Positions 1 through 59,364 of a stretch of 59,364 bases of DNA are shown here, piece after piece (the first letter of the stretch is position 1; each line of letters opens with the position of its first letter). Under the pieces are notes generated by a model. It was given only the letters and a program-made list of their open reading frames with translations, was not told the origin of the DNA and searched no databases. Position numbers and translations under genes: made by a program. This DNA is from Dehalococcoidia bacterium (lineage in GTDB: Bacteria; Chloroflexota; Dehalococcoidia; Lucifugimonadales; Lucifugimonadaceae): the NCBI GenBank assembly GCA_009693115.1, contig SHXW01000015.1:1-59364 (forward strand), given 5' to 3'.

Positions 1-610
1 CACTTGGACGCAGCAGCAGAAACTGACGGCATCCGACGGGGCCGCGAACGACTTCTTCGGTTACAGCGTCGCCGTCTCGGGCGACACCGCCGTGGTCGGG
101 GCGTGGGGCGATGATTCAGCCAAGGGCTCCGCCTACGTGTTCACGAGGTCCGGGAGCACATGGACGCAGCAGCAGAAACTGACGGCATCCGACGGGGCCG
201 CGATCGACTACTTCGGTTACAGCGTCGCCGTCTCGGGCGACACCGCCGTGGTCGGGGCGTATGGCGATGATTCCTACAAGGGCTCCGCCTACGTGTTCAC
301 GAGGTCCGGGAGCACTTGGACGCAGCAGCAGAAACTGACGGCATCCGACGGGGCCGCGAACGACTACTTCGGTGGCAGCGTCGCCGTCTCGGGCGACACC
401 GCCGTGGTCGGGGCGTATGGCGATGATTCCGAAAAGGGCTCCGCCTACGTGTTCACGCGGTCCGGGAGCACATGGACGCAGCAGCAGAAACTGACGGCAT
501 CCGACGGGGCCGCGAACGACTTCTTCGGTTGGAGCGTCGCCGTCTCGGGCGACACCGCCGTGGTCGGGGCGCGTAGCGATGATTCCAGCAAGGGTTCCGC
601 GTACATGTTC
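1..610 (+). repeat. Tandem 156-bp coding repeats
   Basis: About 3.9 copies of a 156-bp unit lie in one reading frame of the truncated surface protein. Unit boundaries can be set at the recurring 'ggacgcagcagcagaaactg' segment. The units differ at only a few positions, for example at the codons after the GDD motif. The array continues beyond the left edge of the window. Confidence 0.9.
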
Positions 611-943
611 GTCATGCACACTGCCACAGCCACCCCGACGCCTACGCCCACACCTACTCCAACAGCCACGCCGACGGCAACAGCCACTCCTGTGCCGCCA
701 ACGGCTACTCCGACGGTTACTCCGACACCCACGCGCACGCCTGCACCCACACCAACGGCCACTCAGGTCCCGCCCACGGCCACTCCCACGCTGACGCCCA
801 CGCCAACCCCCATCCTGCCGCACACGGGCGGGCCGGGGTTGGACAACCGTGCGCTGGGGTTGCTCGCCGGGCTGGGGCTGCTGGGTGCGGGCCTGGGCCT
901 GCTCCTGATGAGAGGGTCCCGCTCCGCCAGACCAACGGCCTAG
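2..943 (+). CDS. FG-GAP/beta-propeller repeat surface protein, 5' truncated
   Basis: The reading frame is open from base 2, so the start lies outside the window. The visible 313 residues begin with four copies of a 52-residue unit (156 bp period, units starting near 1, 157, 313 and 469) of FG-GAP type, with recurring [13 protein letters not shown] and [13 protein letters not shown] segments. A Thr/Pro-rich linker follows (about bases 615-810). The C-terminus has an LPHTG motif, a Gly/Leu-rich hydrophobic segment and an Arg-containing tail, the layout of a sortase-type anchor. The protein is probably exported and held at the cell surface; its ligand is unknown. The repeats are nearly identical in DNA, which suggests recent duplication and possible copy-number variation. 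The repeat class and anchor layout are clear; the function is not. Confidence 0.8.
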
Positions 944-1280
944 GCAACCACCCCGAACCTCCTCCGCACCCGCTTTGCGGGTCCCGTTGGGCGTGGGTCA
1001 GGAAGTGCGTCAACCTCAGGCAACAGCGCTCGGACCTCTGGCATTCCAGCCTTGAGATCAATCCTCAGAAGCCGTGTGGCTTCTTTTAAGTCCACCAAGA
1101 GCACCAATGCCCCATGGGCAGAAGAACCCGTTGTTGCCGCCCCAAGCCCCAACCTATTCCAGCAAGGGAAACAAAATCTTGAGATAGCCTCCAGAAAGTG
1201 CGTTGAGGTCACAAAGGCAGCCTTGGACGTAATACGATGCGCTGAAAACGCTCCGGGCGAATGCGGACGTCTGGCGGCAT
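944..1280. other. Intergenic, 337 bp
   Basis: A small hairpin ACCCGC-TTT-GCGGGT (968-982) lies 25 bp after the surface protein stop. It has no T-tract and is at best a weak terminator. Nothing else was recognised. Confidence 0.4.
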
Positions 1281-2759
1281 GTGGACATCCGGCAATCGAA
1301 ACCGGCCAGCGCAAACACCGAAAGCAGACCAAGCGGAGACACCAGCATCCCAACCCCATCACGACACAGGCACCTCTTCTACTCCGCTCTATCAGCAGCG
1401 GTGGCGGTGGCTGTTGTCACTGCCGGGTGCGGCGGCTCGCATGGCCTCTCTGACACGGAGTCACGGCAACCTGAGAGCCTTGCTGCGAGTCCTGCGGCGA
1501 GTGCCTTGACTCCGGCTCTGGCAGTGTCCCCGACATCAACCCTGCCCTGGCTCGACGGCCCGACGCGGGCGACTCCAAAGATGCTCGTCGGAGAGCCGAA
1601 GCAGACGGCCACGAGCGCGCCCGCCCCTCCACCGACCGTTACCGCTACCCCGTTCATGGAAATACAGGACCGTGCGCAGGCATTGGCAGCCGAGAGGTTT
1701 GCTTTGCTCGGCGGATGGGCGACGAACTTCAGGAAACGGTCTGTGGATCTGAACGAGGTGGAGACGTTACTGGCCCGTGATCGCATACCGCCTATTGACG
1801 CACCGGATTTCTCGCTCGTTTCCAAGCCGCCTGGGTACATGCGCCAGGAGGAACCCGTCATAGCCGTGAGGGTGGGGACGGAGGCAAAGGCCTACCCGCT
1901 CGCGATATTGATGTGGCATGAGATCGTCAACGACGTAATCGGTGGCCGGCCAGTCTCCGTAACGTTCTGCCCCCTCTGCAACAGCGCCATCGTGTTCGAC
2001 CGGACGGTCAGGGGCGTCACTCTGACTTTCGGTACGTCCGGCGCGCTCCGGCACAGCGATCTGGTGATGTGGGACAGGGAGACACAGACCTGGTGGCAGC
2101 AGATTACGGGCGAGGCCATAGCGGGTGACCTGACAGGGACCAAACTGAACGTACTGCCGTCATCCATCACTTCATGGAAGGCGTTTGCAGATGCCAACCC
2201 TTCTGGGAAGGTCTTGAGGCGCGCCGAGCAGCGGGACGGGACGCCGCTGAGGCCTTATGACGAGCCACCCTATGCAGGGTATGACGATGTGAACGTCCCG
2301 CCGTTTGCATTTCGCGGGGACTCTGACAAACGCCTGCCTGCGACGGCGAGAGTGTTAACGGTTGAGTCTGGTGGCGACCATGTGGCCTACCCGTTCGATT
2401 TCCTCAAGGCGCAGCTTGTGGCCAATGACAGCGTCGGAGGCCATGACATCGTAGTGGTCTATGACGGCGGGGTGAGATCAGCGTTCCTGGATGCCGGCGG
2501 CAGACAGCAGGTTTCAGGCGGGGCAGTCGCGTTCAGCAGGAGCACTGCAGGGAGAACGCTGACATTTGAAGTGGATGGCGAAGGGATGAGGGACACGGAG
2601 ACGAGATCTGTGTGGACGCGGTCTGGCGCCGCTGTGTCCGGCCCGTTGGCAGGGGCAAACCTTGAGACCGCCCTGCACGGGAACCATTTCTGGTTTGCGT
2701 GGGTGGTCTTCAAACCGGGGACCCAGATCAGGAAGTCTGTCGCTGACCTCAGGCCGTGA
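1281..2759 (+). CDS. DUF3179 domain lipoprotein
   Basis: This 492-residue protein has a basic start, a hydrophobic segment (about residues 33-48) and a lipobox-like VTAGC with Cys50, then a Pro/Thr/Ala-rich linker and a DUF3179 domain from about residue 140. The family hallmark VTFCPLCNSA is at residues 227-236, followed by the RHSDLVMWDRET and WWQQITGEAIAG blocks. DUF3179 proteins are exported and of unknown function; the conserved Cys pair suggests metal or redox chemistry, but that is inference. The start is a GTG without a convincing ribosome binding site, and the long N-terminal region before the membrane segment leaves the exact start uncertain. Family assignment is firm. Confidence 0.85.
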   Translation: MDIRQSKPASANTESRPSGDTSIPTPSRHRHLFYSALSAAVAVAVVTAGCGGSHGLSDTESRQPESLAASPAASALTPALAVSPTSTLPWLDGPTRATPKMLVGEPKQTATSAPAPPPTVTATPFMEIQDRAQALAAERFALLGGWATNFRKRSVDLNEVETLLARDRIPPIDAPDFSLVSKPPGYMRQEEPVIAVRVGTEAKAYPLAILMWHEIVNDVIGGRPVSVTFCPLCNSAIVFDRTVRGVTLTFGTSGALRHSDLVMWDRETQTWWQQITGEAIAGDLTGTKLNVLPSSITSWKAFADANPSGKVLRRAEQRDGTPLRPYDEPPYAGYDDVNVPPFAFRGDSDKRLPATARVLTVESGGDHVAYPFDFLKAQLVANDSVGGHDIVVVYDGGVRSAFLDAGGRQQVSGGAVAFSRSTAGRTLTFEVDGEGMRDTETRSVWTRSGAAVSGPLAGANLETALHGNHFWFAWVVFKPGTQIRKSVADLRP

Positions 2760-2770
2760 TGGGCGGGACT

Positions 2771-3682
2771 TCAGCGGGGGACAAGGGCACTGCCGGTGCG
2801 GATGGCTTCGTCCACGAGTGCCAGGAGGGGCTCGGCCTGGTCCAGAAGAACAGGGAGCTTTGGGTCCTGAGCCAGGGAAATGGCCTCTTCAAGGTCTTTT
2901 TTGATCAGGTTTAGAGGGGCATGGACAGTCATGAGCAGCACGGCCCTGTCCAGGTACAGGGTCGCCTGCGCAGGGGCGAATTTGATGGCGCGGTCAAAGT
3001 CGGCCAGGGCCCGCGCGTGGTCGCCCAGGGCGTCCCGGTAGAAGCGGCCACGCCACCAGTAGACTCCGCCTTCCTCCGGCGCAAGGGCGACAGCGCGATC
3101 GAAAGAGTTGAGGGCTTCTTGGGCCTGCCCAACGGCGGCATAAACACGTCCGAGCACAATGTGGGCGTCTATCAGGTCCTCCTTGAACGACAGCGCCTTC
3201 TCGGCGTCCCGGCGCGCCCCCGCCAGATCCCGTGTGGCCATGCGGGCGAATGCGCGGTGGGCGTATGCCTGCGCGAGGGAGGGTTTGAGTGATATCGCCT
3301 GGTCAAAATCGAGCATGGCCTCTTCGTAGTCACCTTTGAAGAGGCGGGCCTGACCGCGGCCGTCCCAGCCACGGGCGAACGCCGGTTCAAGCTCGATGAC
3401 GGTGGTGAAGTAGCGTTCGGCTTCTGCGAACTCCCCGCGGCTCAGGTAGGCGTAGCCAGTGGTGTACTGGATGACGCTCTCTGTGCTGGGAGTGGGAGAG
3501 ACGGTGGGGAGGCGCGGCGCGGGGGTCGTAGTCGGGACAGGGGCGGGAGATGGAATAGGTTCCGGAGGCAGAGGCGTCGGGGTCGGCACAGCGGAACTGC
3601 AGGCGGCGGTGAGGAACGTCGCCGCGGCTGCTGAGACCATGAAGGCCCAGCCCCTATGTAACGGCTTGTATTCAGGTTTCAT
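2771..3682 (-). CDS. TPR-repeat lipoprotein
   Basis: This 303-residue protein has a signal peptide ending in lipobox LTAAC (Cys28), a Pro/Thr linker to about residue 66, and about six consecutive tetratricopeptide-like helical repeats, such as YAYLSRGEFAEAERYFTTVI and ARLFKGDYEEAMLDFDQAI. It probably sits on the outer face of the cytoplasmic membrane as a protein-protein scaffold. The start is ATG with a GAAGAAG-like binding site just upstream. It converges with the DUF3179 gene with only 11 bp between the stops. No enzymatic domain is visible, and the partner is unknown. Confidence 0.85.
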   Translation of the reverse strand: MKPEYKPLHRGWAFMVSAAAATFLTAACSSAVPTPTPLPPEPIPSPAPVPTTTPAPRLPTVSPTPSTESVIQYTTGYAYLSRGEFAEAERYFTTVIELEPAFARGWDGRGQARLFKGDYEEAMLDFDQAISLKPSLAQAYAHRAFARMATRDLAGARRDAEKALSFKEDLIDAHIVLGRVYAAVGQAQEALNSFDRAVALAPEEGGVYWWRGRFYRDALGDHARALADFDRAIKFAPAQATLYLDRAVLLMTVHAPLNLIKKDLEEAISLAQDPKLPVLLDQAEPLLALVDEAIRTGSALVPR

Positions 3683-3879
3683 GATGCTTCTTCAAATGCG
3701 CGTCTGATAGAGGGACTGGGATCTGTACAGAAATCCCTACGGAAAGGTCATTTCGCAGGCACAACACCCACTGCAGGCGGGTATCAGCGCGCGCTCCTGT
3801 CGTGACAGAGAGGCGTTCGGGATTGATACGGGACGCCAACATTCAGGATACGTGTTTGGCGACGAGCCGGTTCAAGGTG

Positions 3880-4863
3880 TCACACGGTGGACAGGCGGGC
3901 GACCAGTATTTCAACGGCCAGCCTCTCGTCCAGTTCCCCCGTCTTGATCGCAAGGTCGGCGTCGAGGAGACGATGGTGGACCGCGGACAGGTAGCCTGTG
4001 TCAAACCTCTCCGCCTGTCGCATCGTCTTTTCGAGTGGGAAGCCGGCCTTGATGCCCGCCCTCTTGCCTATTTCGTCCCGCGGTACTGAACGCTCCCACA
4101 TGTCCCTTGCAAGGAGCGCGAGCCGCACCTGACGGGCGAGCATGTGCAAAAGGTTGGCGGGGGTTTCGCCGCCCGCGAGGAGGCTGTACAGGAGCTTCAT
4201 GGCCACGCCCGGCCTGTGTTCGAGGATGGCGTCCACGGCGGCGAAGATGCTTTCCTCGCGCGACGCGGTGACGAGAAGATCCACGTCCTGCCTGGAAACC
4301 GGGCGGCCGGAGGCGTGGGTGACGAGTTTGCGCACCTCCTGGTCAAGCAGTCGCAGGTTGCCGCCGGAGAGCCATGCCAGCCTGGCTACAGCATCGCCCT
4401 GGGCCTGTGCCCGATTAGAGGCGAAGCGTTCCCGTATCCAGTTTTCCAGCGCAGGGCCACGCGGCGATTGGAACTCCCTGATCTCCGCCAGCGGGCCCAC
4501 CGCCTTCAGGGCGCGGCCTCCGCGCTTGAGTTCCTGCTCCTTCTTTTCAGGTATGTCGAAGAAAACCAGCTCCGTCGTCGGCGGGATACCTTCAAGCCGA
4601 GACGCGAGCTTGTCCCACTCATCGCCGAGCGACTTGTCGCCCGCTTGCAGGCGCCCCAGCAGCCCGCGCACCGTCACCAGGCGGCGGTCGGCAAGAAATG
4701 GGCCTGCGCTAGCAGCGGCGACAACCTCTCCGAGCTTGATCGCCCGGCCGTCGAACACGCTGGTGTTCGGGCCACGCACCTCTGGCGGGCCTATTGTCTC
4801 CACGATCCGGGCATAGGCCTCGGAGGCGGAAAACTCGTCATATCCATGAAGGACTCTGATCAT
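3880..4863 (-). CDS. holA: DNA polymerase III delta subunit
   Basis: This 327-residue HolA-type protein is the clamp-loader delta subunit that opens the beta sliding clamp. The N-terminal region (MIRVLHGYDEFSASEAY, then PFLADRRLVTVRG) matches the usual HolA start. A central FFDIPEKKEQELKRGGRALK block and the C-terminal helical domain with LLYSLLAGGETPANLLHMLARQ follow. The length is typical. The start ATG has AAGG 6 bp upstream. It stands alone on the minus strand between the TPR lipoprotein gene and a divergent plus-strand unit. Assignment rests on overall pattern, since delta subunits carry no catalytic motif. Confidence 0.9.
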   Translation of the reverse strand: MIRVLHGYDEFSASEAYARIVETIGPPEVRGPNTSVFDGRAIKLGEVVAAASAGPFLADRRLVTVRGLLGRLQAGDKSLGDEWDKLASRLEGIPPTTELVFFDIPEKKEQELKRGGRALKAVGPLAEIREFQSPRGPALENWIRERFASNRAQAQGDAVARLAWLSGGNLRLLDQEVRKLVTHASGRPVSRQDVDLLVTASREESIFAAVDAILEHRPGVAMKLLYSLLAGGETPANLLHMLARQVRLALLARDMWERSVPRDEIGKRAGIKAGFPLEKTMRQAERFDTGYLSAVHHRLLDADLAIKTGELDERLAVEILVARLSTV

Positions 4864-5163
4864 TGGTGCCTTGCAATCCCGGTTTCATCGAAGATCGTGC
4901 GCTTGATTCGGCTGCCGGGACCTTCATCTTCTCCCGGTCGAAGCGGACAATGGTGAAAAAGCTCTGTGCTCACTAGAGCAGTCCATCACCCTCACACCGG
5001 CCCGCGCCCAATGGGCGCCCGGCAAAAGGCAAATGCTTGAGATGGGCGTGGCAGAATGACGCATGCGGGTACGGTTTCATCTGTGAGGTGAGAACGACGG
5101 GCCTATAATCAAACCGACGGAGTTCTTGCCGGGGTGGCTCAGGCGGACAGGAGGGAACGAGAC
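4864..5163. promoter_or_regulatory. Divergent intergenic region with a TATAAT box
   Basis: This 300-bp spacer lies between holA (minus) and the DUF1232 gene (plus). A TATAAT hexamer lies at 5104-5109, about 55 bp before the DUF1232 start, but no good -35 element stands 16-18 bp upstream. Nothing else was recognised. Confidence 0.3.
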
Positions 5164-5490
5164 GTGAAAGCAAGGCTCAAGAACCTCTTCGGCCTGACCG
5201 CGGCGTTCGCCCTGTTCGGCAGGATATTGTGGGAAAGGCGCGTCCCACTATGGATCAAGGCTCTGCTGTTTCTGGCTGCCGTCTACGTACTGTTGCCGCG
5301 GGACACCGTACCGGACATCGTAGCAATCATAGGCCGGCTGGACGACTTGATTGTGGCGGCCGCGTTGCTATACCTGTTCATGCGCCTGGGAGCAGCGGCG
5401 CTGGCTGTGATTGACGAGAGCGTGGCAGCCCGCGGGGGCAAGGACGGCCCCGTGATTGAAGGCAGTTCCCGGGACGTCGAGCCGGAATAG
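5164..5490 (+). CDS. DUF1232 (YkvA-type) membrane protein
   Basis: This 108-residue protein has the DUF1232 signature VYVLLPRDTVPDIVAIIGRLDDLIVAA. That pattern is a hydrophobic hairpin around a P-x-D-x-x-P-D motif, followed by a second hydrophobic segment. I chose the GTG at 5164 because AGGAGG (5149-5154) lies 9 bp upstream; an ATG at 5134 in the same frame has no such site and would include the binding site inside the gene. The family is widespread and of unknown function. It is followed by the ychF-like gene after 68 bp, so the two may be co-transcribed. Confidence 0.8.
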   Translation: MKARLKNLFGLTAAFALFGRILWERRVPLWIKALLFLAAVYVLLPRDTVPDIVAIIGRLDDLIVAAALLYLFMRLGAAALAVIDESVAARGGKDGPVIEGSSRDVEPE

Positions 5491-5558
5491 CGCCGGACCT
5501 TTTCAGGACAACATCAGAGTGCGGGACCCGTTGCGGATCCCTCGGGCGAGACTGTGTA

Positions 5559-6653
5559 ATGCGAATAGGGATAATTGGCCTGCCGGGGAGCGGCAAAACG
5601 ACCATTTTCAACGCCCTGACCCGAGGCAAGGCGCAACCGGGCGGGTACAGCGCAGCCAAGTCAGCGAATGTGGGCGTGGCTCATGTGCCAGACGAACGCC
5701 TTGACGCGCTGACCAGCCTGTACAACCCGCGCAAGACGACGCATGCAGAGGTGACGTACGTTGACGTGCCAGTAGTGCGCGGCAAGAACGAGGGGGACTG
5801 GCTGGCTGGCGAGGCCGTGAGCCAGCTCCAGAAGATGGACGCGCTGCTGCTGGTGGTCCGCTCGTTCAAGGATGACGCCCTGCCCCACGTGCTGGGGTCA
5901 ATCGACTGGACAAGGGACATCGAGAAGGCCTGTTTTGACGTTCAGTTCGCTGACATCTCCCTCATAGACCGGCGCATTGAACGGCTGAATGCAGGGATGA
6001 AGCCTCTCAAGGCCGCTGAGCGCGAGCAGACGCAGAAGCAGATCGACACGCTGCGCAAGTTACAGGCAGACCTGGAGGCGGGGACACCAGTCCGCGCCCG
6101 CGAACAGACTGACTCCGACCGCAGAGCGCTGCAGGATGTGTTCTTGCTGAGCGCGCTGCCGCTGCTGGTTGCTGTGAACACAGGTGAGGATGGCCTGGCG
6201 CTGGCGGCGGCTATTGAACAAGAGGCGTTCACGCTTTTGAAAGGCCCCAAGACTGGCGCAGCGGCGATCTGCGGGAAGCTCGAGGCGGAACTGGCGCAGA
6301 TGCCGCCAGAAGAGGAGGCGGAGATGCGGGCCGGGCTGGGAGCAGGTGAGTCCGGACTGAACCGGATGATCAAGCTGTCTTATCAGGTGATCGGTCTGAT
6401 CTCTTTCCTGACGGTGGGTGAAGATGAAGTGCGGGCATGGCCGGTCCCTGCCGGTTTTTCGGCGCCCAGGGCGGCTGGTCGAGTCCACTCCGACATCGAG
6501 CGCGGCTTTATCAGGGCCGAGGTTGTGAGCTACGATGACCTGGTTGCCGCAGGGAGCCTCGCCGAAGCCCGGAAACGCGGCACGCTCCGCCAGGAAGGGC
6601 GGGAGTATGTGATAAAGGACGGAGACGTGGTTAATTTCCTGTTCTCGGTTTAG
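5559..6653 (+). CDS. YchF/OLA1-like P-loop NTPase, divergent
   Basis: This 364-residue protein has the YchF layout: an N-terminal P-loop domain, a helical coiled-coil insertion (about 130-180), a NxxE-type G4 (VNTGED), and a C-terminal TGS-like/DUF933 domain ending in DGDVVNFLFSV. YchF proteins bind ribosomes and prefer ATP. Two features are unusual. The Walker A is GLPGSGKTT instead of GLPNVGKS, and the switch II region is DVPVVRGKNEGDW instead of the usual DIAGLV-KGASKGEGLG. It therefore looks like a separate subfamily rather than orthodox YchF. The start ATG has GGGCGAG 8 bp upstream. Confidence 0.8.
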   Translation: MRIGIIGLPGSGKTTIFNALTRGKAQPGGYSAAKSANVGVAHVPDERLDALTSLYNPRKTTHAEVTYVDVPVVRGKNEGDWLAGEAVSQLQKMDALLLVVRSFKDDALPHVLGSIDWTRDIEKACFDVQFADISLIDRRIERLNAGMKPLKAAEREQTQKQIDTLRKLQADLEAGTPVRAREQTDSDRRALQDVFLLSALPLLVAVNTGEDGLALAAAIEQEAFTLLKGPKTGAAAICGKLEAELAQMPPEEEAEMRAGLGAGESGLNRMIKLSYQVIGLISFLTVGEDEVRAWPVPAGFSAPRAAGRVHSDIERGFIRAEVVSYDDLVAAGSLAEARKRGTLRQEGREYVIKDGDVVNFLFSV

Positions 6654-6730
6654 GAGTCCCATCTCTCAACCCCCCAATGTGGGGGAGTGTGTTTGACGCA
6701 GGCGCTCTTGCGCTGAAATGAGAAGGAATC

Positions 6731-7543
6731 ATGCAACCTCAGGAACTCGGACGAATGAACACGCCCATCGCTGCGGATATCGCCGGGAAGCGCAAGCTGT
6801 ACGTGACGCTGATGGTCCCGCTTTCCCCCGGCGCACCAGAGGGGTTCGATGAGCGCTACAACGCGTACTGGAAAGCCGCCGACAAAAACATCTCGCAGCT
6901 TGAGTCACGTGCAGGCCTGGTCAAACGCATATTCGTTGAGGGCGTCGCTCGCGGAGGACAGGCCGGGCTGAATATGCTCGAAAGGTCCAACCCCGCTGCG
7001 TATGAGATCGTGGCGACGCGCGTAAAGAGCGGGGCGACGCTTGAGGCGTTCGAAGATGAGCTGCTGTTTGCAGAAGTTCTGGACTGGGGCCGCTGCCTCC
7101 AGGTGGGTTTCGCCTCACGCAAGGCGGCGCAAACAGTAAGCGATGCCTTCAAGAAGGCGACCGAAGAGCGGTTGAAATCCCTCCAGATGAAGCTCAATGA
7201 CGGCCTGAAACTGATGGAGGCTGGCCTGTTGCTGGCCACAAGGTTCGACTCTGTGATGCCCCCGGCTGATGTTGAGCGTTTCATGGTTTCACCGCCTGAA
7301 CTCGATGAGTTGGACAGGTGGGTCAGGCAAGCCAACGAGGCGATCATGAAGGCCATGGAAGAGGAAGAGGCGCAGATGATGAGAGAGCAGGGAGCCCCGG
7401 ACCCACACGCTGGACATGCGCACGGGCCCGTGGCCACTGGCATGGGACATGGCCCGGCCCGGCAGCAGGCACCGCGTCAGGGACCTCCCCCTCCGCCTCA
7501 GCAGCGCGCCGGGGGGCTCTGGACTCCAGGGCAGCAACGATAA
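6731..7543 (+). CDS. Uncharacterised 270-residue protein with His/Pro-rich tail
   Basis: I do not recognise this family. Residues 1-205 look like a folded alpha-helical protein, with a possible beta strand near KLYVTLMVPLSP and charged helices such as FKKATEERLKSLQMKLNDGLKLMEAG. The tail from about residue 220 is low complexity: DPHAGHAHGP, then GMGHGPARQQAPRQGPPPPPQQ. The His cluster might bind metal, but this is speculation. There is no signal peptide or membrane segment. AGAAGGA lies just upstream of the ATG at 6731; a second ATG at 6755 is possible. It follows the ychF-like gene by 77 bp and is probably co-transcribed. Confidence 0.65.
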   Translation: MQPQELGRMNTPIAADIAGKRKLYVTLMVPLSPGAPEGFDERYNAYWKAADKNISQLESRAGLVKRIFVEGVARGGQAGLNMLERSNPAAYEIVATRVKSGATLEAFEDELLFAEVLDWGRCLQVGFASRKAAQTVSDAFKKATEERLKSLQMKLNDGLKLMEAGLLLATRFDSVMPPADVERFMVSPPELDELDRWVRQANEAIMKAMEEEEAQMMREQGAPDPHAGHAHGPVATGMGHGPARQQAPRQGPPPPPQQRAGGLWTPGQQR

Positions 7544-7717
7544 GCGGCGGGTTTGCGGAACATGTCACGCTGAACTTGTTTCAGCTTTATGCATCGCAAG
7601 TTCTATTGCCTGAGGCCATTTCCGGATCACCCCTAGAATGGTTTAATCCGACGAAGCAGCCCGCTCTGTGCTGATCAAGCGCATGCGTGGTGGCGATTGC
7701 GGGCCACAGGGTTCTCT

Positions 7718-9010
7718 ATGCCGCTCGCGCACCCGAAACCTTCCCGGACCTGGCCGTGGGCGCCGGGGACGGAGCGCGGCATCGGTCTGTACGTACACAT
7801 CCCGTTCTGCGAGACAAAGTGCCCGTACTGCGACTTCAACACCTATTCGGGCATAGAGGCTCTGATCCCGACTTACATGGCGGCGCTGCGGGCCGAGACG
7901 GCCCGGTGGGGCGATCTGCTCGGGCATCCACGCGTTAGGACGGTGTTTTTCGGCGGCGGCACGCCTTCTTACGTGCCGGGCGCTGAAATGACGGCGATCA
8001 TCGCCGCCTATCAGTCCGCCTTCGACGTCATGCAGGACGCCGAGGTCACCCTCGAAGCAAACCCCGGTGATGTGACTGTTGAGAAACTGGCGACGTGGCT
8101 CAAGGCGGGCGTAAACCGCCTGAGCATGGGCGTGCAGAGCTTCGACGACGCGCTGTTGAAAATGCTTGGCCGAAGGCACACGGCCCAACAGGCCGAGATT
8201 GCGTACGGGATGGCGCGAGAGGCCGGGTTCACAAACATGAGCCTGGACCTGATGTTCGGGCTGCCGGAGCAAACGCTGGCTCAGTGGCAGGAGTCCGTGG
8301 AAAGGGTCGTGAGCCTCGGGTCTGAGCACCTGTCGCTCTATGGACTGCAGCTGGAACACGGGACGCCGCTCGAAGCGGCTGTACGGACAGGCAGGCTGCC
8401 GGAACCGGACCAGGATCTGGCCGCCGACATGTACCAGTTCGCCGTGGAGCGCCTGGCCGCTGCCGGATACCTGGGCTACGAGATTTCCAACTGGGCGAAG
8501 CCGGGGCTGGAGAGCAGGCACAACCTGATGTATTGGAGGTGCGAATCTTATCTGGGCCTGGGTCCGGGAGCGCACTCTTCCATGTTCGGGGTGAGGTTCG
8601 CGGACATTAAGTCGCCCCGTGGGTATGTGGCGGCGGTGAGGGGCATGGCCGGAGCCAGGCCGGAGTCAGGGCCGCCGCTGACTGGGCGGGACATAGTGTT
8701 TGAGATGAAGGCGCACGGCCCAGTGGATTTCATTGAGGAGACTACGGAGCCGATGGCCCGCGCCGAGTTCCTGATGATGGGGTTGCGGCTGGCCGAAGGG
8801 ATCCAGGAGTCTGACTTCCGGACGCGTTTCGGCGCGGGCCTGAATGAGTCGTTCGCCGGTGTGATCTCCGGCCTGACGGACGATGGCCTGCTCAAGTCTG
8901 ATCAACAGGGCATCAGGCTCACGCCTCGGGGCAGGCTGCTCGGGAACGAGGCATTCAGGCGTTTCGTCGAGGCCGCAGAAGCCGCTCCTCCCACGGACGC
9001 CAGGATCTGA
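7718..9010 (+). CDS. hemW: HemW-type radical SAM haem chaperone
   Basis: This radical SAM protein has YVHIPFC followed by the cluster motif CETKCPYCDF. HemW has Phe after the third Cys spacing, where true HemN oxygen-independent coproporphyrinogen oxidases have a fourth Cys. Further family blocks are FGGGTPSY, LEANPGDV, RLSMGVQSFDD, DLMFGLPEQT, GYEISNWAKPG and LGPGAHS. The C-terminal domain (from about residue 330) is the usual winged-helix part. HemW inserts haem into target proteins and is not a porphyrin biosynthesis enzyme. I chose ATG 7718 (430 residues); a TTG at 7697 in frame would add seven residues. Neither has a strong binding site. Confidence 0.87.
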   Translation: MPLAHPKPSRTWPWAPGTERGIGLYVHIPFCETKCPYCDFNTYSGIEALIPTYMAALRAETARWGDLLGHPRVRTVFFGGGTPSYVPGAEMTAIIAAYQSAFDVMQDAEVTLEANPGDVTVEKLATWLKAGVNRLSMGVQSFDDALLKMLGRRHTAQQAEIAYGMAREAGFTNMSLDLMFGLPEQTLAQWQESVERVVSLGSEHLSLYGLQLEHGTPLEAAVRTGRLPEPDQDLAADMYQFAVERLAAAGYLGYEISNWAKPGLESRHNLMYWRCESYLGLGPGAHSSMFGVRFADIKSPRGYVAAVRGMAGARPESGPPLTGRDIVFEMKAHGPVDFIEETTEPMARAEFLMMGLRLAEGIQESDFRTRFGAGLNESFAGVISGLTDDGLLKSDQQGIRLTPRGRLLGNEAFRRFVEAAEAAPPTDARI

Positions 9011-9161
9011 AGTGGAGACTTCACCCCCATCCTGGCCATCTCCCCGCTGGCAGGGCACCCCGAGGGGTGGGTATGTGAGAAAGTCGCCAGGAGACAATGA
9101 CGGAACCAGGTCGTTAGAGTTCAGGGGCGGTTATTGTAGCTCGAGCTTCTCCTGCGCCCAG

Positions 9162-9226
9162 CCCTCTCCCGGCGAGAGAGGGGATTCGCGACCCACACCC
9201 TTACCCTTTCCCTGCAAGGGAGAAGG
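9162..9226. repeat. Two short palindromes of the CCCTCTCC/GGAGAGGG type
   Basis: A 7-bp stem (CCCTCTC at 9162-9168, GAGAGGG at 9176-9182) and an imperfect CCCTTTCCCT-GCA-AGGGAGAAGG hairpin (9204-9226) lie side by side in the hemW-selB spacer. Similar elements recur at 11643, 24176, 35551, 45000 and 57466. Confidence 0.5.
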
Positions 9227-9247
9227 AATCTTTGAGAGCGGGTTGAG

Positions 9248-11101
9248 TTGTTCGTCATAGGCACAGCGGGACACGTGGACCACGGTAAGTCCACGCTCGT
9301 ACACGCCCTGACCGGAATTGACCCGGATCGCCTTCAAGAGGAGAAGGCGCGCGGAATGACGATCGAGCTCGGTTTCGCCTGGATGAAGCTGCCGGGCGGC
9401 ACGGAAGTGTCCATCGTTGACGTGCCCGGCCACGAGCGGTTCATAAAGAACATGCTCATGGGAGTGGGGGGTGTTGACCTGGCACTTTTGATCGTGGCCG
9501 CAGACGAAGGCGTAATGCCGCAGACGCGCGAGCACCTGGCGATACTCGACCTGCTTGACGTGCGTCGAGGCATCATCGTGATGACCAAGCGGGACATGGT
9601 TGACGATGACTGGGCAGCGCTGGTCGAGGCCGACGTGAAGCAGGTATTGAAGGGGACCTCGCTGGAAGGCGCATTGGTTGCGGCGGTGTCGGCGTTGAAA
9701 GGAACAGGGCTGGACGAGTTGAAGCGCGCTATCGAGAAGGCGTTGACCGATGTGCCGTCCAAGCCGGACATGGGCCGGCCGCGGCTGCCGGTAGACAGGT
9801 CTTTCGCGATGTCCGGGTTCGGAGCCGTCGTGACGGGCACATTGATAGACGGACGCCTGCGACCCGGAGATGAAGTGGAGATACTACCGAAGGGCCTCAA
9901 GGCGCGTGTGCGCGGCGTGCAGACGCACCACAAGCCCGTTGAGGCGGCACTGCCGGGGACCCGCGTCGCAGTGAATCTAAGCGGCGTTGAGCACCACGAG
10001 GTGACCCGCGGAGATGTGGTGACGACCCCCGGATGGCTCAAGGCGGCGGAAGCCTTCGATGCGTCCATACGAGTCATCGCCGGGGCAAGACGCCCCCTTC
10101 GGCACAACCACCGGGTGAGCGTTCACCTCATGACTATGGAGTCCGAGGCGACGGTGCGTTTGCTGAACTCCGACATCTTGAAGCCAGGCGAGAGGGGGCC
10201 GGCGCAGATCAGGGTTGATTCACCCCTCGCCGTGGTGAAGGGCGACAGGTTCATCATCCGCGACACGGAGGACACGCTGGGAGGAGGGGTGGTCCTTGAG
10301 CCGTTGGCAGTACGGCACAGGCGGTTTAACGAGGACATCGTAGAGCGGCTGAAAATGCTGGAAGCGGGATCGCCCGAAGAGGCTGTGCTGGGGGCGCTGA
10401 TGCACCATGAGCCTGCGGATGCTGGGACGGTGGCACGTGCAGCCAACCTGCCGTCAGGAGATGTGATTAGCCTACTTGAGAGCATGGTCGCGTCACACCA
10501 GGCGGTGCGGCTGGGCGTCGGAGCTTCCGCCCTGCACTTCTCTGCAGGAGGATGGACCGGGGTGGAGTCTCAGACGAAGGCAGCCCTGACTGACTACCAC
10601 AGGACGCTACCGCTACGCTCGGGGATGCCAAAGGAGGAGTTGCGCAGCCGCCTGGGCATGGGGGCCCCGGCGTTCACACGGACTTTGAACGCCATGCTGG
10701 AACATGGCACCGTCGCGGGCGATGAGTCCACCGTACGCCTGCCGGGACACCAGGCGAGACTTTCCCAAGATCAGCAGAAGCTGGCAGACGCTTTTCTCAA
10801 GCGGCTGGCAATCAGCCCGTATTCACCTCCGACGGACGCCCCACTTGAGGCCGATTTGCTTCAGGCCCTGGTGATTCAGGGGAAGGTGGTGAAGGCGACG
10901 GATGAGGTGGTGTTCCTGAAGTCTGCCTTCGACGAGATGGCGGGCCGGGCCATCGAGCACGCACGCAAGTCAGGACAGATCACAATCCAGGATGTGCGGG
11001 ACATGTTCGGGACGAGCCGGAAGTACACTCTTGCTTTTCTTGAGCACATGGACCGCCAGCAGTTGACCCGCCGCAATGGCGAGGCGCGGGTGCTTAGATA
11101 G
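9248..11101 (+). CDS. selB: Selenocysteine-specific elongation factor SelB
   Basis: This 617-residue translational GTPase delivers selenocysteyl-tRNA to UGA codons next to a SECIS hairpin. It starts MFVIGTAGHVDHGKST (G1). G3 is DVPGHERF and G4 is TKRD. EF-Tu-like domains II and III follow, and then a C-terminal array of winged-helix domains (from about residue 380) ending KYTLAFLEHMDRQQLTRRNG, the SECIS-binding part. Length and start fit the family. The start codon is TTG, with no clear binding site. Its presence implies a selenoprotein-making cell, but selA, selC and selD are not in the window. Confidence 0.93.
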   Translation: MFVIGTAGHVDHGKSTLVHALTGIDPDRLQEEKARGMTIELGFAWMKLPGGTEVSIVDVPGHERFIKNMLMGVGGVDLALLIVAADEGVMPQTREHLAILDLLDVRRGIIVMTKRDMVDDDWAALVEADVKQVLKGTSLEGALVAAVSALKGTGLDELKRAIEKALTDVPSKPDMGRPRLPVDRSFAMSGFGAVVTGTLIDGRLRPGDEVEILPKGLKARVRGVQTHHKPVEAALPGTRVAVNLSGVEHHEVTRGDVVTTPGWLKAAEAFDASIRVIAGARRPLRHNHRVSVHLMTMESEATVRLLNSDILKPGERGPAQIRVDSPLAVVKGDRFIIRDTEDTLGGGVVLEPLAVRHRRFNEDIVERLKMLEAGSPEEAVLGALMHHEPADAGTVARAANLPSGDVISLLESMVASHQAVRLGVGASALHFSAGGWTGVESQTKAALTDYHRTLPLRSGMPKEELRSRLGMGAPAFTRTLNAMLEHGTVAGDESTVRLPGHQARLSQDQQKLADAFLKRLAISPYSPPTDAPLEADLLQALVIQGKVVKATDEVVFLKSAFDEMAGRAIEHARKSGQITIQDVRDMFGTSRKYTLAFLEHMDRQQLTRRNGEARVLR

Positions 11102-11150
11102 ACGAACTCTTAGAATGACCCGGCGCCGACGCGCAGCAAGGTGGGGTACC

Positions 11151-11630
11151 GTGACCGGGAGCGATTCAAGACTGGTTTTGCAGACAGGGTCGCCACGCCT
11201 GTATGTGTCGGCGTTCTCTTCACTGCTGCGCACGTTCCAGGCAGCAGTACGGGACGTCGGATCAACGACCGAGACAGGCAAGCGCCTGCTCGCAGCCCAG
11301 CCGCCGCCGGTACTTGAGGTGCGAGTGGAGCCCGCGGGCGCAGGGATGACGCTGTCGTTCTCATTCACCGGCCCGGACCTCGCCGTGCTGGACGAACTGA
11401 ATGCCGCCGCCTTTGGCGGGTTCATGTCCGAGCTCGCTGCGGCGTTGAAGATCACGCCCCAACGGACGCTTTGGGGTACGCCTGTGCGACCTCTCGTAAG
11501 GTCAGCCCCGGAGAACGAACGTCTGCGCCTATTCCTTGACGACTTCGTGCGACTTGGCGATGTGACCGTTTCGGCAGGAGGCAGGAAGATCACAGTGTCC
11601 GGGGGACGTGCTGAGGCTGTAGAAGACTAG
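11151..11630 (+). CDS. Uncharacterised protein downstream of selB
   Basis: I do not recognise this protein. Counting from the GTG at 11151 it has 159 residues, with alternating hydrophobic strands (RLYVSAFSSLLRTFQAAVRDVG, LEVRVEPAGAGMTLSFSFTG) and a helix-rich middle. It has no signal peptide or membrane segment. The GTG has AAGGTGGGG about 2-10 bp upstream. An in-frame ATG at 11115 and an earlier start overlapping selB are also possible. It lies directly behind selB on the same strand and may be co-transcribed with it; a link to selenocysteine biology is only a guess. Confidence 0.6.
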   Translation: MTGSDSRLVLQTGSPRLYVSAFSSLLRTFQAAVRDVGSTTETGKRLLAAQPPPVLEVRVEPAGAGMTLSFSFTGPDLAVLDELNAAAFGGFMSELAAALKITPQRTLWGTPVRPLVRSAPENERLRLFLDDFVRLGDVTVSAGGRKITVSGGRAEAVED

Positions 11631-11960
11631 GGTGTCCTGGATCCCCCTCTCCAGGCGGAAGAGGGAAGACCACCCCTCAGCCTGATCCGCCGGCGACCCG
11701 CCTTCGGGATGACGCGGACATCTCTCGGTGCGGGGCCACTCGTGAGCATCTCGCTGACAGTGCGTCCCGCACGATCATTGGGGACAGGCAGTCAGAGGAG
11801 GACCATGACGGTGGACTGAAGGTCTGGCTGGCCTGTCAAAACCCGGAAGATGGTGTCGCGCCTCAAGCATGGACCAGCGGCGATAAAGATTTTCACCATG
11901 CGTGCCTGACTCTTCCCTCACCCTCTTCGCAAACCATGTCCCAACGGCAGGATTCCTTCA
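11631..11960. other. Intergenic, 330 bp, with one palindrome
   Basis: The spacer separates two convergent transcription units. It contains one CCCTCT...AGAGGG palindrome (about 11643-11664) that could act as a weak terminator. A strong AGGAGG-like site at about 11796 precedes an ATG that stops after four codons, so no gene is called there. No RNA gene was recognised. Confidence 0.4.
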
Positions 11961-12335
11961 TCAAGCGAGGCCCATTTCCTCCAGCTTCTCATCGCTGATG
12001 CCGAAGAAATGTGCTATTTCATGTATGACAGTGGTCTGCACGTTGTCCGAGAGGTCTTCCAGCGTGTCTGAGACCTCTTCGAGCGGCCCCTTGAAGATGA
12101 AGATGCGGTCCGGCATGACCATCGAATAGTCATGACGCTGTGTCAGAGGGATGCCGACATACAAACCGTACAACATATCTTCCGGATCGACGCCGTTAAT
12201 TTCGAGTTGCTCCTGCGTCGGCTCGTCCTCGACGGCGATATCCACGTTATCGAGGCGGGAAAGGAACTCCTGTGGGAGTGTGGCTATTGCCTCGCGGACA
12301 AGGACTTCGAAATCATCATGCGAAAGGGGTCTCAT
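11961..12335 (-). CDS. Small zincin-like metallopeptidase family protein
   Basis: This 124-residue protein has a zinc-binding HEIAHFFGISDE motif near its C-terminus, preceded by the family's VxDEP-type segment (VDIAVEDEP), YGLYVGIPL and DRIFIFKGPLE. It belongs to the short bacterial metallopeptidase family often found alone in genomes; the substrate is unknown. I chose ATG 12335 because MRPLSHDDFEVLVREA matches the usual start of the family. An in-frame GTG at 12383 would add 16 residues. It is the last gene of the minus-strand run, about 100 bp after nfo. Confidence 0.82.
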   Translation of the reverse strand: MRPLSHDDFEVLVREAIATLPQEFLSRLDNVDIAVEDEPTQEQLEINGVDPEDMLYGLYVGIPLTQRHDYSMVMPDRIFIFKGPLEEVSDTLEDLSDNVQTTVIHEIAHFFGISDEKLEEMGLA

Positions 12336-12438
12336 GCTGCCAGCACTGTGCGCAAGTGGAAACATGACACGGCGCACGTGCACGGTCTCGCCGCCATCAG
12401 TGATGACGCACCCATGGGGGCAGGCGTGGCGGGAGGAG

Positions 12439-13296
12439 TCACACCTTGACGCCCGCTTCTGTACGAATGGCCTTCAGGATGTCCACGTTCTTCCTGTCAG
12501 GGCCTTCACCTTCAAAGCCGGGAACTTCCAAGTAGAAGGGCACATCGTGAAAGGCCTTGTGGCGCATGATGTTCAGGAACCCAGCACGTCCTATCAGTCC
12601 TTCCCCTATGTTGTCGTGGCGATCAACTGCTGAACCGAGTTCCTTCGTGGAATCATTGGCATGGACGGCCCGGAGAAGTTTTAGTCCGATGTGCTTGTCG
12701 AAATCTGCAAGCGCTGTCGCCAGGCCTGAACTATCCGCCAGGTTGTAACCAGCGGCCCATGTGTGCTGTGTGTCCAGAGTGACGGCGACCCGCGGGCTCT
12801 TGATGGCCTTGATGATGCGGCCGATGTCTTCGAACTTCGACCCGATGTGATCGCCGCTGCCAGCGCTGTTTTCGATCATCAACAGCGCCTCGCCGGGAGC
12901 GTCTTTCAACACCTGACGTGCAGCGCCGACGAACTGGTCGAACACAGCGTCCAGTCCAAGCCCGCGGTGACTGGCGGGATGGAAGCACAAACCGAGCGCT
13001 CCGAGCTGTTCCGCCGTGCGCAGATGAGCGGTCAGGGATTCAACGCTCTTGCCAAGCATGGCTTCGTCAGGGGCGCCAATACCGACCAGGTAGATGGCAT
13101 GGAGGAGCGTGGGCCCTAGATTCGCCTTCTTCGCGCCGGCGCGGAACGCCTTCGCCGATGCATCAGAAACCGGCTTGAAGGCCCACCCGCGGGGCGACGA
13201 GGCGAATATCTGCATGCACTCAGCGCCTATCCCGGCAGCGCGGTCAACTGCCTTCTCTACGCCGCCTGCGGTCGATACATGCGCTCCTATCAACAT
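12439..13296 (-). CDS. nfo: Endonuclease IV (AP endonuclease)
   Basis: This 285-residue TIM-barrel enzyme cuts DNA at abasic sites and oxidised ends, using a trinuclear zinc centre. The family pattern is complete: MLIGAHVSTAGG start, LLHAIYL, CFHPASH, MIENSAGSG, TLDTQHTWAAGYNL, HANDSTKELGSAVDRHDNIGEG and LEVPG, which together carry the metal-binding His, Asp and Glu residues. The ATG at 13296 gives the canonical N-terminus; the frame stays open upstream but the extra residues look non-coding. It lies 228 bp downstream of secF on the same strand. Confidence 0.93.
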   Translation of the reverse strand: MLIGAHVSTAGGVEKAVDRAAGIGAECMQIFASSPRGWAFKPVSDASAKAFRAGAKKANLGPTLLHAIYLVGIGAPDEAMLGKSVESLTAHLRTAEQLGALGLCFHPASHRGLGLDAVFDQFVGAARQVLKDAPGEALLMIENSAGSGDHIGSKFEDIGRIIKAIKSPRVAVTLDTQHTWAAGYNLADSSGLATALADFDKHIGLKLLRAVHANDSTKELGSAVDRHDNIGEGLIGRAGFLNIMRHKAFHDVPFYLEVPGFEGEGPDRKNVDILKAIRTEAGVKV

Positions 13297-13524
13297 CGGA
13301 TTTGCTCCCGTCGGCTTGTCCTCAGCCGGAATCCGGCCGTGCGAGCGGATGGTAAGGCAAGGCCACCAGAGACGCACACTTGCGGATGCGTTCCGGGCCG
13401 GTGAAAGGGCAAGCGTAGGCCTTGACAGTTCAGCGGGCCAGATTGATCTGGGCAAGCTCACTCAGTCGAAACTATCTCCTCACCCCGCACGCTATCCCGC
13501 GGGAGGAGATTTCGGGAGCCGCCT

Positions 13525-14487
13525 CTACGCTTGCTGGCTCTGGGGCTGAGGCTGGGCCTGTATCGGTGCCTTACGGCGCCGCAGGAAGCGCAGACGAACG
13601 ATACGGCCAAGTTCACCTGATTCCCACGCTACCAGGATCTGTGCGGCAATAACCGTGGAGCTGTATGTGCCAACAAGCAGGCCGAGGAAGAGGACAAGCA
13701 GCAAGTCTCGCAGGGAGTCTCCCCCGAGCAGGATCATGGCAAGGATGGCGATCAGCGTGGTAATTGAGACGTTCAGATTGCGGACCAGCGTCTCGTTGAT
13801 TGCAAGGTTGACTGTCTGGCGGAAAGGACGTGCAGGGGCAACTCGGACATTTTCCCGCACACGGTCAAAGACGACGATTGTGTTGTTTACCGTATATCCG
13901 ATCAGGGTCAGGATGCCAACTATGAATATCGCGTTGACCTCGGCGCCTATCACCCTGCCGAGGATGGCAAATACACCCATCGTAATTACCACGTCGTGTA
14001 CGAGGGGAATTACAGAGGCGATGGCAAACCTGTACGAGGACGGGACCGCCCGAAACGAATACATGATGTAAGCCATCACAAAGCCGGTGCCTACCAGAGT
14101 GGCGAGTATGGCCGTCCGGATCGTCTCACGCGCCACAGCCGCCCCTACGGTTGAAACCTCCAAGATGCGGTACTCAGGTCCGGTCCTGGCCTTGAGGGCA
14201 GCCTCAACCTTGTCGCGACCGGTTTCGCTCAGGTCCCTTGTACGAACGAAGTATTCCTTATCGCCCGAACGCTGAACGACAGCCTCATCGTACCCGGCAT
14301 CCGCAAAGGCGAGGCGAGTGTTTTCAGTACCGGGGTCCGTCCCGGTAAACAAGATGTTGATGCTGGTGCCGGATGTGAAGTCCACCCCTAGCCTGAGCCC
14401 GGGGTACACCAGGGCGACGATGCTGGCCAGAACCAAGATCAGGGAGAAGCCCACGAAGTACTTCCGTTTGCCGATGATGTCGATCAT
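13525..14487 (-). CDS. secF: Protein translocase subunit SecF
   Basis: This 320-residue polytopic membrane protein works with SecD to drive late steps of Sec export using the proton gradient. It has the N-terminal segment FVGFSLILVLASIVALVYPG, the conserved GVDFTSGT motif, a periplasmic domain with TVGAAVARETIRTA, and five further membrane segments including VIIFDRVREN-like IVVFDRVREN. The ATG at 14487 lies 1 bp after the secD stop, with GAGAGG upstream, so the two are translationally coupled. Length is normal. The C-terminus is basic and Gln/Pro-rich. Confidence 0.95.
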   Translation of the reverse strand: MIDIIGKRKYFVGFSLILVLASIVALVYPGLRLGVDFTSGTSINILFTGTDPGTENTRLAFADAGYDEAVVQRSGDKEYFVRTRDLSETGRDKVEAALKARTGPEYRILEVSTVGAAVARETIRTAILATLVGTGFVMAYIMYSFRAVPSSYRFAIASVIPLVHDVVITMGVFAILGRVIGAEVNAIFIVGILTLIGYTVNNTIVVFDRVRENVRVAPARPFRQTVNLAINETLVRNLNVSITTLIAILAMILLGGDSLRDLLLVLFLGLLVGTYSSTVIAAQILVAWESGELGRIVRLRFLRRRKAPIQAQPQPQSQQA

Positions 14488-14488
14488 T

Positions 14489-16531
14489 TCAGGAACCTCT
14501 CGTCCCAGCGGCCTGGCCGTCTGATGGCTGCATGTCTCTGACTGGCACAAACAGGTTGGGATGCTTGCCCAGCGGCGTGGAGGCGACGGCCCGCAGGAGT
14601 ACACGGCTGACAGTGATGGATGTGAGCATGGAAAGCAGTGTGCCGACGCCCAGTGTTAGGGCGAAGCCCTGCATAAGACTCGTGCCGAATCTGTCTCCGA
14701 ACCAGAAGAGCACGGCGGCGATGATGATAGTGGCTATGTTGCCATCACGGATGGACGGCCACGACCTGTTGAAACCTTCTGACAGTGCGGCAAACAGTGG
14801 GCGGCCGGCACGTAACTCTTCCTTGGTGCGTTCTGCTATCAAGACGTTCGCGTCAACAGCCATACCGAGCGAAAGGATGAATGCCGCGGCGCCTGCCAGG
14901 GTCATGGTCACCGGCAACGATTTGAAGATGGCAATCAGGAAGACCGTGAATATGACGAGAGCAAGCGATGCGACTATTCCCGGGATCTTGTAATAGAAAC
15001 TCATGAAAAAGAACAGTATGACCATGCCGGCCGCGCCTGCGATGAGCGTTTTCCTGAGGGAGTCCGAGCCTAGAGTGGCGTCCACGTTACGCTCTTGGAT
15101 GAGTTCAAGTTTTACAGGCAGCGCGCCGGACCGGAGTTGGATCGCAATTGTGCGGGCGCGTTCTGCAGTGAAGTCCGGGCCCTGGATGAAGGCGCGGCCT
15201 CCGGAGATGCCAGTCGCTGCACGCGGCGCCACAAGTTCCTGCCCGTCCAGGTAGATTGCAAGGAGGTCACCAGTGCGGGAGATGCGGTCTGTGACTTTGA
15301 AGAACTCGTCCGCGCCCTTTTCATTGAACACAATGTTGACAACAGGTCGCGCGATGTTGGGTTGGGTACCGGCGAAGGCGTCTGTGAGGTCGCTTCCAGC
15401 TATGGCCGTGGACTGCTCGGTGTAGTACCGGGGATCTGAGCAGCGGAAGGTTTCCCACTCGAACTGGTCGATACCAGCAGGAATCGCGGCGGCATTGCCG
15501 CAGATGCGTTCCAGAAATTCAAGCTGCGCGGTAGAGCCAATGAGCTTCTTGGCTTCCTGCACACCTCCGCCGACCGTCCATGTGACTATGCGGTCTTCGG
15601 CGCCCAAAACCTGGATCTCGCCGAGGGGCCGCAAGCCATCACGCAGGTTCTCATCGTCCGATGGGAGGACCTTGCCATCTGCATCGCGTGAACGGTCCTT
15701 GAGACCGGCGATGGTTATGGTGTACCGGCCAGGAGAGACCTCGGCAACCGCGGCATCGCTCCGTCCAATCGCGGCCATGACCTGCCTGATGTCGTCTATC
15801 GTGGGCAGCTTCGCAGGAACTGCGGGAGTTGCAGAAGGTGCGGCCGTAACACCGGCGGCGGGAGTGCCAGTTGCCTCCGCTGGGACGGTAGCCTCAGGCG
15901 TGGGCGCAATAGAGGGCAGGAGGTACTGGACCGTGATGACCGTCGGGAACTTTCCCTCAACTGTCTTCCGGATCCGTTCGCCTTCCGACGGAGTGAGGAG
16001 GTTTCCGGCTATGTCCCTGTCTTCGCCACGCAATTCATTGAAACGCATGACGAAGCGCGTGACGCCAGTGCCCGCGTTGCTGACATCGCCAGTGACTTCG
16101 ACTGTCGCCTCGGGGTGGCCCAATGCATCGCGGAGCAGGGACTGCAGACTGGCAACGCTAATCTGGCCGCCAGTCACTTCGGAGGTTATCGACGCCCCGC
16201 GCAGGCCCGGCAGTTGGATGACAACACGGTCAGGCGGGTTGCCGAGCAACTGGACAGTAGGCTCACTGATTCCGAACGCGTTGACGCGCTTTTCGATGAT
16301 CGCCCGGACCCCTTCGAGGTCTTGCTTGGTGATCTCCTGCCCTTCCTCCGGCACCGCCCTATACACAAGGTGCGTGCCGCCCTGCAGGTCCAGTCCAAGC
16401 GTGAGGCCGAGAAACGCGTCCTCATTACCGCGCTCGAAGCCGCCAATCTTGATCTTTGGAATGGCGATCATGACCGCAGCTATGGCGATCAAGATTGCGA
16501 TGAAAATCAGGCTGCGGATCTGCCTGGCCAA
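14489..16531 (-). CDS. secD: Protein translocase subunit SecD
   Basis: This 680-residue protein is the partner of SecF. It has one N-terminal membrane segment, the LGLDLQGGTHLVY motif, a large extracytoplasmic P1 region, and a C-terminal five-helix bundle with GMAVDANVLIAERTKEELRAG. It is longer than many SecD proteins because the extracytoplasmic domain carries an Ala/Pro/Thr-rich insertion (about residues 205-245), similar in style to linkers elsewhere in this genome. yajC is not next to it. A long open frame on the opposite strand is a shadow. Confidence 0.95.
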   Translation of the reverse strand: MARQIRSLIFIAILIAIAAVMIAIPKIKIGGFERGNEDAFLGLTLGLDLQGGTHLVYRAVPEEGQEITKQDLEGVRAIIEKRVNAFGISEPTVQLLGNPPDRVVIQLPGLRGASITSEVTGGQISVASLQSLLRDALGHPEATVEVTGDVSNAGTGVTRFVMRFNELRGEDRDIAGNLLTPSEGERIRKTVEGKFPTVITVQYLLPSIAPTPEATVPAEATGTPAAGVTAAPSATPAVPAKLPTIDDIRQVMAAIGRSDAAVAEVSPGRYTITIAGLKDRSRDADGKVLPSDDENLRDGLRPLGEIQVLGAEDRIVTWTVGGGVQEAKKLIGSTAQLEFLERICGNAAAIPAGIDQFEWETFRCSDPRYYTEQSTAIAGSDLTDAFAGTQPNIARPVVNIVFNEKGADEFFKVTDRISRTGDLLAIYLDGQELVAPRAATGISGGRAFIQGPDFTAERARTIAIQLRSGALPVKLELIQERNVDATLGSDSLRKTLIAGAAGMVILFFFMSFYYKIPGIVASLALVIFTVFLIAIFKSLPVTMTLAGAAAFILSLGMAVDANVLIAERTKEELRAGRPLFAALSEGFNRSWPSIRDGNIATIIIAAVLFWFGDRFGTSLMQGFALTLGVGTLLSMLTSITVSRVLLRAVASTPLGKHPNLFVPVRDMQPSDGQAAGTRGS

Positions 16532-16606
16532 TATTTCTCTCCGGGCCGTCCAACCGGGCCCCGTGGACCGTGCCGCCTGCTGTAAAAAGAGCGAGCGGTG
16601 CGGCCG

Positions 16607-18088
16607 CTATTGATGTTTTGTTTCCTGCGCCAAGTGGCGGAGGTAAACGAGAGCCTGCTCGTGATCCTGTACCTGCCCCGTCGCCTCGGCTTCCCTCAGC
16701 ATATTTAGCAGGAGGCCCACTTCAGGACCGGGCGTCAGACCAAATTCTGCCATGATTTCGTTGCCATCTAACAGCAAAAACGGCTTCGACGCACCCGGCG
16801 TAACGAAGCCAGCGGCAAGTATAGCACCGGCTATGCCTGCGACCCGTGTCCAGTCCCTGAGGTCCAGTTTAGGCCCGCGTGCACCAAGGTGATCCGCCAT
16901 GCTGAGGAAAAGGGTGTCCGTGGCGACGCCCTCCAGGTCACGCCAGAAACGGTAAACGGCGCGCTTTGACGGCCAGCCTGCGCTCTCCACCGGCACCATC
17001 TGTGATGGACGCAGATGGTGCCGGACCATTGTAGAAATGTGCCAGACCGCTTTCCGACTACACCTGAGTCGTTCCAGCGCATGGCGGGACATTTCCTCCC
17101 CCATTTCTTGATGGCCCAAGAAACGAATCCGCCCATCCTGGTCGAAGCTGCTGCAACGCGGCTTGGCGATGTCATGCAGTAGGGCGGACATGCGGAGGAA
17201 GGTCGTCCGGGTCTGCCCGTCTGCCACAACCTCGTCGAAGTAACCATCCAGTTCTGGCCCCCATGGGACCAGGCGTATGAACGGGTCGAAGATCCTGAGG
17301 CGTCTATCCAGGACGGCCTCCGCCCTGCCAACGGTGTGGACCAGATGTTCAAATACATCCCAGTAGTGGTGGGAGTTTGGCTGGGTGATACCGCGTGTCT
17401 CGGCGATCTCGGGAAACACAAGGTCGAGCAGTCCCAACGCATCCAAGACGCGGATGCCTGTCTCCGTTGACGGACCGGAGAAAATGGCATAAACCTCATC
17501 CCGGACTCGTTCCGGGGCGGAGCGGCCCAGGGACGTCGCATTGCGACGGATGATCAAGCGCGTGGCGTCGTCGATCCTGAATTTCAACTGGGTCGCGATG
17601 CGGACGGCGCGTATGAGACGAACGGGGTCATCCTGAAGGTTCTTCTCTGAAACGACTCGCACGATTCTCTGCCTGAGGTCCCGCAGACCACCGCAGGGAT
17701 CAATCACGCCCAGGAGCGCCGGATCGCTGGAGTGAACGTGGGCGTCGCCCGGCCACCGTTCGACGGGGATGGCGAGAGCCCCAATCGAGAAGTCACGGCG
17801 GGACAAGTCTGCTTCCAGATCGCCGTTGTCACTGCTGATATCCACCCATCCGCTGCCGGTCCGTTGCATGAGGCGGTAGTGTCCGCGCTCTTCGTCCATC
17901 GGGACCAGGTGGGCGTTCAGGGCGGCAGCAAGCTCAACTGCAACAGGCCGCGAAGGGCCAGATATGGTCACGTCCAAGTCTGCGGGTTTGCGGCCCAGCA
18001 GGAGATCTCGGACGGCTCCGCCGACTACGTGCGCCGGAATGCCCCTCACCCTGAGGGCCGCAATGGCTTCATTGAAGAAGGATGGCAT
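16607..18088 (-). CDS. CCA-adding enzyme / poly(A) polymerase family with HD domain
   Basis: This 493-residue protein has a class II nucleotidyltransferase head with GGAVRDLLLGR and the metal-binding DLDVTI, then RRDFSIGALAIP and the LIRAVRIATQLKFRID neck region. A C-terminal HD domain has LLHDIAKP and HQEMGEEMSRHAL. The family adds CCA to tRNA 3' ends or poly(A) to RNA. Sequence alone does not separate the two, and clades with HD domains are mixed, so I give no symbol. It lies between def and secD in the minus-strand run. The start ATG at 18088 has no clear binding site. Confidence 0.88.
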   Translation of the reverse strand: MPSFFNEAIAALRVRGIPAHVVGGAVRDLLLGRKPADLDVTISGPSRPVAVELAAALNAHLVPMDEERGHYRLMQRTGSGWVDISSDNGDLEADLSRRDFSIGALAIPVERWPGDAHVHSSDPALLGVIDPCGGLRDLRQRIVRVVSEKNLQDDPVRLIRAVRIATQLKFRIDDATRLIIRRNATSLGRSAPERVRDEVYAIFSGPSTETGIRVLDALGLLDLVFPEIAETRGITQPNSHHYWDVFEHLVHTVGRAEAVLDRRLRIFDPFIRLVPWGPELDGYFDEVVADGQTRTTFLRMSALLHDIAKPRCSSFDQDGRIRFLGHQEMGEEMSRHALERLRCSRKAVWHISTMVRHHLRPSQMVPVESAGWPSKRAVYRFWRDLEGVATDTLFLSMADHLGARGPKLDLRDWTRVAGIAGAILAAGFVTPGASKPFLLLDGNEIMAEFGLTPGPEVGLLLNMLREAEATGQVQDHEQALVYLRHLAQETKHQ

Positions 18089-18247
18089 AGGGGAAGGATC
18101 GTTCCAACAATCCGGACAAGGCGACGAACCGCGGCGTCAGCATCACTCAACTTGTAATGCGCCCAACCCAACCGCTATCCATTTGGGAGCAGATTGTTTT
18201 GGCAACGCTCATCCGCTAAGCAAAGACGACCCGACTTGCCGGTCAGG

Positions 18248-19126
18248 TCAGGTTCTGGATATTGGCCTGGACGTGCTGCGACGAGCAGGAGGATCGAGCA
18301 GGACACCACCTTGCAGAGCAGGATTGCTCGAATTGACGCGCTTGCGCTGGGTCACCCTGCTCTGAACAACCTTTGCATCATTTTCGTCTTGTCGTCCTTT
18401 TGGGGAGGACGAAATGTCATACGCGAGTTCGCTCAAAGAGGCGTCTGTTGTAAGACCGGAGAGCTTCGCGGAGGCGCTGAGATGTTCTGTCCTCCCCTGA
18501 GTATCGCCGTCGCCGTGGTCAACCGTGAGATCGTAAGTCACATCGTGCACGTGCGGCCTTGAAGGATCCGAGTGGGTTTTCGGAGCCGCCGCGTCCTCAT
18601 GACCGTGGGATGGGCTGGCGTCTGCACCGCTGCGTCCTTCATCGCTGTCGCGCCTGGGTGATTCGGTCTTTCGGAGTTGATCGTGCGCGACAAGGTGGTC
18701 GAGGTAGAGTATTCCGTTCAGGTGGTCAACCTCATGCTCAATGGCCTGCGCGAGCAGAAGCTCAGCGGTGAGGCGGAGTTTTCCGCCTTTCTCATCAAGA
18801 GCGCGAGCTTTGATCTTGATGCTGCGCGTGACAACGCCTACGTAGCCGGGGACGCTTAGGCAGCCCTCGTCTATCTGTCGTTCACCCTCACGGAAAGTGA
18901 TCTCCGGGTTGACCATGATGCGTGGCTCTTCGCCTGGCAGTTGAAGCGTGATGATCCGCTTAAGTACACCGACCTGATTCGCAGCGAGTCCCACTCCATA
19001 CGATTCCTGCATCGTCTCTATCATGTCGCGCGCAAGCTTGCGTATCGCGTCATCAATGACGCGAATTTCGCGGGCCCGTTTGCGCAATATCGGGTCTGGC
19101 ACGACGCGTATGGTGAGCAGGGTCAT
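18248..19126 (-). CDS. def: Peptide deformylase with long C-terminal tail
   Basis: The enzyme removes the formyl group from nascent proteins. All three family motifs are present: GVGLAANQ (44-51), EGCLS (87-91) with the metal-binding Cys89, and the zinc/iron motif HEVDH (131-135). The catalytic domain ends near residue 155. A further ~137 residues form a polar low-complexity tail rich in Ser, Asp, His and Arg (for example PSHGHEDAAAPKTH), absent from ordinary deformylases of about 170 residues. The reading frame is continuous. priA lies 44 bp upstream, a common pairing. Confidence 0.92.
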   Translation of the reverse strand: MTLLTIRVVPDPILRKRAREIRVIDDAIRKLARDMIETMQESYGVGLAANQVGVLKRIITLQLPGEEPRIMVNPEITFREGERQIDEGCLSVPGYVGVVTRSIKIKARALDEKGGKLRLTAELLLAQAIEHEVDHLNGILYLDHLVAHDQLRKTESPRRDSDEGRSGADASPSHGHEDAAAPKTHSDPSRPHVHDVTYDLTVDHGDGDTQGRTEHLSASAKLSGLTTDASLSELAYDISSSPKGRQDENDAKVVQSRVTQRKRVNSSNPALQGGVLLDPPARRSTSRPISRT

Positions 19127-19170
19127 GCGTCTATTGTGACATCAGGGGACGCCACACTGGAACGGCCTCT

Positions 19171-21627
19171 CTAACCGCTGGATGCTGGATCCACGTCTAT
19201 GGCCCAACCGCGGCCAGGGGTGACGCGGTCAAGGAGATCTCCTGGCGAGGGGCCGCGCAGGACAATCTGCCAGCGGTGCCGGCCACGCACGTGTTGAGGG
19301 TAGACAGGGGTGGGACCCAAGATATCGGTGCGGGAGTCGCCAGACACCGAGCGTTCATGTTTCAAGAGATCTGCGAGCTTCTGTGCCGAAGCTTCCGCCT
19401 GTTGAGGGTCCGGGTCTGAGAAGAGCAGGCGGACGAGGCGGGTGAAGGGAGGGTACGCATACTGCGCCCGCAAAGCCATCTCTACCTTGTAGAAGGTCTC
19501 ATAGTCTTCAGTAACAGCAGCACGCACTGCATAGTGCTCCGGCTGGAGGGTCTGGAAAAGCGCCTTGCCAACACGGGCGCCACGCCCCGCTCTTCCAGCT
19601 GACTGAGCAAGGAGCTGGAATGTGCGTTCAGCGGCGCGGAAGTCAGGGATTGCGAGGCCGATGTCCGCGGACACGACGCCGACAAGGGTGACTTCCGGTA
19701 TGTCCAGGCCCTTTGCGACGAGTTGTGTGCCGACCAGGACTCGAGAATTCCCGCTCTCGAAGCGGCGGAGGATGTTCTCGTGCTCCATCGCTGTGCGGGC
19801 GGAATCACTGTCCCAGCGTACGACGCCTGCCTTCGGAAAATAGGAGTGGACGGCTTCTGCCACAGCCTGGGTGCCCGGGCCGAGCCTGAGCATCTGATCG
19901 CCACCGCAGGCGGGACAAGCCAGTGTCGAGCGGATTGTGTACCCACAGTAATGGCAGATGAGCCGACCCTGCGCGTCCCGGCTACCCGGGCGGTGGTAAA
20001 CAAGCGATGTATCGCATTGGCGGCATTTCCTGACAGTCCCACAGCTGCGGCACTGGACGAAGGAGGCGACGCCGCGACGGTTGATGAATAGGATGGCGCG
20101 CCCGCCAGTGGCGAGGGCGCTCCGCAGGGACTCGATGAGGGCGCGGCTGAGTACTTCTGCGTGTCCGGCACGCAACTCCTCCCGCATGTCGACGATTTCG
20201 ACGCGGGCAGTCGCCGCCGGGCCTGCGATTTCCCCACCTGCCAGACGACGGGGGAGACGCAATAACTTGAATTCGCCTCGCTCAGAGCGGCGGAAGGTTT
20301 CCAGCGCTGGAGTGGCGGAGCCGCAGACGAGTACGGCGCCTGTCAGATCGCACAGGCGTTCAGCGACCGCGCGGGCGTGATATCTGGGCGACTGGTCGGT
20401 CTGTTTATATGTCCACTCGTGTTCCTCATCCATGACTACGAGGCCCAGGTTATCCACAGGGGCGAATATGGCACTGCGTGAGCCGAGGATGATCTGATAC
20501 CCCCCACGCCTGATCTGTTGCCACTGATCGTAGCGCTGGCCATCGGACAGGCCGGAGTGCTGGAGGGCGATCTTGCCAGGGAAGCGCGAGGCAAAGCGGC
20601 GCAGGGTCTGGACCGTAAGGGCTATTTCGGGCACCAGAACAATTGCGCGTTTGCCACTCTTCAAGCACGCATCCACAACGCGCAGGTAGACCTCGGTCTT
20701 TCCCGAACCTGTCACTCCGAAGAGGAGAAACCTCTCTGGCGTGCCCTGTTTCCCTGCGGCGTTGATGGCCTGCACGATGGCCGAAATGGCTCCGGCTTGC
20801 TCGGGAGTTGGCTCTGGCTGGAACTCCTGCTGGAAGACGTGCCTGAACAAGGGGTCGCGCTGGACAGGGGTTCTTTCAATGCGGGCGAAACCAGTTTCGA
20901 GGACGCCTTTGACTGCGGGCGCGCCGAACATGCGGGTAAGCGCGGCCCTGTTTAGAGGCGGGTTGTCCGACACCAGCAATTCAAGCAGGCCTCCGCGCCG
21001 CGCGCTCCTCCCGTCTTTCAATCTGGCGGCCTCGACAATGGCTGCGTCCGTGGGCGCAGCCAGGACAAGGCGGTCTTCATATTTCGGCGCGGCGGCGCGC
21101 TCCATTTCCGGTATGGCATTGAAGAACCCGCGTTTTATCAGACGATCAACTGTGGCATCGCCGCCGGTGCCCAACCGCCTTACCAGCCTGTCTTTGCGCA
21201 TACGTCCTGATTCAGGGGCGAGCCCCCACGCCCGTTGCTCGCCAGGCCGCAGGTCTTCCAACCTCGATGGAGGAGGCTCCACTCTGGTCAGCCATGTGCG
21301 CTGGCGAACGACCGCCCCGGGCGGCAGCATCAGGGCCGAGGCGGCGTACAGGGTTGTCCGATAGTGGCCAGCCAGCCATCGGGCAAGTTCAAGCCGTTCG
21401 GGAGAGAGAAATGGACCGTCTTCGAGCAGCCTGATGATCGGCCGTAACGTCGCAATCTCCGCAGGCACCACATCGCCAAGGGAAAAGACGACGCCCTGCA
21501 ATTTCTGCGCCCCGAATGGGACATTCACCAAGCAGCCCACATCGACCGGCATGCCGTCCGGCACCAGATAGGTGAACGTGCGGGAGCGGCTGTCAGGGAA
21601 ATCAACCGCTATTTCAGCAGATCTCAA
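19171..21627 (-). CDS. priA: Primosomal replication protein N' (helicase)
   Basis: This 818-residue superfamily 2 helicase restarts stalled replication forks. An N-terminal DNA-binding region is followed by Walker A GVTGSGKT (304-311), the DEEH box (400-403), and a zinc-binding insertion with eight Cys (526, 529, 535, 538, 558, 561, 571, 574). The helicase C-terminal lobe contains GTQLVAKGLDIPEV and QSAGRAGRG. Size and domain order are standard. The start is a TTG with no clear binding site, so the first few residues are uncertain. It is followed by def. Confidence 0.95.
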   Translation of the reverse strand: MRSAEIAVDFPDSRSRTFTYLVPDGMPVDVGCLVNVPFGAQKLQGVVFSLGDVVPAEIATLRPIIRLLEDGPFLSPERLELARWLAGHYRTTLYAASALMLPPGAVVRQRTWLTRVEPPPSRLEDLRPGEQRAWGLAPESGRMRKDRLVRRLGTGGDATVDRLIKRGFFNAIPEMERAAAPKYEDRLVLAAPTDAAIVEAARLKDGRSARRGGLLELLVSDNPPLNRAALTRMFGAPAVKGVLETGFARIERTPVQRDPLFRHVFQQEFQPEPTPEQAGAISAIVQAINAAGKQGTPERFLLFGVTGSGKTEVYLRVVDACLKSGKRAIVLVPEIALTVQTLRRFASRFPGKIALQHSGLSDGQRYDQWQQIRRGGYQIILGSRSAIFAPVDNLGLVVMDEEHEWTYKQTDQSPRYHARAVAERLCDLTGAVLVCGSATPALETFRRSERGEFKLLRLPRRLAGGEIAGPAATARVEIVDMREELRAGHAEVLSRALIESLRSALATGGRAILFINRRGVASFVQCRSCGTVRKCRQCDTSLVYHRPGSRDAQGRLICHYCGYTIRSTLACPACGGDQMLRLGPGTQAVAEAVHSYFPKAGVVRWDSDSARTAMEHENILRRFESGNSRVLVGTQLVAKGLDIPEVTLVGVVSADIGLAIPDFRAAERTFQLLAQSAGRAGRGARVGKALFQTLQPEHYAVRAAVTEDYETFYKVEMALRAQYAYPPFTRLVRLLFSDPDPQQAEASAQKLADLLKHERSVSGDSRTDILGPTPVYPQHVRGRHRWQIVLRGPSPGDLLDRVTPGRGWAIDVDPASSG

Positions 21628-21720
21628 AGAAAGGCACCGTCAGGCATTGGCGATATCGCGAAGTGTTGCGGCGATGATAAGCCGCCGCAGAGAGAGCGGC
21701 GGGGGCCGTGTCGTGCGCCA

Positions 21721-21756
21721 CAAAAATAAAGGAGCCCCGATGTGATCGGGGCTCCT
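21721..21756 (-). terminator. Rho-independent terminator of rplS
   Basis: On the minus strand an 11-bp perfect stem (21746-21756 with 21730-21740, loop of 5) is followed by TTATTTTTG. It lies 33 bp after the rplS stop, so it ends the trmD-rplS unit and separates it from priA. Confidence 0.9.
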
Positions 21757-21788
21757 GTCAGACTTTGGTGGTCTTGATTCCCGGGCCG

Positions 21789-22286
21789 CTACGCGGGCTT
21801 CTGGCCTGCAGCTGGCTGTGTCGGAGTTTCCACCACAGCGACTGGTTCAATAACTGCAGCAACAGGCACCTCGGCGACAGCCTGGACTGAAGCTCCGGCC
21901 GTTGCACCCTCTGCCACTGGAAGGCTAGGTGCATAGCGCTGTTCCTTGATACGTGCCGCCTTGCCGGTGAGGCCGCGCAGGTAAACGAGGCGGGCGCGCC
22001 GGACATTGCCCTTGCGCGTTACTTTCACTGACTCGATCATCGGCGAGCAGACAGGGAAGATGCGTTCTACACCGATGCCGTAGGAGACGCGGCGGACGGT
22101 AAATGTCACACCCGGGGCCGGGTTTGACTCTTTCGTGTATGACCCGATGATGACGGCGCCCTGGAATGCCTGCAGGCGTTCCCGCTCACCCTCTCGGATC
22201 TTGACGTTGACTATGACTGTGTCGCCCGGACGGAAGGCATCGATGGTGCTGGCCGGCTTTATGGCGATAAGTTCTCGTGCGTCCAT
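21789..22286 (-). CDS. rplS: Ribosomal protein L19 with extended C-terminus
   Basis: Residues 1-115 are a complete L19: [26 protein letters not shown], then [36 protein letters not shown] with the usual ending KAARIKE. L19 sits at the 30S-50S interface. A tail of about 45 residues follows, rich in Ala, Val, Pro and Glu (for example [16 protein letters not shown]). The ATG at 22286 is preferred because AAGGA lies 9 bp upstream; a TTG six codons earlier is in frame. It follows trmD, the usual gene order. Confidence 0.95.
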
Positions 22287-22511
22287 GTGACAGTGTCCTT
22301 GCAAGCGGGGAGGCTTCCCATCTGCGCGAAATGACGCCCGAAGGCGTCACGCAACAGATTTGGTAAAGGGCCGTCCGCTCATTCTATCCAAGTGGGCCCG
22401 ACGATTCAACACGAGTTTGCAAAACGGAGGCTGGCGACAGTCGACAATCCCCGGACGCTCTCCTGCCCCATTTACATTGTTCGCCGTTCTGGTCACTGCG
22501 TGCCGGGTGGC

Positions 22512-23225
22512 TCAGGTTGAGGGCCAGCCCTTGAGGAGGTCAGGGCGTCGTTGGCCTGTGCGATCAACGGCAGTTTTGCGCCGCCACTCCGTAACTTTCG
22601 CATGGTCGCCGGAGAAAAGAACGTCCGGCGGTTTCATGCCGCGGAATTCGGCAGGACGGGTATAGACCGGGCCTTGCAGTAGTCCGTCGAGTCCAGGCCC
22701 AAACGACTCGCGCGTGGCCGACGCAGCGTCACCCAGTACTCCGGGAACAAGTCGGGCCAAGGCGTCCACGAGAACCATGGCGGGAAGTTCTCCGCCGGTC
22801 AGGACGTAGTCACCAATGGAAACTTCGTGGTCAACGCAGGACTTGATGAATCGTTCGTCAACGCCCTCGTAGTGGCCACAGACGATGATCAGTGCCTTGT
22901 GTGATGTGAACTCCCTGACCATGCCCTGGTCCAAGAGACGTCCCTGTGGAGTTGTGAGGATGACCTTCGGGCGCTCGCCGGCCTGCGATAGCTCCCTGGC
23001 AACCAGATCCTCCACGGCTTCAAAGAGAGGTTGGGCCATCATCACCATCCCTGGACCACCGCCGTAGGGTGTGTCATCAACAGTCCGGTGGCGGTCGTGG
23101 GCGTAGTCACGGACATTGTGGACGGTGATTTCGACGAGCCCGCGTTCAGCGGCGCGCCCGACGATACTGGCCTTGAATGGCCCTTCGAACATTTCAGGGA
23201 ACAGTGTCAGGATGCGGATGCGCAT
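22512..23225 (-). CDS. trmD: tRNA (guanine37-N1)-methyltransferase
   Basis: This 237-residue SPOUT-class enzyme methylates G37 next to the anticodon, using S-adenosylmethionine. It starts MRIRILTLFPEMFEGPFKASIVGRA. The knotted cofactor site is represented by DDTPYGGGPGMVMM, CGHYEGVDERF and SIGDYVLTGGELPAMVLVDA. The C-terminal domain has GLLQGPVYTRPAEF and PDVLFSGDHAKVTEWR. The ATG at 23225 gives the usual N-terminus; an upstream in-frame start would add 12 atypical residues. It is upstream of rplS, the classic order, but rimM and rpsP are not adjacent. Confidence 0.95.
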   Translation of the reverse strand: MRIRILTLFPEMFEGPFKASIVGRAAERGLVEITVHNVRDYAHDRHRTVDDTPYGGGPGMVMMAQPLFEAVEDLVARELSQAGERPKVILTTPQGRLLDQGMVREFTSHKALIIVCGHYEGVDERFIKSCVDHEVSIGDYVLTGGELPAMVLVDALARLVPGVLGDAASATRESFGPGLDGLLQGPVYTRPAEFRGMKPPDVLFSGDHAKVTEWRRKTAVDRTGQRRPDLLKGWPST

Positions 23226-23562
23226 GGCAATCCATTGTGGCACCACGATAGCGGGAGACAAGGGCCGGAGCGCGAGTATTTGACGTTATGACTGGGCATC
23301 AGAACGAAGCGGCTCCATTGGATGCGAGCCTTTGGAGGAGGCCAGATCGTTCCCCAAATGGGGAGGGGATCCCTGGAGAGTTATTGAAACAGGGCCAGGT
23401 TGACATCGGGCTATGGCACTGAAAGTTATAGAGGAATTGTGCCGTGACTCTCTTTGACCTTAGAACCTCACACAGACCTTCTCCCTCCCGAGGGGCAGGG
23501 AATCCCCATATAGCACCACTTGAAAGCGTCATACCCAACTTGTTCCAGCATCTCTTTGTCTG
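23226..23562. other. Intergenic, 337 bp
   Basis: The spacer lies upstream of trmD and behind the MoaB-like gene. It holds a short CCCC-AAAT-GGGG palindrome near 23353-23364 and no convincing promoter, RNA or gene. Confidence 0.35.
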
Positions 23563-24060
23563 TCAGCGTGGATGCGGGCCTGAATGACGCTCACGGAGGA
23601 TGTCGACGGCATGGGCAAGAACAGGTAGGACCACGGCCAAACCCTCCCGGACGCCTTTGGGGCTGCCAGGGAGGTTAATGACTAACGTGCGCCCACGCAC
23701 GCCAGCGCGAGCCCTGCTTAGCATGGCCATTGGCGTTATGGATAGCGTCTGCCCACGTATGGCCTCACCGATCCCAGGGACATCGAAATCCATGGCGCGT
23801 GCCATGACTTCTGGCATGACGTCACGTGGTCCGAGGCCTGTACCGCCGGTCGTTAGGACAATGTCAATGTGACCGGAATCGCACCAACCCTCGACGGCCT
23901 GAACCAGCTGGTCAAGCTCGTCAGGCAAGACATTTCGGCCCGAGAGTGTGTGCCCGCAGGATGACATCGCCTCAACGATGGCATCTCCGCCCAGGTCCGT
24001 CCAACTGGCCTCGCCTCGCGAACCGCGGTCGCTGGATGTGAGGACTGCATACGTGGCGAT
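23563..24060 (-). CDS. MoaB/MogA-like molybdopterin-binding protein, apparent ATC start
   Basis: These proteins act in molybdenum cofactor synthesis by adenylylating molybdopterin. The frame gives a full-length 165-residue domain: the N-terminal strand TYAVLTSSDRGSRGE, the acceptor loop LTTGGTGLGPRDVMPE (about 69-84) and LVINLPGSPKGVREGL. No ATG, GTG or TTG occurs in frame between the upstream stop (near 24168) and the core, apart from an ATG at 23967 that would remove the first strand. AGGAGG at 24067-24072 stands 6 bp before an ATC at 24060, which I take as the likely start. A sequence error there is the main alternative. No other molybdenum cofactor gene is nearby. Confidence 0.8.
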   Translation of the reverse strand: MATYAVLTSSDRGSRGEASWTDLGGDAIVEAMSSCGHTLSGRNVLPDELDQLVQAVEGWCDSGHIDIVLTTGGTGLGPRDVMPEVMARAMDFDVPGIGEAIRGQTLSITPMAMLSRARAGVRGRTLVINLPGSPKGVREGLAVVLPVLAHAVDILRERHSGPHPR

Positions 24061-24066
24061 GGCGAT

Positions 24067-24072
24067 CCTCCT
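24067..24072 (-). promoter_or_regulatory. Ribosome binding site AGGAGG before the ATC start
   Basis: On the minus strand a perfect AGGAGG is separated by six bases (ATCGCC) from the ATC at 24060. The spacing is ideal, which is the main reason for proposing a non-standard start of the MoaB-like gene. Confidence 0.6.
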
Positions 24073-24282
24073 GGTTCCCTGAGTCTTTCCCTGCGGAATC
24101 TCCGGCTGGCTGGCCGGGGCCCTGTCGTCCCATTCACACCGCCGCTGGCTGATGGGCCGTCGATCTCAGTCTGTACCTCCCCTTAAGGGAGAGTGGGTGC
24201 AGGAAATGCTGGAAACCGGCTTAAACGGTAGCGCATGGGCATTGCGGGATTTAGTGGGGGTCTGGTAAAAAAAGTCACAGTC

Positions 24283-24297
24283 TGGGATGGAATGGGA
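24283..24297 (+). promoter_or_regulatory. Probable MraZ operator (TGGGA-N5-TGGGA)
   Basis: Two TGGGA pentamers at 24283-24287 and 24293-24297 are spaced by 5 bp, giving the 10-bp period known for MraZ binding sites (TGGGN direct repeats). Further isolated TGGGN pentamers lie at 24194, 24236 and 24255. The site is about 110 bp before mraZ and is most simply read as an autoregulatory operator of the division cluster. Confidence 0.7.
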
Positions 24298-24405
24298 TGA
24301 CCGACCGGGCGGGCAAGCTTCCCACGTCCCTCTTTCCTGATCCCACGGGTCTGACCTAGATACGTCCCTTTCGATCCCATAACCACTCTGCTCCTGCGGG
24401 ACAGG

Positions 24406-24879
24406 GTGCCACACGAACGGTTTCGCAGGTTGATCTTCGCCGGTGAATACGAGCACAGGCTGGACCCCCAGGGCCGGATGTCAGTCCCCGCTCGTTTCCG
24501 TCCGGCCTTCGAAAAGGGGATTGTGCTGAGCCGTGCTTATGACCGCTGTCTGATGGGGTACACACCAGAAGAGTTCGCAGAAGTGGCCGGGGAAATCAAG
24601 AAGCAACCCGCCACCAGGGCGGACGCCCGGAGGCTGGCGCGGTTGACCTTCGCAGGAGCATATGAACTAGAGCTCGACAGGCACGGCCGGGTGCTTATCC
24701 CACAACCGCTCCGCGAGTATGCGGGGTTCAAACAGGACGTTGTGATCGTGGGCACCGGCAGGTTTATTGAAATCTGGTCACGGAAATCGTGGCTCGAAGA
24801 ACGAGCGTCGCTTGACGAAGATGCAGCCGAGATCGCCGAACGGGCAGGAGATACCGTCGGTGGGGAGGCTGCGAGGTGA
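24406..24879 (+). CDS. mraZ: Transcriptional regulator MraZ
   Basis: This 157-residue protein has two SpoVT/AbrB-type DNA-binding halves: GEYEHRLDPQGRMSVPARFR and AYELELDRHGRVLIPQPLREY. MraZ assembles into a ring and represses its own operon by binding TGGGN repeats. It is the first gene of the division cluster. The start is GTG 24406; a TTG at 24430 would give a shorter N-terminus closer to the family norm, so the first eight residues are uncertain. The C-terminal 25 residues are acidic and variable. rsmH follows after 11 bp. Confidence 0.93.
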   Translation: MPHERFRRLIFAGEYEHRLDPQGRMSVPARFRPAFEKGIVLSRAYDRCLMGYTPEEFAEVAGEIKKQPATRADARRLARLTFAGAYELELDRHGRVLIPQPLREYAGFKQDVVIVGTGRFIEIWSRKSWLEERASLDEDAAEIAERAGDTVGGEAAR

Positions 24880-24881
24880 TC
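24873..24881 (+). promoter_or_regulatory. Extended Shine-Dalgarno deciding the rsmH start
   Basis: GAGGTGATC overlaps the mraZ stop codon and matches the anti-Shine-Dalgarno complement over nine bases. It stands 9 bp before ATG 24891. It therefore argues against the GTG at 24876, which lies inside the site. Confidence 0.75.
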
Positions 24882-24890
24882 TTGTTGGGC

Positions 24891-25811
24891 ATGGAACTCC
24901 ATCACACACCCGTCATGGTGCCAGAGGTGCTCGACGCCCTAAACGTCCAGCCGGGTGGTCGGTACATCGACGCCACGCTGGGCGAGGGCGGGCACACGGA
25001 CTCCGTCCTGCAGCGGGCTGAGCCGGGCGGGCAGGTGCTTGGCATGGATGCGGACCACGAGGCTGTACAGGTGGCGGCGGGCCGCCTGGCTCGCTGGAAG
25101 GAGTCCTTCGTTGCCGTGAATGCCAACTTCCGCACCCTGCGGGCGACGGCGTTGAAACACGACTTCGTGCCTGTGCACGGGGTGTTGTTTGACCTGGGGG
25201 TCTCTTCGCTCCAACTGGACATAGAGGCACGGGGGTTTTCATTTCGCAGACCGGACCCACTGGACATGCGTTTCAGCCTTGATCAAAAGGTAAGCGCGGC
25301 TGACATCGTGAACAGGTTTTCGGAATACGACCTGGCAGACGTGATCTACAGGCTAGGCGAGGAAAGGGCTTCCCGCCGTATAGCCGCCGCCATCGTCCGT
25401 TCACGCCCCGTCAAGACGTCCCTGGAACTGGCGAACCTCATCGAGCGGGTGTCGCCCAGGCGGGGGAGCCGCATCAACCCGGCCACGAAGACATTTCAGG
25501 CTTTACGGATCGCTGTGAATGACGAACTGGGGGCACTGGAGTCTGCTCTGGAGCAGGCAGTCTCCGTGCTGGGGCAGGGCGGGCGGATCACGGTGATCTC
25601 ATATCACTCTCTCGAAGACCGGATAGTGAAGAACTTCATCAGGCGTGAGACTTCTGACTGCGTGTGCCCGCCGGGGACGCCGGTGTGTCGGTGCGATCAC
25701 AAGGCGACTCTGCGCGCTGTCACGAAGTCTCCTCTTGCACCCACTGAAGAGGAAGTACGGGACAACCCGCGCAGCAGGAGCGCAAAGATGCGGGTTGCCG
25801 AAAGGATCTAG
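24891..25811 (+). CDS. rsmH: 16S rRNA (cytosine1402-N4)-methyltransferase
   Basis: This 306-residue S-adenosylmethionine-dependent enzyme methylates C1402 in the ribosomal P site. Family blocks are HHTPVMVPEVL at the start, DATLGEGGHTDSVL (cofactor loop), GVLFDLGVSSLQLD, RGFSFRRPDPLDMRF, NPATKTFQALRIAVNDELG and VISYHSLEDRIVKNF. The start follows from the extended ribosome binding site just described. It is the second gene of the division cluster. Where ftsL, ftsI and the mur genes would normally follow, the next gene is ftsA, 100 bp downstream. Confidence 0.95.
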   Translation: MELHHTPVMVPEVLDALNVQPGGRYIDATLGEGGHTDSVLQRAEPGGQVLGMDADHEAVQVAAGRLARWKESFVAVNANFRTLRATALKHDFVPVHGVLFDLGVSSLQLDIEARGFSFRRPDPLDMRFSLDQKVSAADIVNRFSEYDLADVIYRLGEERASRRIAAAIVRSRPVKTSLELANLIERVSPRRGSRINPATKTFQALRIAVNDELGALESALEQAVSVLGQGGRITVISYHSLEDRIVKNFIRRETSDCVCPPGTPVCRCDHKATLRAVTKSPLAPTEEEVRDNPRSRSAKMRVAERI

Positions 25812-25911
25812 GCACAAAGTACGCAACTACATACCCCTCCAGGCAACCGCTGAACCAGCCAGGTGGGGGGGTCAGGACTCAAGAAGTCACAGACAGGCCG
25901 GAGGAACTCAG

Positions 25912-27195
25912 ATGCAAAAGGGCATGACTCTCATACAGGGCGACTACAGGGCCGTGATAGACATCGGCACGACAAAGGTCTGTGTCATCCTCGTGGCGCG
26001 CAGGCCGGACCGGCGTCTAGAAATCACAGGACTGGGCATTGCGCAGTGCGACGGTTTACGGAAGGGCGTGATCGCCGACACAGCGGCCGTGACGGATGCT
26101 ATTCGACGTGCTGCGGAAGAGGCGTCGCAGCAGGCGGGCGTGGTACTTGCGGCCGCATACGTCGGCATAGCTGGCACGCACATCGATTCCGATGACAGGT
26201 GGAGCGCTGTGCCCCGTGGGCCGGGCGTCAGGGCTGTCACACAAGACGACCTTGTTGAAGCCGTCAAACACGTATCCAAGTTCGATCCGGCGCCGGGCCA
26301 GCACGTGCTGCATGTAATCCCGCGCACTTACACACTGGACGGTCTGCACGGCGTGCACAACCCGGAGGGCATGCACACCCAGGAGTTGCACGTCCAGAGC
26401 CAGGTGATCAGTGGGCCGACCGAGCAGGTCGAGGCCTTGGAGGCGGCTGTGAACGCCGCTGGGCTGCGCTGTGCCGGAGTGATCGTCGAGCCCATGGCGA
26501 CAGCAGACGCAGTGTTCGAACCCGCCGAGAAGCAGGGAGTGGTCGCGCTTGTAGACATCGGAGGTGGAAAGACGGACATCGCCGTGTTCCACGACGGGAT
26601 CATGGTGGCGACAGCGATGCTCCCGGTAGGTGGCTATCAGTTTACGAATGACCTCTCCATAGCCTTCTCTCTGCCTTATGCCGACGCTGAGAAGTTGAAG
26701 GTCGAACAAGGCACGGTCATACCTGACTTCTTCCATGCCGCCGCTGAGGTGGTCATCCGTCCCACCGGCATGCAGGGCCCTTTGACGATCACCCACAGGG
26801 ACATTGGCCAGATCTTGAAAGACAGGGCCGAAGAACTGATCGAGCTGGTGCGGATGAAACTGGACATCCCTGCGTTGGCAGAGACGCCAGTCGAGACTAT
26901 TGTCGTCACGGGCGGCGGCGCACAGCTGCGGGACTTTATCACCCTTACGAAGCACAGCCTGCAGAAGAAAATCCGGCTCGGAGCACCCAAGGGTCTCGAT
27001 GGCCTGCCAGAAACGCACCGCGACCCGTCAATAGCAGCAGCCGCTGGAATGGCCATGTGGGCGATGCGGAACCTGCCGGCGGAGGGCCATGCGGCGCGAC
27101 CGTATGAACCTTCGGCAGGCGTCATTGGCACGCTGCGGGGGTTACTGCCACATGCGAAGTCTGACGTAGCGAAAAAAACACCGGCGAAGGTTTAG
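25912..27195 (+). CDS. ftsA: Cell division protein FtsA
   Basis: This 427-residue actin-family ATPase tethers FtsZ filaments to the membrane. Nucleotide-binding motifs are AVIDIGTTKVCV (phosphate 1), ALVDIGGGKTDIAVF (phosphate 2) and ETIVVTGGGAQLRDF (adenosine). The SHS2 domain 1C lies between about 85 and 165. The end, GVIGTLRGLLPHAKS, resembles the amphipathic membrane-targeting helix. ATG 25912 has GGAGGA 6 bp upstream. The frame is open back to 25645, but that part overlaps rsmH and is not coding. ftsZ follows after 51 bp. Confidence 0.95.
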   Translation: MQKGMTLIQGDYRAVIDIGTTKVCVILVARRPDRRLEITGLGIAQCDGLRKGVIADTAAVTDAIRRAAEEASQQAGVVLAAAYVGIAGTHIDSDDRWSAVPRGPGVRAVTQDDLVEAVKHVSKFDPAPGQHVLHVIPRTYTLDGLHGVHNPEGMHTQELHVQSQVISGPTEQVEALEAAVNAAGLRCAGVIVEPMATADAVFEPAEKQGVVALVDIGGGKTDIAVFHDGIMVATAMLPVGGYQFTNDLSIAFSLPYADAEKLKVEQGTVIPDFFHAAAEVVIRPTGMQGPLTITHRDIGQILKDRAEELIELVRMKLDIPALAETPVETIVVTGGGAQLRDFITLTKHSLQKKIRLGAPKGLDGLPETHRDPSIAAAAGMAMWAMRNLPAEGHAARPYEPSAGVIGTLRGLLPHAKSDVAKKTPAKV

Positions 27196-27246
27196 CGCCA
27201 CGACCGGGGGACGAATTTACAGGCGAGCAATCACAGGAGGCTTGGA

Positions 27247-28365
27247 ATGGCTGACGGGTATGCATCCCCGGCCGACGGCAAAGTCGGCCAGGTAACAATC
27301 AAAGTCGTGGGTTGCGGTGGTGGCGGGTCGAACGCGGTGACGCGCATGTACCGGGATCCGATCCAAGACGTTGAGTACGTGACGTTGAACACGGATCACC
27401 AGGCGCTGACACGCAGCGAAGTGCCAACCCGGCTGCGCATTGGCGACCGGACGGCGCGCGGGCTGGGTGTCGGCGGGGACCCGGACAGGGGCCGGGAGTG
27501 CGCCGAGGAGAGCCGTGAAGAGGTCAAGTCCATCCTGCAGGGCGCGGACCTCGTGTTCATCGCAGCAGGCATGGGCGGCGGCACGGGAACAGGCTCGGCG
27601 CCGGTTGTGGCGGAAGTGGCGCGAGAGATGGGTGCGCTCACCGTGGGCGTGGTAACGAAGCCATTCGCATTCGAGGGCAACCGGCGCATGAAGCAGGCGC
27701 AGGACGGCATTTCGAAACTGGAAAAATTCGTGGACACGCTGATCGTGATCCCGAACGACCGCCTGCTCGCCATGGCTACTGAGCGCCTGACGATGGAGAT
27801 GTCATTCAGGATGGCGGACGACGTCCTCCGGCAGGCCATTCAGGCTATTGCAGAACTCATAACCGTCCCTGGTGAGATAAACCTTGACTTCGCCGACGTG
27901 AAGGCGGTCATGAAAAACTCCGGCCCGGCCTGGTTGGCCATCGGTCGCGGCTCTGGCCCGGATAGGGCTGTGATGGCGGCCGAGACGGCGATCTCCAGCC
28001 CTCTGCTCGAAGTCTCGATGAGCGGGGCGCGCGGCATCATCTTCAACATCACTGGCGGTCAGGACCTGACGCTACAGGAAGTGAATGAAGCATCAGAAGT
28101 GATCCGGCGCGAGGCGGATCCCGAGGCGAACATCATCTTCGGCCAGGCTTACGACCCGAAGATGGAGAACGAGGTGAAGATCACTCTGATCGCGACCGGT
28201 TTCCCGAGCGCGCAGTCAGTGCCGCATGAAGACGCCATGAAGGCGGCGTTATCTGAGGCGCTTACGAACGAAGAGACCCTGGATCTGCCCCCGTTCCTGA
28301 GGCACAACCCGGCTGCCGCTCGAAGGCGGATGGCCAACGGCGCTGGACTCATGAACGGACGCTAG
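27247..28365 (+). CDS. ftsZ: Cell division protein FtsZ
   Basis: This 372-residue tubulin-like GTPase forms the division ring. It has the N-terminal IKVVGCGGGGSNAVTRM, the GTP signature GGGTGTGSAP, T7-loop residues NLDFADVKAVM, and NITGGQDLTLQEV. The short linker ends in DLPPFLRHN, close to the conserved C-terminal peptide that binds FtsA. AGGAGG lies 6 bp before the ATG. The linker is very short compared with many bacteria. It is the last gene of the cluster; no murein synthesis gene is present on either side. Confidence 0.97.
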   Translation: MADGYASPADGKVGQVTIKVVGCGGGGSNAVTRMYRDPIQDVEYVTLNTDHQALTRSEVPTRLRIGDRTARGLGVGGDPDRGRECAEESREEVKSILQGADLVFIAAGMGGGTGTGSAPVVAEVAREMGALTVGVVTKPFAFEGNRRMKQAQDGISKLEKFVDTLIVIPNDRLLAMATERLTMEMSFRMADDVLRQAIQAIAELITVPGEINLDFADVKAVMKNSGPAWLAIGRGSGPDRAVMAAETAISSPLLEVSMSGARGIIFNITGGQDLTLQEVNEASEVIRREADPEANIIFGQAYDPKMENEVKITLIATGFPSAQSVPHEDAMKAALSEALTNEETLDLPPFLRHNPAAARRRMANGAGLMNGR

Positions 28366-28924
28366 GACTGTTCCGCCCCAACGCCTAACCGCCCGGGCCC
28401 TCACCAGCCCACAAACGGTCCGGGCCACCAACGGGCCCGCCGGCACCGGCCGCCGGCGGGCCTATCGATTTAACTGGGTTAAGGCGAGCAGAACAGTAGC
28501 GCATCATGGCCAGGCTGGGGCACAGCGGATTTCGGCTGGGAAGCAGCATATCGGGCACTATTGCGCCGGTTCCCATATCTCGTGAACCATTGATGCTACG
28601 TTATCCATTCATGCCCGCTCGAGTTAGGAATGTTTTTGGGACAGGGATGGACGGCCTTTGCCCCGGGCCGGGGATGACTATTGGCTGGGTTTGCTCGTAC
28701 TCAGCACGTACTGAAACAGGGTTCGAATTCGCCGGGATACGTCTTGACACTGATACCAGCCCTTGTAGTAGATTTTGCTTCACCCACTAAATCTGGGGTG
28801 TGGTTCCGAAACGTAACCTACAACCCAGCATCTACACAAGTGCCCGTGGTTCCTCAATACCGAAGGCTGGTTCGCATCTCACCGTTCTCACCCTGGACAT
28901 TCGGGCCGGCCCACCTGTCAGCCA
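28366..28924. other. Intergenic, 559 bp, upstream of nrdR
   Basis: Apart from the hairpin after ftsZ, a TTGACA hexamer at 28744-28749 may be a -35 element. A TAGTAG or TAGATT follows at 28766-28774, with spacing or match that is not ideal. No NrdR box (ACACWATATATWGTGT type), tRNA or riboswitch was recognised. Small open frames here show no family features. Confidence 0.35.
28434..28462 (+). terminator. Strong GC hairpin after ftsZ
   Basis: An 11-bp perfect stem GGCCCGCCGGC/GCCGGCGGGCC with a 7-base loop lies 68 bp after the ftsZ stop. The downstream TATCGATTT is only weakly T-rich, so it is a terminator-like structure rather than a textbook terminator. Confidence 0.55.
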
Positions 28925-29482
28925 ATGCACTGCCCTTTTTGCGGCCATAACGAGTCAAAAGTGATCGATTCGAGAGAATCGCCCGACGGCATCCGCCGCC
29001 GCAGGGAGTGCACGCGCTGCGAATTGCGATTCACGACGTATGAGCGTGTGGCAGCGATGCCGCTCATGGTGGTGAAGCGTGATGACAGGCGGGAGCCGTT
29101 CTCGACTGAGAAGCTCGAGCGGTCGCTGCGACTGGCGTGCGCCAAACGGCCGCTCACGATAGGTGCGATCTCCAAACTGGCTGCAGACGTCGAGAACGAA
29201 GTTCATCGGCTGGGCAAAGCCGAAGTGGAAAGCCGTGTGATCGGCGAGATGGCAATGGAGCGGTTGCGGCTGCTGGACAGGGTGGCTTACATCCGGTTCG
29301 CGTCTGTATACCGGGCCTTTCAGGACGCCGGGAGCTTTGCGAAGGAGGTGGAGGCGCTTGAGAGCGCAGACGCCCAGGGCAAAGCCAACGTCAACCAACT
29401 CGCGCTGATCCCGGACAACGTACCAAGGCTGACCGACCGTGCAAAGCGTGCCAGACGGCCCAGAGTGACCCAGGAGCGTTAA
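28925..29482 (+). CDS. nrdR: Transcriptional repressor NrdR
   Basis: This 185-residue regulator senses ATP/dATP and represses ribonucleotide reductase genes. The N-terminal zinc ribbon has Cys3, Cys6, Cys29 and Cys32 (CPFC and CTRC) in the standard MHCPFCGH...RRRRECTRCELRFTTYE setting. An ATP-cone follows from about 46 to 136 (VVKRDDRREPFSTEKLERSL, VAYIRFASVYRAF). The C-terminal 40 residues are a variable basic tail. It lies 428 bp upstream of nrdJ on the same strand, the expected target. The start has no obvious ribosome binding site. Confidence 0.96.
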   Translation: MHCPFCGHNESKVIDSRESPDGIRRRRECTRCELRFTTYERVAAMPLMVVKRDDRREPFSTEKLERSLRLACAKRPLTIGAISKLAADVENEVHRLGKAEVESRVIGEMAMERLRLLDRVAYIRFASVYRAFQDAGSFAKEVEALESADAQGKANVNQLALIPDNVPRLTDRAKRARRPRVTQER

Positions 29483-29910
29483 CTCCGGATATCCACACAA
29501 ATTCACAGAAAGTCTGGGCTCCAAGCCGTGACATGGCTGTTGGAAATCATCGGGTGAGACCTTACAGTGACAACCCCTGCACTCATTCAACGTCAATTCA
29601 TCCACGCACGGATAGAACAAATGAACTCCTCCGAGGGCTCAAGGTCCCACGGCTCTTACCGAAACACAGCGTTCATGACCCGGCCATCACCTGCTCAAAC
29701 ACCGGGCTTGCCGCGTCGTTCAGACACAAGGACGCCTCTGCTGATTCTTAAGTAGGCGTCCCTGGCGCAACCGGGGACTGTCCCTCCCGAAGCAGCGTTA
29801 TGCGCGGGCCGGGTGGCGGTTTCCCTCATGCACTTCACGTTGACATAGAACACTCCGTTCATACACCGGCCTGAGACAATAGAAAGACACCATTGGAAAG
29901 GTCCAGACCC
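29483..29910. promoter_or_regulatory. nrdR-nrdJ spacer with hairpin and possible promoter
   Basis: An 8-bp stem GGACGCCT/AGGCGTCC (29730-29737 with 29754-29761) could end the nrdR transcript, but has no T-run. A TTGACA at 29840-29845 may be a -35 box for nrdJ, with a poor -10 (TACACC) 16 bp later. No B12 riboswitch or clear NrdR box was seen. Confidence 0.3.
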
Positions 29911-32586
29911 ATGACATCCTCCGTAAACGGCAGCGGCAACAAGAACGGCCGCATCGCCCCGAAGCAGACCGCCGGGAAGAACAAATCGTCGACAGGCTCG
30001 AAACCGGCTGACGCCTTCAAGCCGGCTGAGATCACCGACAATTCGCTTGTCGTCCTCAAGAAGCGCTACCTGCAAAAGAACGACAAGGGCGACCTCGCCG
30101 AGACGCCTGAGGGGATGTTCCGGCGCGTGGCGGACGCTCTCGCAGAACCCGACGGCAGGAAGTACGGGAGGTCTCCGGCGCAGGTGAGGTCCGTCGCGGA
30201 TGAGTTCTACCGGGCGATGGCGTCACTCGAATACCTGCCAAATTCACCTACTCTGATGAACGCTGGAACGGGCGCCGGGACCCTTTCGGCCTGCTTCGTG
30301 CTGCCTCTCAAGGACTCCATGGAGGGAATCATGGGCGCGGCGCACGACGCCGCCATGGTGCAAAAGTTCGGCGGCGGCACTGGTTTCGCCTTGTCAGAGA
30401 TCAGGCCAAAGGGAGCGTCCATCAAGACCACGCACGGGAAGGCGTGCGGCCCCATCGCAGTGCTACGGCACCTTTCGTCGGTGTCAACGCTCGTAACGCA
30501 GGGCGGAAAGCGCGATGGGGCGAACATGGCGGTGATGGATGTGCACCACCCGGATATTGAGGAGTTCATCAGCTGCAAGTCGGTTGAAGGCCAGATCCAT
30601 AATTTCAATATCTCTGTGGGCGCGAGCGATGAGTTCATGAGCGCGGTGGCGGCGGGCATTGACTTTGCGCTGAAGGAGCCGCGGTCAGGAAAGGAAATTG
30701 GCCGCAAAAACGCACGCGATCTGTTCAACAAGATCGTGCAGGGGGCATGGCGCAACGGCGAGCCTGGGATGATCTTCCTGGATGAGGTGAACCGTAACAG
30801 CCCAGTGCTGCATGTTGGCCGCATCACGGCGACGAACCCGTGCGGCGAGCAGCCGCTATTACCGAACGAGTCGTGCAATCTGGGATCTATCGACCTTTCC
30901 AAGTTCGTGACGGGGGGCTACGCGACGAGCGCAGTGAAGCGTGAAGCGCTTGCGCCGGCTGGTGCGGGCGGCAGGTCGAAAACCTCAGCGACCGCAACTG
31001 CGGCGTTGCCGGGGCTTGATTGGGATCGCCTCGGCAGGATGGTGCGCCTGACGGTGCATTTCCTGGACAACGTGATCGACGCCAACAAGTACGCCGTACC
31101 TGCGATTGAGGACATGACGAACCACACCAGGAAAATCGGGCTGGGAGTCATGGGCTTCGCGGATATGCTGGTCGAGCTTGGTATCCCGTACGACTCTGAG
31201 ACGGGTATCGAGACGGGCAGGAACCTGATGCGTTTCATCCAGCAGGAGGCGGATGCAGCCTCGCAGGACCTGGCGAGGGAGCGCGGCCCCTACCCGGCCT
31301 GGGAAGGCGGGGCGCCGCAGAAGCAGGGCGAGACGCCCATGCGCAACGCCTGCCGCCTGACTGTGGCGCCGACAGGGACGATCTCGATGATCGCCGGGTG
31401 CTCTTCGGGCATTGAGCCGATCTTTTCCCTGGCCTTCAGGAAGCAGAACATCCTGGAAGGCCAGACGCTGTATTACGTTGACCGCAACTTCGAGCGGATC
31501 GCACGCGAACGAGGGTTCTACTCTGAAGAACTGATGGCGTATCTCTCGGACGGCGGCTCGCTTCTGGATCGGGATGACGTGCCTCAAGATGTCCGGCGGC
31601 TGTTCCACGTTGCCTCCGATATTTCACCTGAGAACCACGTTCTGATGCAGGCGGGATTCCAGGAGAGCACGGACGCTGGCATCTCGAAGACGATCAACTT
31701 CCCTAACTCGGCAACGGTCGAGGACGTTGAGAACGCTTACATGCTTGCGTGGAAGACGCGTTGCAAGGGGATCACGGTGTACCGCGCAGGGTCTCGAGAA
31801 AAGGAGGTCCTGGCGACTGGACACGCCAAGGGCAAGTCCACTGATGGAACGAAAGCCGAGGCGACGACAACTGTCTCAGGCGCGCCGGACGCCGGATCGG
31901 CTGGGCAAGCTGAGGGCTTCGACAAGCTCAGCCTGCACGTTGAAACGGAAGAGGCGGGAGATGGATTCGGAGGATTCGTCCCACAATATGTGACACCCAA
32001 GGATCGGCCCGAGATGATCCAGGGGGTCACGCGGCGGATGCGCACGGGCCACGGCAACATGTACATCACGATCAACGTCGACCAGCATGGCCAGCCGTTC
32101 GAGGTGTTTGCTACGGCGGGCAAGTCGGGTTCTTGCGACTCTGCGCTCACCGAAGCAGTGACCAGGCTGATGTCGCTGTCACTGCGGTCTGGGATAGACC
32201 CCGAGGACATCGTGCGACAGTTGAGGGGCATCACCTGTCACCCGAACTGGGACCAGGGGGCGGTGATCAACTCCGGTCCAGACGCCATCGCCATTGCGCT
32301 GGACAGGCAACTAGAGGCGCGGACGAAGCCGGCAGGAAAGATGGAGTCAGGCGAGCACGGACAGTTGGCGATGCTTGAGCGGCCTTCTGCGAAGGAGCTT
32401 GGCCGCCCGACGGCAACGGCTGTGCCGGTGATTCAATCGCCTTCAGGTGTGACAGGCCGCACGGCGCAGAAGGTGACGATCGCCGCTGGGATGGGCTTTG
32501 CGAACCTGTGCCCAGACTGCTCAGGGACGCTGGCGCACGAAGAGGGCTGCCAGAAATGCCACAACTGCGGGTACAGCAAGTGCTAG
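29911..32586 (+). CDS. nrdJ: Adenosylcobalamin-dependent (class II) ribonucleotide reductase
   Basis: This 891-residue enzyme makes deoxyribonucleotides using coenzyme B12 and needs no oxygen or metal-radical subunit. The thiyl-radical barrel shows NAGTGAGTLSACFVLPL, GGGTGFALSEIRPKGA, the active-site NPCGEQPLLPNESCNLGSIDLS and APTGTISMIAGCSSGIEPIF. A TSCPD domain (about 690-780) and a C-terminal Cys-rich tail with CPDC, CQKC and CGYSKC follow. The N-terminus is a Lys/Ser-rich disordered stretch of about 45 residues. ATG 29911 is preferred (GGAAAGG upstream); a TTG at 29893 is in frame. Confidence 0.95.
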   Translation: MTSSVNGSGNKNGRIAPKQTAGKNKSSTGSKPADAFKPAEITDNSLVVLKKRYLQKNDKGDLAETPEGMFRRVADALAEPDGRKYGRSPAQVRSVADEFYRAMASLEYLPNSPTLMNAGTGAGTLSACFVLPLKDSMEGIMGAAHDAAMVQKFGGGTGFALSEIRPKGASIKTTHGKACGPIAVLRHLSSVSTLVTQGGKRDGANMAVMDVHHPDIEEFISCKSVEGQIHNFNISVGASDEFMSAVAAGIDFALKEPRSGKEIGRKNARDLFNKIVQGAWRNGEPGMIFLDEVNRNSPVLHVGRITATNPCGEQPLLPNESCNLGSIDLSKFVTGGYATSAVKREALAPAGAGGRSKTSATATAALPGLDWDRLGRMVRLTVHFLDNVIDANKYAVPAIEDMTNHTRKIGLGVMGFADMLVELGIPYDSETGIETGRNLMRFIQQEADAASQDLARERGPYPAWEGGAPQKQGETPMRNACRLTVAPTGTISMIAGCSSGIEPIFSLAFRKQNILEGQTLYYVDRNFERIARERGFYSEELMAYLSDGGSLLDRDDVPQDVRRLFHVASDISPENHVLMQAGFQESTDAGISKTINFPNSATVEDVENAYMLAWKTRCKGITVYRAGSREKEVLATGHAKGKSTDGTKAEATTTVSGAPDAGSAGQAEGFDKLSLHVETEEAGDGFGGFVPQYVTPKDRPEMIQGVTRRMRTGHGNMYITINVDQHGQPFEVFATAGKSGSCDSALTEAVTRLMSLSLRSGIDPEDIVRQLRGITCHPNWDQGAVINSGPDAIAIALDRQLEARTKPAGKMESGEHGQLAMLERPSAKELGRPTATAVPVIQSPSGVTGRTAQKVTIAAGMGFANLCPDCSGTLAHEEGCQKCHNCGYSKC

Positions 32587-32613
32587 GGACTGGTGCAACT
32601 GTAGTGGATGACG

Positions 32614-32649
32614 AGAGAGGGCCGGAGAGATTCCGGCCCTCTCTTTTTT
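32614..32649 (+). terminator. Rho-independent terminator of nrdJ
   Basis: A 12-bp perfect stem (32615-32626 with 32632-32643, loop of 5) is followed by six T residues, 28 bp after the nrdJ stop. Confidence 0.95.
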
Positions 32650-33024
32650 GCCATGCCGTAGTTTCGAGTTTGCCTGAGGCGTTCGGTGTCCCTACAAACG
32701 GAGGCCCGGCTAGCCGGATTGGACAATCCCGCCCCGGAACACCGCCGGCCACCCGGGTGCAATTTGGTCACGGGTTGGGTGAAGGACGAGGTTGAACCTG
32801 ATTTAATCGGCGGGACAATGTTCATTGAGCGGGATTGTTCGGTTTCGGCGCTCGGCATGACACAGTCGATGCCAAAACAAGCCTGGAGCGAACAGAAAGC
32901 CGAGTCAGATCCCTAATCGGCGCACCGGGACTCAGACAGAAAGACGTCGCCCATTACCGGCTTTGTAGATCATGCTCACACATCAATCCGTCTACCGCCG
33001 ATAGAGAGGGATGCCCGTCCTGCC
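32650..33024. other. Intergenic, 375 bp
   Basis: This spacer lies between the nrdJ terminator and the end of the convergent NHL-repeat gene. No gene, RNA or strong signal was recognised. Confidence 0.35.
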
Positions 33025-34038
33025 CTATCCTTTGACGCGACGCCATTTGCGTAGGGAAGCCATCTCACGTGGCGGTGTCAGAAATCGTCCGACCTCGACG
33101 TAGGAGACTTCGGCTACGTAGACATCACCGTGAGAGTCAACCGCGACTGAGTGAGGCCACAGGAACTGGTCGGCATCTTCGCCAGGGAGCGGATTGCCAA
33201 GGCGTTGGACTTGCTGACCAGAGCGTGTCCAGATGCCAAGGGCATGGCCAATATAGGGCACGTCTCGCTGGACGGGCGCAGGTCCTTGTTCTGCGATGTA
33301 CAGGTTCCTGTCCGCGCCCTTCCCCGCAAAGACGGAGACGGCCTTGTGGACGTGCCATTCCTGAACAAACTCGCCTGTCTGAGTGAAAATCTGAACCCGG
33401 TGATTCTCGCGGTCACAGACAATGACCTTATCGTCGAAGAGTGCCAGGTTGTGCGGGAGGGAGAACTTTCCGGGGCTGGTGCCTGGCTCACCCCACGAGA
33501 GGATGTGCTTCCCCTTTTTGTCCAGACGGTGGACGCGTGAGTTGCCATACCCGTCAGAGATGAAAATGTCACCCGTATCGGGTGAAATGGCGACATCCGT
33601 CGGCTTGTTGAACATGTTGCCGGACTGTTTGGGCGCAGGCACTCCTGAACCGATGGTCAGGAGCACGCGGCCGGTCCGGTCGCACTTATAGATGCGGCAG
33701 CCGACGTCGTCCACGAGCCACAGGTTGTCTTCATGATCAACAGAAGCGCCGTGGGGGCGTTTGTATCGAGAACCAGCCCAGCCGTCGATGGTGTTTCCAT
33801 ATGGGTCCTGCATGGAGCGGAAGCCGGAATAGGGGTCATCGTTGCCCCACTTATCGAGCAGGTTGCCATGGGAGTCAAACTTCAGGACGGGCCAGTTGCC
33901 ACGGTTGAATACGAAGACGTTGTCTTCGGAGTCAACCGCGACGGCTGTGGACTCGCTGAGCCAGATGCCGTGGGGAACCTTGGCCCACCCTGCGACGGCT
34001 TCGTAAGTGGTGGTTTTTGTGGCGGATTTGAGTGGCAT
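33025..34038 (-). CDS. NHL-repeat beta-propeller protein
   Basis: This 337-residue protein is built of NHL-type blades, each with a [V/I]AVD or similar strand and an F-D-x-x-G turn. Examples are STAVAVDSEDNVFVFNRGNWPVLKFDSHGN, PTDVAISPDTGDIFISDGYGNSRVHRLDKKGKH and PHNLALFDDKVIVCDRENHRVQIFTQTGE. The pattern resembles the lyase domain of peptidyl-glycine amidating enzymes, but this is a shape match and not proof of activity. No signal peptide follows the ATG I chose at 34038; the frame stays open to 34221. It is divergent from pdxA with about 225 bp between the starts. Confidence 0.8.
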   Translation of the reverse strand: MPLKSATKTTTYEAVAGWAKVPHGIWLSESTAVAVDSEDNVFVFNRGNWPVLKFDSHGNLLDKWGNDDPYSGFRSMQDPYGNTIDGWAGSRYKRPHGASVDHEDNLWLVDDVGCRIYKCDRTGRVLLTIGSGVPAPKQSGNMFNKPTDVAISPDTGDIFISDGYGNSRVHRLDKKGKHILSWGEPGTSPGKFSLPHNLALFDDKVIVCDRENHRVQIFTQTGEFVQEWHVHKAVSVFAGKGADRNLYIAEQGPAPVQRDVPYIGHALGIWTRSGQQVQRLGNPLPGEDADQFLWPHSVAVDSHGDVYVAEVSYVEVGRFLTPPREMASLRKWRRVKG

Positions 34039-34264
34039 GTTGGTGGGTGATCTCAGTGTGGGCAGGTGGGATTCGTCTAGCTTGAACCAAGCATGAAATC
34101 GATGGAAGGCCGATGTTATACCCGGCCGTACAAGCGCGATACTGCCCGGGGTCCGGGTGTGGCACTCCATTGGGAACTTCGACCTCTCACCCTGACACCA
34201 TCCCCCAGGATGAGCGGACATGCGGGATAGCTCCTACGTTTTCAAAAACCATTCGGAGGCAGAA

Positions 34265-35296
34265 GTGACATCACGACTAGGACGCCCTCAGGCCAGGAAG
34301 CCGCTGCTCGCTGTGACAATGGGGGACCCTAGCGGGATAGGCGCGGAGGTGATCGCAAAGGCTCTCGGAAAGCCTGCGGTGTACGAGTTCGCCCGGCCGT
34401 TCGTCATAGGCACGGTTAAGGAGATGCAGGTGGCCGTTGGCCAGGTGGGGTCGACGGCGCGGGTGCGTCCGATAGAGTCGGCGAGCGAGGCGAAGTGTCA
34501 ACCAGGGGTGATCGAGGTCTTGAACGTTGACGGCTACGAGGACGTGAGGTTCCCGGTGGGGAGGCACTCTGTCGAAGCTGGCAAGGCATCGCACTCGTGG
34601 GTGGAGCGGGCGGCGGGGCTGTGTATCGAAAAACAAGTGGACGCCATGGTGACAGCGCCTGTGAACAAGCAGTCGTGGGAAATGGCGGGGTCCGGGGGAG
34701 ACATCGGCCACCAGGAGGTATTCAAGCGGCTGACGGGGTCGGACTACGTGGCGACGATGCTGGTGTCCGGCACGCTGCGGTGTATGCACCTTTCGACGCA
34801 CAAACCGCTGCACGAGGCCTGTCTTTATGTCACTCGGAAGAATGTGCTTCGTGCGGTCAGGCTGACTGATAGCCATTTCAAGCAGTGGGGGTTCAAGACG
34901 CCCCGTATAGCGGTGGCGGCTCTAAACCCTCATGCGAGCGATAACGGGCTGATTGGCCGCGAGGAGCTTGACGAGATCAAACCAGCGGTAGATGACGCCC
35001 GCGCTGAGGGTATCAACGCAACCGGTCCAGTTCCGGCCGACTCTGTGTTCAACCAGGCGTTCGGCGGGAAATATGACGTGGTGGTGGTGATGTACCACGA
35101 TCAGGGCCACATAGCCATCAAGGTGCACGGGCTTGAAGAGAGCATCAGTGTGAACTTGGGATTGCCGTTCATCAGGACGTCTGTTGATCACGGGACGGCG
35201 TTTGACATCGCCGGAAAGAACAAGGCGGACTCTACAAGCATGTTCGAGGCATTGAAGCTTGCGTCGCAGCTGGCGAGCGGGGCTTCAATGGCGTGA
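34265..35296 (+). CDS. pdxA: PdxA family dehydrogenase (4-hydroxythreonine-4-phosphate type)
   Basis: This 343-residue NAD-dependent metalloenzyme has VTMGDPSGIGAEVI, TAPVNKQSWEMAG, GDIGHQEVFKRL, HLSTHKPLHEA, ALNPHASDNGLIG and VVVMYHDQGHIAIK. The last three supply the metal-binding His residues. The family includes PdxA of vitamin B6 synthesis and PdxA2 enzymes that oxidise 4-phospho-threonate or -erythronate. The accessory sugar-acid genes elsewhere in the window keep PdxA2 possible. GTG 34265 is chosen because GGAGG lies 5 bp upstream; an ATG at 34220 is in frame. No pdxJ is adjacent. Confidence 0.9.
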   Translation: MTSRLGRPQARKPLLAVTMGDPSGIGAEVIAKALGKPAVYEFARPFVIGTVKEMQVAVGQVGSTARVRPIESASEAKCQPGVIEVLNVDGYEDVRFPVGRHSVEAGKASHSWVERAAGLCIEKQVDAMVTAPVNKQSWEMAGSGGDIGHQEVFKRLTGSDYVATMLVSGTLRCMHLSTHKPLHEACLYVTRKNVLRAVRLTDSHFKQWGFKTPRIAVAALNPHASDNGLIGREELDEIKPAVDDARAEGINATGPVPADSVFNQAFGGKYDVVVVMYHDQGHIAIKVHGLEESISVNLGLPFIRTSVDHGTAFDIAGKNKADSTSMFEALKLASQLASGASMA

Positions 35297-35507
35297 ACCG
35301 GCCCGTCCGATTCACAGTGGCGCAGTTGGGGCAAATGCGGGTTGGGAGTTTTGGACAGGGCGAGAGTTAGCTCGGCCTGGTTTGGCAGAGTTGGCTCAAG
35401 CCATGCCATGCCCCAGACCTGCACGCACCAAGGGAGGCTTACCCCTAACAGTCAAGAGTTGTCCGAGCGATCATGGGCCGCTCGGAACTGAGAACAGGTG
35501 ACGCACG

Positions 35508-35513
35508 TATAAT
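35508..35513 (+). promoter_or_regulatory. Candidate -10 box for proC
   Basis: A perfect TATAAT lies about 95 bp before proC. No TTGACA-like element is found at the normal spacing. If active, the transcript would start near 35520 and immediately enter the hairpin described next. Confidence 0.45.
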
Positions 35514-35514
35514 C

Positions 35515-35577
35515 GGGGCACGGTAGTGCTGTTCGAGCAGCAGTGCCCTGCCCTCTCCGGGCCGGAGAGGGCTTTTC
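35515..35577 (+). terminator. Terminator-like leader hairpin before proC
   Basis: After a first possible stem (GGGCAC near 35517 with GTGCCC near 35543), a CCCTCTCCGG/CCGGAGAGGG stem (35551-35571) is followed by CTTTTC. The structure sits between the TATAAT box and the proC start. It could be a transcription attenuator, or simply a member of the dispersed CCCTCTCC palindrome family. Confidence 0.45.
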
Positions 35578-35604
35578 GGATGGTCCGGCAAACAACAGGT
35601 TGTG

Positions 35605-36408
35605 ATGATGAAGATTGCGTTCATTGGTGGCGGCGTTATGGCCGAGGCGATCATCGCCGGGGTCCGCGACGCCAAGCTCCCGTGCGAAATAGCCATAGGC
35701 GAGCCTGTAAAGGCGCGCAGGGACGCGCTTGCTAAGTACAACTTAGACGCGGTCGCCGAAAATGCTCAGGCGGCGAAAGGCGCAGATATCGTGGCGCTGG
35801 CCGTGAAACCCCAGCAGTTCGACCATGCCGCTTCTGAGCTTAAGGGCGTCCTGACGCCTGACCAGACTGTACTTTCGATCATGGCCGGGGTGAAGATGCA
35901 CTCCATCGGCCTGAAGCTTAACCACCGCAGGCTGATCCGGGTGATGCCGAACACGCCCGCCCAGATCAGGCAGGGGATGAGCGTGTGGACCGCATCGGCT
36001 GAGGTTCCTCAGGAACACATGGACTTCACCCAGAAGATGCTGGCCGCGGTCGGTGACGAGATAAAGCTGGGTGAGGAAAAGTACGTTGATATGGCGACGG
36101 CGCTGAGCGCGAGCGGGCCGGCGTATGTGTTCCTGTTCATAGAATCGTTGACTGATGCTGGAGTGCTGCTTGGGATGCCGCTCGACGTGGCGCGGCGGCT
36201 CGCTGTGAAGACGGTGATGGGCAGCGCGGCGCTCGTCAAGGAGTCCGGCAGACACCCGGCGGAGTTGCGGAACGGCGTGACGTCTCCGGGCGGGACAACG
36301 GCCGCAGCACTGCTCGCGCTTGAAGAGGGTGGGTTCCGGGCCGCAACCATCAATGCCGTGAAGGCGGCATACCAGCGCGGCGAGGAACTGGGAGCGGGGT
36401 CAAAGTGA
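35605..36408 (+). CDS. proC: Pyrroline-5-carboxylate reductase
   Basis: This 267-residue enzyme performs the last step of proline synthesis. It has the Rossmann start KIAFIGGGVMAEAIIAG, AVKPQQFDHAASEL, LIRVMPNTPAQIRQGMSVW, and the family signature segment with ALSASGPAYVFLFIESL and GVTSPGGTTAAALLALEEGG. Three adjacent starts are possible (GTG 35602, ATG 35605, ATG 35608), with only a weak AGGT-like site. Its stop overlaps the yggT start by 4 bp, so the two are translationally coupled. Confidence 0.95.
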   Translation: MMKIAFIGGGVMAEAIIAGVRDAKLPCEIAIGEPVKARRDALAKYNLDAVAENAQAAKGADIVALAVKPQQFDHAASELKGVLTPDQTVLSIMAGVKMHSIGLKLNHRRLIRVMPNTPAQIRQGMSVWTASAEVPQEHMDFTQKMLAAVGDEIKLGEEKYVDMATALSASGPAYVFLFIESLTDAGVLLGMPLDVARRLAVKTVMGSAALVKESGRHPAELRNGVTSPGGTTAAALLALEEGGFRAATINAVKAAYQRGEELGAGSK

Positions 36409-36665
36409 CAGCCGACAAGATACTGCCTCTCATCGGGCTTGTCCTGTACCTATTGGCGTGGTTGATCATCGCTCGTTCACTGCTGTCATGGTTCCCGAAC
36501 GCACGTGGTAACCCGTTCATCGAAATAGTGTTCCGGCTGACTGACCCGATACTGGTGCCACTTCAGCGGATAATCCCACGTCTGGGGATGATTGACCTCA
36601 GCCCGATGATCGCGACGCTGGTTCTTTTCGCGCTCGCGGCGGTACTAAAAGCACCCGGGTTCTGA
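36405..36665 (+). CDS. YggT family membrane protein
   Basis: This 86-residue protein has two hydrophobic segments (LIGLVLYLLAWLIIARSLLSW and the C-terminal MIATLVLFALAAVLKA) around the family motif FRLTDPILVPLQRIIPRLGMIDLSP. The family is linked to osmotic stress and, in some groups, to cell division and thylakoid biogenesis; the exact role is unclear. The GTG start overlaps the proC stop (GTGA). The 3' end overlaps the convergent DUF167 gene by 68 bp. Confidence 0.9.
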   Translation: MTADKILPLIGLVLYLLAWLIIARSLLSWFPNARGNPFIEIVFRLTDPILVPLQRIIPRLGMIDLSPMIATLVLFALAAVLKAPGF

Positions 36666-36906
36666 GTTCTGCCTCGTCCATTCCTGCAACATTGACGACT
36701 TTTTGCCTGCCCGTGTCCCCGCGCAAGATGGTGATGCTGGACCGCGGGACACCGAGCATTTTCGAGAGAACCTTGATGACCGCCTGGTTCGCCGCTCCTT
36801 CGGCCGGCGGTGCCGTCACACGTACCTTGAGGACGCCGTCAGCGCCGTAGCCCGAGACTTCACTTGTGGAGGCTCCTGGCTGGACGCGAATGGTTATGCG
36901 GGCCAT
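36598..36906 (-). CDS. DUF167 (YggU-type) protein
   Basis: This 102-residue protein matches the DUF167 family: ITIRVQPGASTSEV at the start, LKVRVTAPPAEGAANQAVIKVLSKMLGVPRSSITILRG and GRQKVV. The function is unknown. ATG 36906 gives the usual N-terminus; an in-frame upstream start would add 11 residues. In many bacteria the yggT and yggU genes are tandem, but here they converge and their coding ends overlap by 68 bp on opposite strands. Confidence 0.88.
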   Translation of the reverse strand: MARITIRVQPGASTSEVSGYGADGVLKVRVTAPPAEGAANQAVIKVLSKMLGVPRSSITILRGDTGRQKVVNVAGMDEAELRTRVLLVPPRARKEPASRSSG

Positions 36907-37014
36907 GTGGGTAAACCTGTTCTCGTTTCTGATCGGCATCGCCGCGTTGCGTCGGCAGAGGGCCTGGCTCCAGTGCCCTCACCCCAAGCCGCTACTTAGA
37001 GAGTGGAGGGACAA

Positions 37015-37773
37015 CTACGCGTGGGCCAGCGCGCCGCCGTCCACAAAAACCGTCTGCCCGGTGATGAAGCTGGAAGCGTCTGAGGCCAGATAAACGAGCA
37101 GGCCGGAGAGGTCATCAGGGTGGCCCTTGCGGCGGAGCGGGAGATAGCGGACGAGGCGATCCTTCTGTTGCGCTTCCAGTGGGCGGTGGGTCGCCTCTGT
37201 CCAGCCGTAACCGATGCCGTTGACTCTGATGCCCGTGCCGGCCCATTCGAGAGCGAGGGACTGTGTCATGGCATCGAGCGCGGCCTGCGTCATCGAATAG
37301 GCAGAGGCGTTCGACAGGCCGCGCCGTGCAAGGCCGGATATGAAGTTGATGATGCGGCCTGAGGGTTGTCGGGACAGATGCGCGCCTGCGCCCTGGCACC
37401 ACCTGAACGCCGAGGCGGCGTTGCGGTCGAAGAGGTTGAGCAGGTCTGAGTCCGAGAGTTCGCTGATCGGACGGAATAGTTCGGCCTGCGGGGCGTTTAC
37501 CAGTATGTCCAGCCTCCCGAAGCGCTCCTCTACCCGACTGACGGCGCTGGATATGGCATGTTTGTCGTTGAGGGGGCCGCCCAGGAACAAGTCAGCGCCC
37601 GTGTCCGCGCCCAGCGTGGCGACCTCATGTGACCCCGCAGCGAGGGCCACTTTCGCTCCCGCGCACTGCAGAGCGCGTGTGAGCGGCGCGGCCCAACCGG
37701 GCGCGCCGACGTGCAGGATGGCGACTTTGCCGTCCAGCGGTTTCGCCCGTTGCGTGACTGGGCTATCAGACAT
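37015..37773 (-). CDS. SDR-fold protein lacking the catalytic lysine
   Basis: This 252-residue protein has the SDR fold, with strand LDGKVAILHV, LDILVN, RIINFIS and the C-terminal SSFITGQTVFVDGG. The cofactor loop TGxxxGIG is replaced by VGAPGWAA (22-29) and NNAG by NAPQ (93-96). The active-site YxxxK is Y159-SMT-Q163, so the catalytic Lys is Gln (codon CAG, checked on the complement). It is therefore probably inactive alone. Its start overlaps the end of the intact SDR gene by 8 bp, which suggests a two-subunit enzyme. Confidence 0.85.
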   Translation of the reverse strand: MSDSPVTQRAKPLDGKVAILHVGAPGWAAPLTRALQCAGAKVALAAGSHEVATLGADTGADLFLGGPLNDKHAISSAVSRVEERFGRLDILVNAPQAELFRPISELSDSDLLNLFDRNAASAFRWCQGAGAHLSRQPSGRIINFISGLARRGLSNASAYSMTQAALDAMTQSLALEWAGTGIRVNGIGYGWTEATHRPLEAQQKDRLVRYLPLRRKGHPDDLSGLLVYLASDASSFITGQTVFVDGGALAHA

Positions 37774-38584
37774 GCGGCGTCACCGGCGCATATCCAGTCG
37801 GTGCGTAGCCGCCTGCGAGGCCGCCGCCATCTATGACAAAGACTTCTCCGGTCATGTAGTTGGAAGCCTCCGATGCCAGCCAGGTGACAAGGTGTCCCAA
37901 TTCATCTGGACGGCCCACGCGTCCCACAGGAATGAACTCGGCTGAGGGGAGTGCCATGGGACTGGAAGCAGTGCCTTCCGTCGGGAAGAAGCCTGGGACG
38001 ACGCAATTGGCTGTGACTCCGTACCTGCCCAGGCTGACAGCCAGAGAGCGAGTGAGCTGGACGATTGCCCCCTTCGCGCAGCCGTACATGTAGTTGTCCC
38101 GCGCTCCACGCATGCCGAGGCCGGAGGAGATGTTGATGATCTTCCCACGGCCGCGGTCACTCATCTGTTTCGACACTGCGCGTGAGCAGAAAAAGGCGGG
38201 GTCGAGGATCCCAGAGATACCGGAGCGCCAGTCATCGTCAGACAGGTCCCAGATCGCGCGGCCGCCCTGCCCTGCCACCAGTCCGGCGTTGTTGACAAGC
38301 ACATCCACCGGGCCGAGTTCGCGCTCGATCTGCGCGAAGACAGCGCCAACGGTCCCGCCGGCGGTGAGGTCGGCTGAAATGCCGAAGGATCGCCCGCCTA
38401 GATCGTTGATCCGCCTGACGGCTTCTTCGATTGGCCTAGGACGGCGGCCTATCACGGCGACGTCCGCGCCTGCACGCGCGAGGCCCAGTGCCATCTCAAG
38501 ACCCAGGCCGCTGCCGCCGCCTGTGATGGCGGCGACCTTGCCTGTGAGGTCAAACATGGGGGACTGCGAATATCGCTCTGACAT
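37766..38584 (-). CDS. SDR family NAD(P)-dependent oxidoreductase
   Basis: This 272-residue classical SDR has the cofactor motif TGGGSGLG (21-28), NNAG (98-101), a Ser in NISSGLG (about 153), the catalytic Y167xxxK171 (YGCAK) and the C-terminal MTGEVFVIDGGG. Asp/Arg determinants after the second strand (VIGRRPRP) suggest NADP(H), but this is inference. The substrate is unknown. The start ATG has GAAGG upstream. The gene ends inside the start of the degenerate SDR gene, so the pair is transcribed and probably translated together. Confidence 0.92.
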   Translation of the reverse strand: MSERYSQSPMFDLTGKVAAITGGGSGLGLEMALGLARAGADVAVIGRRPRPIEEAVRRINDLGGRSFGISADLTAGGTVGAVFAQIERELGPVDVLVNNAGLVAGQGGRAIWDLSDDDWRSGISGILDPAFFCSRAVSKQMSDRGRGKIINISSGLGMRGARDNYMYGCAKGAIVQLTRSLAVSLGRYGVTANCVVPGFFPTEGTASSPMALPSAEFIPVGRVGRPDELGHLVTWLASEASNYMTGEVFVIDGGGLAGGYAPTGYAPVTPHV

Positions 38585-38621
38585 GGAGCCTTCACCGTGA
38601 ATTGGGAGTGCAGCCTGTCAT

Positions 38622-39506
38622 TTATAGGGGCGACTGCAGGGTAACTTCTCCCGCAGACATGGGCCAGAGGCGGCCGGTTGAGTCTCGCACGAGTAGGCGC
38701 CCGACTTCATCCACGCCTTCCGCCCTGCCGTGTACAACGCGGTCAGGACCTGGCGGGCTACCCACGGTAACTGACACATCCGAACCGATGGTTTCGAGCC
38801 TCGATGACCATTCCGGGACTAACGAGTCGCCACGGACGAGGCGAGCGTAAAGCCGATCCATGTGTTTCAGAAGCAAGGTGAAAGTGGCGAGGCGCGAAAC
38901 GGAACCGCCGGCAATGGCGCGCAGGCTCGTCGCCATTGAAGTGGCCTCATGCTTGCCCGACGAAATTGCGCCCGGAGGATCCAAGTTCACGTTGAGGCCG
39001 ATTCCAACAACGGTAATCAGCGTGTCACTCGATGAAGCTGCCGCCTCGCCCGGTCTGACGGAACCGGACAGGAGCGTGCCCTGGCGGGTCTCGGCTATGA
39101 CACCGCACAGTTTCCGGCCTCCGATGCGCACATCATTGGGCCATTTTATTGACGGATGTACGCCAGTCACGTTCTCGGCCGTATCCGCGGCCGCCAGCGC
39201 GGCAAGCATCAAGAGCTGGTGAACGTAACTCGGCCGGGGACGGAAGACGACCGAGAGCAGGAGGTCTTCGCCGGGCCATGACACCCATGCCCTGCCATGA
39301 CGACCGCGGCCTGCTGCCTGGGAGTCTGCGAGAACGACCAGGCCCTCAGGCGCTCCTTCCGACGCCAGGCGAGACGTGTCGTCCATCGTCGAGCCTGTGA
39401 GTACGTAGTGGATTACCTGCGCGCCTACGATCTCGCCTGTGCGGCCTGACAAGGCAGCGAAGGACGAGTCTTTGACGTGTTCAGGCGCTTGGGGAGCCTC
39501 TGTCAT
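38622..39506 (-). CDS. birA: Biotin--[acetyl-CoA carboxylase] ligase, monofunctional
   Basis: This 294-residue ligase attaches biotin to carboxylase carrier domains. It has GSTMDDTSRLA, the biotinyl-AMP loop GRGRHGRAW (66-74), KWPNDV (121-126), GRKLCGVIAE and GIGLNVN, then a C-terminal SH3-like domain. There is no N-terminal helix-turn-helix, so it is the ligase-only form without repressor function. It lies 37 bp upstream of the SDR pair on the minus strand and may head that operon. Confidence 0.92.
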   Translation of the reverse strand: MTEAPQAPEHVKDSSFAALSGRTGEIVGAQVIHYVLTGSTMDDTSRLASEGAPEGLVVLADSQAAGRGRHGRAWVSWPGEDLLLSVVFRPRPSYVHQLLMLAALAAADTAENVTGVHPSIKWPNDVRIGGRKLCGVIAETRQGTLLSGSVRPGEAAASSSDTLITVVGIGLNVNLDPPGAISSGKHEATSMATSLRAIAGGSVSRLATFTLLLKHMDRLYARLVRGDSLVPEWSSRLETIGSDVSVTVGSPPGPDRVVHGRAEGVDEVGRLLVRDSTGRLWPMSAGEVTLQSPL

Positions 39507-40015
39507 GTGTAATCAGGCGCCGAGATAGTCGAAACGTTCAGCCAGAGGGATGTGTGTAGCTGCCCTCACCAGGTTTCCGTACCGATTCCAGTCATCGTTA
39601 CAGCCCGGCGGACAAGCCGCTGGGGGCAAGTTTACCTGCGCACCCGAGGCAGATGCGCAAGGCTGGGTAGAGGATCTGCTGCTTCGGGACATACTGCGTC
39701 GGATCACTAAACACTTATTCTGCATACCAATAGCTTGTGAATGCGCCTGGACTCTTTCGCGGAGGAACGCTTCGGCCTACACACTGCGTCCTTTCCCGCC
39801 GGGCGGAAACCCGAAGGAGAGGGGATCCGCTTAAACATGTCAGCACACAGGGCCGGATCAGTGTAGAAAGGGCCGCTCTGATGGGCGGCCCTTTCGTGCC
39901 TGGACTCTCAGGCCGTACACTCACGGCACATTTTCAAGGCCCTACCCCGGCCCGCGATACGACGGCTCCCTCAATCGTTGATGAGACAGCGGCTGCGGGA
40001 AGTGAGAGGTGACAG
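39507..40015. other. Intergenic, 509 bp, divergent birA/acetamidase
   Basis: The spacer contains a strong hairpin at 39867-39894 but no recognisable gene. No tRNA, SRP RNA, RNase P or tmRNA signature was found. Confidence 0.35.
39867..39894. terminator. Orphan terminator-like hairpin
   Basis: A 10-bp stem AAAGGGCCGC/GCGGCCCTTT with an 8-base loop ends in a short T run in either direction. No plus-strand gene lies upstream within 1.2 kb, so its transcript is unknown. Confidence 0.5.
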
Positions 40016-40939
40016 GTGCAGCGAGCTACGACCCAGACCCTGTATTACGAACATTCGGCCCTGAACCCGGTCACGATGCGAGTGAAGCCCGGAGAGGTGT
40101 TTGAAGTAGAGACACAGATGAACCGCGGGCCGAACGCTGTAATCGTGCCAGCAGATATACGCGACCTGTACAACAAATACAGGTCGGATGCGCAACCACA
40201 GGACAGGGGTAACGCTGCCTCGGGATGCATATATGTTGAAGGCGCACACCCAGGGCAGGCCATCGTGGTGCATATCGAAGACATCAAGACCCACCCGGTC
40301 GGGTGGAACGGGTACTGGGGCAACACTGGGGCAATGCCGGCGTATCTCGGCGGCAGCAGCATTGGACAGCAATTCAAGGTGGTGAGAATCGAGGGCGACA
40401 AGATCGTCTGGAACAGCAGGCTCTCTTTCCCCACCGAACCGATGCTGGGTGTGGTGGGTGTCGCGCCGTACCGCGAGGCGCGGACGAACTCTTGGGCTGG
40501 CGAATGGGGCGGGAACATGGACGCGCAGGAGGTGTCCGCAGGAGCATCGGTGACTCTGCCGGTATTCCATCCTGGCGCGCTACTGCATGTCGGGGACATG
40601 CACGCCCGTCAGGGGGACGGTGAGATTTCCGGCGGCGGTGGGATAGAGACCGGCGGTGTGGCACGGCTGCGAGTGGACGTGATCCCGCTGCCGCGGCATC
40701 TGACGTGGCCGCGCATTGAGAACGCCACGCACATTGCTACTGTGGCACAGGGCAAACCCGCGGAGGATGCGTTCAGGCTTGCACTGTGCGAGATGATCTT
40801 GTGGTTGGAGGCCAGCTACAAGATGCCGCGCGGCGAGGCGTTCATGTTCCTGGCACAGTGTCTTGAGGCGCGCGTGACGCAATTCGTGAATCCCAGCTAT
40901 ACGTATATTTGCAAGGTGAACAAAAAGTATCTGGCGTAG
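40016..40939 (+). CDS. Acetamidase/formamidase family protein
   Basis: This 307-residue protein belongs to the FmdA/AmdA family, which hydrolyses short amides to acid and ammonia. The family core is present: GGNMDAQEVSAGASVTLPV followed by HPGALLHVGDMHARQGDGEISGGG, and near the end MPRGEAFMFLAQCLEARVTQ. The GTG start has GAGAGGTGA a few bases upstream, close to an ideal site. The gene stands alone or leads the following monooxygenase gene (99 bp gap). The true substrate cannot be read from sequence. Confidence 0.88.
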   Translation: MQRATTQTLYYEHSALNPVTMRVKPGEVFEVETQMNRGPNAVIVPADIRDLYNKYRSDAQPQDRGNAASGCIYVEGAHPGQAIVVHIEDIKTHPVGWNGYWGNTGAMPAYLGGSSIGQQFKVVRIEGDKIVWNSRLSFPTEPMLGVVGVAPYREARTNSWAGEWGGNMDAQEVSAGASVTLPVFHPGALLHVGDMHARQGDGEISGGGGIETGGVARLRVDVIPLPRHLTWPRIENATHIATVAQGKPAEDAFRLALCEMILWLEASYKMPRGEAFMFLAQCLEARVTQFVNPSYTYICKVNKKYLA

Positions 40940-41038
40940 TGGGAGCCGGACACCCGCCGCGCTGGTGCCAGACCGATATCCCTTCACCACAACCAGCGCG
41001 TTTGCAGCGGCAAATGTCCTCTTGGTCCTTACGGTTTA

Positions 41039-42052
41039 TTGATAAAACTTTCTGTGCTTGACCAGTCGCCGATTGTCTCCGGCGCCACGGCTCGGGACGC
41101 GGTGCTGGCGACTATCGCTCTTGCAAAGTTGGCGGACAGGCTGGGCTATCACCGCTACTGGCTTGCTGAACACCACAGCTCTGGCACACTCGCAGACGCC
41201 AGCCCAGAGATACTCATCCCGGTGGTCGCGGCGCACACGGAGCGGATCAGGGTGGGCAGCGGCGGCGTGATGCTGTCGCACTACAGCGCTCTCAAGGTTG
41301 CCGAGCAGTTCAGGATGATCGAGACGCTCTATCCGGGCCGCATCGACATGGGGCTTGGCCGCGCGCCGGGGAGCGACGGACGCACGGCTGAGGCTTTGCA
41401 ACCGGGCCCGGTGGCGAGGAACGTTGAGGCGTACCCGCAGCAGGTGCTGGACCTGGTCAACTACCTGCGCGGCGAATTGCCAGCCGGCCATGAATTCCGC
41501 GGGATCACCGCGATGCCCGCCGGGCCGGGGATGCCGGAGCCGTGGCTGCTGGCGTCCTCGATGGGCAGCACGTACTACGCCGCTGCGCTGGGATTGCCGC
41601 TTTCGTTCGCGCACTTCATTTCGCAAGGCAGCGGGCCGCAGGCGGTGGAGTGGTACAGGAAGCACTATCAACCTTCGGCGCTGTTCCCGGAGCCTCGAGT
41701 GAATGTGGGAATCGCAGCGACGTGCGCGGACACGGACGAGGAGGGGACGCGTCTGGGGCTGGTGCGGCACTACATGAAGATGCGGCGGGAGGAGGGCCGG
41801 CCTCTGGAACATGTGCCGTCGATGGAGGAAGTCGAGGATGCGGTGAAGGGGTTATCGGACCACGCACTCGCCTACATCGAGGGGTTGCAGTCAAAGGCGA
41901 TAGAGGGCGGGCCGAACAGAGTCAGGTCGCAGATTGAATCGCTTGCCGCTGAGTACGGGACTGACGAGGTCATCGTGCTGACGATAGCGCCGACGTATGA
42001 GGCACGCTCGCGCTCGTATGAGTTGCTGGCAGGCGCGTTCGGGCTGACATGA
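41039..42052 (+). CDS. LLM-class flavin-dependent oxidoreductase
   Basis: This 337-residue luciferase-like TIM-barrel protein has LSVLDQSPIVSGAT at the start, HRYWLAEHHSSGTLADASPEILI, RIRVGSGGVMLSHYSALKVAEQFRMIETLYPGRIDMGLGRAPG and the C-terminal DEVIVLTIAP. It matches the MsnO8/YhbW-type subgroup, which uses reduced FMN and oxygen on unknown substrates. The start is TTG without a clear binding site. SAR202 genomes carry many such paralogues and are thought to use them on recalcitrant organic matter. Confidence 0.9.
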   Translation: MIKLSVLDQSPIVSGATARDAVLATIALAKLADRLGYHRYWLAEHHSSGTLADASPEILIPVVAAHTERIRVGSGGVMLSHYSALKVAEQFRMIETLYPGRIDMGLGRAPGSDGRTAEALQPGPVARNVEAYPQQVLDLVNYLRGELPAGHEFRGITAMPAGPGMPEPWLLASSMGSTYYAAALGLPLSFAHFISQGSGPQAVEWYRKHYQPSALFPEPRVNVGIAATCADTDEEGTRLGLVRHYMKMRREEGRPLEHVPSMEEVEDAVKGLSDHALAYIEGLQSKAIEGGPNRVRSQIESLAAEYGTDEVIVLTIAPTYEARSRSYELLAGAFGLT

Positions 42053-42142
42053 TGCCCGGCTTACGCGGTGGATGAGTTTCTGGAACAATTGGCTGCCCGG
42101 CACCGGGCGGCGTTCAAATAGCTCAGACAGGACGATTCTCCA

Positions 42143-43567
42143 ATGCCAGTGAAGCGAAAAGCGGCCACACGGACAGCCTCGACGGCAAAACCTTCGAATG
42201 CGACGAAGGCAAGGGCGACCAAGCCTGTTGCTGCGGGTGCAAAGGGCGCACCAAAGGCGGGCGAGGCGAAGTTCGCTCGCAGCAGGGAGCTGTTCAAACA
42301 GGCGAATTCCCTCGTCGCAGGGGGCATATCGAGCCAGATAAGGCGCGGCGAGTTGCCAGTGCCGCTGTTCTTCGAGCGCGCTCAGGGCGCGTATATGTGG
42401 GACGTGGACGGCAACAAGTACGTTGACTATGTGATGGCTATGGGGCCGAACCTGTTCGGGCATGCCCCGCAGTTCATCACGGACGCGGTGACGGAGGACA
42501 TGAAGAGCGGGTACTCGTTCGCCGGCCAGTTCCAGAAGGAACTGGAAGTTGCCGAGATGGTGCGCGAGGCGGTGCCGCTCAAAGGATTAGTACGGTTCGC
42601 ATCGTCAGGGACGGAGATTGATCAACTTGCCCTGCGACTCGCTCGCGGGTTCACGGGCCGGCCCAAGTATGTGAAGTTTGAGGGGCACTACCACGGCTGG
42701 GTGGACACGGTGCTGGTGAGCGTGCACCCGCCGTTGGGCAAGGCCGGGCCTGCGAAGTCTCCGACGCCGGTGCCGGAGTCGCTGGGCGTCGCGCCGGGCG
42801 CGCTCCAGGACATCATCATCGCCCCGTGGAACGACCTGTCCGCGCTGGAGGCGATCTTCAAGAAGCAGGGCATGGAGATCGCCTGCGTGCTTATGGAGCC
42901 GATACTCGGCAACACGAACTTCATCATGCCGAAGCCGGGTTACCTTGAGGGCGTGCAGGCCCTATGCCGGAAGTACGGGTCGCTCTTCGTCTTCGATGAG
43001 GTGATCACCGGGTTCCGGGTGGCGCTGGGCGGCGCTCAGGAAGTGACGGGGATCGTGCCGGATCTGGCGACTTACGCGAAGGCGCTGGCGGGCGGGTTCC
43101 CCATAGCAATGCTCCTAGGACGCGAAGAAATCATGAAGCTTGTGGGGGATGGTTCTGTCTACCATGGAGGGAGTTTCAATTCGAACGTGATGTCCATTTC
43201 CGCCGCTCACGCGTCCCTGACGCACATCATGGAAGACCCGGCGAGGTTCTATAAGGACCTGAACGGCCGGGGACTGGCCCTGATGGACGGTCTGCGCGAC
43301 GCCGCACGGCGCACGGAGAGCGACTTCCACGTGCAGGGGATCGGATCCTTCTTCGGAACGTCGTTTACGACAAAGGAGGAGATCACGGACTACCGTGATC
43401 ATGCCCGGTTCTGCGACGATGCGAAGCACAGACGTTTTGTACAGGCGATGCTTGAACGTGGCGTACGGCTGGCGACAAATGGCCGATGGCATATGTCATC
43501 GGCACACACGGATGAAGACATCGAGAAGACCATCAGCGCGGCCCATGACGCTTTGAGAGCCATCTAA
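42143..43567 (+). CDS. HemL-like class III aminotransferase/aminomutase with basic tail
   Basis: This 474-residue PLP enzyme resembles glutamate-1-semialdehyde aminomutase. It has NSLVAGGISSQIR, GNKYVDYVMAMGPNLFGHA, RFASSGTEID, FEGHYHGWVDTVLVS, VFDEVITGFRVALGGAQ and the PLP-lysine segment ATYAKALAGGFPIAM. The first 41 residues are a Lys/Ala/Thr-rich tail (RKAATRTASTAKP, KARATKPVAAGAKGAPKAG) of the histone-H1-like type, which ordinary HemL lacks. It may be a HemL paralogue used in catabolism, since no other haem synthesis genes are near. The ATG has no strong binding site. Confidence 0.85.
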   Translation: MPVKRKAATRTASTAKPSNATKARATKPVAAGAKGAPKAGEAKFARSRELFKQANSLVAGGISSQIRRGELPVPLFFERAQGAYMWDVDGNKYVDYVMAMGPNLFGHAPQFITDAVTEDMKSGYSFAGQFQKELEVAEMVREAVPLKGLVRFASSGTEIDQLALRLARGFTGRPKYVKFEGHYHGWVDTVLVSVHPPLGKAGPAKSPTPVPESLGVAPGALQDIIIAPWNDLSALEAIFKKQGMEIACVLMEPILGNTNFIMPKPGYLEGVQALCRKYGSLFVFDEVITGFRVALGGAQEVTGIVPDLATYAKALAGGFPIAMLLGREEIMKLVGDGSVYHGGSFNSNVMSISAAHASLTHIMEDPARFYKDLNGRGLALMDGLRDAARRTESDFHVQGIGSFFGTSFTTKEEITDYRDHARFCDDAKHRRFVQAMLERGVRLATNGRWHMSSAHTDEDIEKTISAAHDALRAI

Positions 43568-43777
43568 AGGGACAGGGCGGGACGCCAGAGTACGGGATAC
43601 AGCACTCAACGCTCTTCCCCGACCCTCTCGTGCCTGGTTGGCACCCGACGAAGAGTGGACTGGAGACTGGGACGGTCTGCCGGAGGGACACCGGCGCTTA
43701 TTCCCAGCGTTACTTTCACATATTCGGCATACCGAGTTTCCTGATTCATTCGGGATGCTCCTGGTGGAGGTTTCACC

Positions 43778-44977
43778 TTGCGCTGGAGTTCTGCTGTCTC
43801 AGACGCCGCCTCTTTCACGGAAGCGGCGAACCAGGTGTGCGACCAGGTCCTCGACTCACTCGACGGGAAGCGGCCGGATTTAGCGCTTGCATTTGTATCG
43901 TCACATCACGCGCCGTCTTACTACAGCGCTCCCGATGTATTTGCGGAGCGGCTCGGCGCGCGAGTGATGGTGGGATGCTCGGCAACAGGCGTGATTGGCG
44001 GCGGGAGGGAGATCGAGCGCAGGCCGGGCGTGGCGCTTTCCGCAGCGATCCTACCGCGGGTGAAGCTAACCCCGTTCATCCTCCAGCAGGATGAGATGCC
44101 CGGCCCAGACGACCCGCCCGAAGCGTGGGAGGAGATGATCGGAATACAGGCCAAAGACTGCCACGCCATCATGCTCCTTCCGGACCCCTTCACGATGCAG
44201 GCCGGCCAGTTGATCGCAGGGCTCGACTATGCCTTTCCAAAGGCTGTGAAGCTGGGTGGCCTTGTGAGCGGAGGTACCGGGCCGGGGACAAACGCGCTAT
44301 TCGAGGGCGGGAAAGTGAAGAGGTCTGGCGCGGTAGGCGTGGCCTTCTCAGGGGACCTTGCCATAGAGATGGTCGTCGCTCAAGGGTGCAGGCCCATCGG
44401 CAAGCCCATGGTGATCACAGAATGTGAGCGCAACATCATCCGCAAGATCGAAGGACAGACACCGCTTGATGTAATCCGCGGGCTCTTCGACAAGTCGGAG
44501 CAGCGTGACCGAAGACTGATCAGACGGTCGCTGCAGATCGGCATCGTCATGGACCCGCTGCGTGATGACTTCACTGCTGGGGATTTCCTGATACGCAATG
44601 TCATCGGTGCTGACGAGCAGGACGGTGCCCTGGCGGTAGGAGAGCATGTGCGCGAAGGCCAGGTTGTGCAGTTCCATGTGCGCGATGCTGACGCGGCGGA
44701 CGAAGACCTGCGGGCCATGCTTGAAAAGTGCGTGGAGCGGTTGGACGGGAATGAGCCCGCCGCCGCCCTACTCTTTCAGTGCCTTGGACGCGGGCAACGC
44801 CTGTTCGGCCAGCCTGACCACGATACGGACATCTTCCAGAATATGGTGGCACAGATACCCGTTGCCGGGTTTTTCTGCAACGGGGAGATCGGTCCAGTGG
44901 GCGGTACAACGTTCCTGCACGGCTATACCAGCAGCTTCGCCTTGTTCAGGCCTAAGAGGACGCCAAGTTCGAAGTAG
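43778..44977 (+). CDS. FIST domain sensor protein
   Basis: This 399-residue protein has an N-terminal FIST domain (ALAFVSSHHA, GARVMVGCSATGVIGGGREIE, KAVKLGGLVSGGTGPG) and a C-terminal FIST_C domain (GDFLIRNVIGADEQDGALAVGEHVREGQVVQFHVRD, then AALLFQCLGRG and GFFCNGEIGPVGGTTFLHGYTSSFALFR). FIST domains are proposed small-molecule sensors, often for amino acids. No kinase, cyclase or methyl-accepting domain is fused or adjacent. The TTG start has GGTGGAGG 7 bp upstream, a good site. Confidence 0.88.
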   Translation: MRWSSAVSDAASFTEAANQVCDQVLDSLDGKRPDLALAFVSSHHAPSYYSAPDVFAERLGARVMVGCSATGVIGGGREIERRPGVALSAAILPRVKLTPFILQQDEMPGPDDPPEAWEEMIGIQAKDCHAIMLLPDPFTMQAGQLIAGLDYAFPKAVKLGGLVSGGTGPGTNALFEGGKVKRSGAVGVAFSGDLAIEMVVAQGCRPIGKPMVITECERNIIRKIEGQTPLDVIRGLFDKSEQRDRRLIRRSLQIGIVMDPLRDDFTAGDFLIRNVIGADEQDGALAVGEHVREGQVVQFHVRDADAADEDLRAMLEKCVERLDGNEPAAALLFQCLGRGQRLFGQPDHDTDIFQNMVAQIPVAGFFCNGEIGPVGGTTFLHGYTSSFALFRPKRTPSSK

Positions 44978-45049
44978 GAGACCATTTCAGCATCCGTTCC
45001 TCCCTTCGAAGAGAGGGTTGACGCGAGGGAACGAGATCCCTTCCCGCGC

Positions 45050-45697
45050 TCAGGATGACATGCCGAAGCCCTTCGACCGCAGGTCCGTCGACGAAATGTC
45101 CGCTCTGAAATCGGCCTCCGGAATCTGGACGAGCAGATCGCGGTAGTGGGACGGGACTTCGATATCTGCGATCGTGCGGAACCGTCCGTCTGCGTCAACA
45201 CGCCCCGCGACGATGAAACTGCACCTGTTACGGCGCAATGTGTTCATCGCGAGAGCCACAGCGGAGCCAGCGTGCGTGGGATCCTTCGCTGGATCATAGG
45301 GCGGGTAGTAGCGTTCAGGAAAAAGTCTGATTGCGGTGTCGTAGCCGATGGCGAATCCGGAGCCGGGCAGAAGCTCGGACTTCTGCACGAATGTGGGAGC
45401 GCGGGTTAACACCAGGGTGGCCCTACCCTTGAACTGGGCGAGGCGGTTTACGATCACTTCTTTGGGTATGGGGGGTTTGTCAACGTTGGTGATGGAGAGT
45501 TCATAGACCGGCTCGCGGCCTGTGATCCGGTAGGCAGCGGCGAGCAGGCGTTCATGGCCGACATGGAGGGGGTTGAAGGATCCCGAGAGGATGACCGCGT
45601 TTTTCGGCGGGTGGGTGTGGATTTCTCCATCGGCCTCGACGACAATGATGGGGATTTCACCCGCGGACAAACGGTCAAAGGGGTCGCTTGCGCTCAC
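45050..45697 (-). CDS. NMNAT-like nucleotidylyltransferase
   Basis: This 215-residue protein has the nucleotidylyltransferase head VILSGSFNPLHVGHERLL with HVGH at 45-48 and, near the end, ISSTDLR (201-207), the counterpart of the ISST-x-R motif that binds the triphosphate. It resembles nicotinate/nicotinamide mononucleotide adenylyltransferases but has its own middle region (RYYPPYDPAKDPTHAG). Its GTG start overlaps the stop of the CinA-like gene by 4 bp (GTGA). The substrate is likely a pyridine or similar nucleotide; this is inferred from motif and neighbour. Confidence 0.82.
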   Translation of the reverse strand: MSASDPFDRLSAGEIPIIVVEADGEIHTHPPKNAVILSGSFNPLHVGHERLLAAAYRITGREPVYELSITNVDKPPIPKEVIVNRLAQFKGRATLVLTRAPTFVQKSELLPGSGFAIGYDTAIRLFPERYYPPYDPAKDPTHAGSAVALAMNTLRRNRCSFIVAGRVDADGRFRTIADIEVPSHYRDLLVQIPEADFRADISSTDLRSKGFGMSS

Positions 45698-46260
45698 AGT
45701 GATTCGATGACGGTTTCGCCATGGATGAGATCGAGGGCGAGCCTGCTGGGAAGCCCTGATGCTTCAGCGATAGCGTTGAGGATAATCAGGCTCCCCAGTC
45801 GTTCTTCGCCTACTCTGTCACGCGCTCCCTTAATGAACGTAAGGGAGTAAGCCTTCTGCCTACCCCCGCTCAGCCATGCGACGTGGACGCGGTTGTCGCC
45901 CCTTCTGGCGCGATCGGTGGCAATGGCCGCGGTACAGCCAATGCCTATCAGCGGCGAGGCAGGATCCAGGCCGGTCAGCGATGCGAGTTTTTGCGCCCGC
46001 CTGAGCGCGGCGCCGCCGATCTTAAGGGCCTCTTCGGCCGAAACGTGCTGGTCTGCCTGCGCGCCGACGTACTCATCGAGCGCGGCCCGAGAATAAGGGA
46101 TCTGTGCGTCAAGCACGGTGCGGGATGTTCCGGGTTCGGCGAAGAGCCATGCAATGGCCTGCGCACCAACGCCGCTGACCGCCAGACAACACTTGTGGCT
46201 GGTGCCGTGTATGGCGCGAACCAGAACGCAAATTTCCTCATTTGTGGCGCCGATTATCAC
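45694..46260 (-). CDS. CinA C-terminal-like (nicotinamide-nucleotide amidohydrolase) protein
   Basis: This 188-residue protein has the CinA/PncC fold: CLAVSGVGAQAIAWLFAEPGTSRTVLDAQIPYSRAALDEYVG, then LIGIGCTAAIATDRARRGDNRVHVAW. PncC enzymes deamidate nicotinamide mononucleotide. Here the first motif is AVSGVGAQ rather than the usual AESCTGG, so the activity may differ. As I recall, plant proteins exist that carry a similar CinA-like region and a nucleotidylyltransferase region in one chain, which supports a joint function with the overlapping downstream gene. The start is GTG 46260. Confidence 0.78.
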   Translation of the reverse strand: MIIGATNEEICVLVRAIHGTSHKCCLAVSGVGAQAIAWLFAEPGTSRTVLDAQIPYSRAALDEYVGAQADQHVSAEEALKIGGAALRRAQKLASLTGLDPASPLIGIGCTAAIATDRARRGDNRVHVAWLSGGRQKAYSLTFIKGARDRVGEERLGSLIILNAIAEASGLPSRLALDLIHGETVIESL

Positions 46261-46577
46261 GTTGCCCCTATCTGTCTCAGAAGTGGCGTATTTTGCCCGC
46301 CCATGTCAGGCCAAGTGCGCGCGCTGCGAGTATATGTCCGCCACTGATGTACGCGCTCGCTGGTGTGGACTCACTGTGTTCAAGGAAGCGACGGGCACCC
46401 TTCGGCCGGACCACAGACCGTGTTAGTTTGCAACTGCCTAAGAACAGGCCAACGGCACAACGGCTGTTAGCGGGCGAATCAAATCGAGGCCAGCGAATTT
46501 GATAGTCTGGAACGGATTGTGAAAAAGATCACATATGTCTGGGCTGTGTGCATCACAGTGCCGAAGGGAAGAGTCTG
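46261..46577. other. Divergent intergenic region, CinA-like/MMPL
   Basis: This 317-bp spacer contains the perfect CRP-type palindrome at 46518-46533. No other clear promoter element was recognised. Confidence 0.4.
46518..46533. promoter_or_regulatory. CRP/FNR-family operator TGTGA-N6-TCACA
   Basis: A perfect TGTGA-AAAAGA-TCACA palindrome with AT-rich flanks matches the CRP consensus half sites exactly. It lies 44 bp before the MMPL start ATG and about 258 bp before the divergent CinA-like gene, so it most likely controls the exporter. The acting regulator is not in the window. Confidence 0.6.
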
Positions 46578-48839
46578 ATGAACCTGACATCTGAGGGGCT
46601 GGCTCGCTCCTCTGCGAAACGTCCGTGGCTGACCGTAGGCTTTGCCATGGCGGCATTAGTGATTGCAATAGGCATTGCCGTCACCCTTTTCGCTACGGCC
46701 ACCACTGCAGACCAGACTTTCACTCGTAAGCCTGAGTCTCAACGTGCCAAAGATGCCCTTGAGGACTCCGGATTGCGCGGGGGGCAGAGGTTCTTGGAGA
46801 CCGTTGTCATCACTCACTCATCTGTGACGGTTGATGACGCAGGTTTCCGTCAAAAGGTAACGTCCATCGCCGACAAGGTACGCGCCTTGGGGCCGGAAAA
46901 GGTCGAGAGTGTCTGGTCTTACTACGACACCAACTCTCCAGACTTCGTTTCTGCTTCGAAAAAGGGCACGATCATCTTCGTGACCATGGCAGGCGATGTG
47001 GACGCGGTGCGGATTGACATCAAGGATGTCCTGGCCATCACAGATGAAGCCCGCGGCGGGGACTACACCGTCGGCGTGGCGGGCGCTGCCTCCATCCAGC
47101 ACGACTTCCAAGTGATATCCGACAAGGATTTGAGGATGGGAGAGACGATAGGCATAGGCGCAGCACTTGTGATACTCCTGATCGTCTTCGGGGCTCTGGG
47201 TTCAGCCTGGATCCCGATCACAATCGCGGTCTGCGCCATTATCTTTGCCGTGGCTGCAAGCGCGCTTATTGGCCAGGCGTACAAACTGTCATTCTTCGTG
47301 ATCAACATGATCACAATGATCGGCCTGGCGGTCGGCATTGACTACACTCTATTTATCGTGGCTCGCTTCCGAGAGGAGCGGTCAAAGGGCGTGGAGAAGA
47401 TCGAAGCAGTGGCCCGGGCAGGAGCGACGGCGGGTCGGGCTGTGTTTTTCTCCGGGCTGACGGTAGTGTTCGCGCTGATCGGCATGCTTTTGGTTCCGAC
47501 CAACACTTTCTTTTCACTTGGACTCGGGGCGATCCTCGTCGTGATCTTCGCCCTGATCCTGTCAATGACTTTGCTGCCTGCGATCCTGACTTTGATGGGT
47601 GACAGGGTGAACGCTTTGCGCCTGCCATTTCTGCCCAACAACCCCAATTCCGGCAGTCAGGAAACGGGCTTCTGGAACTGGGTGACCAGGACGGTGCTGG
47701 GGCGGCCGGTGGTCTTCATGGTGATCACTGGCGGCGCGCTGATAGCGCTCACCATCCCGTATTTCGGCATTGACAAAGGCTTCAACGGCGTGGCGACTCT
47801 GCCAGATTCATTTGAGTCCAAGCGCGCCTTCAATACTCTGGCTGCCGAATTCCCAAGGGCCTTCGGAAGCAACATCTCGTCCGTGGATGTGGTTGTCCTT
47901 GGCGATGCGAAATCTCAGGAGATGAAGGACGGGGTGTCAAGACTGACCAGGTCGTTGAACGGAAGCGAGATCTTCGGTGATGTTCAGGCGTTTGAACCAA
48001 GCAAAGATGGCACAGTGGGTCTGGTGCAGGTGCACTTGAAGGTGGCGGCAGACTCCGAGGCGGCGAACATCGGCGTCAGAGATCTGCGGAGGATCCTAAT
48101 CCCGGCCGCGGCCATCCCGGGCGAAGTTCTCGTGACAGGCAAAACGGCGTTCAACGTGGACTTCTTCAACCTGACCGACACATGGCAGATGCCGGTTGTT
48201 GTGTTCGTGCTGACCCTGAGTTTCCTGCTGCTCATGGTGGTATTCAGGTCAATCGTGGTGCCTATCAAGGCGATCCTGCTTAACCTGCTTTCAGTAGGCG
48301 CTGCGTACGGCTTGCTCGTACTTGTCTTCCAGGAGGGATTCGGCACCAGCCTGCTCGGTTTTGAACAGGTGGAGGTAATCGAGGCATGGCTGCCGCTCTT
48401 CCTGTTTTCGGTGCTGTTTGGCCTTTCGATGGACTACGAGGTCTTCCTACTGAGCAGGATTAAGGAGCGCTACGACCAGACCAGGGACAACGAGGAGTCG
48501 GTGGCATATGGCCTGAGGAGCACGGCAAGCATCATCACCGGCGCTGCAATGATCATGGTGGCGGTGTTCGCCGGGTTCGCCCTGGGCGACCTTGTAATGT
48601 TCCAGCAGTTGGGCTTCGGCCTGGGCATCGCGGTGCTCGTGGATGCCACAGTCATCCGGTCAGTTCTGGTGCCTTCGACGATGAAGTTACTGGGCAAGGC
48701 GAACTGGTACCTGCCAAAGTTTCTGAACTGGCTGCCTGACTTCAGCTTGGAAGCACCCCAGCAACCGTCATCTACCACCCCGACCGACATGCCCACAGGC
48801 GGGGCGAACGGGAAGGCAAAGCGAGAAGAGACGACCTGA
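46578..48839 (+). CDS. MMPL/RND family transporter
   Basis: This 753-residue polytopic membrane protein is made of two similar halves, each with one membrane segment, an extracytoplasmic domain and a helical bundle. Proton-relay motifs are present in both: GIDYTLFIVARFREE in the first bundle and SMDYEVFLLSRIKE in the second. Such proteins export lipids, hopanoids or drugs using the proton gradient. ATG 46578 is preferred (GGGAAGAG upstream); a GTG at 46548 is in frame. The C-terminal 40 residues are a polar Pro/Thr/Gly-rich tail. It has its own terminator. Confidence 0.92.
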   Translation: MNLTSEGLARSSAKRPWLTVGFAMAALVIAIGIAVTLFATATTADQTFTRKPESQRAKDALEDSGLRGGQRFLETVVITHSSVTVDDAGFRQKVTSIADKVRALGPEKVESVWSYYDTNSPDFVSASKKGTIIFVTMAGDVDAVRIDIKDVLAITDEARGGDYTVGVAGAASIQHDFQVISDKDLRMGETIGIGAALVILLIVFGALGSAWIPITIAVCAIIFAVAASALIGQAYKLSFFVINMITMIGLAVGIDYTLFIVARFREERSKGVEKIEAVARAGATAGRAVFFSGLTVVFALIGMLLVPTNTFFSLGLGAILVVIFALILSMTLLPAILTLMGDRVNALRLPFLPNNPNSGSQETGFWNWVTRTVLGRPVVFMVITGGALIALTIPYFGIDKGFNGVATLPDSFESKRAFNTLAAEFPRAFGSNISSVDVVVLGDAKSQEMKDGVSRLTRSLNGSEIFGDVQAFEPSKDGTVGLVQVHLKVAADSEAANIGVRDLRRILIPAAAIPGEVLVTGKTAFNVDFFNLTDTWQMPVVVFVLTLSFLLLMVVFRSIVVPIKAILLNLLSVGAAYGLLVLVFQEGFGTSLLGFEQVEVIEAWLPLFLFSVLFGLSMDYEVFLLSRIKERYDQTRDNEESVAYGLRSTASIITGAAMIMVAVFAGFALGDLVMFQQLGFGLGIAVLVDATVIRSVLVPSTMKLLGKANWYLPKFLNWLPDFSLEAPQQPSSTTPTDMPTGGANGKAKREETT

Positions 48840-48930
48840 AGCTGGCACGGCGGATACAGGCTTCGACGTCTTCCCAAAGCCTCCCCAATGGCGGGAGAGT
48901 GTTTAGGAAGAATTTGGGACAAGGCACGCA

Positions 48931-48971
48931 AATCTCAGGGGCCCCGGTTCAACCAGGGCCCCTGAGATTTT
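48931..48971. terminator. Terminator after the MMPL gene
   Basis: A 14-bp perfect stem (48931-48944 with 48956-48969) with an 11-base loop is followed by TTTTAAC, counting the last two stem bases. It lies 91 bp after the MMPL stop. The stem could work in both directions, although no minus-strand gene needs it. Confidence 0.85.
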
Positions 48972-49088
48972 AACGGGTGGTACATCCCCGGCCTCGCAAC
49001 GGCGGTATCATCCGGCCCGACAGCTTCTGGCGAATATCCTGACTGCCACCACTCATTCCATCACCCTCACGACATCTGGAGACCTCAC

Positions 49089-50171
49089 TTGCTTGAGCAT
49101 TTTCATGTGGCCAAAGAAGACCAGATCCTCATCATGCCGGACGCCCTGAAGCTGACGGTGACAGACATCTTCCTGAAGATGAATATGTCGAAGGCGGACG
49201 CAGACCAGGCCGCTGATGTGCTGGTGATGTCGGATGTGCGTGGCGTGGACACCCACGGCGTGTCGAACATGCTGCGCAACTACGTGAAGCGGTTCGGCGA
49301 CGGCTTCATCAACCCCCGGCCAAAGTGGAAGATCGTCAGGGAAACCCCTGCCACGGCGAACATAGACTCAGACCGCGGGCTGGGGATCGTCGTAGGTCCG
49401 AAAGCGATGGAGATCGCCATCGAAAAAGCGAAGAAGGTGGGCGTGGGGTGCGTGACGATCGGCAACGGCCGCCACATGGGCATGATCGCCTACTACCCGA
49501 TGCAGGCATTGAAGCACGACATGATCGGTTATGCGATCACGGGCGGCGGCGCGAACACCGTGCCGACATTCGGCGCGATCCCACGGCTGGGCGCCAACCC
49601 CCATGCGTGGGCAGTGCCTGCGGACAAGGAGCCACCATTCGTATTGGATATGTCGTCATCTGCAGTGGCCGCAAACAAGATCGGCTTATTGCGGCGCATG
49701 GGCAAGCCAGTGCTGCCGGGGCTGGTGGCGGACGAAACGGGCACGCCTGTAATGCAGCAGCGACAGCCTCCACTGGAGACATGGATGTTGCCGCTGGGAG
49801 CGACGCGGGAGCTGGGGTCGCACAAGGGCTACGGTCTGGGAGTGATTGCACAGGTCTTTTCAGGCATTCTCGCAACGGGAGCGTTCGGCGACTATTACGG
49901 TGGACAGATGAGCCATTTCGTCGCGGCGTACAGCATCGAGGCGTTCACGGACACGAAGAAGTTCAAAAAGGACATGGACGCGTTCCTGCGTTATCTCCGC
50001 GAGACTCCGCCTGCGCCGGGACAAGACCGTGTGTACTACGCAGGCCTTCCTGAGCATGAGGAGGAGCAGGTCCGCCGCCGTGACGGGATCCCACTGCACC
50101 GCGAAGTCGTGGAATGGTTCGACTCCATCACGGCTGAATTGAGCCTGACGCCGCTGGCAAGGAAGAAGTGA
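49089..50171 (+). CDS. Ldh family (malate/L-lactate/ureidoglycolate type) dehydrogenase
   Basis: This 360-residue NAD(P)-dependent oxidoreductase has the fold of malate/L-sulfolactate dehydrogenases. The catalytic His is in SDVRGVDTHGVSNML (His56). Further blocks are GNGRHMGMIAYYP, PRLGANPHAWAVP, FVLDMSSSAVAANKI and GSHKGYGLGVIAQVFSGILATGAFG. Substrates in the family are 2-hydroxy acids. The TTG start has GGAG about 8 bp upstream. It lies 83 bp before the rhamnonate-dehydratase-like gene on the same strand, so an acid-sugar or hydroxy-acid pathway is plausible. Confidence 0.9.
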   Translation: MLEHFHVAKEDQILIMPDALKLTVTDIFLKMNMSKADADQAADVLVMSDVRGVDTHGVSNMLRNYVKRFGDGFINPRPKWKIVRETPATANIDSDRGLGIVVGPKAMEIAIEKAKKVGVGCVTIGNGRHMGMIAYYPMQALKHDMIGYAITGGGANTVPTFGAIPRLGANPHAWAVPADKEPPFVLDMSSSAVAANKIGLLRRMGKPVLPGLVADETGTPVMQQRQPPLETWMLPLGATRELGSHKGYGLGVIAQVFSGILATGAFGDYYGGQMSHFVAAYSIEAFTDTKKFKKDMDAFLRYLRETPPAPGQDRVYYAGLPEHEEEQVRRRDGIPLHREVVEWFDSITAELSLTPLARKK

Positions 50172-50254
50172 TGTACTGTAGGCGGCGCAGTTCCCCCAGA
50201 ATCCATTTGACGCCCTGCCCTGCCTGACACTTGATAACACCCGGGAGCCAGACC

Positions 50255-51445
50255 ATGAAGATCAAGTCCATCTACTCAGTCGCATGGGATGCCCCAGAGG
50301 CACGCGGATTCTTCGGCAAAGTGCCCGTTGAACCAAAGACAAAGCCGCGCAGGCCATCATGGATCGAGAGCGGGCCGGTGGCGAACCCGGTCACGCGCTA
50401 CCCGCGCTATTCGGCGTACAGGCCGTTATGGACGCCGACGTGGGGCGATTTCATCGTTGTTGCCGAGGCCGAAGACGGCACAAAGGGGTTTGCCTTCGCC
50501 AACCACGGCAAGCCAGTGGCGGCGATGGTGGACGAATACTTCGGCCTCCGTCTCGCAGGTGAAAACGCCATGGCGATTGAGAAGTGCTACGACATGATGG
50601 TGCGGATGTGCGCTCCATTCGGGGCGACGGGCATCGCCTCATACGCCGTGTCTGGCATAGACCTGGCGCTGTGGGACCTGAAGGGCAAGTTGCTGGACCG
50701 GCCGGTTTATGAACTGCTCGGCGGCCCGTCGAAGGATGAACTCTTCTGCTATTCGACCGGGGGCGACACGGACTGGTATATGGAGCTCGGCTTCAAAGCA
50801 ACGAAACTACCCTGCCCATTCGCTATGGCGGACGGACTCGACGGTCTGAAGAAGAATGTGGAACTCGTGGCCAAGACACGGGAGATGGTCGGCGACGGGG
50901 TGGAGTTGATGCTCGACTGCTGGATGGCATTCGACACTGAGTATGCGGTGCGCCTGGCGGAGGAACTGCGACCGTACAAGCTGAAGTGGATGGAGGAGTG
51001 CCTGCGCTCGGAGGACTTTGACGCCCATGCGCAGTTGCGGCAGAGGGCTCCATGGCAGACGCTGGCGACGGGCGAGCACTGGTTCACCACGTACCCGTTC
51101 CAGCATGCCGCATCGCGCCACATCGTGGACATCTTGCAGCCGGACATACAGTGGGTGGGCGGCCTGACACCGATCGTGAAGATCTGCGCCATCGCTGAGG
51201 CTACGAGCATGACTGTCATCCCCCACGGTGGCGGGAACACGCCTTATGGCCAGCACGCCTGTTACGCGTTACCTGTCATACCGTGGACGGAATGTTTCGT
51301 GCCCACGCCTCCCGGCGTTCCTCCATCAGAAGCGCCGCGTCTCCCCGGAATGGCGATGCCAAAGAATGGCCGGATGATACCTTCCGATGCCCCGGGGTTT
51401 GGGATCGATATGGACGTGGGTAAGCTGCCGAGATTTTTCAGATAA
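50255..51445 (+). CDS. Enolase-superfamily dehydratase, L-rhamnonate dehydratase-like
   Basis: This 396-residue protein is closest in pattern to L-rhamnonate dehydratase (RhamD). Metal ligands are Asp221 (LMLDCWMAFD), Glu247 (LKWMEECL) and Glu274 (LATGEH), with the general base His324 (VIPHGGG). The N-terminal capping domain (about 1-140) and GIDLALWDLKGKLLDRPVYELLGG are typical. Such enzymes remove water from sugar acids to 2-keto-3-deoxy acids. ATG 50255 is preferred (GGGAGCC upstream). Exact substrate is uncertain. Confidence 0.88.
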   Translation: MKIKSIYSVAWDAPEARGFFGKVPVEPKTKPRRPSWIESGPVANPVTRYPRYSAYRPLWTPTWGDFIVVAEAEDGTKGFAFANHGKPVAAMVDEYFGLRLAGENAMAIEKCYDMMVRMCAPFGATGIASYAVSGIDLALWDLKGKLLDRPVYELLGGPSKDELFCYSTGGDTDWYMELGFKATKLPCPFAMADGLDGLKKNVELVAKTREMVGDGVELMLDCWMAFDTEYAVRLAEELRPYKLKWMEECLRSEDFDAHAQLRQRAPWQTLATGEHWFTTYPFQHAASRHIVDILQPDIQWVGGLTPIVKICAIAEATSMTVIPHGGGNTPYGQHACYALPVIPWTECFVPTPPGVPPSEAPRLPGMAMPKNGRMIPSDAPGFGIDMDVGKLPRFFR

Positions 51446-51552
51446 CTCTGGTTCTTGAATGCGATGTGGGTGGGATATCAGGTCGGCCTACACACTTGCC
51501 CAGAGACCCTCCCTCGCAGATCAGGACACCCGCGGGTATTTCCTGGAAGTCT

Positions 51553-52665
51553 CTACCCCATCTCTTTGATGGTCACTTCACGCCCTTCTTCGCCGGAGCG
51601 GATTATGGCAAGCGTGAAGGCCATGATAGAGCGGGCATATTCAGGCGTCAGGCGAGGCCGCATTTCGCCGTCGGCGACGGCCTTCGTGAAGACCTGGCCG
51701 GCACGGCGGAAGCTATTGCCGTCATCGGGGTTCACGTCGCTGTAGTTCTTGAATGCCCCGTCCCGGTAGACGGTCACCGATGGGCCTGCACCAAGCTCGC
51801 CAGTGAGTTTATTCACCCAGATGATGCCCTTTGAGCCCGTGATCTCTACCGTCCCTGACCCGGAATAGGTCTTGCTACGAACCATCATTTCTTGCGAAGC
51901 GGTGCTCTGCCACGATCCGTAGCGTGGCGCCCCATTTCCACCGTGTCCGGCATGCACCCACGAGATCATCGAGGGCGACCCTGAATATGCCACTCTGCCA
52001 TCCTCGGCTTTGTGAACGAACGCATGCACGCGCTCGACAGGCCCCATGAAGAACATGGCGAGGGCTGCCGAGTGGTGGCCGCCGTCGAAGATCTGGCCAG
52101 GCCCGCCTGTCTTCATCTCTGTACGCCAGGCCATCGAGTCGGCCGCCACTGCCCAACCCGAGCGGGAAACGCCGCCAACGTTCTTTATGCGGACGGCGAC
52201 AGGTTCGCCAATCTCACCTTGTTCGATCAGATGTTTCGCCAGCACCACCTGCTCAAAGCTCTCAAAGTTTTCGACGATGCGGAAGGTCTGCTTCGGGTGT
52301 TTCTTGACTTCAGCTATTAGCTGGTCAGCCTCAGCAAGTGTGTTGGTCATGGGCTTCTGAAGGGAGACGTGCTTGCCTGCGCGCAGCGCCTCGGTGGCGA
52401 CAGGGAGGTGTAGGTGGTGCGGGAGGAGTATCTCGACGGCGTCGACCGTCTTGTCGGCCAGAAGGTCGTGATAGTCGGTGTATGCCTTCGTTGTGCCCCA
52501 CTCCGCCTTGCGCTGCTCTGCCCTGCCGGGTGATGAGTCTGCCACGGCGTAAAGCTCGCCCGTTGGATTAATGGTGCGGTCGCTAGTTTCCGGGTCTAGA
52601 TACGCCTGGGAATGGACATCTGCGATGCGGCCCGCGCCGATGAATCCGACTCTGATCTTGGGCAT
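51553..52665 (-). CDS. Gfo/Idh/MocA family oxidoreductase
   Basis: This 370-residue NAD(P)-dependent enzyme has the Rossmann start IRVGFIGAGRIADVHSQAYL, then VEILLPHHLHLPVATEALRAGKHVSLQKPMTN with the catalytic Lys-Pro, and a C-terminal dimer domain with GGPGQIFDGGHHSAALAMFF (active-site His pair). Family members oxidise sugars, inositol or related compounds. It converges with the dehydratase gene. Together with the Ldh-family and enolase-family genes it suggests breakdown of sugar acids, without proof of a single pathway. Confidence 0.92.
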   Translation of the reverse strand: MPKIRVGFIGAGRIADVHSQAYLDPETSDRTINPTGELYAVADSSPGRAEQRKAEWGTTKAYTDYHDLLADKTVDAVEILLPHHLHLPVATEALRAGKHVSLQKPMTNTLAEADQLIAEVKKHPKQTFRIVENFESFEQVVLAKHLIEQGEIGEPVAVRIKNVGGVSRSGWAVAADSMAWRTEMKTGGPGQIFDGGHHSAALAMFFMGPVERVHAFVHKAEDGRVAYSGSPSMISWVHAGHGGNGAPRYGSWQSTASQEMMVRSKTYSGSGTVEITGSKGIIWVNKLTGELGAGPSVTVYRDGAFKNYSDVNPDDGNSFRRAGQVFTKAVADGEMRPRLTPEYARSIMAFTLAIIRSGEEGREVTIKEMG

Positions 52666-53131
52666 TGGTGTCCTTCAGTAGGTGATAGCGCGTCCGAAAG
52701 GGCGAGATTGCCAGGCAGCCTGAGCGAAAGCGCCCGGCGGCGCAGAGCGCGTTGATCAAGGATACGCCCGGCCCTCTGTGGCGGTGAGAGACATCACAAG
52801 CGACGCAATGGGCCAGTTTGAATCGTCACCCCGCACACTGACCCTTTCTGCCAAACGCTGGGTTTCGATTGACCGACCACCGGCGGCCCAGACGCCTTGT
52901 CTCATTATTCAGCGCGGTAACGAAGTGTTGTGACTGAGAACGAGCGCCGAGAACTCTTCAGTAATGGAGGCCGCCAGAAGATGTGAATGACGGAAGATGT
53001 TGACCATTTGGCCGACATGGTGTCCAGTCGGCAACAACACCCCGATCCGCCGCCTGTCCGGTCCCGGCAATCCGGTATTCATCAACCGTGGTCCCGCCAT
53101 CTGTTACGGAACCAACTCCAAGGAGTCGGTG
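52666..53131. other. Intergenic, 466 bp
   Basis: This region lies between the divergent Gfo/Idh/MocA gene and the small zinc-ribbon gene. No tRNA, promoter pair or additional gene could be supported. An open frame runs into the zinc-ribbon gene from 52997, but its first 45 residues look non-coding. Confidence 0.35.
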
Positions 53132-53317
53132 ATGGGCTATCCAGAGCACTGCGAACGCTGTGGCAGCGCCCTGATTACCACTAGTTTCGGGCCGAACGGC
53201 TTCAGGGTTTCGTGTGAGCAGTGCGGCGCCGTCCATGAACTTGATGACAACTTGGAGCCGGTGAAGCCATCCCCCTCGCCCACCTCCGCTGCATCCGTGG
53301 TGGCGCTAGAGGGGTGA
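53132..53317 (+). CDS. Small zinc-ribbon protein, 61 residues
   Basis: A 61-residue protein with two CxxC pairs, CERC and CEQC (residues 7-10 and 30-33), forms one zinc ribbon. A Pro/Ser-rich tail (VKPSPSPTSAAS) follows. AAGGAG at 53120-53125 stands 6 bp before ATG 53132, which fixes this start rather than the earlier frame opening at 52997. The role is unknown; such small ribbons often bind nucleic acid or act as adaptors. Confidence 0.7.
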   Translation: MGYPEHCERCGSALITTSFGPNGFRVSCEQCGAVHELDDNLEPVKPSPSPTSAASVVALEG

Positions 53318-53689
53318 CAGGCAGCTCGGCGACCTGTTTTTGCCCAAGATAGAGTCATTCCGAGCAGGGCGAGGAACCCCGGGCGGCTGGCTTCAGATGG
53401 CGTTCAACCTCATCCCCGATCGCGGCCGCGCGTTCCTACAACCGCCAACCGCGCCCTCGCACGGTTATTAGGTGATGAAACGGGGTGTCCCTACGCCAAC
53501 GGCTCAGGCCAGTGCTCCGTAGTCGACGGAGCCGCCGTCGCATGCGAGCCTAATGTGTGTCGGCCCGCACGCGAACAGGACTTCGGTGGTAGGGTAAAGA
53601 GTTGGGGTTCTTTCACCCCTCATTCAAGCCACCGCCGCGACTGTTGCGAGAGGTTGTGCATTGGGTGCGATGAGTAAAGTGGCGAACGA
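53318..53689. other. Intergenic, 372 bp, upstream of typA
   Basis: A small GGGGT-TCTTTC-ACCCC hairpin lies near 53606-53621. Nothing else was recognised; no clear typA promoter was found. Confidence 0.35.
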
Positions 53690-55609
53690 ATGACGATGCC
53701 CATTGTGGAAGCGAAGCCCATGATCAAAACTCGTGACGACATACGCAATGTGGCGATCATCGCGCACGTTGACCACGGCAAGACCACCCTTGTGGACGCG
53801 ATGCTCAAACAGTCCGGAGCCTTCCGGGCGAACCAGAACGTGGCCGAGCGAGTTATGGACTCGCTCGATCTCGAGCGAGAGAAGGGCATCACCATCCTGG
53901 CGAAGAACACCTCCGTCAGATGGCGAGTGGGGGAGGACGGGCTGTCATGGCGCGGAGATGGGCAGTCACATGTATTCAAGGTCAACATCATTGATACCCC
54001 TGGTCACGCGGACTTCGGCGGCGAGGTCGAACGCGGGCTGACAATGGTGGACGGGGTCCTGCTCCTCGTGGACGCTTCGGAAGGGCCACTCCCTCAAACG
54101 CGGTTCGTGTTGCGAAAGGCGCTGGCGCGCAACCTGCCCGTACTGGTCGTAATCAACAAGATCGACCGGTCGGACGCTCGCATCAAGGAGGTCGTGGACG
54201 AGGTTTATGGCCTGTTCATGGACCTGGATGCAACGGATCAGCAGATTGACTTCCCGATCGTTTACACAGTGGCCCGAGATGGCACGGCGACTCTCGACCC
54301 AACCGTCCCAGGCAAGGACCTGCGTCCGCTCTTTGATGTGTTGATCAAGTACATCCCGCCCCCCGCCTATAAAGAGGGACATGGCCTTCAGGCTCTCGTG
54401 ACGAACCTGGACGCAACGCCATTTGTAGGCCGGATCGCCCTCTGCCGAATCATCAATGGGACGATCCGCAAGGGGCAGATCGTATCGTGGTGCAAACGGG
54501 ACGGGAAAATCCAGCCTGTGAAGGTCACGGAGCTTTACGTGACGGAGGCGCTGGACAGGGTGCCTGCCACGGAGGCGAGTGCGGGCGACATCATAGCTGT
54601 GGCTGGCATAACGGAAATCAACATCGGCGAAACACTTGCCGATGAATTGGACCCCAAGCCCCTGCCTGTGATCAACGTTGACGAGCCTAGCCTGGCTGTG
54701 ACCCTGGGGATCAACACTTCGCCTCTATCAGGGGTTGATGGTGGCACAAAGCTGACGGCTCGCCTCCTTAAGAACAGGCTGGACGTAGAGACGCTGGGTA
54801 ACGTTTCCATACGTGTACTACCTTCAGACAGGCCGGACATGTGGATTGTGCAGGGGCGTGGCGAACTTCAGCTCGCAGTGCTTGTAGAGATGATGCGCCG
54901 GGAAGGGTTCGAGTTGACCGTGGGCAAGCCGGAGGTGGTGACGCGTACGGTGGACGGTAAGGTGCAGGAGCCCATGGAGACGCTTTCGATCGACGTCCCA
55001 GAGGCCTATATGGGAGTGATCACACAGATGCTGGGCATCCGCCGGAGCAAGATGACCCAGATGGTTAACCACGGGTCTGGCCGGGTGAGGATGGAGTTCA
55101 TAGTGCCTGCCCGCGGACTGATCGGGTTCCACAACGCCTTTATGATCGACACACGCGGCACAGGGCTGGCCTCGCATAACTTCGACCACTACGCACCCTG
55201 GCAGGGTGACATCCACACCCGCCCGACGCGGAGCATGCTCGCGGACAGGAGCGGAGCGGCAACTGGGTACGCCCTGTTGAACCTGCAGGAGCGCGGAACG
55301 CTGTTCATTGCCCCGGGCGACCCCGTATATGAGGGGATGGTGATCGGCGAGACCGGCCGTCCGAATGACATGGATGTGAATCCTGCTAAGGAAAAGAAGC
55401 AGACAAACGTGCGCTCCGAGACGCATGAACTGACTGTGAAGCTGTCGTCGTACCGCAGGCTGTCACTTGAAGAGGCACTGGAGTTCATCAAGGACGATGA
55501 GTGTCTTGAAGTCACTCCCAAGGCAGTGCGGATCAGGAAGGTGATCCTGAACGCTCACGAGCGCGATCGCCGCCGTGGCGCCAAGTCCGTGCGGGATGAC
55601 GACGAATAG
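53690..55609 (+). CDS. typA: Ribosome-associated GTPase TypA/BipA
   Basis: This 639-residue translational GTPase has G1 AHVDHGKTTL, the RGITI-type segment EKGITILAKN, G3 DTPGHADFGGEVER, G4 NKID, and the BipA-specific C-terminal domain (VNHGSGRVRMEFIVPARGLIGF, then TGLASHNFDHYAPWQG). It acts in ribosome assembly at low temperature and in stress. Two starts are possible: ATG 53690, used here, and ATG 53720, which gives the more usual N-terminus MIKTRDDIRNVAIIAHV. The length is about 25 residues more than E. coli BipA. Confidence 0.95.
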   Translation: MTMPIVEAKPMIKTRDDIRNVAIIAHVDHGKTTLVDAMLKQSGAFRANQNVAERVMDSLDLEREKGITILAKNTSVRWRVGEDGLSWRGDGQSHVFKVNIIDTPGHADFGGEVERGLTMVDGVLLLVDASEGPLPQTRFVLRKALARNLPVLVVINKIDRSDARIKEVVDEVYGLFMDLDATDQQIDFPIVYTVARDGTATLDPTVPGKDLRPLFDVLIKYIPPPAYKEGHGLQALVTNLDATPFVGRIALCRIINGTIRKGQIVSWCKRDGKIQPVKVTELYVTEALDRVPATEASAGDIIAVAGITEINIGETLADELDPKPLPVINVDEPSLAVTLGINTSPLSGVDGGTKLTARLLKNRLDVETLGNVSIRVLPSDRPDMWIVQGRGELQLAVLVEMMRREGFELTVGKPEVVTRTVDGKVQEPMETLSIDVPEAYMGVITQMLGIRRSKMTQMVNHGSGRVRMEFIVPARGLIGFHNAFMIDTRGTGLASHNFDHYAPWQGDIHTRPTRSMLADRSGAATGYALLNLQERGTLFIAPGDPVYEGMVIGETGRPNDMDVNPAKEKKQTNVRSETHELTVKLSSYRRLSLEEALEFIKDDECLEVTPKAVRIRKVILNAHERDRRRGAKSVRDDDE

Positions 55610-55622
55610 AGAGCGCCCGGAA

Positions 55623-55656
55623 AGACACCCCCTCATAAGAGGAGGTGTCTTGTTGG
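55623..55656 (+). terminator. Terminator after typA
   Basis: A hairpin AGACACC-C-CCTC/GAGG-A-GGTGTCT (55623-55634 with 55639-55650, one mismatch, loop ATAA) is followed by TGTTGGGG. It lies 13 bp after the typA stop; the T tract is weak. Confidence 0.7.
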
Positions 55657-55822
55657 GGTTTGCATCAGTGAAGCCGCAAGGTTCCGTTTCACCAAGTAGA
55701 TGACCTCAGGCAGCCGACCACGGCGCTCCAACCTGCGCGGACGGACCTTATACTGTCCGGCGTCCGCCCGCCCTGCCTTCCGTTGTCATCTTCCGTACCA
55801 CGCCACGCCTGCGGAGCCGTAA

Positions 55823-57457
55823 ATGCGACCTATCGCCGATGTTGCCGCCGACCTTGGGCTTTCGTTCTCTAACCTTGAGCCATACGGCCGCGACAAAGCG
55901 AAGATCCCGCTTGATGTGTTCCCGCAGGGGCGCGCTCAGGGTAAGTTGATCGTCGTGACGGCGATCACTCCGACGCCCGCGGGCGAAGGGAAGTCCACTA
56001 CCGCTGTGGGACTTGTGCAGGGCATGGCGAAGATCGGAAAACGCGTGGCCCTGACGATAAGGCAGCCCTCGCTCGGGCCAGTTTTCGGGCACAAGGGCGG
56101 CGGGACCGGTGGAGGTATGGCCACTGTGCAGCCGGCCACGGACATCAACCTGCATTTCACTGGTGATTTCCACGCCATAGCCTCTGCCCACAACCTGCTG
56201 GCGGCCATGACGGACAACTCGACCTACCGCAGGGCAATACCAGGCTTCTACCCGGAAGGGACCACGTGGCGCAGGGTCACAGACGCGGAAGACCGGTCGC
56301 TCAGGCGCGTGGTGACCGGAATAGGTGGGAGCGTGAATGCTCCACTGCGCGAGACGGGGTACGACATATCGGCGGCGTCAGAGATCGGGGCGATACTCGC
56401 TCTGGCGAAGGACTACCAGGATCTGCGGGAGCGCATTGCGAGCGTCGTCGTAGGTTGGACGAACGACTACAAGCCCGTTACCGCCGGGGATGTCCGCGCC
56501 GTGGGGGCGATGATGGCGCTCCTGCGGGACGCGATGAAGCCGAACCTGGCGCAAACGGCCGAAGGCCAGCCGGCCATCGTGCATACAGGTCCGTTCGGGA
56601 ACATAGCGCACGGGTGCTCCTCGATCGTGGCGGACCTGCTTGCGACCTCATGCACGGACTACACAGTAACGGAGGCAGGGTTCGGCACTGACCTGGGTTT
56701 TCAGAAGTTCATGGATATCAAGGTCCGTCAAGGTGGGCCGAAGCCGTCCGCCGCGGTTATCGTGGCAACGGTGCGCGGTTTGAAGTGGCACGGGGGCGTC
56801 GGGCAGGCGGACCTAACAAAGGCGGACCCTGACGCAGTGAAGAGGGGGGCAGAGAACCTGGCGAACGCGGTGCGTATCGTGAAGATGTACGGCCTGCCGG
56901 CTGTGGTGGCAATCAACCGCTTCCCGGATGACACGCCTTCAGAAATACAGGCCGTGAAGTCAGCGGCTATTGCCGCGGGCGCACTGGGCGTTGCGGAGGC
57001 GAAGGGGTTTGCCGATGGCGGAGATGGGATGAGGGAGCTTGCGGAGGCGGTTGTAGCCGCTTGTGAGTCGCCGTCGGATGTGAAGTTGCTGTACGAAGAT
57101 TCCCTCCCGACTACAGCGAAGGTCGAGAAGATGGCCAGGGAACTTTATCGGGCGGCGAAGGTGGAGTGGGGGCCGATGACCCGTACCACAGCACGCCGGT
57201 TCGAGGAGAACGGCTGGACCTTTCCCGTGTGTATGGCCAAGACGCACCTGTCTGTGTCCGCCGATCCGGCCCTGCGGGGCGCGCCTGTGGGACACACTCT
57301 GCCGATACGCGAGTTGCGCGTGCTGGCGGGTGCAAGGCAGGTGGTGGTTCTGGCGGGGGATATACAGACGCTGCCGGGGCTGCCCTCAGATCCGAATGCG
57401 TGGGACATTGACCTTGATGCCGACAGCGGCAGGATAACGGGTATCCTGAGCACATAG
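55823..57457 (+). CDS. fhs: Formate--tetrahydrofolate ligase
   Basis: This 544-residue ATP-dependent enzyme makes 10-formyltetrahydrofolate. It has the P-loop ITPTPAGEGKSTTAVGL, RQPSLGPVFGHKGGGTGGG, DINLHFTGDFHAI, TGPFGNIAHGCSSIVAD, TEAGFGTDLGFQKFMDIK and ATVRGLKWHGG. GGAG lies 7 bp before the ATG. The enzyme feeds one-carbon units into purine and formyl-methionine synthesis, or works in the Wood-Ljungdahl methyl branch. No other folate gene is next to it. Confidence 0.96.
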   Translation: MRPIADVAADLGLSFSNLEPYGRDKAKIPLDVFPQGRAQGKLIVVTAITPTPAGEGKSTTAVGLVQGMAKIGKRVALTIRQPSLGPVFGHKGGGTGGGMATVQPATDINLHFTGDFHAIASAHNLLAAMTDNSTYRRAIPGFYPEGTTWRRVTDAEDRSLRRVVTGIGGSVNAPLRETGYDISAASEIGAILALAKDYQDLRERIASVVVGWTNDYKPVTAGDVRAVGAMMALLRDAMKPNLAQTAEGQPAIVHTGPFGNIAHGCSSIVADLLATSCTDYTVTEAGFGTDLGFQKFMDIKVRQGGPKPSAAVIVATVRGLKWHGGVGQADLTKADPDAVKRGAENLANAVRIVKMYGLPAVVAINRFPDDTPSEIQAVKSAAIAAGALGVAEAKGFADGGDGMRELAEAVVAACESPSDVKLLYEDSLPTTAKVEKMARELYRAAKVEWGPMTRTTARRFEENGWTFPVCMAKTHLSVSADPALRGAPVGHTLPIRELRVLAGARQVVVLAGDIQTLPGLPSDPNAWDIDLDADSGRITGILST

Positions 57458-57465
57458 CCCGCGCC

Positions 57466-57496
57466 CAACCCCCTCTCCCAGCAGGAGAGGGGGTTG
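57466..57496. terminator. Perfect 13-bp hairpin after fhs
   Basis: CAACCCCCTCTCC (57466-57478), a CAGCA loop and its exact complement (57484-57496) follow the fhs stop by 8 bp. There is no T-tract. It is the longest member of the dispersed CCCTCTCC/GGAGAGGG palindromes and may act as a terminator or mRNA stabiliser. Confidence 0.55.
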
Positions 57497-57645
57497 ACCA
57501 GGCAAAGTCCAGACACAGACGAACACCTTTGGGACTCCAGAGTTCTCGGTTGAGGGTTCTGAGTTAAAGCCAGCGCAAGTCTCGCCAACAGTCATTCCCG
57601 AATTTCACCGGAATAGCGAACGTTGCCGGAATCCGAGGACTGCTC

Positions 57646-57984
57646 ATGCCAGCCGCATCTGCTTCGCACCGCGTTTCTTTTCACTGCCCTGACTGCCAGC
57701 GGGTTCTCACACCGCCGTATGCCCCGCCCACTGCGTTGAACTGCCCATCGTGCGGGACGAAAATGTCACCGCGCTCTCGGGGCGCAAGGCCGCACGTGCA
57801 ATGCCCGAAGTGCCACGCCATCTCAGATGCCTATGTTTCCGACCACTGCCCGAAGTGCGGTGGGACATGGCAGGCGTTCACAAGCATCACGTCCTCGGCA
57901 CAGACGCCGGAGGCCGCCTTCAAGCACGGAGTGAAGCCGCAAGGCGGGCCGACGGCGAACAACCTGGGCCCATGGACAAAGTAG
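57646..57984 (+). CDS. Double zinc-ribbon protein, 112 residues
   Basis: This small protein has four CxxC pairs: CPDC (14-17), CPSC (33-36), CPKC (53-56) and CPKC (68-71). They can form two zinc ribbons. The C-terminal 40 residues are polar and Gly/Pro-rich. I do not recognise a specific family. It stands between fhs and the final enolase-type gene, with its own terminator downstream. Its role may be nucleic-acid or protein binding, which is inference from the fold type. Confidence 0.7.
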   Translation: MPAASASHRVSFHCPDCQRVLTPPYAPPTALNCPSCGTKMSPRSRGARPHVQCPKCHAISDAYVSDHCPKCGGTWQAFTSITSSAQTPEAAFKHGVKPQGGPTANNLGPWTK

Positions 57985-58029
57985 GTCCGGTTCGTCCCTG
58001 TCTGTGACCCTTTTAGGGGAGTCAACCAC

Positions 58030-58062
58030 CGCCCTCTCTGACCGCGAGGGCGTTTTGTTTTG
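58030..58062 (+). terminator. Rho-independent terminator after the double zinc-ribbon gene
   Basis: CGCCCTC/GAGGGCG (58030-58036 with 58046-58052, loop of 9) is followed by TTTTGTTTTG, 45 bp after the stop. Confidence 0.85.
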
Positions 58063-58253
58063 CGCCATGTGCCGCCGGGCGTATCCTAGCCGCCGCCTGA
58101 GCAGGCGAGTGACTCGCTGAGGGCGGCACACCGCGGCAGGCCGAATACGGCGATATGATCAAGTCGTCCTTTCCGTGGAACCCGGGACTATTCGATGACA
58201 AGAGCGATGCGGCCGCGGCCCAACCATGGCCACGCAGGAGTGAGGAAAACACC

Positions 58254-59364
58254 ATGTCAAGGAAACCGCCGATAATCACAAAAGTAGACGTAACAGAGTT
58301 CGAATACGTGCTCAATGACATAGGGGCAGAGGGCACCATCAACATCCCTGTCTACCGGAAGGGTTCGAAGCTCACATCAAAGGCCCGGATGATCCGCATC
58401 TTCTCAGACCAGGGGGTGACGGGTGAATACCTCGGGGGATCGGCGACCGAGTATTCGGCGATCCCGATGTTCATCAAGGCCGTGCTGGGCCGGAACGCGC
58501 TGGCGCGCGAGACGATCTACAACGACGCAAAGCAGGCGCTCAGGCAACACGCGCGGATGGGCATGTCCCAGGTGGACATGGCGCTGTGGGACCTGGCTGG
58601 GAAGTGGTTCGACGTGCCGATCTACCAGCTCCTAGGCGAGCAGCGGAGGTCGTTCCCCGCCTACGCATCTACGTATTGCGGTGATCGCGAAAAAGGCGGG
58701 CTGAACACGCCTGAGGCTTACGCCGACTTTGCGGAAGAGTGTCTTGAGATGGGGTACAAGGCATTCAAGATCCACCCGTGGCAGGATGCACCGGTCGAAG
58801 AGCACGTAAGGCTGGTGGAAGAGGTCGGCAAACGGGTCGGAGGGAAGATGGACCTGATGCTGGACCCGTTCTGCGCCATCCTGACTTTTGCTGATGCCGT
58901 GAAGGTGGGCAGGGCATGCGATGCCTACAACTACTACTGGTATGAGGACCCGTTCAAAGACGGCGGTATCTCCGCATTCGCGCACCGAAAACTGCGCCAG
59001 ATGATCAAGACTCCCATCTTGCAGCTTGAACACTTGCGTGGTCTTGAGCCGCATGTGGACTTCATCGTCGCGGACGGGACGGACTTTGTACGGATTGACC
59101 AGGACTATGACGGTGGCATCACGGGCGTAATGAAGATCGCCCATGCGACGGAGGGGTTCGGACTGGACGTGGAACCGCACGGGCCCGGCCCTTCCCGCAG
59201 GCAGTGCATGGCGGCCATGCGTAACTCCAATTACTACGAACTCGGGCTGGTGCACCCGCAGGCGAAGCCCTTCCACCCCCACATATACCTGAATGGCTAT
59301 TCGGACGACCTGGACGCGATAGACAAGCAGGGAAACCTGACCGTGCCGGACGGCCCGGGCATGG
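58254..59364 (+). CDS. Enolase-superfamily (mandelate racemase/muconate cycloisomerase) protein, 3' truncated
   Basis: The frame is open from ATG 58254 to the right edge, giving 370 residues without a stop. The superfamily core is complete: RMGMSQVDMALWDLAGKWFDVPIYQLLG, K172-I-H174 in FKIHPW at the KxK position, metal ligands Asp204 (LMLDPF), Glu231 (YWYEDPF) and Glu259 (LQLEHL), and His309 in VEPHGPGPS. GTGAGGAAA lies upstream of the ATG. It is the second enolase-superfamily gene in the window and is clearly different from the rhamnonate-dehydratase-like one. Substrate is unknown. Confidence 0.88.
   Translation, partial: MSRKPPIITKVDVTEFEYVLNDIGAEGTINIPVYRKGSKLTSKARMIRIFSDQGVTGEYLGGSATEYSAIPMFIKAVLGRNALARETIYNDAKQALRQHARMGMSQVDMALWDLAGKWFDVPIYQLLGEQRRSFPAYASTYCGDREKGGLNTPEAYADFAEECLEMGYKAFKIHPWQDAPVEEHVRLVEEVGKRVGGKMDLMLDPFCAILTFADAVKVGRACDAYNYYWYEDPFKDGGISAFAHRKLRQMIKTPILQLEHLRGLEPHVDFIVADGTDFVRIDQDYDGGITGVMKIAHATEGFGLDVEPHGPGPSRRQCMAAMRNSNYYELGLVHPQAKPFHPHIYLNGYSDDLDAIDKQGNLTVPDGPGM

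What the first reader, a model, noticed from the sequence alone, without database searches (positions are those of the whole stretch)
45050..46260. Coupled CinA-like and NMNAT-like genes: a possible nucleotide repair or salvage module
Seen in sequence: a CinA-C-like gene and an NMNAT-like gene overlap at GTGA. The CinA-like protein has AVSGVGAQ in place of the usual AESCTGG catalytic segment, and the transferase keeps HVGH and ISSTDLR. Established: PncC-type CinA domains deamidate NMN and NMNATs adenylylate NMN/NaMN. Inference: the pair acts in sequence on a pyridine or damaged nucleotide. From memory, similar regions occur fused in plant proteins, which would make this a widely conserved but undescribed pathway.
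Basis: partly seen in the sequence, partly recalled or inferred. Interest (0 to 1): 0.7.

Follow-up and report, generated by a model that had tools for sequence, protein, structure and literature searches.

The report
NMN-adenylating enzyme with deamidase-dead CinA partner
Two overlapping genes encode an enzyme of the type that makes NAD from NMN, plus a partner built like an NMN-cutting enzyme that lacks its cutting residues; the two halves are usually one fused protein in many bacteria, some archaea and very large phages, where the gene often sits beside the gene that makes NMN.

Summary
On the minus strand a CinA-like gene (45694-46260) overlaps an NMNAT-like gene (45050-45697) at GTGA. The pairing is not local. 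In most relatives the halves are one ~385-aa protein (Chloroflexota, Planctomycetota, Gammaproteobacteria, other bacteria, archaea); the window carries a split version. In one Chloroflexota family the halves are unlinked, yet 7 of 8 genomes keep both.

The CinA half has the CinA fold (pLDDT 96, Z 16.7-18.5). Across 67 relatives it keeps the NMN-deamidase phosphate residues (G46 65, S48 67, Y58 65, R145 67) and never has catalytic Lys63. The transferase half folds like NaMN/NMN adenylyltransferases and resembles yeast Pof1 (NMN-specific) more than NadD, which all relatives also carry.

Of 35 records with a NAMPT/NAPRTase-family gene, 24 have it within 5 kb (3.4 expected).

Best reading: an NMN-to-NAD salvage enzyme whose CinA domain binds NMN without deamidating it; in phages, the second step of a NAMPT-NMNAT pathway. 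Not shown: any activity, or the CinA domain's role. New variant of a known kind.

The parts
45694..46260 (-). CinA-like (CinL) gene, 188 aa, GTG start, TGA stop
   Evidence: ORF; family in 23/31 relatives; CinA fold, pLDDT 96.3, Z 16.7-18.5
45050..45697 (-). NMNAT-like (Pof1-type) gene, 215 aa, GTG start
   Evidence: ORF; PF01467 25.6 bits vs cut-off 21; fused homologue L002 folds like NaMN/NMN adenylyltransferases
45694..45697 (-). GTGA stop/start overlap, probable translational coupling
   Evidence: sequence
46265..46269 (-). AGGGG, possible ribosome-binding site upstream of the CinL start
   Evidence: sequence; inference
46159..46182 (-). AVSGVGAQ, replaces AESCTGG; Ser29 aligns with catalytic Ser31 (S 7, T 35, A 25 of 67 relatives)
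46123..46131 (-). G44-T45-S46, equivalent to phosphate-binding G46 and S48
   Evidence: 65/67 and 67/67 conserved
46093..46095 (-). Tyr56, equivalent to phosphate-binding Tyr58 (65/67)
46078..46080 (-). Leu61 at the position of catalytic Lys63 (Lys in 0/67)
45931..45933 (-). Thr110, equivalent to Thr105 (63/67)
45814..45816 (-). Arg149, aligned with the phosphate-binding Arg145 region (67/67)
45554..45565 (-). HVGH nucleotidyltransferase motif
   Evidence: sequence; H45 and H48 invariant in A5
45077..45097 (-). ISSTDLR nucleotidyltransferase motif
   Evidence: sequence; S202, S203 and R207 invariant in A5

Best explanation
A two-part NMN salvage enzyme. The transferase half adenylylates nicotinamide mononucleotide with ATP to give NAD and pyrophosphate. 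The other half is a CinA (NMN deamidase) fold that keeps the residues holding the nucleotide phosphate but has lost the Ser/Lys deamidation machinery, so it most likely binds NMN (capture, gating or sensing) without turning it into NaMN. In most organisms the halves are one polypeptide; in the window they are split into overlapping genes. In the host, NMN would come from NAD-dependent DNA ligase and NAD breakdown. In large phages a neighbouring NAMPT makes NMN from nicotinamide, so the pair would be the second step of a NAD-rebuilding pathway like the NadV-NatV and NARP2 types. Shown: predicted fold of both halves, conserved fusion and co-occurrence, residue pattern, NAMPT linkage in phages. 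Inferred: NMN as the substrate, loss of deamidation, NMN binding by the CinA half, any counter-defence role.
For: Fused in 56 bacterial or archaeal loci, and split or unlinked in a few lineages. In 151 Chloroflexota genomes strong hits give both halves in 23, the transferase alone in 1, CinL alone in 0, and 7 of the 23 keep the halves at distant loci. The CinL fold matches CinA structures at Z 16.7-18.5, and profile-profile comparison with canonical CinA gives probability 98%. The four NMN-phosphate contacts are kept in 65-67 of 67 relatives and Lys63 in none; the same holds in 55 phage CinL sequences. S31A and K63A abolish deamidase activity in A. tumefaciens CinA (PMC5384747). The transferase half matches NaMN/NMN adenylyltransferases at Z 9-12.5 versus 7.4-7.9 for PPAT and GCT. 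Its profile scores 38.9 bits on yeast Pof1 versus 12-19 on NadD (Pof1 sequence from memory, checked at H43 and R227); Pof1 is NMN-specific (PMC13191266). All 31 relatives also have a NadD match, so this is an additional enzyme. In phages 35 of 50 records carry a NAPRTase/NAMPT-family gene, 24 of 35 within 5 kb (3.4 expected), and most of those examined carry the NAMPT_N domain.
Against: No activity or binding was measured. The Pof1 comparison uses a recalled sequence. Host Chloroflexota almost never have NAMPT (1 of 151), so the NMN source in the host is inferred. A few phage records have a Nudix protein that looks like NatV beside the pair (L161, L215), so the pair may not simply fill the NMNAT slot. 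One Planctomycetota fusion (L083) has an intact canonical CinA with Ser and Lys, which would be an active deamidase. In nine loci of the window's order the gene is followed by UbiD (with UbiA and UbiX where seen), which this model does not explain. Threonine at the Ser31 position in 35 of 67 could be a nucleophile for other chemistry.
Confidence: 0.55

Rival explanations
1. Bifunctional sequential enzyme: the CinA half still catalyses a reaction on a pyridine or damaged mononucleotide by other chemistry, and the transferase then adenylylates the product.
For: Strong conservation of G106, T110, T115, R117, a basic residue at 119, R124 and R149 points to an intact ligand site; Thr replaces Ser31 in 35/67; one natural fusion carries a canonical CinA (L083).
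Against: The general base Lys63 is absent in 67/67 and 55/55, and Ser31 is Ala in 25/67, so no common nucleophile is left; no other catalytic pair was identified.
Confidence: 0.22
2. The pair serves another mononucleotide pathway, for example flavin or prenylated FMN, suggested by the UbiD-UbiA-UbiX neighbours; the adenylyltransferase would act on that nucleotide.
For: Nine loci of one Chloroflexota order have UbiD immediately or closely downstream, followed by UbiA and UbiX where the locus reaches that far.
Against: The arrangement is confined to one order and absent in the window and other phyla; the nearest folds of the transferase half are NaMN/NMN adenylyltransferases; phage copies are beside NAMPT instead.
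Confidence: 0.1
3. The CinA half is only a structural or dimerisation domain with no ligand.
For: It is dispensable in some lineages: Planctomycetota and Oscillochloris genomes carry the transferase without it.
Against: The most conserved residues are the ligand-phosphate contacts of the parent enzyme, in bacteria, archaea and phages; in the 151-genome sample CinL never occurs without the transferase but is kept when unlinked.
Confidence: 0.1

Closest known systems
PncC/CinA NMN deamidase (PF02464; 2a9s, 4ct8)
   Same: fold; G46, S48, Y58, T105 and R145 equivalents
   Different: no Lys63, variable Ser31, no YxNxxK, AGP replaced by a TDR-K/R-RG stretch; fused to an adenylyltransferase instead of COG1058
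Yeast Pof1 (YCL047C), NMN-specific adenylyltransferase
   Same: closest characterised relative found for the transferase half: HxxH, DK, VGxDTxxR and SS(S/T)xxR motifs (recalled sequence)
   Different: Pof1 has no CinA domain; reported to have low activity and extra roles (PMC13191266)
NadD (TIGR00482) nicotinate-nucleotide adenylyltransferase
   Same: fold and motifs
   Different: window protein scores 20.8 bits versus cut-off 112; NadD is present separately in all relatives
Phage NAD salvage: NadV-NatV of KVP40 (from memory) and NARP2
   Same: NAMPT gene beside an NMNAT-type gene in large phages
   Different: the NMNAT here is a Pof1-type domain fused to a CinA fold, not NadM-Nudix (NatV); counter-defence not tested
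HcgF (3wva), FeGP cofactor biosynthesis
   Same: next-best fold match after CinA, Z 10.8; its reaction as I recall it also acts on a nucleotide-pyridine compound
   Different: no sequence match; not fused to an NMNAT

Membership tests
PncC / NMN deamidase (PF02464) | CinA fold | tested here: met
   Z 16.7-18.5, 150+ residues aligned, on a predicted model
PncC / NMN deamidase (PF02464) | profile score over the curated cut-off | tested here: inconclusive
   window protein no hit; relatives L009 and L015 over the cut-off
PncC / NMN deamidase (PF02464) | catalytic Lys63 in YxNxxK | tested here: not met
   Leu61 in the window; Lys in 0/67 relatives
PncC / NMN deamidase (PF02464) | catalytic Ser31 in AESCTGG | tested here: inconclusive
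   Ser29 in the window, but S in only 7/67 relatives; motif otherwise lost
PncC / NMN deamidase (PF02464) | NMN phosphate contacts G46, S48, Y58, R145 | tested here: met
   65/67, 67/67, 65/67, 67/67
PncC / NMN deamidase (PF02464) | deamidates NMN | not testable with these tools
   needs an assay
NMN/NaMN adenylyltransferase superfamily | PF01467 match with HxGH and SSTxxR motifs | tested here: met
   25.6 bits vs 21; invariant motif residues
NMN/NaMN adenylyltransferase superfamily | nearest folds are NadD/NMNAT rather than PPAT or GCT | tested here: met
   Z 9-12.5 vs 7.4-7.9, on the fused homologue L002
NadD (TIGR00482) | equivalog score over 112 bits | tested here: not met
   20.8 bits
Pof1-type NMNAT | sequence relation to Pof1 | tested here: inconclusive
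   38.9 bits over 200 residues, but the Pof1 sequence was recalled, checked only at H43 and R227
NAMPT-NMNAT salvage (NARP2-like) | NAMPT gene in the same phage genome, close by | tested here: met
   phage records only: 35/50 with a NAPRTase/NAMPT-family gene, 24/35 within 5 kb
NAMPT-NMNAT salvage (NARP2-like) | NAMPT in the window's own genome | tested here: not met
   no PF18127 match in G000
NAMPT-NMNAT salvage (NARP2-like) | protects phage against NAD-depleting defence | not testable with these tools
   needs an infection assay

The most novel reading that the evidence does not exclude
A previously undescribed class of NMN adenylyltransferase in which a deamidase-dead CinA domain captures or gates NMN. 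It is spread over bacteria, archaea and very large phages, which pair it with NAMPT to rebuild NAD, possibly against NAD-depleting immunity.
Probability: 0.45. Interest if true: 0.75.

Novelty: new variant of a known kind. Interest (0 to 1): 0.6.

Why it matters
It links two known pyridine-nucleotide enzyme families in one widespread but apparently uncharacterised protein. It gives a concrete, testable role to a catalytically dead member of the CinA family: directing NMN to NAD instead of NaMN. The phage copies beside NAMPT suggest a further route by which phages rebuild NAD, with a distinct NMNAT to look for. I found no description of the fusion in the paper searches made here, and the PncC classification paper does not mention it in the passages read (PMC3855486).

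Tried and rejected
Chance or artefact ORFs: rejected by conservation. Housekeeping NadD: rejected, since a separate NadD match is present in all 31 relatives. Canonical NMN deamidase: rejected on Lys63. Conserved host neighbourhood as a clue to function: only UbiD-UbiA-UbiX recurs, in one order, so it was left as an open lead. CinL hidden elsewhere in the transferase-only genomes: none found in 8 genomes (the same profile finds 23 strong hits). A canonical CinA-NMNAT fusion like L083 in more Planctomycetota: only that one among 199 genomes, judged from the 30 loci returned. PHROGs has no family for the proteins. The terminase check (PF03237) rang in only 16 of 50 viral records, so phage identity rests more on IMG/VR classing, the two INPHARED phage records, and the virion and thymidylate synthase genes in L241. 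Paper searches on plant fusions gave nothing usable.

Full report
Observation. The two ORFs are on the minus strand: CinA-like 45694-46260 (188 aa) and NMNAT-like 45050-45697 (215 aa), overlapping at GTGA. A possible AGGGG ribosome-binding site precedes the first start. Neighbours are a FIST-domain gene and an MMPL transporter gene on the other strand, with no evident link.

What the halves are. The NMNAT-like protein passes PF01467 but scores only 20.8 bits against the NadD equivalog, whose cut-off is 112. The CinA-like protein alone has no family hit. Its relatives' profile finds CinA structures 2a9s and 4ct8 at E 0.002-0.003, PF02464 passes its cut-off in L009 and L015, and profile-profile comparison with canonical CinA domains gives probability 98%. 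AlphaFold2 on a 67-sequence alignment gave pLDDT 96.3; the best matches are all CinA proteins, Z 16.7-18.5, followed by HcgF at 10.8. A fused homologue (L002, pLDDT 92.5) matches CinA in its first half and NaMN/NMN adenylyltransferases in its second, with PPAT and GCT lower at 7.4-7.9.

Conserved pairing. Of 41 loci from two searches (the window included), 25 are single fused proteins; 9 of the other 16, the window among them, have an adjacent overlapping transferase gene and the remaining 7 belong to one family whose halves are unlinked. On a 57-row tree the fused, split and unlinked states need 5 changes, with split cases nested among fused ones, so the window pair is most simply read as a local split; the tree is unrooted and many forks are weak. 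In 151 Chloroflexota genomes, strong hits give both halves in 23, transferase alone in 1, CinL alone in 0, neither in 127 (Fisher p about 3e-26, not corrected for kinship). In 7 genomes of one family the two genes lie far apart. In this sample CinL appears only where the transferase is, while the transferase can occur alone (8 genomes searched whole).

Active site. In A. tumefaciens CinA, S31A and K63A abolish activity, and the NMN phosphate is held by G46, S48, Y58 and R145 (PMC5384747; also PMC4246079). The window equivalents are Ser29, Leu61, Gly44, Ser46, Tyr56 and Arg149. In 67 relatives the phosphate set is G 65, S 67, Y 65, R 67, and Thr105 is T 63; the Lys63 position is never Lys and the Ser31 position is T 35, A 25, S 7. 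The Arg149 assignment rests on alignment, not on coordinates. Fifty-five distinct phage CinL sequences show the same pattern: G 53, S 54, Y 54, R 47 (7 gapped), Lys63 none. The parent deamidase's phosphate site is kept and its catalytic dyad is lost.

The transferase as an extra enzyme. All 31 relatives carry a separate NadD match. A profile of the transferase half gives 38.9 bits to yeast Pof1 versus 12-19 for four NadD proteins and nothing for 200 shuffles. Pof1 is reported as NMN-specific (PMC13191266). This is a supporting lead rather than a database test.

Phages. A scan of IMG/VR with the fused alignment returned 80 loci, of which 50 carry one fused ORF and about 15 adjacent pairs. INPHARED has two uncultured huge-phage records: LR745208.1 (485 kb), with the fusion, and LR756511.1 (595 kb), with the transferase half. 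LR756511.1 has a virion structural gene and thymidylate synthase nearby. Within 2 kb of the pair, 24 loci have an NAMPT/NAPRTase-family gene and 21 a Nudix gene; NAMPT_N was confirmed in most of those scanned. Across 50 whole records, 35 have an NAPRTase/NAMPT-family gene and 24 of these are within 5 kb of the pair, 3.4 expected for random placement; for records of 100 kb or more, 16 of 26, 1.05 expected. NAMPT is found in many phages generally (1,907 of 50,697 phage records match), so presence alone is weak evidence, while adjacency is strong. NAMPT makes NMN, the substrate expected for the transferase half. Phage NARP pathways rebuild NAD against NAD-depleting defence (PMC12774641, PMC11984713, PMC12028318); whether these phages use the pair that way is untested.

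Mechanism proposed. NMN binds in the CinA half, which cannot deamidate it, and NMN is adenylylated by the transferase half to NAD. This fits the residue pattern, the Pof1 resemblance, the one-way dependence of CinL on the transferase and the NAMPT linkage. Binding, specificity and transfer between sites are inferred. In the host the NMN source would be DNA ligase and NAD turnover, since NAMPT is nearly absent in Chloroflexota (1 of 151).

Loose ends. L083 is a fusion with a canonical CinA (AESCTSG, YRNKSK; PF02464 E 8.9e-30) found in one genome only. UbiD, with UbiA and UbiX where seen, follows the fusion in one order. The plant fusion was not testable here.

Noticed in passing
L006, L012, L015, L019, L020, L042, L043, L044, L046, downstream of the fusion: UbiD downstream on the same strand, followed by UbiA and UbiX in the four loci long enough to show them; a conserved cluster in one Chloroflexota order, function of the link unknown.
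   Followed up: partly
L083:5437-6558: Single Planctomycetaceae genome with a canonical PncC-type CinA (Ser and Lys intact) fused to the same transferase domain.
   Followed up: partly
L115-L119 (G170, G134, G175, G106, G146): A second, distant class of NMNAT-like proteins (about 240-325 aa, SFNPxTxAH, FDKIxQIFDPRYYxD) in other Chloroflexota, without a fused CinA domain.
   Followed up: partly
L093-L096: Single-domain CinA proteins in the window's family with YTxxAR-type segments in place of YxNxxK, another possible deamidase-dead variant.
   Followed up: no
L161:439-1398, L215:3005-3889, L227:3259-3996: Phage Nudix proteins with an extra N-terminal region resembling NatV (NadM-Nudix) beside the CinL-NMNAT pair, so some phages may carry two NMNATs.
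   Followed up: partly
L202:2573-3967 and L241:12963-14378: HldE-like heptose kinase/adenylyltransferase next to a phage transferase-only copy (family match for L202; by eye for L241).
   Followed up: no
G000:C27:71071-71367: Only other PF02464 match in the window's genome is weak (27.9 bits) inside a 413-aa frame, so the genome may lack a canonical NMN deamidase.
   Followed up: no
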